Source of the DNA: a bacterium
GTDB taxonomy: Bacteria > UBA9089 > CG2-30-40-21 > SBAY01
Length of the DNA stretch: 32,235 nucleotides
Direction of reading: 5' to 3'
NCBI GenBank assembly: GCA_040757115.1
Contig: JBFLYA010000016.1
Coordinates: 1 to 32,235, forward strand
Numbering within the stretch: position 1 is the stretch's first letter; the number at the start of each line of letters is the position of its first letter. The notes under the pieces are model-generated. The model did no database searches. It worked only from the letters and a program-made list of their open reading frames with translations, and was not told the origin of the DNA. A program made the position numbers and the translations under genes. Of this stretch, positions 1 to 32,235 are shown piece after piece.

Positions 1-42
1 TAATGAATCTATCCGTTGATTTAATGAATCTATCCGTTGATT
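1..42 (-). repeat. 21-bp tandem repeat encoding heptads
   Basis: Two perfect 21-bp copies (1-21 and 22-42) encode the same seven residues. Being identical at DNA level, they look recently duplicated rather than only conserved as protein. The array may continue left of the window. Confidence 0.85.
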
Positions 43-171
43 TACATATCCAATTTCTTCTTTAACAACCGCGCGTATTTCGGCTATATCTTGTTTGGTT
101 AATTCGGCAAAGGTAATTTTTCCTGGCAGGAATATAAGTAATCCCAGAATTGGGATTAATACTTTTTTCAT
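1..171 (-). CDS. Secreted heptad-repeat (coiled-coil) protein, 3' end outside window
   Basis: The open frame starts at an ATG (169-171) behind an AGAGG ribosome site and runs off the left edge, giving 57 visible codons. The first ~22 residues (MKKVLIPILGLLIFLPGKIT) look like a signal peptide. They are followed by a charged helix (ELTKQDIAEIRAVVKEEIGY) and then two copies of the seven-residue unit NQRIDSL, which should form a coiled coil. The exact function is unknown. Proteins of this kind usually continue with many more heptads and sometimes a C-terminal membrane or envelope anchor, but that part is not visible. The secreted nature is inferred only from the N-terminus. Confidence 0.7.
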   Translation of the reverse strand, partial: MKKVLIPILGLLIFLPGKITFAELTKQDIAEIRAVVKEEIGYVNQRIDSLNQRIDSL

Positions 172-279
172 CGTAAAACCTCTTTTTAAAAGTAATCTTA
201 TATTAAATTATCACATCTTACTCCAAAAGTCAAGTTTTATTTTTAATCTTTTTTTGCCACAGAGGCACAGAGTGCACAG

Positions 280-396
280 AGGATTATTTATAAAATTAAT
301 CACTAAACCTACTTTCTTCCCGGTGAGTTTTAAGTAAGTAATTGTTGTCTCCATAGTGCCCTTAATAATCTTCTCTGTAACCACATTTATCTTTTC
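280..396 (-). pseudogene. Decayed GxxExxY gene with internal deletion
   Basis: The minus-strand translation shows the family's N-terminal helix (NVVTEKIIKGTME) joined directly to its C-terminal strand (TYLKLTGKKVGLVINF). About 70 residues, including the GxxExxY and nuclease core, are missing. The frame then reads into the surrounding repeat (NPLCTLCLCG). It is a remnant of the family whose intact member is at 24723-25103. Confidence 0.75.
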
Positions 397-633
397 GTAA
401 GCGTTCAGGTGGTGTAACAAAAGGAGATGTGGAGATTAAGGAGATAGGGAGATATTATTAAAAAAATTGAAATTAATAGAAACTAATAGAAATTTATGGA
501 AATTTGTTGTTTCCCACAATCAATTTCTACCTATTTCTATAAATTTCAATCTATTTCTATTATCTTATCTCCATATCACTCTTATCTCCTTATCCCCTTT
601 CTTACACTTTTGATATATAGCCTGAACGGTTAC
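397..633. mobile_element. MITE-like inverted-repeat element, copy 1
   Basis: This 237-bp element begins GTAAGCGTTCAGG (397-409) and ends with the inverse CCTGAACGGTTAC (621-633). The two halves are broadly complementary: a purine-rich arm of GGAGAT units on the left, a pyrimidine-rich arm on the right, and an AT-rich palindromic centre, so it should fold into one long hairpin. Nearly identical copies are at 8173-8407 and at the right window edge from 32116. The open frame inside it is also present in the second copy and is not considered a gene. Confidence 0.85.
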
Positions 634-677
634 ATCTTTTCTATCATTTTCTCTCTGTGTCCTCTGTGTCTCTGTGG

Positions 678-1070
678 CTAATCTTTTTTTTCACATAGTT
701 CAACTTTTTCCATTGCTTGTTTTTGCCAGTCTTCGTGAGGGGTATAAAAGCTACGGATGGCGTAAATTCCATGAACTATTTCACCGTAAGTATCCTTTGC
801 TTCTTTAAACTGACCATCTTTTTCATACATCTGACCTATTTCAAATATTCGCTCTTTTGCCTTTTTCACCCATTTTGAACCCGGGGTATAAAATCTAATG
901 GTTGAGCCATACCAGACAACGGCCATCGCATAATTTTTTCCCTTGTATTCTTTTTCTCCTTCATAAAATGCCTCTTTTGCCCGATGTAATGTCTCTAACC
1001 AGACCATTGTAAAGGCAATTACTATTACTCCTAAAACAGTTAAGATAATCTTTAATGGTTTATTCTTCAT
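678..1070 (-). CDS. Membrane-anchored TPR-like hypothetical protein
   Basis: A 130-residue protein with a strong ribosome site (AGGAGG) upstream of its ATG. Residues 6-26 (LKIILTVLGVIVIAFTMVWLE) form one membrane segment or uncleaved signal anchor. The rest is helical and tetratricopeptide-like, with a repeated pattern of aromatic and PGS/PHE-W motifs (YTPGSKWVKKA near residue 60, YTPHEDWQKQA near residue 110). The soluble part probably faces the periplasm and may be a scaffold, but no reaction can be assigned. Its TAG stop lies in the inward edge of the GCCACAGAG repeat (…GAT-TAG-CCAC…), as does that of dsrM. Confidence 0.7.
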   Translation of the reverse strand: MKNKPLKIILTVLGVIVIAFTMVWLETLHRAKEAFYEGEKEYKGKNYAMAVVWYGSTIRFYTPGSKWVKKAKERIFEIGQMYEKDGQFKEAKDTYGEIVHGIYAIRSFYTPHEDWQKQAMEKVELCEKKD

Positions 1071-1149
1071 TTTTTAAACCTCCTCTGAAATGATAGAATT
1101 CGACCCCGCTGGCTTTATCCGTCATTCGCTGTAACGATTGGGGTAGATA

Positions 1150-1972
1150 TTAATTTATTTTTTCGCCCAAAGCTTCAATATCGGCTAAATCCTTATGACG
1201 GTATAATGCCTTTTTGTTTATAATAAACTCTTTGCGTCCAATAAAATAAACAGGAAGATTACCATATTCTCCCTTTTCTCTACCAACAAATGCAGTATGC
1301 CAATCAATGCCTGAGATAGAGGTAATAATATCAATTCTTACCGGTGGCACCCCCAGTTGAACAACTTTATGTTCAACTGCAAAATCTTCGACAGAAAGTC
1401 TAAGTGAACCAAAACCAAAATCTTTCGACCTGTGAAATAGGTCAACGAGGGAAAAACAAAATTATACTCCACTGCTTGGTGTAAGAAAAGGAGATAGGGA
1501 GATTAAGGAGATAAGGGGATATTATTCTAATTCCACTCTTCTAAAATCTGCCTTTTCTTTAGCAAAGTTTACAAGAATAGCCACCTTTACACCTGCAGCT
1601 TTTAAATCGGTAAATACTCTCCAGAAAACCTGGCCCCAGTGTCTGGTGTACCTTGATAATACATTGAATTATTATCTCAGCAAGTAGATTTTCTTGATAT
1701 TCTTCTCTGATATCTCCATATCCCCTTTATCCCCTTATCCCCCTTCTTATACTAACTACGATCAAAATATTCCTATTTCACAGGTCGAAATCTTTTAATG
1801 CCGCAAGTATTTTTTTGCCATTTTCTACGGATGGTTTTATAAAAATGTCCATATCTCCAGTATATCTGGGAGCACCATGAAATGCCAGGGCATAACCACC
1901 CATAATTAAAAAATCAACCTGATGTTTGTTGAATAACTCTAACAACTCTTTGAAGTCTTGCTGTATTTCCAT
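1150..1972 (-). pseudogene. Nucleotidyltransferase-family gene interrupted by a 362-bp insertion
   Basis: The N-terminal half (1972 down to 1788) carries the polymerase-beta-like motif GGYALAFHG followed by GDMDIFI, with the DxD metal ligands. It stops after KDFDL where the insertion begins. The C-terminal half resumes at 1425 and reads through PPVRIDIITSISG to the TAA at 1150. Removing 1426-1787 plus one 8-bp duplicate restores one frame of 150 codons (…ALKDFGFGSLRLSVEDF…), a normal length for small nucleotidyltransferases related to the AbiEii/MNT toxin-like group. A truncated N-terminal peptide of 64 residues might still be made. Its small partner ORF lies upstream and overlaps it. Confidence 0.85.
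1426..1787. mobile_element. 362-bp inverted-repeat insertion with 8-bp target duplication
   Basis: The ends are perfect 16-bp inverted repeats: CGACCTGTGAAATAGG at 1426-1441 and its complement at 1772-1787. The flanking AAATCTTT is duplicated at 1418-1425 and 1788-1795, and removing element plus one duplicate restores the host reading frame. Inside are inverted GGAGATA-rich arms like those of the 237-bp MITE family. Between them (about 1530-1675, minus strand) is a fragment resembling the C-terminus of a GxxExxY protein (LKAAGVKVAILVNFAKEKAD). No transposase is encoded. Confidence 0.88.
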
Positions 1973-2099
1973 TATATTGCTTCCTTAAATAATCCACTGT
2001 CCTAACTCTCTCTTTTACAGATTTCCTTAACCAATATTCTAAATCCGAATTATCCTTTTTTGTATTTAAATCTTTTATTTTTACTACCTTGCGAATCAT
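1914..2099 (-). CDS. Small partner ORF of the nucleotidyltransferase
   Basis: A 61-residue basic protein (MIRKVVKIKDLNTKKDN…). I place the start at 2099, just after the rpiB stop, rather than at the earlier ATG at 2111 inside rpiB. The pattern DLEYWLRKSVKERVRTVDYLRKQY…RLQRVVRVIQ is typical of short ORFs found directly upstream of and overlapping small nucleotidyltransferase genes. Here the overlap with the following gene is 59 bp. Its role (antitoxin-like or chaperone-like) is inferred from that pairing only. Because the partner gene is disrupted, this ORF is probably an orphan. Confidence 0.65.
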   Translation of the reverse strand: MIRKVVKIKDLNTKKDNSDLEYWLRKSVKERVRTVDYLRKQYNGNTARLQRVVRVIQQTSG

Positions 2100-2100
2100 T

Positions 2101-2538
2101 TTATCTCCCAATTTCTAATTCCCTAATCTTATCTAATCTACGGATATGTCTTTCTTCGTTGGAAAATTCTGTTTCCAGGAATATCTTTAAAATTTCCTTT
2201 GCTTGTTGAGAGTTCACTATTTTCGCCCCCAGAACTAAAATATTAGCATCATTATGTTCTCGGCATAATCTTGCGGTCATTGTATCACAGCAAAGAGCGG
2301 CACGGATACCTGGGATTTTATTAGCGGTAATTGACATTCCTATGCCGGTGCCACAAATAAGTACCCCGCGCTCAAATTCACCATTACTTACCTTTTTAGC
2401 CACCTTAATCCCAATATCCGGGTAATCAACGGATGTTTCATCATAGGTCCCAACATCTTCATACTCATAATTTAAAGATTTTATTAATTCCTTTTTTAAG
2501 TCAATTCCAGCATGGTCACAACCAAAGACAATTTTCAT
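2101..2538 (-). CDS. rpiB: Ribose-5-phosphate isomerase B
   Basis: Interconverts ribose 5-phosphate and ribulose 5-phosphate in the pentose phosphate pathway. The 145-residue product begins MKIVFGCDHAGIDLKKEL and carries the family's CGTGIGMSITANKIPGIRA segment with the active-site cysteine, followed by LCREHNDANILVLGA. I choose the ATG at 2538 because it overlaps the upstream stop as ATGA, a classic translational coupling. The frame extends 11 codons further upstream, but that would lie inside the preceding gene. The order Sua5-YwlE-RpiB matches the ywlC-ywlE-ywlF order known in Bacillus. Confidence 0.93.
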   Translation of the reverse strand: MKIVFGCDHAGIDLKKELIKSLNYEYEDVGTYDETSVDYPDIGIKVAKKVSNGEFERGVLICGTGIGMSITANKIPGIRAALCCDTMTARLCREHNDANILVLGAKIVNSQQAKEILKIFLETEFSNEERHIRRLDKIRELEIGR

Positions 2539-3623
2539 TCCATTAGTTTTTTTATCAATCGCGTTAGACACTTTTTAATCTCCAAAAAACAGGTTTCATA
2601 TCCTTCTCTTGAACCACCAATTGGGTCAGCAATCTCTTTTTTCCCTAATCCAACATACTCAGACAAAAGAAATGTTTTTCCTTTTGCTGATGGTAAAATA
2701 TTCTCTACCCTTTCTTTATGATAACTCTCCATCGTCAGGATTACATCTGCTTTTTTAATCATCTGTTCATTTAATAGTGTAGAAAAGGCAGCAGTGGGGA
2801 GAATCCCTTCATTTTCTAATATTTTTAGACTCATGGGAGTAACATTTCCGTTATTAATAGCAGATGTTCCAGCAGACTTAACTTCAACTAAAAAATTTGT
2901 CTCTTTTGCCATTTTGGCGAACAATTTTTCTGCCATAAAACTTCGGCAGGTATTACCTGTGCAAACAAATAAGATATTCTTCGAATTAAGAACTCTGAAT
3001 AATTCTTTAGAACCAATTGCTCCTTCACGCAAAATAACAGGTGATTTACCTGTTAAATCTAAAACAGTCGAGGCAATACCCAATTTTGTTTTACCACCAT
3101 CTATGATTAAATCTATTTTATCTTTTAAACCTGCCATTACTTCCTCACAGGTAGTTGGTTCTTTATGGCCAGAAATATTTGCTGAAGGACAGGCAATCGG
3201 GGTGTTTGAAGACTCAATTAATGCTAACGCAATCTTATTATCTGGCATTCGGATGCCCACAGTCCGCTTTTCACCCATTATCATTTCAGGAACTAAATCA
3301 CTGGCAGATAAGATTATCGTTAAAGGACCAGGCCAGAATTTATCTATTAATTTCCAGGTATCATCAGGTATATCTTTCGCTAATCTTGATAGCTCATTAA
3401 AATCTGAAATAAGTAAAGATATTGGTTTGGATATGGGTCTTTTTTTTACCTCAAAGATTAATCTTATTCCATCTTTATTCAACCCATCTACCCCTAATCC
3501 ATAGACCGTTTCCGTAGGAAAGGCAACAAGTTTTCCTTTTTTAATAAAATTAGCCGCCCTTGTTATCTTCTCCTTTTCTGGATAGATGGGGTCTATTTTT
3601 AAAATTTCTGCTCCTTTTTGCAC
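2535..3623 (-). CDS. Sua5/YrdC threonylcarbamoyl-AMP synthase fused to YwlE-type phosphatase
   Basis: A 362-residue fusion. Residues ~1-205 are a YrdC/Sua5 domain (FPTETVYGLG, KKRPISKPISLL, ACPSANISG) that makes threonylcarbamoyl-AMP for the t6A modification of ANN-decoding tRNAs. Residues ~215-362 are a low-molecular-weight phosphatase with the P-loop VCTGNTCRS and the general-acid loop DPIGGSREGYE. The Thr before the second Cys of the P-loop matches YwlE, which hydrolyses phospho-arginine, rather than classical tyrosine phosphatases. The start is a GTG immediately after a promoter. AAAGGAG lies just inside the frame with no ATG at suitable spacing, so the exact start is uncertain. It overlaps rpiB by 4 bp. 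Confidence 0.9.
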   Translation of the reverse strand: MQKGAEILKIDPIYPEKEKITRAANFIKKGKLVAFPTETVYGLGVDGLNKDGIRLIFEVKKRPISKPISLLISDFNELSRLAKDIPDDTWKLIDKFWPGPLTIILSASDLVPEMIMGEKRTVGIRMPDNKIALALIESSNTPIACPSANISGHKEPTTCEEVMAGLKDKIDLIIDGGKTKLGIASTVLDLTGKSPVILREGAIGSKELFRVLNSKNILFVCTGNTCRSFMAEKLFAKMAKETNFLVEVKSAGTSAINNGNVTPMSLKILENEGILPTAAFSTLLNEQMIKKADVILTMESYHKERVENILPSAKGKTFLLSEYVGLGKKEIADPIGGSREGYETCFLEIKKCLTRLIKKLME

Positions 3624-3630
3624 TTTAAAT

Positions 3631-3659
3631 ACTATACCATATTACTTTAAGAATGTCAA
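3631..3659 (-). promoter_or_regulatory. Sigma-70-type promoter for the sua5-ywlE/rpiB operon
   Basis: On the minus strand a perfect TTGACA (3654-3659) is separated by exactly 17 bp from TATAGT (3631-3636). The predicted transcription start, about 7 nt downstream, falls on or next to the GTG at 3623, so the mRNA would be nearly leaderless. Confidence 0.75.
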
Positions 3660-4192
3660 TTGTTTTTTTGGTAATTCGTAACCGTTCACTGCTCTTCACC
3701 GCAGAGACACAGAGACGCAGAGAAAAAATTAAGTAACTATTCAGCCACTGATTGACACGGAGTAGCACGGAAATATAGCACTTATTAATCGAAATTTGAC
3801 ATAGATATGGCTATGAAATTCCAAATCACAAATTCCAAATTCCAAACAAATTCGAATGACCAAAATTCAAAACATTACCCCCATAGTTTGTATTTAGGAT
3901 TTGAAATTTGGTGTTTATTTGAGATTTGGTGCTTGGGATTTGGGATTTTTTTTACTTATCCACTCTGAGTAAAGTTTTGACTAATAACTGCTATAGTCAG
4001 AAGACAGAACTCAGAGGACAGATGAGAAAGGGGGAAACGGAGAAAGGGAGAAACGGAGAAGGAGAGGAGAGACGAGGCACTATACCTGAATTTTCAGCCC
4101 TCAGCCTAATTACGGACACAGAAAACGGACACGGATTACGAATTTTCAGTGTTTCATCTGTGTCCATCAGTGGCTGAATAGTTACATTTCTT

Positions 4193-4436
4193 GTAACCGT
4201 TCAGGTGGAAATTTACCGCAGAGACGCAGAGGAACAGAGAAATAAATCAGATAACAGAAAAGATTATTGAGGTAATCATTGTCATACATAGGACATCAAA
4301 ACCAAATTATTAATCAATCATGAGATGTCGGGCCTCAAAAGCTTGCTCTGATGAAAATCAGGAATGGAATTCTGCGTATGGTAAATAGTTTTTAATTTTT
4401 TCTCTGCGTCTCTGTGTCTCTGCGGTGAACGGTTAC
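4193..4436. mobile_element. GTAAC-bounded cassette with GxxExxY remnant
   Basis: A 244-bp unit begins GTAACCGTTCAGG (4193-4205) and ends TGAACGGTTAC (4426-4436), with inner CCGCAGAGACGCAGAG arms. Between them lies an N-terminal GxxExxY fragment (see 4245-4301). Confidence 0.7.
4245..4301 (+). pseudogene. N-terminal remnant of a GxxExxY gene
   Basis: The plus-strand translation NQITEKIIEVIIVIHRTSK matches the conserved start of GxxExxY proteins (typically N-ITEKIIG-AIEVHR-LG). The frame then decays and the catalytic region is lost. This is the only GxxExxY trace in the window on the plus strand. Confidence 0.65.
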
Positions 4437-4447
4437 CATTTCTTGTT

Positions 4448-6118
4448 CTAAATCATATCAATATACCCACAGGGGCATTCTTCCGCACATTTCTTACACC
4501 CCTGACAGAGGGCTAAATTGAACTCGTAATGTTTACCTTTGGGTAATTTCTTGACTGCAGAATCCGAACACAGAATATAGCAGTTGTCACAATCAAAACA
4601 TTGACCACAACTCATACATCTCTTAGTTTCTGCAATAGCCACAGGTTCATCAATGGTAAAAGCGACTTCATTAAAATTATTTACCCGTTCTTGCGGACTA
4701 AGATTTGAGGTTTGAACTCGGGCTAATTTTTCGTAGTAATTAAAATTCATCCTGGTATGTCGGATGATAGTTGGGGCAAGAATTTTTGCAGGTTCTCTTT
4801 CTCGTAAATAGTCGTCAATTGCCTCAGCTGCCTTTCTTCCCAAACCAATCGCCTCAGTGACCAGACCGAGTTGATTTGTTACATCACCACCAGCAAACAC
4901 CTTATCAATGTTTGTTTTTCCTCTTTCATCGATGGTAATCCAGCCTTTTTCATTTTTGATTTGCTCTAAACCGGTAAAAACAGATATTTGACTGATAGCG
5001 GCAATGATAGCAGTTGCCTTTATTTCAAATTCAGACCCGGCAATAGGTATTGGTCTTCTGCGACCACTGGCATCTGGCTCACCCAGTTCCATACGAATGC
5101 ACTTTAACCCAACGGTTTTATTACCTTGTTTTATGACCTCAACTGGAGCGACTAAAAGTTCAAGATGAATTCCTTCTTCTTCGGCTTGATTAACCTCATG
5201 TTCAATAGCCGGCATCTCTACTTTTGTTCTTCGATAGAGGATAGATACATCCGCATTTTGTCTTCTGGCGACCCTGGCCGCATCAATAGCACTATTTCCA
5301 CCGCCAATAACCAGCACCTTTGAACCTAAATCAATTTGTTTGCCAGAATTAATCTGATTCAGATACCAGGCCGCGGTAAAAACACCTTCAGCATCTTCGC
5401 CCGGAATGTTTAGACCCGCTCCTTGATGTGCACCAATAGCTACATACACCGCATTATAGCCTTTTTGTAACTGTTCAAATGAAATATCTTCTCCAATCCT
5501 TGTCTTGCATTTGAGTTCAATCCCTAATTCTAAAATCGCATTAATCTCAGCATCGAGAATATCTTCTGGTAATCGGTAGCGCGGGATACCATATCTGAGC
5601 ATTCCGCCTGGCTTTTCAAATCCTTCAAACACAGTGACTTTATAGCCTTTTCTGGCTAATTGACAGGCACAGGAAAGCCCTGACGGTCCTGCACCAATTA
5701 CGGCAACCTTCTCTGGATATGTATCCGGATAAAGTTTTTTATGTTTCAGGTTATTTTTAATCCCGTAGTCACCAATGAATCTTTCAACCGCATTAATACC
5801 TACTGCCTCGTCCTTTTCTTTTCGATTACATTCTTTTTCACAGGGATGCGGACAAACTCTACCACAAACTGCCGGGAATGGGTTTTTATCGACTAAAGTT
5901 TCCCATGCCATTTTAAACGCATCTTCATAGTTCCTTCCATAGTTTTGTGATTGAGCAATAATTGTTAAATAACCCCTAATATCTGTTCCAGATGGGCAGG
6001 TATAACTACACGGTGGTGTTTTTGGGGTATATTTAGGTCTTAGTGCAGAGGTTTCTCTGCCTCCGCGCAAACCAATTTTTTCTAAAGCCCGTTTTCTTGT
6101 TTTTAGAACTATAGCCAT
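4448..6118 (-). CDS. dsrL: DsrL-type NAD(P)H:acceptor iron-sulfur flavoprotein
   Basis: A 556-residue member of the GltD-like oxidoreductases, last gene of the dsrAB block. N-terminal cysteines (CSYTCPSGTDIRGYL near 37, CGRVCPHPCEKEC near 84) bind the first iron-sulfur clusters. VAVIGAGPSGLS near 138 is the FAD site. VLVIGGGNSAIDAA near 270 followed by YRRTKVEMPA is the nucleotide site, whose two arginines suggest NADPH can bind. A C-terminal tail (~490-556) has four-cysteine ferredoxin-like clusters (CMSCGQCFDCDNC; CQGCKKCAEECPCG). Known DsrL proteins transfer electrons between NAD(P)H and DsrAB. Without context it could be called a glutamate synthase small subunit, but the dsr position and ferredoxin tail argue for DsrL. 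AAGGAGG precedes the ATG. Confidence 0.88.
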   Translation of the reverse strand: MAIVLKTRKRALEKIGLRGGRETSALRPKYTPKTPPCSYTCPSGTDIRGYLTIIAQSQNYGRNYEDAFKMAWETLVDKNPFPAVCGRVCPHPCEKECNRKEKDEAVGINAVERFIGDYGIKNNLKHKKLYPDTYPEKVAVIGAGPSGLSCACQLARKGYKVTVFEGFEKPGGMLRYGIPRYRLPEDILDAEINAILELGIELKCKTRIGEDISFEQLQKGYNAVYVAIGAHQGAGLNIPGEDAEGVFTAAWYLNQINSGKQIDLGSKVLVIGGGNSAIDAARVARRQNADVSILYRRTKVEMPAIEHEVNQAEEEGIHLELLVAPVEVIKQGNKTVGLKCIRMELGEPDASGRRRPIPIAGSEFEIKATAIIAAISQISVFTGLEQIKNEKGWITIDERGKTNIDKVFAGGDVTNQLGLVTEAIGLGRKAAEAIDDYLREREPAKILAPTIIRHTRMNFNYYEKLARVQTSNLSPQERVNNFNEVAFTIDEPVAIAETKRCMSCGQCFDCDNCYILCSDSAVKKLPKGKHYEFNLALCQGCKKCAEECPCGYIDMI

Positions 6119-6131
6119 AGTTTCCTCCTTT

Positions 6132-6319
6132 GTAACTATTCACCACGAAGAGCACGAAGGGCAGGGAGATGTTACAGAACAAATCTCTTTATGCCTTCTT
6201 TCAATCTTTCCACGTGAATTCAAACAAACCCGGCTCAAGAGTTCGATGCACCGCTATAGTGCCTCCAATGACTCTAATTTATCAAATTTCACTTCGTGTC
6301 CTTCGTGGTGAATAGTTAC
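6132..6319. mobile_element. GTAACTATTCA-bounded cassette between dsrL and dsrD
   Basis: A 188-bp element with inverted ends GTAACTATTCACCACGAAG (6132-6150) and its complement (6301-6319). It encloses a decayed GxxExxY gene. It begins just outside the ribosome site of dsrL, leaving AAGGAGG intact. Confidence 0.85.
6172..6290 (-). pseudogene. GxxExxY remnant with core deletion
   Basis: The minus-strand translation gives the family N-terminus RVIGGTIAVHRTLEPGLFE, preceded by in-frame stops. After a frame change comes the family C-terminus HVERLKEGIKRFVL and a stop at 6172-6174. The central nuclease-like region (about 80 residues) is missing. The head and tail together confirm identity and show an internal deletion. 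Confidence 0.8.
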
Positions 6320-6327
6320 CAAACATT

Positions 6328-6582
6328 TTACTCATTCGCGGCCGCTTCTTTATGAGGTATCTCGACAAATGTGCCCCCAAAGTAGGTATAGACACAGCGT
6401 CCGGAATCTATTAACATATTGATCGCCTTCCTCGCATCGTCTTTAGAAACTCTATCTTCACCATATTGCATAGTCATCTCTTTAGGCAAGTCATTTGGTT
6501 TAAATTTTTTCTTACCGGCGTATTCTTCTATCATTTTGAACATTGCATCCGCTATTTCTTCAATAGACATTTTATCTGCCAT
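6328..6582 (-). CDS. dsrD: DsrD, winged-helix activator of sulfite reductase
   Basis: An 84-residue protein, close to the family's usual ~78. It begins MADKMSIEEIADAMFKMIEE and includes the winged-helix wing segment RCVYTYFGGTFVEIPHKE. DsrD binds DsrAB and stimulates sulfite reduction. It is generally found with reductive-type DsrAB and is absent from classical sulfur oxidisers. AAAGGAGG lies 9 nt upstream of the ATG. The gene normally follows dsrB directly, but here a four-helix-bundle cassette separates them. The first ~52 bp upstream of its ATG are thus repeat-derived, and its ribosome site lies right at the cassette edge. Confidence 0.93.
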   Translation of the reverse strand: MADKMSIEEIADAMFKMIEEYAGKKKFKPNDLPKEMTMQYGEDRVSKDDARKAINMLIDSGRCVYTYFGGTFVEIPHKEAAANE

Positions 6583-6603
6583 TTTTCTGTACCTCCTTTA
6601 ATA

Positions 6604-7066
6604 AGTAGAGAGTAGAAAGTAGAGAGTAGAGAGATTATTCCCATTTCGCAATTAGTGAATGAAGCATTGCTCTAATCTCATTTAAAACTTGTAGTCTCTT
6701 CTCTATTATTTTTTCAGGCAACAACTTTCTTAACCTCCTATATCTACCCCTACTTTCTCCTACTGAACCTTTAGACATTCTAAAGAAATTCTTAATTTCT
6801 TTTCCCGACTTTCGTTCATATCCTTCTTCCATATTAGCACAGATAGAATCTAAACTTCTCAATTGATTCGATGCTAATATCCTACCTGCAAAACTCTTTT
6901 GAAGCACAGGTAAATCTTCTTCTAAAAAATCTTCAAATAGTCTAACTGCTTTTTGATAAACTTCAAAGTCCTCTACACTCTTTATTGGTTTTCTCTCCAT
7001 TCTCTCTTCTCTCTTCTCTTTTCTCTTTTCTCTCTACTCTCTACTCTCTACTCTCTACTCTCTACC
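6604..7066. mobile_element. GTAGAGA-bounded cassette carrying a four-helix-bundle gene
   Basis: Arrays of the 7-bp unit GTAGAGA (6604-6633) and its inverse CTCTACT (about 7031-7066) bracket the gene at 6635-7000. The unit sits between dsrB and dsrD, two genes normally adjacent. The right array reads into dsrB and supplies its stop codon. No target duplication could be identified. Confidence 0.7.
6635..7000 (-). CDS. Four-helix-bundle protein (S23/IVP family)
   Basis: A 121-residue helical protein with the family signature VEDFEVYQKAVRLFEDF, NQLRSLDSICANMEEGYERKS and MSKGSVGESRGRYRRL, ending in helix four (LNEIRAMLHSLIAKWE). Homologues are encoded inside 23S rRNA intervening sequences in some bacteria and as scattered genes elsewhere. 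Their biochemical role is unsettled, with nucleic-acid binding suggested by basic surfaces. A role in sulfite reduction is unlikely: it is bracketed by repeats and interrupts the dsrB-dsrD junction. A remnant of the same family lies in the dsrJ-dsrK gap. Confidence 0.85.
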   Translation of the reverse strand: MERKPIKSVEDFEVYQKAVRLFEDFLEEDLPVLQKSFAGRILASNQLRSLDSICANMEEGYERKSGKEIKNFFRMSKGSVGESRGRYRRLRKLLPEKIIEKRLQVLNEIRAMLHSLIAKWE

Positions 7067-8132
7067 TCATCTGCGTTGTCTTTCGATATGTTTGACCGGC
7101 ATGTTTAAAGTCATCGATATGATACTTGGTGAATTTAATACCGGTCAAATCAAAGAATTTTGGCCAGCCAATTCGATTAATCCATTCTCCAACTCGTTCG
7201 TATTTGAAGGCATTTTTGGCATAGACCTCAATGATATTTTTTACCGCCGAGACGACTTCAGGCCATCTTGGTGGATTATTTGGTAGAAAAGGTATGGCTA
7301 ATTTAGTGAACATTGGTGTAGTTCTTGCATTGGAAACCTTTCCGCCTACCCAGATAGAGACGCCATCATTTAATGGGTCAGCAATTGGCATCGCTGGACA
7401 AACAGTGTAGCAATTGCCGCAATACATACAATTATCTTCATCTATCTCTACCGATTTTTTACCATCAATGATAGTTGGTCTAATCGCCGCCAGAGGGCAG
7501 GAGGCAACAATTGATGGAATCTCACACAAATTGCCTAATTTTTCATGATTAATCTTGGGTGGTCTTCGGTGAACACCAAGAATGGCAATGTCTGAGCAAT
7601 GCACAGCACCACACATATTTAGACAACATGCTACCGCAATCCTTAATTTATGTGGTAATGCTATTTTGCCGGTAAAATAATCGGTCAATTCATCCATCAC
7701 GGATTTAACAATACCTGAGGCATCCGTAGCCGCAGAATGGCAATGAACCCAGCCTTGTGTATGAACGACATTGGAAATAGTATTTTTTGTTCCGCCTACA
7801 GGCAGATTCTGAATCTCCAAATCCTTGATTAAAGGCTCGATATTGCCTTCCTTTGCCAGTAAAAATTCAACATTGTTTCTGCTGGTAAATCTCAAATACC
7901 CATCGCAGTATTTATCCGCCAGGTCACATATCAGTCGGATAAAATCACTGCTCATCAATCTGGGTGAGCCAACCCGCACTGTATAAATTTTAGCCCCTGT
8001 TTCCGCAACATGGACTAAAACACCTGGTTTTAATACCTCATGGTATTTCCACTTACCATAGTTTTCCTTGATAATTGGGTGTAAAAACTTTTCATAATGT
8101 GGTGGACCTATATCTGTTTGTCTTTCTGCCAT
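7062..8132 (-). CDS. dsrB: Dissimilatory sulfite reductase beta subunit
   Basis: A 356-residue beta subunit of the siroheme sulfite reductase, which takes sulfite toward sulfide with DsrC. Cys131 ([14 protein letters not shown]) and the [11 protein letters not shown] segment (Cys169, 170, 174, 179) form the siroheme/4Fe-4S region. A ferredoxin insert has Cys235, 238, 241, 245 ([13 protein letters not shown]). The C-terminus ends YRKTTQMR. The TAG stop is the first triplet inside the GTAGAGA array, so the last residues may have been altered by that insertion. AGGAGG lies about 11 nt upstream of the ATG. The dsrA stop is 324 bp upstream, with a MITE between, an unusually wide gap for dsrAB. Confidence 0.97.
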
Positions 8133-8172
8133 TTTTTAATTTACCTCCTTGTTTTTGCCACAGAGACTTTTT

Positions 8173-8407
8173 GTAAACATTCAGGTGGTGTAACAAAAGG
8201 AGATGTGGAGATTAAGGAGATAGGGAGATATTATTAAAAAATTGAAATTAGTAGAAACTAATAGAAATTATGGAAATTTGTTGTTTCCCACAATCAATTT
8301 CTACCTATTTCTATAAATTTCAATCTATTTCTATTATCTTATCTCCATATCACTCTTATCTCCTTATCCCCTTTCTTACACTTTTGATATATAGCCTGAA
8401 CGGTTAC
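8173..8407. mobile_element. MITE-like inverted-repeat element, copy 2
   Basis: 235 bp, nearly identical to 397-633. It starts GTAAACATTCAGG and ends CCTGAACGGTTAC. It is inserted inside a GCCACAGAG/CTCTGTGGC hairpin whose arms remain at about 8157-8166 and 8430-8450. It lies in the dsrA-dsrB gap in a presumed operon. Confidence 0.88.
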
Positions 8408-8455
8408 GACTTTTTATTATTTCTTTGTGAACTCTGTGCCTCTGTGGCTAATATC

Positions 8456-9625
8456 TTACTCTTCCTCGTAATACTCCTCATAGAATATGTATGGATTCTC
8501 TCTGGGTTGGGAAACCATTTGTGGGACTGGCTCAAGCCCTATTTTTTCAAGGAAATTACCCAGTCCTATTCGTTGGATACATTCACCAATTCGTTCTCTT
8601 GCTTTGCCATATTCATCCCAGAAATCCCAGATTCTTCGGATAAGACTTTTAAGTTCCTCATAAGGTGGTTCCATTTTCATAAAGGGCACCAGCACTGATG
8701 ATAATTGTGCTCCTTCAACAATTGGTGCTTTTGCACCCAGAAGGATACAAGCACCCTTTTCTTTTCCTATGCGAAGTGCTTTTGGCAGGACATTAATACA
8801 ATGCATACACTTACTGCAGGATTCATTATCAATCTTTAGTTCCTTTCCATCCCATTGGATACATCTTTTGGGGCATTTATCGCAGACATCAGATTGAATA
8901 TTTGAGTATTCTTTAACGGCATCCTGGTCAATCTGGATGTTATCCTGCCATATTCCAATAACCGAGAAATCAGATCTGGCAATAGATGCGACGCAATCAT
9001 TGGGACAGCCAGCCATCTTGAATTTCCATTTGTAAGGGAAAAATGGGCGGTGGAGTTCATCCTGATAGGTCATAGTTAAATCGTAAGTCAGTGCCAGTGT
9101 ATCGTAGCAAGCAAATTCACATCTTGCCGGTCCAACACAACAACTTGGCGTTCTTACATCAGACCCTGAACCACCTAAATCCCAATTATTTGAAGATAAA
9201 TCAGTAAAAAATGGTTCAAGGGCATTGGTATCCGCACCTAAAAATATTATATCCCCGGTTGAGCCATGCATATTAAGGATTCCCGAACCATATTTATCCC
9301 AGGTATCCACTAATTGTCGCAAAGCCGCAGTTGTGTAAAACCAACCTGAAGGTTGATTGACACGCACAGTATGAAAATGTGCCGCCTCAGGGAATTCCTC
9401 CGGGACATCTGAAAATCTACCAATCACACCACCACCATACCCTTTAACTCCAACAATACCACCGTGCTTCCAATGAGTTTTCTTATCTTTGTAAGATAAC
9501 TCAAGTTGACCTAAAAGGTCTTTTGCTTTGGGGCTTCTCTGGCTAAGTTTCTTCAGGTCTTTAACAAAACTTGGCCATTTACCCTTCTCTAATTCATCTA
9601 AAAGCGGCGTTTTTAAATCAGACAT
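8456..9625 (-). CDS. dsrA: Dissimilatory sulfite reductase alpha subunit
   Basis: A 389-residue catalytic subunit when started at the ATG at 9625. That start has GGAGG eight bases upstream, whereas the longer frame (from 9673) would place the ribosome site inside the gene. Siroheme-cluster cysteines are visible as C163-x5-C169 and C207-x3-C211 (SCCVGPARC and GCPNDC). The ferredoxin domain shows CDKCPKRC near 248 and CSKCMHC near 270, as usual for Dsr[20 protein letters not shown] near 97 is a strongly conserved family segment. With DsrB it forms the alpha2beta2 enzyme. The context with dsrD suggests the reductive type. Confidence 0.97.
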
Positions 9626-9942
9626 TTTTTTCATCCTCCTTTTTTTTGCAGTAATGTTAAAAATTAACCACACAGAACCCAGCGCAGCATAGCCACAACC
9701 AAAAAAGGCACAACCTCACGGTTATAAAGAGGTCTATCGCTTTAACCACACCAAGGTATGTATTCCTCGTAAGTGTTCAGATAATAGGGTGTTTTGGTGA
9801 TCTGGTGTTTGGTGTCTTCAGGCACATAGATACTCAGCCCGCCTCATTGGTTACAAAACTTTCCTAAAAAACAAGATCTGGCGGTGGTGTCTGAAAATTC
9901 TTTCATGTTTTATTTAACACCACCTCACATCTCAAATTCCAG
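9626..9942. other. Gap upstream of dsrA with repeat remnants
   Basis: No gene is seen in these 317 bp. They hold a GTAAGTGTTCAG end (9769-9780) and a GGTGGTGTCTGAAAA sequence (9883-9897) that recurs at 27484-27498, suggesting decayed elements. The dsrA promoter is presumably here, but I could not identify a convincing -35/-10 pair. Confidence 0.5.
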
Positions 9943-12900
9943 TTATCTAATCACCACCACCCTTCCTGTTACCTTCTCATTCCTATCATTGGTGATAAGA
10001 TAGATATATACCCCACTGGCACATGAATTACCGGCTTGATTATTTCCATCCCAGTGAGCTTCATTGGTATCACCCGTTTTCTCATCTACTAATTCACCAG
10101 CTAAATTAAATATCTTCAAGTTCCAGTAAGATGTTAGATTTTTAAAGGTAATATATTTGCCTGAATGAACAGTAGTTGGTTTAAATGGATTTGGATATAC
10201 CTGGACATTAGATAAATTAGGTGCTACCAGATTACCAATAGCATAAATAGAAAAATGAGTGATATAAGCGGTTATACGATTATTGAAGGTATCTACTTCC
10301 TGATTAGAAGCGGCTAATTCCCAACCAGAACCTGTATAGTAAAATATCCGTAACCGACTTTCATCTAATCCTTTTACTTGCTCATCTGTGTAGCTTAAGG
10401 TAATACTTCCTTTTATCTCTAATTTAGTCTTTGGAGCTGTTACCACATTAATTTCAATAACTACTGGACTTACATCTTGTGGTATATTAGGTGGCACAGA
10501 TGGAGGAGTAGTAACTTTTGTTATTTCTACATACGCATCCTGGTTAGGTGAACCCTTCTCAATGACTACAACTGCCTTCTCATCTTCTGATTTAATCAGA
10601 ATATCCTCATTAGATTCTTTAGGAACATTAATTGCCTTGACTTCAAAGAGACTACTTGTCCCCACTTTACCAGAACTTCTAACACAGATAAATACCTGTG
10701 TTCCTGTGCCAGAAATAGCTACTGTTCCCTGCCATGTCCCACTACCAAAGGTAATTACTTTTGGAGTAATCGTCCCTGATATATTATGTAGAGATAAGGT
10801 ACCTGTATTGTTATAATCATCCACTATCTTATTCCCTATATCCAGAGCTTTTATCGTAACATTAAACGGTATCCCATCTACTTTAGGTGAGTCAATCTTA
10901 TCAAATTCAAAATGGTCTAATGGAGAAATAGCTTTAGCATTAACTTTAACTTCATTGACATCAAACAGGATAGCCTGGCTATTTATATCTATCATCTTCG
11001 TCATTCGATATTTAGCCGGGTTAAAATCAAACTTAATCTCCGTTATTCCTGAATCCTTTACTTTAAATTCAATCTCAGCTAATATACCACTCTCATATAC
11101 CTTGCCTTCTAATAATCCACCGGCATAATCTACCGTGTCAACTCCAAATTGAGACTTAATCACCGGAAGACCTATATTACCGGTAGTCAGATTAATTACT
11201 TCTAAAAGATTAGGGTCAAAGGACAATTGTGCCTGGCAGGCAGCTAAATCCTCTACATTCTCAATCATTATCCTGACACTAAATGTAGCACCTACAAATG
11301 TATCAATTGCAGATGGACTAAATGTAAGTTTAGTTTTAGCAAGTTTTACAGGTAGTTTAACTGGTGGAGCAGGCGCTGGCGGTGCAGGAGCAGGTGATGG
11401 TTGTGTCTTAAAGAAACTATTTCGTAAAATCATAGCATCATCTATATTTATCCGCTCATCGCCATTATAATCAGATTCCTCGTTCCATCTTCCATCTCCT
11501 ATGACCGAGAGATAGGCATTTCGTAAGACCATAAAATCCTCAATATCTACTACCCCATCATTATTTGAATCACCATTTAAAAGGGTAAGAGTAGCCACGA
11601 TAGTCTTTGTTCCCGGATAAACTACTATCCCGGTAATTGTACCAAGAGCTACACCTAAGGTATCAGCCTGTAATGTATAAGTTCCCGGGATAACCTCTAA
11701 AAAGGTATAATAACCACCTATCCCGGTACTGGTTGTTCCTACGCCTACGAGGGTAATTGAAATGCCTGCATTAGTGCCTGTATCCTTTGGTGGATCAATT
11801 ATTACATATCCTTCCATACTACCATATTCGAAAATAGTTACAGTCCCTCCATAAGTAGTAACTGGAATAGGTTGATTATCACTATCTTTAAGCACTGTCC
11901 AACGGTTATCAGGTTTATCAAAGACAAAGTAGATAGTAGCAGTCCCTGGTGCTTTAGCCTTAAATCTAATCTTTGCTAATATCCCTGAGCCATCTGCGGT
12001 ATTAGTGGCAGGAACTAAAATCAGGCTATAGGCAATCTGTCCGCTCGTATTAGTAGCCGCAGCATAAAGTAATGATGCCTCTGGAGGAAAAGGTCCTTGA
12101 GTAATTTGTATGCCCTCTTCTACAGGATTATCATCTAATACCTCTAAACGATTATGGTCAAAGTCAAGAAAGACATCCAGTCCTGCCAAATTCACCACAT
12201 CCTTCAACCAGATATCTATACCAAACTCATCCCCTTTAGTCACGATTTTACTCCCCGGCTTAATCTCTAATCGTGTACTACATAGGACATTAAAGAAGGC
12301 ATTAGCAGATACCAGAGTCTTTAACCCAGTAGCAGTAACAGTCTTCGTCCCTCGTACCATTAAGGGAAAAGTAAAGGTGGTAGAAAAAGTCCCTGCATCA
12401 CTGGCAATAGAAGTAGCAATAGACCGAATAGTACCAAAATGTATGACTATATCCTCAGTTCTACCATAACCATTACCAGATAAAGTGATGATAGTGCCTA
12501 CGGTCCCAGAGATTGGAGTAAGGATATAAATTCTTCCTCCTGTGATAAAGAAAAAGCCATTAGCTTTTTTACCAGTTAGAAGCTCAGTGGCAATAATAGA
12601 GGTAGTACCATAAGGCTGGGTATCAGTAGTAAATATAGCAGTAAATTTGCCTGATAAATCAGTTGTAACAGAGGTAATAGTAAGAGTTGTACCAAAATTT
12701 ATTTGAACACCCTCGGTTGGAATATATCCCCTCCCTTTTATTATCACAAGAGTACCAATAGTACCAGCAGTAGGAGAGATTTCAGTTATAGTTGGACTGG
12801 TATATGTCCCTTTTAACCAAGGATCATAATCAATATTACCAGAAAAGGTTGATGTAGCAGGTGGATCAGAACCCCACCAGTTATATTCAGCTGTCTGAGT

Positions 12901-14577
12901 ACCATCTGTTTGTAGATTGTATGGTTGGTTATTATAGATGTTATTATAAATAAGTTCAGAAATTACTGAGGATTTACAGTAAATTCCGACGCCATTACCA
13001 TTTGGATTACCAGTACCACCTGTATTATCTTTGAAAGTATTATCATTAATAATGGTATTATTATCTGAGGAAATTAAGTAGACTCCACAACCTACACCAC
13101 CGCTACCCATAGAACTGCCTCCTGGTCCTCCCTCACCACCTCTGTTATCTAATATGATATTTCTTACTATGATGGTTGAGGTAGAAAAAGATAGTAATAT
13201 CCCTCCTCCAATATTACCTGGACCTCCCTGACTATAATCACTTTTTCCTCCTTGACCACCTCTATTGTTTGATATGGTATTATATATGATAGTATTTTCT
13301 ATTGAAGATAAAAAATATATCCCATATCCTATACCACCTGCACCACCAGAAGAAGGCATACCTTTAACACTACTTGTACCGCCTTGTCCCCCTTTGTTAT
13401 ATGAGATGGTATTAAATGAGATAGTATTTCTTGTTGAAGATCCAAGATATATCCCCCCTCCTACACCACCTACACCAGCATCACCGATAGCGTCAGGTAC
13501 TACTTCTCCCCCTTGTCCTCCTTTGTTATGTGATATGTTATTATATAAGATAGTATTTTCCATAGAAGTCATGAGATATACACCTATTCCATCGCCACCT
13601 GCACTCATTCCCTTCCCTGCAAGGTTAAGTCCCCTACCACCATCTCCTCCTCCTATTCTTAGAAATGAATTATTTTTTACATTATTATGATTTGCATCAT
13701 ATAAATATAACCCTACTCCAATTCCTCCATTACCCCAATTATCTCCTCCTAATCCTCCTGTAATATTCATAATATTATTTTCATATAGTTCATTATTATT
13801 AGATGAACTAATAAAGATTCCAATTCCCTCACCTGTAGTTATGTTCCAGAAACCTCCCTGTCCACCTTGAATATCATAGATATTATTACTACTAATTTTG
13901 TTCTTTTCAGATGAATTTAGCAATATTCCTATTCCTTTACCTCCATTTCCTCCAATGGTAAATGGATATGCTCCATCACCACCTTTACCACCTATTATAT
14001 TCATTATAGTATTGTTCTCTATAACATTAGAGTCTGCTGAAAATAGAGAAATTGCACTTGCTATTCCTCCATCGTTACCTACTCCAATTCCATCATCTCC
14101 TTTATGATTGGCAATTACATTATTATTAATTATAACATTAATCACATTTTCTAAATATATAGCTTGTTGACCATATTTGATTACACAATACTTAATTATA
14201 CTTCCATTACCTCCATTACCACTAACCTTAATTCCATTCCAATCTCCTGCCTGAGCAATAGTAGAAGTTCCTTGACCATTGGTTTCATCTTTAAAGGAGG
14301 TAAAAACAATCTTATTTGTTTCCTCGCCAGTAGCATTTAGAAAACCATAAGAAATCAAAGAAGTACCTGTAGCAAACTTTACTACTACCCCTGGCTCAAT
14401 TGTTAAAGTATTACCAAGTTCTACAATAACAGTTCCCGTGACAATATATGGACTATTCGTAGCCAACCAGGTGCCACTTTGAGTTCCAGTTACAGTAATA
14501 GTTGCTAAACTAATTCTTACCTCACTCATTAACCCCATAATCATTAAAATCCCAAACAAAAAAATTCTCTTAAGCAT
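9943..14577 (-). CDS. Giant secreted beta-helix / cohesin / dockerin surface protein
   Basis: A 1544-residue multidomain exported protein. Approximate order: signal peptide (1-25); right-handed parallel beta-helix of the NosD type with many NN-I and GG-GG turns (30-590, closing with NWWGSDPPATSTFSGNIDYDPW); two IPT/TIG-like domains (TEISPTAGTIGTLVIIKGRGY, ~595-765); cohesin-like domain (~765-920); carboxypeptidase-regulatory-like domain (~920-990); dockerin-like pair of calcium loops (GDSNNDGVVDIEDF and DYNGDERINIDDA, ~995-1060); PAPAPP linker; second cohesin-like domain (~1080-1220); Ig-like regions; C-terminal FlgD-like domain (VQVYPNPFKP…GVYIYLITN, ~1460-1544) resembling secretion or anchoring domains. 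The beta-helix suggests polysaccharide binding or cleavage, but no catalytic residues can be assigned. The ribosome site GGGGG lies close to the ATG. Confidence 0.85.
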   Translation of the reverse strand: MLKRIFLFGILMIMGLMSEVRISLATITVTGTQSGTWLATNSPYIVTGTVIVELGNTLTIEPGVVVKFATGTSLISYGFLNATGEETNKIVFTSFKDETNGQGTSTIAQAGDWNGIKVSGNGGNGSIIKYCVIKYGQQAIYLENVINVIINNNVIANHKGDDGIGVGNDGGIASAISLFSADSNVIENNTIMNIIGGKGGDGAYPFTIGGNGGKGIGILLNSSEKNKISSNNIYDIQGGQGGFWNITTGEGIGIFISSSNNNELYENNIMNITGGLGGDNWGNGGIGVGLYLYDANHNNVKNNSFLRIGGGDGGRGLNLAGKGMSAGGDGIGVYLMTSMENTILYNNISHNKGGQGGEVVPDAIGDAGVGGVGGGIYLGSSTRNTISFNTISYNKGGQGGTSSVKGMPSSGGAGGIGYGIYFLSSIENTIIYNTISNNRGGQGGKSDYSQGGPGNIGGGILLSFSTSTIIVRNIILDNRGGEGGPGGSSMGSGGVGCGVYLISSDNNTIINDNTFKDNTGGTGNPNGNGVGIYCKSSVISELIYNNIYNNQPYNLQTDGTQTAEYNWWGSDPPATSTFSGNIDYDPWLKGTYTSPTITEISPTAGTIGTLVIIKGRGYIPTEGVQINFGTTLTITSVTTDLSGKFTAIFTTDTQPYGTTSIIATELLTGKKANGFFFITGGRIYILTPISGTVGTIITLSGNGYGRTEDIVIHFGTIRSIATSIASDAGTFSTTFTFPLMVRGTKTVTATGLKTLVSANAFFNVLCSTRLEIKPGSKIVTKGDEFGIDIWLKDVVNLAGLDVFLDFDHNRLEVLDDNPVEEGIQITQGPFPPEASLLYAAATNTSGQIAYSLILVPATNTADGSGILAKIRFKAKAPGTATIYFVFDKPDNRWTVLKDSDNQPIPVTTYGGTVTIFEYGSMEGYVIIDPPKDTGTNAGISITLVGVGTTSTGIGGYYTFLEVIPGTYTLQADTLGVALGTITGIVVYPGTKTIVATLTLLNGDSNNDGVVDIEDFMVLRNAYLSVIGDGRWNEESDYNGDERINIDDAMILRNSFFKTQPSPAPAPPAPAPPVKLPVKLAKTKLTFSPSAIDTFVGATFSVRIMIENVEDLAACQAQLSFDPNLLEVINLTTGNIGLPVIKSQFGVDTVDYAGGLLEGKVYESGILAEIEFKVKDSGITEIKFDFNPAKYRMTKMIDINSQAILFDVNEVKVNAKAISPLDHFEFDKIDSPKVDGIPFNVTIKALDIGNKIVDDYNNTGTLSLHNISGTITPKVITFGSGTWQGTVAISGTGTQVFICVRSSGKVGTSSLFEVKAINVPKESNEDILIKSEDEKAVVVIEKGSPNQDAYVEITKVTTPPSVPPNIPQDVSPVVIEINVVTAPKTKLEIKGSITLSYTDEQVKGLDESRLRIFYYTGSGWELAASNQEVDTFNNRITAYITHFSIYAIGNLVAPNLSNVQVYPNPFKPTTVHSGKYITFKNLTSYWNLKIFNLAGELVDEKTGDTNEAHWDGNNQAGNSCASGVYIYLITNDRNEKVTGRVVVIR

Positions 14578-14739
14578 TTTTTATCATCCCCCTTTTAACT
14601 TATTTAAACTTTCTGCAAAAACTCTTTATTTCATCCTAAGTTCTTTGACTATCTTTAGTTAATTATTTTATACAACTCTTGATAAACCCCAATTATTTTC
14701 TTCATCCAAACAAATTTTTAACTCATGATATAAAAGGAA

Positions 14740-16878
14740 TTAATTTTGCATTGTTATTTTATCTAACATCTGTTTAACCTCGATATTATTAGGTTCTAAT
14801 TCAATTGCCTTTTTAAATTCTTGAATAGCTTGTTGCTGTTTTCCTGTCCTGTGATAAAGTACACCAAGATTATAATGGGCATTAATACATTTAGGATTTA
14901 ATTTAAGTGCCTTTTGACAATGAATAATAGCTTTCTTATATTCCCCTCTATTTCCATAAATACCTCCTTGGGCACAATAAAGCTCTGCATAATTATTAAA
15001 TATTGCTTTTTCAATTTCTCCTAACGGTTTTCTCCCATTAATCATACCATTATAGATATTCCTATTAATTAAATGATAACTAATAATTTCTTTCCATACC
15101 TCATCCATATTTACACTTTCTTTTAACACCTTATAAAGAATTATTCCAGGTATTAATGAATAATTATTATTAAAAATTTCTAAACTATATGTATAAATAT
15201 GATAATTAGTTATATGATTATCTATGAAATTATTGAATCGTTTTGATGTATCCTTTTCTTGATAAAAATTAAGATTTAAATCGGGATATTTTCTCTTTAG
15301 GAAATCAATATAGTAATCATCACTCATTCCAACATAAATAATAGGTTTTATATCAGGATATTGATTTTCAACATCCTGAATGTAAGCAAGAGGGAAAACT
15401 ACTTTATCAGATCCCCTTTTTAATACCATAATTGCTTTTTCTTTCAATGGTCTCAAAAGATTTGTTATATAATCATAAGTAAGATAATAGTTATTATAAT
15501 TATTAGAATAATAATGAGTAGAAAAAAGAATAATTGGAATAATTAAAAAAGTAAATATAATAGATTTTATGTTCTTCTTCACTAACAATTTTGCTATTTC
15601 TCTAATTCCATATCCACTTAGAATACAAAAAATTAAAAAAGATATGATATAATAATCTCCAATATTTGGAATACGATATTGCGTTCCATAGGATATATTA
15701 GTAATAATTATCAAAGAAAATAAAATAAAAAGTAATTTTCTCCTGAAAAACATAAATAAACCTATTAATCCACTTAAAGTAAGATAAGGAGTAAACTGAT
15801 GCGGAAGAATAGAGATAATATACTTTATTATTTCTTTTATAAAATTTTCTATAGAAAATGGAGTAAGATATCGTAGTTTATACTCTCCTCCACTTATATG
15901 ACTTATAAATCTCTCTACGGTATCTGGTTTACCATAGCAATAAGTAGAATTATCAATTGCTCGAATAGGCAGATATAGGTATAAGAATAATGGCAAAATG
16001 AATAAACAAAGCAACTTGAGAAGTAGTGAGTAGTCAGTAGACAGTAAACAGTAGTAAGGTTTTCGAGTTGGATTTTCTTGCCTCCATTTCTTCCAGTACA
16101 CGGCTATGATAAAGAATATACTCGCTGGAACTAAATAAATTGTTTGCATGTGGTGGGTAAAGGATAAGCCAAGGGTGAAAGCGAAGAGGTAAAGATAGTT
16201 TTGAGTTTTGAGTTTTGAGTTTTGAGTTTTTCCCTCTGTTCTCCATGCTCCACGCTCCGTAGTTACTACTTCTGCCCACTTTAGGAGGATGAAGATTAAG
16301 AGCGTGGCAAACAGAGCATTTAAGGTGTACTTCTCTGCAATTACTGCTTGTTCCCAGAAGGTAATAGCAAAGGCAAGCATTAGTGCTCCAACTATCGCCG
16401 GAATGAGGGATGAGAGATGAGAGATGAATTTATTTTCCTCACTTCTTACTTCCCACTTCCCATTTCCTATTTTTAAGATGATAAAGTAGACCATCACACA
16501 CGCCAAAGAGGCACATAGAGCAGAAGCTAAATTCATCCGATAAGCAATGTTTCCAATCGGTAGAATAGTCATCCACAGTTTCCCCAGCAAACAATACAGC
16601 GGATAACCTGTTGGATGTGGAATACCAAGCACATAAGCCGCTGTTATCATATCCCCTGAATCATGAAATCCAATCGTAGGTGTTAAGGTATGCAGATACA
16701 CTGTCCAGCAGATAAAAAATACCAATATCCCACCTGCATAATCTATCGGACTAAATGCTCTGGGAACAATTGGCTCATCCTTTAGCCTAAGAAACTTTGG
16801 AATTTTAAAGGAAACTCTTCTCTCCTTCTTTTTTTGCCCTTTGGTCTCTTTCTTCTGTCCTGTAAGTTTCTTTCCCAT
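14740..16878 (-). CDS. DUF2723 membrane protein with C-terminal TPRs
   Basis: A 712-residue polytopic inner-membrane protein. The N-terminal region (residues 45-300) matches DUF2723, with the HDSGDMITAAYVLGIPHPTGYPLY segment that resembles the catalytic loop of GT-C glycosyltransferases. Roughly ten or more hydrophobic segments extend to ~450. A soluble region follows, ending in two TPR units (AELYCAQGGIYGNRGEYKKAI and AHYNLGVLYHRTGKQQQAI, ~630-705). It may glycosylate exported proteins such as the adjacent giant protein, which is inference. Several inter-helix loops contain in-frame low-complexity DNA normally seen between genes (around 16019-16060, 16197-16236 and 16401-16470), without breaking the frame. 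Confidence 0.85.
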   Translation of the reverse strand: MGKKLTGQKKETKGQKKKERRVSFKIPKFLRLKDEPIVPRAFSPIDYAGGILVFFICWTVYLHTLTPTIGFHDSGDMITAAYVLGIPHPTGYPLYCLLGKLWMTILPIGNIAYRMNLASALCASLACVMVYFIILKIGNGKWEVRSEENKFISHLSSLIPAIVGALMLAFAITFWEQAVIAEKYTLNALFATLLIFILLKWAEVVTTERGAWRTEGKTQNSKLKTQNYLYLFAFTLGLSFTHHMQTIYLVPASIFFIIAVYWKKWRQENPTRKPYYCLLSTDYSLLLKLLCLFILPLFLYLYLPIRAIDNSTYCYGKPDTVERFISHISGGEYKLRYLTPFSIENFIKEIIKYIISILPHQFTPYLTLSGLIGLFMFFRRKLLFILFSLIIITNISYGTQYRIPNIGDYYIISFLIFCILSGYGIREIAKLLVKKNIKSIIFTFLIIPIILFSTHYYSNNYNNYYLTYDYITNLLRPLKEKAIMVLKRGSDKVVFPLAYIQDVENQYPDIKPIIYVGMSDDYYIDFLKRKYPDLNLNFYQEKDTSKRFNNFIDNHITNYHIYTYSLEIFNNNYSLIPGIILYKVLKESVNMDEVWKEIISYHLINRNIYNGMINGRKPLGEIEKAIFNNYAELYCAQGGIYGNRGEYKKAIIHCQKALKLNPKCINAHYNLGVLYHRTGKQQQAIQEFKKAIELEPNNIEVKQMLDKITMQN

Positions 16879-16989
16879 TTTTTCACCTCATTACTCATCA
16901 ATTATACTTTGCTTTTTCATCTCTGTCAAGACAAAAACCATCTTAAATTGTCAAAGAGCAAAGTTGTAAAGAGGTCTGCATCAAAATTT

Positions 16990-17077
16990 GTAACTGTTCA
17001 CCGCAGAGACACAGAGACGCACAGATATTATTATTCTCCTGGTTTTCTCTGTGTATTTCTGCGTCTCTGCGGTTCAC
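16990..17077. repeat. Inverted-repeat hairpin (GTAACTGTTCACCGCAGAG family)
   Basis: The left arm starts GTAACTGTTCACCGCAGAG at 16990 and the right arm ends GCGTCTCTGCGGTTCAC at 17077. Arms and spacer form a ~80-nt hairpin with the same arm sequence as at 3678 and 4436. It lies between the PorV-like gene and the DUF2723 gene. Confidence 0.75.
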
Positions 17078-17117
17078 TTTCTTATCCCTAATAGTTCCAA
17101 AAACAATTACTCATCCT

Positions 17118-18440
17118 CTAATCCTCAGATTTTTCAAAGGAACCACCCCAAATCCAACCCTGTCTGCCTTTATATACCCCTTCGCTAGTAACTACCACCT
17201 TGTAAAACCCCTTTTTCTCTTCTCCAAGATATTTAACCTGGGTTCCATTATCAAGGGAATATGTCTGCCGACTATTAGGAGTGCCTATTCTCAACCAAAC
17301 CTGGTTACCACCGCTAACACTTTCTTCAGTAACTTTATATCTCTCCCCTTTTATCCATTGCGTGACTTCCTTTGATGGTTTTTTAATCATGTCCCCCTCT
17401 GGAGGGGGTAAGGGGGAGGAACTAGTTTCTTTGGGCAATTCACTTGCCTTTTTCTCTACCTCCTGTTCAGGTAGAGATGTTGTCTTCTCTAGAATTGTTC
17501 GGTTTGATTCTTTAGAAAGTATCTTACTTTCTACAGGCTCACTAATTTTAAATTGCAAGGAGAACCGATGCACATCTCCCATCTGCTCATAAGGTAAAAA
17601 ACTGTAGTCAAGATAAAAGTTTTTCACTCTAAAACCACAGCCTAAACTAATACCATTCCCTACATCATTCTTTGAATTATACCCTGCTCTAACAAATAAA
17701 TTATTAGTGGCTTGATATTCTGTGCCAACTCCAAAATTTATATCATTATCAACTGGTCGATTTATATCTAAGGCTAAGATGACTCGATTATCTAATAATT
17801 TATATCCCAGACCAAGTTTTAAATTTAGGGGTAATTTTTCCTTTTCTTTGATAAATTTAATCCTTGTCCCAAGATTAGATACACAAGCACCAAGTGATAG
17901 ATTATCCTGCTTAAATAATATACCTACATCTACTGCGGCTGAAGAGGAAACCTCTTTTTCTAATTCTTGCTGTATAAACTTAAGAGTAGCTCCAACAGAA
18001 ATTCCATCATTTACTCCCTGAGCATAAGTAACTCCTAACGCAAAATCCCTTGCATCAAAATCTCCTATCACTACATTATTAATATCTCTCCTTTGCATCT
18101 TACTCATTCCCAGGTAACTTAGACTTAAACCCAAAGTCTTATTTCTATAAGGCTCAGCATATGCCAAAAACTCATAATTTACCTCTTCTAGCCAATCAGT
18201 ATGCATCAGAGCAGAAGTCCTTTGTTTAATTTGAGTCAGTCCTGCAGGATTATAATAAATACTATTAACATCATCTGCCACGGCACAAAATGCCTCACCC
18301 ATAGCAGATGCCCTTGGGCTTATGCCTATCTTTAAAAAATTAGCCCCTGCCTCACCGGCTTTACTACTTATGGCCAAAGCAGGGTGCGGTAATAATATCA
18401 CTCCTATACCTACTATTAAAATTAATCTTCTCTTTAACAT
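17118..18440 (-). CDS. PorV/UPF0164-type outer-membrane barrel with SH3-like tail
   Basis: A 440-residue exported protein. A signal peptide (1-23, ending ALA) precedes the family hallmark ANFLKIGISPRASAMGEAF…NSIYYNPAGL, followed by alternating beta strands typical of the FadL/PorV-like barrel to ~305. A low-complexity linker (~310-365) leads to an SH3-like domain (KGERYKVTEESVSGGNQVWLRI … GRQGWIWGGSFE) that may touch peptidoglycan. In type IX secretion PorV carries cargo with C-terminal sorting domains, so pairing with the giant FlgD-tailed protein downstream is plausible but inferred. The linker includes sequence read from a CCCCCTCTGGAGGGGG repeat (17393-17418). AGGAGG precedes the ATG. Confidence 0.8.
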   Translation of the reverse strand: MLKRRLILIVGIGVILLPHPALAISSKAGEAGANFLKIGISPRASAMGEAFCAVADDVNSIYYNPAGLTQIKQRTSALMHTDWLEEVNYEFLAYAEPYRNKTLGLSLSYLGMSKMQRRDINNVVIGDFDARDFALGVTYAQGVNDGISVGATLKFIQQELEKEVSSSAAVDVGILFKQDNLSLGACVSNLGTRIKFIKEKEKLPLNLKLGLGYKLLDNRVILALDINRPVDNDINFGVGTEYQATNNLFVRAGYNSKNDVGNGISLGCGFRVKNFYLDYSFLPYEQMGDVHRFSLQFKISEPVESKILSKESNRTILEKTTSLPEQEVEKKASELPKETSSSPLPPPEGDMIKKPSKEVTQWIKGERYKVTEESVSGGNQVWLRIGTPNSRQTYSLDNGTQVKYLGEEKKGFYKVVVTSEGVYKGRQGWIWGGSFEKSED

Positions 18441-18481
18441 ACCTTATACCTCCTAAAGTTTTTTCAACAGGTTGGATGATT

Positions 18482-19678
18482 CTATACTCCCACTCTGTGG
18501 CAAATCATATTTTGATATTTCGCCTCTGTTGGCAGTAAGGCGAAGAATTTCAACCCAAGAATATATAAGATGCCAATAATGGCTACGATTCCGAGTGCTT
18601 GAGTGATTTCTGGCAAACTGATAAAATAACTTCCAATTGTCCCATCCCCAAAAGGACTACTTACTTCATAGCCAGGAAATAGTTCTGACGGAAGCACCTG
18701 ACCAGGAATAACAATAATAAATCTTTCGCAGAAAACACCCGATACAACCAGTGCTGAAGCAAAAACTATCCAACCAATAGATTTTTTAATAAAAAGTATA
18801 ATGACTGGCACAATAGAACCCATCAGTATCAGCCCAATCCAGAAAATCAGACAATATTCATTGCCACTAAATAAAAGGAAATGCGTTGCTTCATAGCTTG
18901 CGGGTGAATAAAGTCGGGTTAAATTCTCAACCGCAAGAAAATATAAAACAACAAGGATAAACGAAACCAATAGTCGGCTTAGACCTATAATTAGTTGCGG
19001 GTCCAAAAAGCGTCTGGTAACCTTAAAGGTTAGCACTAATAGAATGATAATTAAACCCGTTCCTGAAGATAAAGCCGCGGCAACGAAACTCGGTGGTGTT
19101 AGTGGTGAATGGTATAATTCTCTGCCACTGGTAAAACCAAAAATCCCGCCCGTGCCACTATGCACACCAATTGCCCAGACTACGGCTAAAACCCCAATTA
19201 CTTTAACCAATTTCTCCTTTTCGGTAATCATTGCCCAGAGATAAACAATACAAATCAAGATATAAGTTGAATATAGAAAGCCATTCCAGGAAAAGATAGA
19301 TTTTGGATTAAGGTAGAAAAATGCCAGCATAATTCTTTCTGGCCGACCTAAATCAAGTCCAAGGGATAAAAGTGCTCCAACAAGCAACAAAGCGGCTAAA
19401 TAAGCGGCTACACGGGCAAATCCTTTATATTCGGTTTTACCAAACACCGATGATAAAGATGACAGAACTAATGAACCCGCACTTAACCCAATAAAATAAA
19501 TAGTAAGAATAATTGGCAGTCCCCAGGGAACCTGATTATTCATTCCGGTGAGATAATGTCCTCTGGTGAACATTAGATAGGAAGAATATAGTCCAGCGAT
19601 AGCCAGGATGCTAAGGATTCCTAATAAAAGATACTGACCGGTTGATTTTCCTTCAATTTTGGTATAATATACTTTCAT
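18482..19678 (-). CDS. dsrP: DsrP, NrfD-type membrane subunit
   Basis: A 398-residue integral membrane protein with about ten hydrophobic helices, of the NrfD/PsrC family. It starts near YLLLGILSILAIAGLYSSYLMF and includes the conserved NQVPWGLPIILTIYFIGLSAGSLVLSS segment and the DLGRPERIMLAFFYLNPKS motif. In the DsrMKJOP complex it exchanges quinol electrons with DsrO. It is the last dsr gene of this block, 13 bp after dsrO. A surface-protein gene follows, instead of the dsrN or other dsr genes found in many species. Confidence 0.95.
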   Translation of the reverse strand: MKVYYTKIEGKSTGQYLLLGILSILAIAGLYSSYLMFTRGHYLTGMNNQVPWGLPIILTIYFIGLSAGSLVLSSLSSVFGKTEYKGFARVAAYLAALLLVGALLSLGLDLGRPERIMLAFFYLNPKSIFSWNGFLYSTYILICIVYLWAMITEKEKLVKVIGVLAVVWAIGVHSGTGGIFGFTSGRELYHSPLTPPSFVAAALSSGTGLIIILLVLTFKVTRRFLDPQLIIGLSRLLVSFILVVLYFLAVENLTRLYSPASYEATHFLLFSGNEYCLIFWIGLILMGSIVPVIILFIKKSIGWIVFASALVVSGVFCERFIIVIPGQVLPSELFPGYEVSSPFGDGTIGSYFISLPEITQALGIVAIIGILYILGLKFFALLPTEAKYQNMICHRVGV

Positions 19679-19690
19679 TCGTTACCTACC

Positions 19691-20389
19691 TTATAATCCT
19701 AAATAATACACCTTTGGTTTTGAGCCTAAATCCGGGCGAATTGGGTGTGCTTTACCGCTTGCGACTAATTTAGCCACTTCACTGTTTGGGTCATTTAAGT
19801 TACCAAAAAACATCGCTTTGTTTGGGCAGGATACTACACAAACTGGCATCTCCCCGTTATCTACACGGCTCACACAAAAGTCGCATTTTTCCACTACCCC
19901 ATGTTGTCGTTTTGGGGAATCAGAATTAGTATATCCTTCTTGATGTTTAAACACAAAAGACCTGGATTTATACGGACAGACAATCATACAGTATCGACAA
20001 CCAATGCACCGGTGCTCATCAATTAACACAATGCCATCTTCGCGTTTAAAAGATGCCTTAACCAGGCAGACCTTAACGCAAAACGGGTCTTCACAATGAT
20101 TGCATAATAAAGGAACAGGTTGAGATTTGGCGTCTGGCACCTTTGGTGTTACACTGGCGACTCGAATCCAATAATTATCCAAAGACACATTATTTTCTTT
20201 TCGGCAAGCATCCATACACACAGTACAGCCTTCAACGCATTTGGTAACATCAATCACCATTCCCCATTTATTTTTTGCACTGGCTTTAATATCCTTTGCT
20301 AATAGAGAAGAGACCAATTGCGGTAATGGTCCCATTGCAGTTCCTATAGCTAACCCGCCGCCTATTTTGAGAAATGTCCGTCTATCCAT
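19691..20389 (-). CDS. dsrO: DsrO, Tat-exported periplasmic iron-sulfur subunit
   Basis: A 232-residue electron-transfer protein. The N-terminus MDRRTFLKIGGGLAIG is a twin-arginine signal. Four cysteine clusters follow in the usual DMSO-reductase-B pattern: CVEGCTVCMDAC near 51, CNHCEDPFCVKVC near 96, CIGCRYCMIVCP near 128, and CDFC…CVVSCP near 170-190. It should pass electrons between DsrP and the triheme DsrJ on the outer face of the membrane. Its ATG lies directly after a repeat block (20398-20440) that also occurs near 25651. Confidence 0.95.
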   Translation of the reverse strand: MDRRTFLKIGGGLAIGTAMGPLPQLVSSLLAKDIKASAKNKWGMVIDVTKCVEGCTVCMDACRKENNVSLDNYWIRVASVTPKVPDAKSQPVPLLCNHCEDPFCVKVCLVKASFKREDGIVLIDEHRCIGCRYCMIVCPYKSRSFVFKHQEGYTNSDSPKRQHGVVEKCDFCVSRVDNGEMPVCVVSCPNKAMFFGNLNDPNSEVAKLVASGKAHPIRPDLGSKPKVYYLGL

Positions 20390-20397
20390 TTATCTCT

Positions 20398-20602
20398 CCT
20401 GAAAATCGGGACTCGGGACTCGGGGTTCGGGACTCGGGAAGGCTGGTAGCCGCACGACCCATGCTCTGCATGGGTACCCCGAGCCTGCGTTGCTCGACTT
20501 CAGCATCCCCGCCCGCATCCTTTCTTTATTTTTTATCTTCCTTTGTGCCCACTCACCGTGGACATGTTCGTTTCTCCTGTCTCCTGTCTGTATCCTCCCT
20601 CT
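20398..20602. repeat. Repeat block in the dsrO-dsrJ gap
   Basis: The CGGGACTCGGGACTCGGGG sequence (about 20406-20424) recurs at 25664-25682. Further left are a GC-rich palindrome (around 20457-20477, GACCCATGC…GCATGGGT) and a REP-like hairpin at 20535-20580. No gene is seen. Confidence 0.6.
20535..20580 (-). repeat. REP-like hairpin, diverged copy
   Basis: On the minus strand it reads AGGAGAAACG, then an ATG at the base of a short stem-loop, then CACAAAGGAAGAT. It is a diverged member of the family best seen at 25611-25950. Confidence 0.55.
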
Positions 20603-20995
20603 CTACTCTCTACTCTCCGTAATATGGCAATTCCAGCAATTCGGTTGGACATCAACATAATTATGACATCTATCACAAAAATCTGCTTTATTAGAATGAC
20701 ATTTCATACAGGTTTTCTGAAGACTTTTTTCGTATCTGACGCCATCAATAATTCCGACCTCTCTATTGCCCTGACGAATGACCGCCTCCCTCCATTCGTG
20801 AAGCAATTTCATATGTTCAGTCCTCATTACATCTTTTGGCTTGACACACTCTTTTTTAGACATTTTATTGATAACAGGCGTGTCAAGACCTGGTTCAGGA
20901 TTAGAAGATGCCTTCACCAGATTATAGAAGAATGGAAAACTTATTAATCCCACAAAAATAATCAAACCAGGAATTATTTTGCCTTTATCATACAT
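20603..20995 (-). CDS. dsrJ: DsrJ, triheme cytochrome c
   Basis: A 130-residue periplasmic cytochrome anchored by an N-terminal helix (residues 8-28). Three CxxCH heme sites are at 96-100 (CMKCH), 107-111 (CDRCH) and 120-124 (CWNCH), the family's exact number. Cys50 (KKECVKP) is a candidate for the unusual cysteine ligand known for one DsrJ heme. The C-terminus ESRE and the TAG stop are read from a GTAGAGA repeat (20603-20620), so the original 3' end was probably replaced by that repeat. Upstream, 418 bp of repeat DNA separates it from dsrK, an unusual break in dsrMKJOP. Confidence 0.95.
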   Translation of the reverse strand: MYDKGKIIPGLIIFVGLISFPFFYNLVKASSNPEPGLDTPVINKMSKKECVKPKDVMRTEHMKLLHEWREAVIRQGNREVGIIDGVRYEKSLQKTCMKCHSNKADFCDRCHNYVDVQPNCWNCHITESRE

Positions 20996-21098
20996 CTTTA
21001 TACTCCTATGTTATTCAACTATAAGACTTCTGTAAAACTAAGAAACTGTAGTTTTTAAGCGGGTATTTAAAACCTTTATTTTTATCAATTTCCTCCAA

Positions 21099-21370
21099 AA
21101 TTCAAAATGCAAAAAGCAAATATAAAAATTACATATCAAAATGTAAAATTATCTCTTTCCTTTCAGCGTTAAAATACTTGAAGCAAAGATATTACCACAT
21201 TCCTCCAACTTTTTGAGAAACACTATTCTTTGGCAACTTATCGATGAATTCTATAAGTCGCAGAGTATAGTTATCCACTCTTTTCTTGAAGTCCTTTTTG
21301 AAATTTGATTTGTAATTTTGCATTTTGATATTTATATTTGATATTTAATATTTGATATTTAATATTTATT
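21099..21370. mobile_element. AT-rich inverted-repeat element with four-helix-bundle remnant
   Basis: The left part (21099-21150) is rich in CAAAATG and ATATCAAAAT motifs. The right part (about 21299-21350) is its inverse (GATTTGTAATTTTGCATTTTGATAT). The related element at 30905-31036 has the same arms but no gene between them. A decayed four-helix-bundle gene lies in the middle. Confidence 0.65.
21150..21299 (-). pseudogene. Four-helix-bundle remnant
   Basis: The minus-strand translation reads KKDFKKRVDNYTLRLIEFID then KLPKNSVSQK, the first helix and loop of four-helix-bundle proteins (typically FIDKLP-N-VS--). The frame then shifts and ends within 20 residues (KLEECGNIFASSILTLK). Only the N-terminal ~45 residues survive. 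Confidence 0.75.
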
Positions 21371-21413
21371 TGTTGTCTCCCCCCAATCCTATTTTGCAGA
21401 ACCCTATCCTATG

Positions 21414-23021
21414 TTATTTAGCTATATTTGGCAGTTCTTCACCCCGCAAATTAGTGGTTCTTTCCTTTTCTCCTTTCATCACGAGTGCATTTGCCACTAA
21501 CTCAGTCACACCTGTTACATCCACACCCGGCACCCAGTAATTCATCAAAGGAGGCAGTGCGGCGCGGTCAATGGCACAGATACAGGCAAGCATATTTACG
21601 CCATATTGCTCCTGAACATACTTGACAGCCATTGCCCTGGGTAATCCACCCCTAAGCCGCAATTCCATATTCTCAGAGGCATTCAACCCTGAACCACTGC
21701 CACAACAAAATGTCTTTTCCCGAATGGTATCTTCAGGCATTTCATAGAAATGGGGACAGACATTTTTTATAATATAGCGTGGTTCTTCAAACATTCCCAT
21801 CCCGCGGGCAACATTACAGGAATCATGAAAGGTTACTTTTAAATGGTCATTTCGTTTTGGGTTAAGGTTAAGTTTTCCATGTTTAATTAAATCAGCGGTA
21901 AATTCTGAAATATGAATCATTTTTGTTGATTTGGCATTCTCAAATTTCGTGCCCGTGATGGGTGAAATAGGCACTTCAAGGAAATCTGCAGGTCCGTTCC
22001 AGGTATCCATATACTGATTTATCACTCGCCACATATGACCGCATTCGCCACCAATAATCCACTTAACACCTAACCTTTTTGCCTCAGCGTATATTTTAGT
22101 ATTAAGTCGTTTTGCCAGTTCCATCGAGGTAAAAAATCCAAAATTCCCACCTTCAGAGGCATAAGTGCTCCAGGTGTAATCGAGTCCGAGTTCGTGGAAT
22201 AGTATCAAATAGCCCATACAGGTATAGGTGCCCGGGTCAGCAAACAGGTCACCTGACGGTGTAACAAAGAGTATTTCTGCTCCTTTTCTATTGAAGGTTG
22301 GCGATACCCGCACACCTGTTTTTTCTTCTATTTCATCAAGCAGGAAATCAATGGAGTTTTTAATCGTATGCGGTTCAAGGCCTAAGTGATTTCCTTTCAT
22401 ATAACAGTTTGCGGCTGGACCGGCAATCCATTCTATATTTAACCCCAAAAGATTGAGCAGTTCGCGGGCAATCATCGTAATTTCAGCAGTATCAATGCCG
22501 TAGGGACAAAAAACAGAACAGCGGCGGCATTCAGAGCATTGATAGAAATAATACCACCATTCTTTGAGCACATCAAGAGTAAGTTTTCGCCCACCGGCTA
22601 ACTTTCCCAGTACCTTTCCTATATTTTTAAAATTTCCTCGATAAACTGACCGAAGTAATTCTGCTCGTAATACTGGCATATTTTTCGGGTCGCCTGTGCC
22701 AAGAAAATAATGACATTTATCCGCACAAGCACCACAGCGGACACAAATATCCATAAAAATCTTAAAAGACCGATATTTTTTCAGTCGCTCAGCCATCCCT
22801 TCTAAAACTATCTCCTGCCAGTTATGAGGAAGTTTCCAGTCCTCATCAAGCACAGACCATGTTCTTGGATTTGGGAAATCTACGGTTTGCAGGCTTTTCT
22901 CCTTTGCCCCATAGCAGAACATCCCTTCCTTCCTTTCAACCGGGAGATTCATCCATGATTTTTGTGGAGGTTTATAATTTATTTGAGATATTATTTCTTG
23001 AGGTTTTGGTTCTTTAGCCAT
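21414..23021 (-). CDS. dsrK: DsrK, cytoplasmic HdrD-like catalytic subunit
   Basis: A 535-residue iron-sulfur protein when started at the ATG at 23021, which has AAGGAG five bases upstream. The longer start at 23051 lies in the GCCACAGAG repeat. Two 4Fe-4S motifs are seen: CVRCGACADKCHYFLGTGDP near 92 and CSECRRCSVFCPYGID near 165. The C-terminal CCG-type region (DSCNVARGMGMFEEPRY near 405, FCCGSGSGLNASE near 440) matches the noncubane cluster site of heterodisulfide reductases. It is proposed to reduce the DsrC trisulfide, with electrons from DsrM. Confidence 0.95.
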   Translation of the reverse strand: MAKEPKPQEIISQINYKPPQKSWMNLPVERKEGMFCYGAKEKSLQTVDFPNPRTWSVLDEDWKLPHNWQEIVLEGMAERLKKYRSFKIFMDICVRCGACADKCHYFLGTGDPKNMPVLRAELLRSVYRGNFKNIGKVLGKLAGGRKLTLDVLKEWWYYFYQCSECRRCSVFCPYGIDTAEITMIARELLNLLGLNIEWIAGPAANCYMKGNHLGLEPHTIKNSIDFLLDEIEEKTGVRVSPTFNRKGAEILFVTPSGDLFADPGTYTCMGYLILFHELGLDYTWSTYASEGGNFGFFTSMELAKRLNTKIYAEAKRLGVKWIIGGECGHMWRVINQYMDTWNGPADFLEVPISPITGTKFENAKSTKMIHISEFTADLIKHGKLNLNPKRNDHLKVTFHDSCNVARGMGMFEEPRYIIKNVCPHFYEMPEDTIREKTFCCGSGSGLNASENMELRLRGGLPRAMAVKYVQEQYGVNMLACICAIDRAALPPLMNYWVPGVDVTGVTELVANALVMKGEKERTTNLRGEELPNIAK

Positions 23022-23046
23022 ATTCACTCCTTTTGGAAGTATTTTT

Positions 23047-23123
23047 GCCACAGAGGCACAGAGTGCACAGAGGATTATTTATTTTCTATTATTTTCTCTC
23101 TGTGTCCTCTGTGTCTCTGTGGC
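23047..23123. repeat. Compact GCCACAGAG hairpin between dsrM and dsrK
   Basis: A 77-bp near-perfect inverted repeat: GCCACAGAGGCACAGAGTGC on the left and CCTCTGTGTCTCTGTGGC on the right, with an AT-rich loop. It is the undivided form of the element at 256-678. Its edge overlaps the dsrM TAG stop. In mRNA it would make a long stem directly after the dsrM stop and before the dsrK ribosome site. Confidence 0.85.
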
Positions 23124-24118
23124 TAATCCTTTTCCACCGGGATACCCACCTGTTTCATTCTTTCGCGGTAGTGCTCTTCGTATTCTTCATAAGTATGAAC
23201 TTTTACTGGATAATTCCACGGATTAATATGTCTTTTCATCCGATTATTATTTGCCAGATTTCGAGTTGGACTCAGGAAAATTCCTCCCATATGCACCAGT
23301 TTGCTAAATGGGAAATATATCAACAAGATGCAAACTAAAAACAGGTGGATATAAAAGATGACATTCACATCCGCAGGAATTACCGGTTGAAATCTTAACA
23401 ATCCTAAGGTATATGCCTTTAAACTCACCACATCAACCTTCACAAAATACCTCATCAGAATACCTGAAATGGCTATGGCAATGATTAAAAGAAGAGGGAA
23501 GTAATCCGCAATAGGTAATGAGATGTAATAGACTTTAGGGCTTAATATTCTACGGAGTAAAAGAAACGATATTCCAGCCAAAAGTCCAACTCCGGATAAG
23601 AATACCACCGGTGAACCTATCTCCATAAATCCATCCAGCCTACAAATCAGACTGATACAAGAAGGCACTGGCTCAATAAATAACCGACAATGTCTAATGA
23701 CAACAATAAAAAAAGACCAATGAAAGATTAATGCCGCAAGCCAGAGTAATTTTTCTTCGAGATGAAGAAAGTAAGGACCCTGTTTTAATTGGGTTTGTGT
23801 ATTGCGGAAAAGTGAGCGAAAGAGAAGAATCTCTAAAACCATTCTTCCGATAGCCCCAATACCTGTTGCTGGATTTTCAAAACAGGCACTTTTAATCCAG
23901 GGAAGTGATTTTTGCTGTCCACAGGTCGTTGGTATGCGGAAAGGAACAGGAGATTGTGCCCATCGGACAATGCGCCAAAGGACACCAACAATAAAAATAA
24001 AAATAGCTAAATACGGAATGATAACTCCAAAAAGTAGATGCAGATTTGCAGTTTCTATTCCCAGATATGCCAGTAAAACTAATATTATCACGGCTAATAA
24101 CGGTAATAAAACTTTCAT
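23123..24118 (-). CDS. dsrM: DsrM, NarI-like cytochrome b membrane subunit
   Basis: A 331-residue membrane protein when started at 24118, where ATG overlaps the preceding stop as ATGA (the frame's earlier start at 24130 lies inside that gene). About six hydrophobic helices, with histidines in the membrane (for example FHWSFFIVVIRHCR and FYIHLFLV), are consistent with two b hemes, as in the NarI family. The start has a tandem of hydrophobic segments before FRIPTTCGQQKSLPWIKSA. It carries quinone-linked electrons to DsrK. The C-terminal tail (HINPWNYPVKVHTYEEYEEHY) is the typical cytoplasmic extension of DsrM. Confidence 0.94.
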   Translation of the reverse strand: MKVLLPLLAVIILVLLAYLGIETANLHLLFGVIIPYLAIFIFIVGVLWRIVRWAQSPVPFRIPTTCGQQKSLPWIKSACFENPATGIGAIGRMVLEILLFRSLFRNTQTQLKQGPYFLHLEEKLLWLAALIFHWSFFIVVIRHCRLFIEPVPSCISLICRLDGFMEIGSPVVFLSGVGLLAGISFLLLRRILSPKVYYISLPIADYFPLLLIIAIAISGILMRYFVKVDVVSLKAYTLGLLRFQPVIPADVNVIFYIHLFLVCILLIYFPFSKLVHMGGIFLSPTRNLANNNRMKRHINPWNYPVKVHTYEEYEEHYRERMKQVGIPVEKD

Positions 24119-24561
24119 TTGACACCCCACTTCATCATTTCATTTGTCTGAAGTTGATAAATCTTTTCTCTGCATTTCATAAATATATCAAACGAAATCG
24201 TTGCTAATCTATCTATTTTAGATTCAAGGGCTAATAATTCATTATATTCACTGCCAATTTTCTCTCTAATTGCCTGTTTTAGAACGAAAATAAAGGATAT
24301 AGCTTGTGAGGGAGCAACTCCCTGCACTGCTTTAATTTTGATTATATCCTCTAAAAATTTATCTACACCCTTGTTTTGAATAATTCCATCAAAAATGCCT
24401 TCAATCCCTTTTCTGATTGTCCATCCTACTGGATTAGCGAATTGGTTTTTCTCTGTTTTTACAAACTCTGCCGTCTGTTGTGGATAGGTATTAAGTATCA
24501 AATCAAACCATCTGTTGATAATAGATTCCTTTTTTCTTAATAAGACATCATTTAATTCCAT
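24115..24561 (-). CDS. RsbRD N-terminal-domain protein, coupled to dsrM
   Basis: A 148-residue all-helical protein: MELNDVLLRKKESIINRWFD, then NPVGWTIRKGIEGIFDGI, a ..VQGVAPSQAISFIFVLKQ segment, and MKCREKIYQLQTNEM. It matches the RsbRD-N (RsbT co-antagonist) domain, a globin-like sensory fold. I choose the ATG at 24561, because the longer frame begins in an AATCCGCAATCCGC repeat. The 4-bp ATGA overlap with dsrM implies coupled translation. Small RsbRD-N proteins next to dsrMKJOP are known in sulfate reducers. A role in sensing or in adjusting the complex is inferred only. Confidence 0.8.
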   Translation of the reverse strand: MELNDVLLRKKESIINRWFDLILNTYPQQTAEFVKTEKNQFANPVGWTIRKGIEGIFDGIIQNKGVDKFLEDIIKIKAVQGVAPSQAISFIFVLKQAIREKIGSEYNELLALESKIDRLATISFDIFMKCREKIYQLQTNEMMKWGVK

Positions 24562-24649
24562 ACAATTTAAACCCTGGATGAATTGCGGATTGTGAATCTG
24601 TATTTTCAGTCCGCAATCCGCAATCCACAATCTGCGATTAATTATACAC

Positions 24650-25145
24650 GTAACCGTTCAGGGCTATACATTAGAAGTGTAAACAAGGAGAAATGGGGAA
24701 AAGGGAGAATTGGAGAAATGGCTCAAACTTTTTCTTGCTCCACCCTTCGGACATCAATCCTGGAGTCTGCGAAATTTACCAGTAACCCTATTTCTTTATC
24801 CACTGCTCTAAGGTATGATCTAACCTGATTATAATACTTCCCACTTATCTCCTCAACAGTTTTAATCTCTACCACAATCTCATCTTCAACAAAAAGATCA
24901 AGTCTATGAACCCCAACCTCGACACCTTGATAGAATATCTTGACTTCTTTTTCTGATTCAAAGATGATGTTCTGTCTTGCAAACTCAACCTTCAAGGCAT
25001 TGTGATAGATGCTCTCCAGAAAACCAGGTCCTAACTTTTTATGGACATTAATACAGGCATTAATAATCCTATCAGTTAACTCTTCTTTTCTCCACTTCTC
25101 CATCTTCTCCCTTTCTCCTCATTTTTATCCTACCTGAACCCTTAC
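24650..25145. mobile_element. Complete GTAA-N3-TTCA cassette with intact GxxExxY gene
   Basis: The left end GTAACCGTTCAGG (24650-24662) and the right end CCTGAACCCTTAC (25133-25145) form an 11/13 inverted pair. The 496-bp unit contains one gene and its own GGAGAAA-rich leader. Its right end touches the dsrC TAA (25146-25148). It inserts a foreign gene into the dsrC-dsrM interval and is the most complete of the family seen here. Confidence 0.75.
24723..25103 (-). CDS. GxxExxY protein, PD-(D/E)XK nuclease-like
   Basis: A 126-residue protein with the name-giving motif GPGFLESIY (G-x2-E-x2-Y, near residue 21). The predicted PD-(D/E)XK core is D51 (HRLDLFVEDE) and E-x-K at 62-64 (VVEIKTVE). The tail QVRSYLRAVDKEIGLLVNFA is typical. 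The core residues are intact, so it could still be a nuclease, although no activity is established for the family that I can state with certainty. It lies within a repeat-bounded cassette and is not expected to act in sulfur metabolism. Five decayed relatives occur in the window. Its 3' end is duplicated at 27545-27656. Confidence 0.88.
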   Translation of the reverse strand: MEKWRKEELTDRIINACINVHKKLGPGFLESIYHNALKVEFARQNIIFESEKEVKIFYQGVEVGVHRLDLFVEDEIVVEIKTVEEISGKYYNQVRSYLRAVDKEIGLLVNFADSRIDVRRVEQEKV

Positions 25146-25481
25146 TTATACACAGCCAGTTGGCTTGGGCAGACCAGCAATTTTACAGGCTTGTTTTGCT
25201 GGACCTGCTGGGAAAAGTTCATAAAGATATTTGTTATTTCCTTTTTCAGGACCAAACATCTTTGCCATCTCTTTTATCAAAATCTTAATCATTGGCGCAA
25301 TTTGATATTCCTTGTAATAATTTCTTAAGAAATTCACCACTTCCCACCGGCGTTCATCCAGCTCAATATCCTCAGTTTTAGCAATGTGCACCGCGACTTC
25401 CTCAGTCCAATCATCTAAATTTTGGAGATACCCTTCTTCATCCGTCTCATAAGTTTTTCCTTTAAATTCAAAACCTGGCAT
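25146..25481 (-). CDS. dsrC: DsrC, sulfur-carrying partner of DsrAB
   Basis: A 111-residue protein beginning MPGFEFKGKTYETDEEGYL, with the core WTEEVAVHIAKTE and RRWEVVNFLRNYY. The C-terminal arm carries both redox cysteines, Cys99 and Cys110, in the pattern C-x10-C with the last residue Val (CKIAGLPKPTGCV). That marks true DsrC rather than the single-cysteine TusE/RspA homologues. During sulfite reduction the arm enters DsrAB and leaves as a trisulfide, the substrate of DsrMKJOP. AGGAGG lies upstream of the ATG. Confidence 0.96.
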   Translation of the reverse strand: MPGFEFKGKTYETDEEGYLQNLDDWTEEVAVHIAKTEDIELDERRWEVVNFLRNYYKEYQIAPMIKILIKEMAKMFGPEKGNNKYLYELFPAGPAKQACKIAGLPKPTGCV

Positions 25482-25552
25482 AATTTTACACCTCCTCTTT
25501 GTTTGGCAATTTATCTCTTATTAAAAGAGTTGTCATTATTGTAAAGTAGAGA

Positions 25553-25610
25553 GTAGAGAGTAGAGAGTAGAGAGTAGAGAGAAAATTTTTCCTCCACCCT
25601 GTTTTTTCCC
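25553..25610. repeat. Left arm of an inverted repeat bracketing dsrN
   Basis: 58 bp from the GTAGAGA array through CTCCACCCTGTTTTTTCCC. The inverse copy is at 27671-27727, with about five differences. The similarity continues well beyond the 7-bp array, so it is not only low-complexity matching. Confidence 0.8.
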
Positions 25611-25950
25611 TATTTTCATTCTCATTTGTGAACCCACGGTTCATAGGCGTTTCCCCTGAAAATCGGGACTCGGGACTCGGGGTTCGGGAAGAAAGAAACT
25701 CTCAGCAATTCCCCCTTAATAAAGGGGGTTAGGGGGTTGTCCTTCTCCCATTTTCATTGCCCTTTGTGAGCCTTGGCTCATGTCCGTTTCCTCTGAAAAT
25801 AGCGAATTAGTGAATTAGTATAGTATCCACAGATTCGTATCTTATGGTTTAGAACAGATATTCCCCCTTAATAAAGGGGGTTAGGGGGTTGTTCTTCCAT
25901 TATTTTCATCCCCCTTTGTGAGCCGCAGGCTCATGAGCGTTTCTCCTTGA
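25611..25950 (-). repeat. Three REP-like hairpins with compensatory changes
   Basis: Copies at 25611-25663, 25750-25800 and 25901-25950 share TTTTCAT…CTTTGTGA before and TCAT…GCGTTTC-CCTGAAAAT after a short stem. The stems differ but still pair: TGAACC/GGTTCA, TGAGCC/GGCTCA (TT loop) and TGAGCC/GGCTCA (GCA loop). A fourth copy at 31090-31141 has TGAGTC/GACTCA. On the minus strand each begins with an AGGAG-like sequence 7-9 bases before an ATG. Confidence 0.8.
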
Positions 25951-26068
25951 ACCTGACAACCATTGCCTGTTGTTTCACTTTAGATGGCTAAATAGTTATA
26001 AAAGAAATACAATTTTATCATAGAAATTCAAATATGTTAAGTAAAAAAAATTAATAAGTCTATAAAAA

Positions 26069-27433
26069 TTATTTATAGGCTTTACCTCTTTCCACAAAAC
26101 TGACAAATTGTTGTGCCCAGTGTGGGACTCCGAGGCTGTGGAAATGAGTATATGAGGCAATAACATTTTTATAGATAATTCCATCGTGCCTACCATTTAC
26201 ACCTTTACCACGAATAACATTATAGCCAAAATCCAGTTGAGCAGGATTAGTAATCTGTGAGTAGTGGAACTCATGGCCTCTAATTTTTCCATCGAAATTA
26301 AACCACTGATTTTTAGTGGTGGTTTGCAAAATTACATAACCGTGTCCTTGCGGTTTTTCATACACACAAATATCACACGGAATAGCACCGACCATTTCTT
26401 TAGTTATGCCCTGATAAGATATATTTCTGGCTAAATACATCAAACCACCGCATTCTGCATAGACTGGTATTCCTTGTTCTATGGAGGTGCGAATATCTGT
26501 TAGCAATGATTTATTTTTGGATAAACTTTCGATGAATATTTCCGGAAAACCGCCTCCAAAATACAACCCATCTACTTGAGGTAATTTATCATCAGTCAAG
26601 GTATTGAACGGCACAAGCTCTGCCCCTGCTCTGGCAAGTGCGTCCAAATTATCTTTGTAATAAAAGGTAAATACCGGGTCTCTGGCTATGCCTATTTTGA
26701 CTACTGGCGAAGGTATTTGATACTCTTGTTTTTTTAATGTAGGTAAAGAAAAGGCATCTTTTGAAAGGCTAATAACCTTATCTAAATCTACATAATTTTG
26801 TATTACTGCGGCAATAGATTCAATTACAGAAATAAGATTTAATTCTTCTTTGATTGGAATTAATCCTAAATGTCGCTCTTTAATTTCAATCTCTGATAGT
26901 CTTGGTATAGCACCTAAAATCTCTAAATCAGAATGTTTATAAATGGCTTCTTTTAGTTTTACCTCATGTCGTGTCGAGGCAACATTATTTAAAATTATGC
27001 CTGAAATTAAATTATCCGGGTCAAAATGTTGATAACCAAAGACAAGCGGGGCAACGCCGTAAGTCATTCGACTGGCATCAATAACTAATAAAACTGGGGT
27101 TTTGAGAATTTTAGATAAATATGAGGTGCTGTCTTTACCATCAATATCCAGGCCATCATAAAAACCCATATTCCCTTCAATGAGGCTTAAATCTGTATCC
27201 TGACTTGCCTGCTGGAAAGCCTCGCATATTTTTTTCTCTCCCATCATAAAGAAATCCAGATTAAGACATTCCTTTCCTGCGGCGGCTGTTAGCCACATTG
27301 GGTCGATATAATCAGGTCCCTTTTTAAAAGGCTGGATGATTAGCCCACGCTTTCTCAAAGCCGCACATAACCCAATACATATCGTTGTCTTTCCTGAACT
27401 TCTATGAGCTGCCGAAATGATAATTCTGGACAT
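26069..27433 (-). CDS. dsrN: DsrN, CbiA/CobB-like siroheme amidase
   Basis: A 454-residue glutamine-dependent amidotransferase. The N-terminal P-loop region ISAAHRSSGKTTICIGLCAAL and KKGPDYIDPMWL (residues 4-50) bind ATP. The C-terminal class-I amidotransferase domain has the nucleophile in YAECGGLMYLA near 326 and HEFHYSQ near 390. CbiA makes cobyrinate a,c-diamide. In dsr loci the homologous DsrN amidates siroheme to the form used by DsrAB. No other cobalamin gene is nearby, so DsrN is the better reading, but CbiA cannot be excluded. The gene lies between 58-bp inverted repeats. Confidence 0.85.
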   Translation of the reverse strand: MSRIIISAAHRSSGKTTICIGLCAALRKRGLIIQPFKKGPDYIDPMWLTAAAGKECLNLDFFMMGEKKICEAFQQASQDTDLSLIEGNMGFYDGLDIDGKDSTSYLSKILKTPVLLVIDASRMTYGVAPLVFGYQHFDPDNLISGIILNNVASTRHEVKLKEAIYKHSDLEILGAIPRLSEIEIKERHLGLIPIKEELNLISVIESIAAVIQNYVDLDKVISLSKDAFSLPTLKKQEYQIPSPVVKIGIARDPVFTFYYKDNLDALARAGAELVPFNTLTDDKLPQVDGLYFGGGFPEIFIESLSKNKSLLTDIRTSIEQGIPVYAECGGLMYLARNISYQGITKEMVGAIPCDICVYEKPQGHGYVILQTTTKNQWFNFDGKIRGHEFHYSQITNPAQLDFGYNVIRGKGVNGRHDGIIYKNVIASYTHFHSLGVPHWAQQFVSFVERGKAYK

Positions 27434-27544
27434 TTATTCTTCTTTATTTACCGTGCCTTTTAATACCTTTATTTTAAGTTTTTGGGTGGTGTCTGAAAAT
27501 AACTCTAATAGTGAAATCTATGCAGATTTGGTGTCCAAAAGGGA

Positions 27545-27656
27545 GTAACCGTTCAGGGCTATACATTAGAAGTGTAAACAAGGAGAAATGGGGAAAAGGG
27601 AGAATTGGAGAAATGGCTCAAACTTTTTCTTGCCCTACCCTTCGGACATCAATCCT
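27545..27656 (-). pseudogene. Duplicate of GxxExxY 3' end and cassette end
   Basis: About 112 bp nearly identical to 24650-24762: the GTAACCGTTCAGG end, its GGAGAAATGGGG spacer, and the last ~13 codons of the GxxExxY gene. It then stops abruptly at AATCCT. GGTGGTGTCT (27486-27495) and AGACACCACC (27663-27672) flank it as an inverse pair. It is a truncated cassette copy in the dsrN-glyQ gap. Confidence 0.85.
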
Positions 27657-27670
27657 AGATTAAGACACCA

Positions 27671-27727
27671 CCGAAAAAACAGGTGGAGGAAAGATTTTCT
27701 CTCTACTCTCTACTTTCTACTCTCTAC
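27671..27727. repeat. Right arm of the inverted repeat bracketing dsrN
   Basis: The inverse complement of 25553-25610. It ends four bases before the glyQ stop codon (27731-27733). Confidence 0.8.
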
Positions 27728-27730
27728 TTC

Positions 27731-28621
27731 CTAATTTTCAGGAGAATGCTTACTCTTATTTACCAATGGGAATCCCATTGTTTCTCGTATTTTAATATAC
27801 CCCTGGGCACATTGTCGGGCTAAATTGCGTATTCTGGCGATATAACCTGTGCGTTCGGTGACGCTAATTGCCCCGCGGGCATCTAAGATATTAAATGTAT
27901 GAGAGCATTTTAATACACAGTCATAAGCCGGGAAGATGAGGTCTTTTTTTATTAATCTTATTGCTTCTTTTTCGAACATTTGGAATAATTTAAAATACAT
28001 CTTAACATTGGCGGCTTCAAAATTATATTTAGAAAACTCAACCTCGGTTTGGTGATGCACCTCACCATATTTAACTCCATTACCCCATTCAATATCAAAT
28101 ACAGAATTTTTCCCTTGCAGATACATTGTGATTCGTTCAAGACCGTAAGTAAGTTCAACTGAGATAGGTTCAAGTGGCAAACTGCCGACTTGCTGGAAGT
28201 AAGTGAACTGGGTTACCTCCATCCCATCAAGCCAAACCTCCCAGCCTAACCCGGCAGCACCGAGTGTCGGAGATTCCCAATCATCTTCAACAAATCGTAT
28301 ATCGTGTTCTAATGGATTTATCCCAAGGGCAATCAGGCTATTCAGATAAGTTTGTTGAATATTTTCCGGTGAGGGTTTGATAATTACCTGAAATTGATAA
28401 TAATGTTGAAGCCGGTTAGGATTTTCTCCATATCGACCATCAGTTGGTCTGCGAGATGGCTCAACATAAGCTACCTTCCATGGTTCAGGACCTAAAACCC
28501 GTAAAAATGTCGCCGGATTAAAAGTCCCTGCCCCAACTTCAATATCATAAGGTTGTGTAACTAAACAACCTTGCGATTTCCAAAAAGATTGTAAATTTAA
28601 TATTATCTCTTGAAATGTCAT
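27731..28621 (-). CDS. glyQ: Glycyl-tRNA synthetase alpha subunit
   Basis: A 296-residue alpha chain of the bacterial alpha2beta2 glycyl-tRNA synthetase, which activates glycine and charges tRNA-Gly together with GlyS. It begins [20 protein letters not shown] and has the class-II signatures [35 protein letters not shown] and [13 protein letters not shown]. The ATG lies 3 bp after the preceding stop, so translation is coupled to the pyrophosphatase gene. glyS, usually directly downstream, is not in the window; dsrN and repeats follow instead. glyS must be elsewhere for the enzyme to work. Confidence 0.95.
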
Positions 28622-28623
28622 TT

Positions 28624-30279
28624 TTACATCCCCTGATAAAATAATTTTAATCCTTTTCCCATAGCTGGCAGCACCTGTTTCTTTCGCGAAAAAATACCTT
28701 TCAAGAATAACTCTTCATCTATTCCTTCAAAGGCTAATTCGATAATTTTAGGATTTCCAGCAAAGATTAAATTACTTCCTTCTTTTAAAATATCTGTAAT
28801 TAACATCATCGCTAATTCTAATTTATGTTGTTCTTTAAGTATATTTAACTCTTTCAAAAACAAATCTTTCAACTTAAGTAAATTATAAGAATCAACCGTT
28901 TCAAATTGCCCGATACCGATATTTTTGTTCTCTATTTTATATTCTTTGTAATTAGCCAGAATTATTTCTTTAACAGATTTCTTTTCAATTATGGACGAAT
29001 GGCGAAACATATCAAGTCCAAATTCATTTATATCCACATTTGCCGCTAAGGCAAGTTTTTTGGCAATAGTTATATCTTTTTGGGTAGTAGTTGTTGATTT
29101 AAAAATAAGTGTATCAGATAAAATCCCGGCAAGGAGTATGCCGGCTATTTTTTTAGAAGGACTAATAAAATGTTGTTCATATCTTGCCGCAATTAATGTG
29201 GCTGTAGAGCCCACAGGTTCACCCGTAAATAAGATAGGCATTCTACTCTGAATATCTCCAAGGCGGTGATGGTCAATAATCTCAATAATCTCTGCCTCTT
29301 CAATCCCTTCTGCAGATTGAAATATCTCATTATGGTCAACCAATATTACTTTTCTACCCATAGCCTGTAGCAGGTCTCTTGCGGTAATTATTCCTATTAC
29401 CTTACCCAACTCATCCACCACAGGCATAGAGCGGGCAGGGGAATTAATTATCATCCCTTTTGCTTCATTAAGTCGTGTCTCTGGGGTTAAGGAAGGAATA
29501 TTTGTATTCATCAGTGTTTCAACCCCGGCTGAAAGTTTTGTTAGTCTAACTGAGGTAATCGTGTCATAAGGAGAAATAATGAGTGTTGTGTTTGATTTTG
29601 TCGCCAGGTCAACTACTTCTTGAGCAGGAGAAAATCCTCCCGTAATAATAAGGCATCGGACACCAACATTAAGAATAGCCATTTGGGCATCTTCACGATT
29701 GCCAATTAAAATAATATTATCGAATCCAAAGTAACTTTTAATTTTATTAACGATTGAGTCCACCTTCATTGCCCCAATAATCAGATTACCATTTGGGAAA
29801 GCAGTATCTTTTTCACCAACAATTAAAGTTCCATTTAAACATCGAATGATATTTTGAACAGTCGTATTTACCAATCTATCTGTTTCAATATTTGTTTCTG
29901 CAATGAGGAGCGAGGCAATTTTTTTAATATCAATCGTGCCCTTAAGCTCTGAATTTTTTACAATTGGCACCATTAAAAATCCTTTTTCTTTCATTATATC
30001 CAGGACATTTTTAATTGGTGAATCAATATTGACAAGGATAGGAGAGGGAGTCATTACATCTTCTACTCTTAGATAAAGGTCTCTAATGACCAGTGGCGGC
30101 TCAACTTCAAAATAATCAAGAACAAATCTGGTTTCATCATTTATTTCACCAGCGCTGACGGGTTTAACATTTTTGTCACCTAAAGTTTTCCTTAACTCAG
30201 CATAGGCAATAGCCGAAACAACAGAATCTGTGTCTGGACTTTTATGTCCGATAATTAAAATTAAATCTTGTTGTGGCAC
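28624..30279 (-). CDS. CBS/DRTGG-regulated manganese pyrophosphatase (family II)
   Basis: A 551-residue cytoplasmic enzyme hydrolysing pyrophosphate. The DHH domain begins [18 protein letters not shown] (H-x3-D-x-D, metal ligands). A regulatory insert of ~70-305 contains a CBS domain ([15 protein letters not shown]), a DRTGG domain ([14 protein letters not shown]) and a second CBS ([19 protein letters not shown]). The catalytic core resumes with VDHNE and IDHHRLG, then the DHHA2 domain to the C-terminus. In known members adenine nucleotides bound to the CBS pair control activity. The long form with DRTGG is typical of anaerobes. Confidence 0.93.
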
Positions 30280-30298
30280 ATTAAACTCCTTTTCAAAA

Positions 30299-30805
30299 TT
30301 AGAATTCCCGCAGGAAGATTAATTCATTTATAATTGAAGCAAATTGTCGTGGTAAAAAGGCTAATAGAATCTTGACCACCCAATATAAGTGGGGAATAAT
30401 TTGAGAGGAGTTAATTAACTTGTTGGCAAATGGCAATTTAGCTAAAATTATAACGATAATTACCGCGATTATCACTCCTCGAACAAAACCAAATGCTATC
30501 CCTCCAACCCTATCTAACCAGTTTAGCGATAATTTCTTTAATGTTTTTTGAAGAAAGACTCCAATAAGATTTATCAAGACACACACAATTAAAAATATAA
30601 GACCATAGGCAATTATATCTGCCCAAAAGGATGATTTGATAAATCGGATTAAAAACAGGGCTATTTTTGAATATAGTAGATTAGCCACTATAATCCCGGC
30701 TATTATCGAGAGCAGTGAGAATACTTCTTTTATCAGCCCTCTAAACAGACCAAAAACCATACTGATAATGATAATGACTAAAAAGAAAATATCTAATGGA
30801 TTCAT
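30299..30805 (-). CDS. cvpA: CvpA-family membrane protein
   Basis: A 168-residue protein with four hydrophobic helices, matching the CvpA family: NPLDIFFLVIIIISMVFGLFRGLIKEVFSLL at the N-terminus, FLIVCVLINLIGVFL in the middle, and the DRVGGIAFGFVRGVIIAVIIV motif. Family members influence colicin V export and envelope stability, and the molecular role is unclear. The stop lies 19 bp upstream of the pyrophosphatase start, suggesting one operon. Confidence 0.9.
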   Translation of the reverse strand: MNPLDIFFLVIIIISMVFGLFRGLIKEVFSLLSIIAGIIVANLLYSKIALFLIRFIKSSFWADIIAYGLIFLIVCVLINLIGVFLQKTLKKLSLNWLDRVGGIAFGFVRGVIIAVIIVIILAKLPFANKLINSSQIIPHLYWVVKILLAFLPRQFASIINELIFLREF

Positions 30806-31320
30806 TTCTCCTGTAAATAGCCGATGTCAGACGTAAGACAAGGCTTATTGCTTTTTCATAAATAGGTTCCTCTTTTGGGGAGAGCGATAGCAAGAAGAAC
30901 TTTAATGTAAATATCAAAATGCAAATATCAAAATTACAATGCAAAATGCAAAAATACTTGTAAATTAACAAAGTAGCTGGAGAATATTTTGATTTTTGAT
31001 TTGTAATTTTACATTTTGATGTTTGATTTTTAATTTATTTCCCCTGAAAATGTCCGTAAGTCATTGTAATTGCTTGAGTTACAAAATTACATTTTCATTG
31101 TCCTTTGTGAGTCGCAGACTCATGAGCGTTCCCCTGAAAATAGCCGTAAGAATAGAACACGGATGACACGGATTTAACGGATTTTCGCTGATTTTTTTCT
31201 CTTTTTTCTGTCTTCTGTCTTCTATCTTATATCCGCGAATATCCGCATTATCAGCGTCATCAGCGTGCTATTATTTTTCATCTTCCTTTGCTCCCTGTGG
31301 GCATATCCGTTTCTCCTGTT
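30806..31320. other. Repeat-filled gap upstream of cvpA
   Basis: No gene is seen in 515 bp. It holds an AT-rich inverted-repeat element (about 30905-31036) with CAAAATGCAAATATC and its inverse, two REP-like hairpins (31090-31141 and about 31272-31319), and between them GAACACGGATGACACGGA…ATCCGC…CAGCGTGCTA arms of another inverted repeat (31157-31270). The frame at 30741-30971 falls across this DNA and overlaps cvpA; I do not call it. Confidence 0.75.
31090..31319 (-). repeat. Two further REP-like hairpins
   Basis: 31090-31141 has TGAGTC-GCA-GACTCA and the same flanks as the copies near 25.6-25.9 kb. 31272-31319 is a diverged copy (CTTTGCTCCCTGTGGGCATATCCGTTTCTCCTG). Both have the same orientation as all other copies. 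Confidence 0.7.
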
Positions 31321-31794
31321 TTACACATTTTCCAATTCTAAAATTAGTGCTTCTTCATTACAGTTTGGGAAATGGATACACTTAATGCATTCTCCCCAGA
31401 TTTTATGTGGTAAAGTAGCTTTATCAACTAACTTAAATCCAAATCTCTTGAAAAAATCGGGATTATAGGTTAAGACAAAGATTTTATTTACCTCAAGTTC
31501 TTTTGCAGAAGCAATTGCGGAATCAAGTAATTTAGTGCCTATCCCTTGTTCAGTCATCTCTCTTTTTACAGCTAAAGACCTTATTTCAGCCAGGTCTTTC
31601 CAGACAATATGCAAGCCACAACAGCCAATTACCTGACCATCTCTTTCTGCAACAAAAAAATCTCTCATCCCTTCGTATAACTCACTCAAAGAACGAGGTA
31701 AGAGATTACCTTTCTGGGCATAAGAGTTAATAAGTTGTTGAATTTCATCAATATCTCTAATTTTGGCTTTACGGATATAAATCTTTTCTTCCAT
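31321..31794 (-). CDS. GNAT acetyltransferase, ArgA-like
   Basis: A 157-residue single-domain acetyltransferase. It starts MEEKIYIRKAKIRDIDEIQQ and includes the LPRSLSELYEGMRDFFVAE segment, the acetyl-CoA loop EQGIGTKLL near 96, and a C-terminal pattern FKRFGFKLVDK…LPHKIWGECIKC…PNC typical of short N-acetylglutamate-synthase-like proteins. It may make N-acetylglutamate for arginine synthesis, but no arginine gene is visible nearby, so the substrate is uncertain. The ATG lies 26 bp inside the preceding gene, implying coupled translation. Confidence 0.85.
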   Translation of the reverse strand: MEEKIYIRKAKIRDIDEIQQLINSYAQKGNLLPRSLSELYEGMRDFFVAERDGQVIGCCGLHIVWKDLAEIRSLAVKREMTEQGIGTKLLDSAIASAKELEVNKIFVLTYNPDFFKRFGFKLVDKATLPHKIWGECIKCIHFPNCNEEALILELENV

Positions 31795-32068
31795 ATTTTG
31801 TAGGCCACTTTTGATTTAGCTTGTAAATAAAAACAAAAATTTCAGCGACTGCCTGATACAAATCTGGTGGAATCTGGGTATTCAATTCTAATTTCGTTAA
31901 CACCTCAGCTAAATTTGCATCTTCATAAATAAGGACATTATGGTTTCTGGCGACTTGAATAATGCGTTCGGCTAATTCTCCTTTTCCTTTGGCGACTATT
32001 TTCGGTGCATGCCCTTTATCGCCATCATATTCTAAAGCAACTGCTTTCCTTTTGTGAAGGGTATCCAT
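31769..32068 (-). CDS. FlhB-like C-terminal domain protein (YlqH type)
   Basis: A 99-residue stand-alone homologue of the cytoplasmic C-terminal domain of the flagellar export switch FlhB: AVALEYDGDKGHAPKIVAKGKGELAERI, then NVLIYEDANLAEVLTKLELNTQIPPDLYQAVAEIFVFIYKLN. It lacks the membrane domain and the NPTH autocleavage motif of full FlhB, as in YlqH-type proteins of Gram-positive flagellates. A role in export substrate switching is inferred. No other flagellar gene is in view. It overlaps the acetyltransferase gene by 26 bp. AGAGG precedes the ATG. Confidence 0.85.
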   Translation of the reverse strand: MDTLHKRKAVALEYDGDKGHAPKIVAKGKGELAERIIQVARNHNVLIYEDANLAEVLTKLELNTQIPPDLYQAVAEIFVFIYKLNQKWPTKYGRKDLYP

Positions 32069-32115
32069 TTTATACCTCTTTTTACTAAAGCGTGAACAGT
32101 AAAGAGTGAAAAATG

Positions 32116-32235
32116 GTAAGCGTTCAGGTGGTGTAACAAAAGGAGATGTGGAGATTAAGGAGATAGGGAGATATTATTAAAAAAATTGAAATTAATAGAA
32201 ACTAATAGAAATTTATGGAAATTTGTTGTTTTCCA
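32116..32235. mobile_element. MITE-like inverted-repeat element, copy 3 (cut by window edge)
   Basis: The first 120 bp of the element seen at 397-633, beginning GTAAGCGTTCAGGTGG and identical to copy 1 apart from the last few bases. The remainder lies beyond the window. Confidence 0.85.

What the first reader, a model, noticed from the sequence alone, without database searches (positions are those of the whole stretch)
24650..25145. GxxExxY genes are cargo of a small mobile cassette family with GTAA-N3-TTCA ends
The intact PD-(D/E)XK-like GxxExxY gene sits between GTAACCGTTCAGG and CCTGAACCCTTAC, with the right end touching the dsrC stop codon. Five other GxxExxY traces (280-396, about 1530-1675, 4245-4301, 6172-6290, 27610-27656) all lie in or beside inverted-repeat elements, several with the same end motif. 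I find the motif about fifteen times (397, 621, 3678, 3733, 4175, 4193, 4426, 6132, 6309, 8173, 8397, 9769, 16990, 24650, 25135, 27545, 32116). Inference: a nuclease-like gene is mobilised with hairpin ends, and the 237-bp MITEs are gene-less derivatives. The mobilising enzyme is not in the window and could be the GxxExxY protein itself.
Basis: partly seen in the sequence, partly recalled or inferred. Interest (0 to 1): 0.85.

Follow-up and report, generated by a model that had tools for sequence, protein, structure and literature searches.

The report
Nuclease gene inside matched repeat arms
The small nuclease-like gene next to dsrC sits in a jumping cassette with the ends of an ordinary transposon family (IS66), but its deeper packaging, inverted arms of a repeated 7-base word that co-varies with the protein itself, recurs in Bacteria and Archaea and points to an undescribed nuclease-plus-hairpin element.

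Summary
The window element 24650-25145 has a perfect 8-bp target duplication (TTATACAC). Same-family relatives lack it at the same dsrC junction. Genome-wide, 23 of 43 GxxExxY copies tested lie between GTAA-N3-TTCA-type ends (1.2% expected), and 237-bp MITEs in the window carry GxxExxY-cassette arms. They are ends of the IS66 family (ISBst12 group): degraded IS66 transposase genes here and in relatives carry the same ends, and duplications are exactly 8 bp. GTAA ends are absent from all 76 testable GxxExxY loci of other lineages. Under that ordinary layer is a second one. In 60 of 78 loci from many phyla (1 of 129 other small genes), GxxExxY genes lie between inverted arms of 3-4 seven-base words (often CRCNRAK), iterated with 1-4 nt spacers. 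The word co-varies with the protein: base 5 tracks residues 10/11 in 103 of 115 loci, downstream arms only. Gene-less hairpins with the same word are dispersed in the same genomes. The fold is Cas4/RecB-like with catalytic residues conserved. Best reading: a REPIN/RAYT-like nuclease-hairpin element that here also rides IS66-type ends. Mobility by the nuclease is inferred, not shown.

The parts
24642..24649 (.). target-site duplication, left copy TTATACAC
   Evidence: identical to 25146-25153
24650..25145 (.). 496-bp mobile cassette with IS66-type ends and a GxxExxY gene
   Evidence: inverted ends plus 8-bp duplication; absent at the orthologous dsrC junction in G002 and G003
24650..24662 (+). 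outer end GTAACCGTTCAGG (IS66/ISBst12 type)
   Evidence: same end borders IS66 TnpC at L041:893; right partner CCTGAACCCTTAC at 25133-25145
25133..25145 (-). outer end, right copy (GTAAGGGTTCAGG on the - strand)
24686..24721 (+). inner arm: four iterated 7-bp words of GGRGAAA type with 1-2 nt spacers
   Evidence: read from sequence; inverted-arm score 20.5
25084..25119 (-). inner arm, inverted partner; overlaps the first codons of the gene
24723..25103 (-). GxxExxY gene, 126 aa, Cas4/RecB-like PD-(D/E)XK nuclease
   Evidence: PF13366 E 2.7e-36; TIGR04256 E 8.8e-38; model pLDDT 95.7; top PDB match Cas4 SSO0001
25146..25153 (.). target-site duplication, right copy; holds the dsrC stop codon
25146..25481 (-). 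dsrC, intact
   Evidence: PF04358 E 9e-47
397..633 (.). 237-bp gene-less element, 8-bp duplication ATCTTTTC; arms about 88-90% identical to a type-C GxxExxY cassette
8173..8407 (.). 235-bp gene-less element of the same family, 8-bp duplication GACTTTTT
4193..4436 (.). internally deleted type-A GxxExxY cassette, 8-bp duplication CATTTCTT
1418..1796 (-). internally deleted type-C GxxExxY cassette; ends CGACCTGTGAAATAGG, not GTAA
   Evidence: 92-93% identical to L009
27545..27659 (+). left-end fragment of a cassette like the window element
   Evidence: 97% identical to 24650-24764
16990..17073 (.). gene-less hairpin with type-A arms next to one GTAA end
23044..23126 (.). gene-less CACAGAG hairpin without GTAA ends; also in same-genus G001, absent in G002 and G003

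Best explanation
Two nested layers. Outer layer (well supported): the GTAA-N3-TTCA cassettes are non-autonomous transposons of the IS66 family (ISBst12 group), moved in trans by an IS66-type transposase that duplicates 8 bp of target. In this genome they carry GxxExxY genes, four-helix-bundle genes or nothing. Inner layer: GxxExxY genes of many phyla sit between inverted arms made of an iterated 7-bp word. Protein and word travel together, and helix-1 residues 10/11 co-vary with base 5 of the word, so the GxxExxY protein most likely binds its own arms. It is a Cas4/RecB-like nuclease with conserved catalytic residues. Gene-less hairpins with the same word are scattered through the same genomes. 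The most likely working is that the nuclease recognises and processes these hairpins and helps them spread or persist, as RAYT is thought to do for REPINs. Shown by sequence: association, co-variation, co-dispersal. Inferred: binding, cleavage and the copying step.
For: Outer layer: exact 8-bp duplications in 16 of 67 innermost end pairs, none of 9 bp or more, and no 8/8 match in the shifted control. TnpC of L041, L047 and L048 lies directly between GTAACCGTTCA or GTAACTATTCAGC ends. A transposition-caught ISBst12-group element has ends GTAACTGCTCAGCA with an 8-bp repeat (PMC12898284), and IS66 elements start GTAAGCG with 8-bp repeats (PMC11946415). L003 and L005 share a premature stop at the same codon yet sit at different sites, and five 204-231-bp gene-half remnants lie between GTAA ends, three of them with exact duplications, so an intact GxxExxY gene in cis is not needed. 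Inner layer: inverted arms in 60 of 78 loci against 1 of 129 other small ORFs. Of 53 arm pairs, 40 hold at least 3 CRCNRAD words against 0.25 in shuffled arms. All four variable word positions follow the protein tree better than any of 300 shuffles. Base 5 against residues 10/11: 103 of 115 loci, p 2.6e-15, downstream arms only; T10 alone 13.8 same, 0 opposite in independent pairs. Dispersed words are enriched in genomes whose GxxExxY arms use that word (p 0.004, 0.004, 0.002), including gene-less hairpins. Fold and catalytic residues. pN/pS 0.09-0.18 between most type-A copies and mostly 0.27-0.5 in type B.
Against: None of the complete IS66 copies has a visible 8-bp duplication, and the only full-length one in this genome has two stop codons, so no live transposase was found. 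Inner arms outside this lineage show no target duplication (8.3% against 5.2% by chance), and no exact empty site was obtained for an inner element alone. The gene is missing from phages and nearly missing from plasmids and viral contigs, unusual for a mobile gene. Co-variation would also fit a protein that binds its arms only to regulate itself or to process its transcript. The window protein's own subfamily uses a different word (GGRGAAA) that was not in the co-variation set.
Confidence: 0.68

Rival explanations
1. GxxExxY genes are pure passengers: IS66-type MITEs picked up a host nuclease gene, and the arms are only sub-terminal transposon sequence.
For: Cassettes with a shared stop codon or half a gene still occupy separate sites; the same GTAA ends also enclose IVP genes.
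Against: 0 of 76 loci in other lineages have GTAA ends, yet most have the iterated inverted arms; arm word and protein co-vary.
Confidence: 0.12
2. The protein binds its arms only to control its own gene or transcript (operator-like iterons, or a processed RNA stem as in 23S rRNA intervening sequences), and plays no part in spreading the hairpins.
For: Arms overlap or lie next to the start codon; IVS elements in rRNA are cut at such stems by RNase III (PMC4990558); no target duplication at inner arms.
Against: The downstream arm matches as well as the upstream one; the same word is scattered in gene-less hairpins through the genome; the protein keeps nuclease residues.
Confidence: 0.22
3. The GxxExxY protein is itself the transposase of the GTAA-N3-TTCA ends.
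For: 23 of 43 copies lie between such ends.
Against: The ends occur around IS66 TnpC with the IS66-typical 8-bp duplication, enclose unrelated IVP genes, and are absent at GxxExxY loci elsewhere.
Confidence: 0.04

Closest known systems
IS66 family, ISBst12 group, and its MITEs
   Same: Ends GTAAC(T/C)(A/G)TTCA(GC), single TnpC gene between them, 8-bp duplication
   Different: These copies carry a GxxExxY or IVP gene in nested inverted arms instead of a transposase
REPIN / RAYT (TnpA-REP, REPtron)
   Same: One single-domain nuclease gene flanked by hairpins, many gene-less copies of the hairpin in the same genome, matched recognition (PMC3116915 title and abstract; PMC8266576)
   Different: RAYT is an HUH tyrosine enzyme and REPs carry a GTAG tag; here a PD-(D/E)XK Cas4-like protein, arms of iterated 7-bp words, no GTAG
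23S rRNA intervening sequence (IVS) with the S23/IVP four-helix protein
   Same: Small gene in the loop of an inverted repeat; heptamer repeats lie just before the IVP gene in Coxiella (PMC4990558), and 22 of 29 IVP loci have inverted arms of tandem heptamers
   Different: Different protein family; GxxExxY arms have spaced words rather than exact period 7; not known from rRNA
Cas4 / RecB-type PD-(D/E)XK nucleases
   Same: Best structural matches are Cas4 SSO0001, MGME1, lambda exonuclease and AdnAB; D69, E79, K81 invariant, Q93 and Y97 at least 90%
   Different: About 125 aa, no iron-sulfur cysteines seen in the alignment consensus, no cas gene among the window proteins scanned

Membership tests
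IS66 / ISBst12-group non-autonomous element | ends beginning GTAA, shared with an IS66 transposase copy | tested here: met
   L041, L047, L048
IS66 / ISBst12-group non-autonomous element | 8-bp target duplication | tested here: met
   16 of 67 pairs, none longer; TTATACAC at the window element
IS66 / ISBst12-group non-autonomous element | mobilised by an IS66 transposase | not testable with these tools
   no intact copy found in the genome; needs a transposition assay
REPIN / RAYT | HUH/Y1 transposase gene | tested here: not met
   the gene is PF13366, PD-(D/E)XK fold
REPIN / RAYT | GTAG-tagged palindromes | tested here: not met
   arms are iterated CRCNRAK-type words
REPIN / RAYT | hairpins with the gene's own flanking motif dispersed in the genome | tested here: met
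IVS / IVP element | S23/IVP four-helix protein | tested here: not met
   window gene is GxxExxY; IVP is a separate gene at 6635-7000
IVS / IVP element | inverted arms of exact tandem heptamers | tested here: not met
   GxxExxY words are spaced by 1-4 nt; IVP loci show exact heptamers
GxxExxY family (TIGR04256 / PF13366) | profile match over the curated cut-off | tested here: met
Cas4 | Cas4 profile and CRISPR neighbourhood | tested here: not met
   no Cas4 profile match for the window protein; weak matches (E about 4e-4 to 5e-4) for L001 and L117; no cas genes among the window proteins scanned

The most novel reading that the evidence does not exclude
GxxExxY proteins are the dedicated enzymes of a class of genomic hairpins spread over Bacteria and Archaea: a minimal Cas4-like nuclease reads a 7-bp word through helix-1 residues, the word is iterated in inverted arms around its own gene and in scattered gene-less hairpins, and word and protein diverge together. 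This would be a second, unrelated solution to the RAYT/REPIN way of life, with IVP plus heptamer arms as a sister case.
Probability: 0.45. Interest if true: 0.9.

Novelty: new variant of a known kind. Interest (0 to 1): 0.8.

Why it matters
GxxExxY is a widely annotated family without a function; the library searched holds two papers that mention it by name, and the one read is not about this. Linking it to the inverted CACAGAG/CGCAAAG/CACGAAT-type repeats of many environmental genomes gives a testable role, and lets one predict from protein sequence which base the partner repeat will carry. If the nuclease spreads the hairpins, it is a new enzyme type for miniature mobile DNA; if it only binds them, it is still a readable protein-DNA (or RNA) code.

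Tried and rejected
Simple period analysis of the arms failed because spacers vary; replaced by inverted-arm scores and a word count. A one-residue rule (residue 11) fixed before validation gave 49 of 65 right (50 of 67, p 7e-6). The two-residue rule (T10, or E/D/G/S at 11) was formulated after seeing those errors, so its 60 of 67 is not a clean validation; the independent support is that T10 was the top column when the validation set was scanned alone (z 13.5) and in independent pairs. Overlap between arm words and the codons for residues 10/11 (8 of 77 loci) could have faked the link, so the test was repeated on downstream arms only. The tree test restricted to well-supported branches had only 5 pairs (3.4 same, 0.1 opposite; not significant). 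Base 7 of the word changes only a few times on the tree and is clade-linked, so it is no evidence of recognition. Base 2 against residue 76 did not replicate. Target duplication at inner arms: no signal. Phages, plasmids and viral contigs as carriers: nearly none. No sequence relative among solved structures.

Full report
WHAT IS THERE. The window lies in a 4.3-Mb draft genome in 462 contigs. The intact GxxExxY gene (24723-25103, minus strand) is in a 496-bp element bounded by GTAACCGTTCAGG and CCTGAACCCTTAC. Directly outside is a perfect 8-bp repeat, TTATACAC (24642-24649, 25146-25153). The right copy contains the dsrC stop codon, so the insertion left dsrC whole. In two same-family genomes, G002 and G003, dsrC and the neighbouring RsbRD_N-type gene are separated by only a short spacer and no element. 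The element is therefore an insertion.

THE END MOTIF. It is strongly enriched: 21 in the window against 1.9 expected, and 1,660 in the genome against 173 for the reversed pattern. In 432 kb of sampled sequence, 16 of 67 innermost pairs have an exact 8-bp direct repeat, none has 9 bp or more, and the shifted control shows no 8/8 match. Elements with duplications are 193-546 bp long there. They contain whole GxxExxY genes, GxxExxY remnants, or nothing detectable; in the other loci fetched, IVP genes lie in such elements too (L038, L040).

WHO MOVES THE GTAA ENDS. The genome has five IS66-transposase matches. The best, L041, is a TnpC gene with two stop codons lying directly between GTAACCGTTCAGGTA and TACCTGAACGGTTAC. 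Relatives carry TnpC between GTAACCGTTCACAGG (L047) or GTAACTATTCAGCACAA (L048) ends. Published IS66 elements begin GTAAGCG and duplicate 8 bp (PMC11946415), and an ISBst12-group element caught transposing has GTAACTGCTCAGCA and an 8-bp repeat (PMC12898284). The ends are therefore assigned to the IS66 family, ISBst12 group. The complete IS66 copies themselves show no visible duplication, which is a weakness. Copies L003 and L005 share the same premature stop yet occupy different sites. Several half-gene derivatives lie between the same ends, L022, L025 and L026 with exact duplications. So movement is in trans.

ASSOCIATION OF GxxExxY WITH THESE ENDS. Of 43 copies tested, 23 have ends on both sides within 330 bp, 10 on one side and 10 on none; random placement gives 1.2% with both. 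The copies without GTAA ends (for example L004, L006, L008, L012) still sit in inverted arms. The 237-bp and 235-bp MITEs at 397 and 8173 share arms (50 bp at 90%, 43 bp at 88%) with the type-C GxxExxY cassette L009.

THE INNER LAYER. Eighty loci from many bacterial and archaeal lineages were fetched with a profile of own-genome proteins (the scan keyed on one conserved peptide, so it is not a random sample). Inverted arms around the gene exceed the 99th percentile of same-locus controls in 60 of 78 (p 1e-36). Among 129 other ORFs of 90-160 aa in the same loci only one reaches the same score. The arms are iterated 7-bp words with 1-4 nt spacers, usually beginning after AACC or similar: CACAGAG, CGCAAAG, CGCCAAG, CACGAAT, CGCAGAT and others. 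Of 53 arm pairs, 40 hold at least three CRCNRAD words; shuffled arms average 0.25. The window element's own arms use GGRGAAA-type words (read). GTAA ends occur on both sides at none of 76 of these loci, so they are a local addition.

PROTEIN AND WORD GO TOGETHER. All four variable word positions change less often on the protein tree than in any of 300 shuffles. Base 7 is almost fixed within deep clades. Base 5 flips about 19 times, and those flips follow residues 10 and 11 of helix 1 (window numbering): T10, or E/D/G/S at 11, goes with G5, otherwise A5. Using only downstream arms, which cannot overlap the codons concerned, 103 of 115 loci obey (p 2.6e-15). T10 alone gives G5 in 64 of 66. In phylogenetically independent pairs T10 changes the same way in 13.8 and the opposite way in none. 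The discovery set was 40 loci; the later loci were fetched afterwards. The two-residue form of the rule was settled after seeing errors of the one-residue form, as stated under Tried and rejected. Inference: the protein reads its own arm word.

GENE-LESS HAIRPINS. In 26 genomes, pairs of words were counted for CGCCAAG, CGCAAAG and CACAGAG. Genomes whose GxxExxY arms use the word have 24-128, 36-134 and 5-142 occurrences, against medians of 0, 4 and 2 in the others (p 0.004, 0.004, 0.002). Reversed controls are near zero for the first two words and at most 11 for the third. Five genomes whose GxxExxY locus lacked arms have few or none. Many hits are inverted pairs with short loops and no gene. 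Exceptions exist (for example G161 for CGCCAAG, G160 for CACAGAG); those genomes may hold further GxxExxY copies, which was not checked.

THE PROTEIN. AlphaFold gives a confident model (pLDDT 95.7). Its best solved relatives are Cas4 SSO0001, MGME1, lambda exonuclease and AdnAB nuclease domains. G27, E30, Y33, D69, E79 and K81 are invariant in 78 sequences, and Q93 and Y97 at least 90%. Between type-A copies pN/pS is 0.09-0.18 for most pairs; type-B pairs are mostly 0.27-0.5, leaving out L017, which was misaligned in that script. The protein has been kept under selection even though single copies decay.

HOW IT MOST LIKELY WORKS. Step 1, supported: IS66-type transposase acts in trans on GTAA ends. 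Step 2, supported by co-variation: GxxExxY binds its arms. Step 3, inferred: the nuclease cuts at or near the hairpin arms (DNA hairpin, cruciform or single strand). Step 4, inferred: repair or replication then copies hairpins, with or without the gene. No target duplication was seen at inner arms, so step 4 is not classical transposition. An RNA-processing or self-regulation role remains open.

RELATION TO KNOWN SYSTEMS. It works like REPIN/RAYT but fails its membership tests (no HUH enzyme, no GTAG). It resembles rRNA intervening sequences in architecture. IVP genes here and in other genomes sit in inverted arms of exact tandem heptamers (22 of 29 loci above control), and Coxiella's IVS was reported to have heptamers before the IVP gene (PMC4990558). 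No paper found in the library links GxxExxY with such arms; the library lacks most subscription journals, so priority cannot be asserted.

Noticed in passing
window 6604-7059: A four-helix-bundle (IVP, TIGR02436) gene at 6635-7000 lies between inverted arms of tandem AGTAGAG heptamers. The genome has 26 PF05635 matches, and IVP loci of other lineages show the same architecture with unrelated heptamers.
   Followed up: partly
L031 1251-2060: An IVP element with GGGACTC heptamer arms sits between copies of a CRISPR-like repeat (GACCTGATGAATAAGGGATTGCGAC); similar heptamer hairpins occupy neighbouring intervals.
   Followed up: no
window 25545-25900: Upstream of dsrC, a 350-bp stretch belongs to another repeat family with dozens of partial copies in this genome and in G001.
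   Followed up: no
L358 1841-2110: In same-genus G001 the CACAGAG hairpin at the junction matching window 23044-23126 is kept but its interior holds extra sequence including a GTAACTATTCA end, as if a second element had landed in it.
   Followed up: partly
L007, L009, L010: Type-C GxxExxY cassettes have other ends (CGACCTGTGAAATAGG); next to them and at L045 lie further inverted motifs such as CTAACCGCACAGGTCGAA, so at least one more MITE end family is nested here.
   Followed up: no
L294, L295: The only two GxxExxY genes found in 2.9 million viral contigs; both have arms with CRCNRAD words.
   Followed up: no
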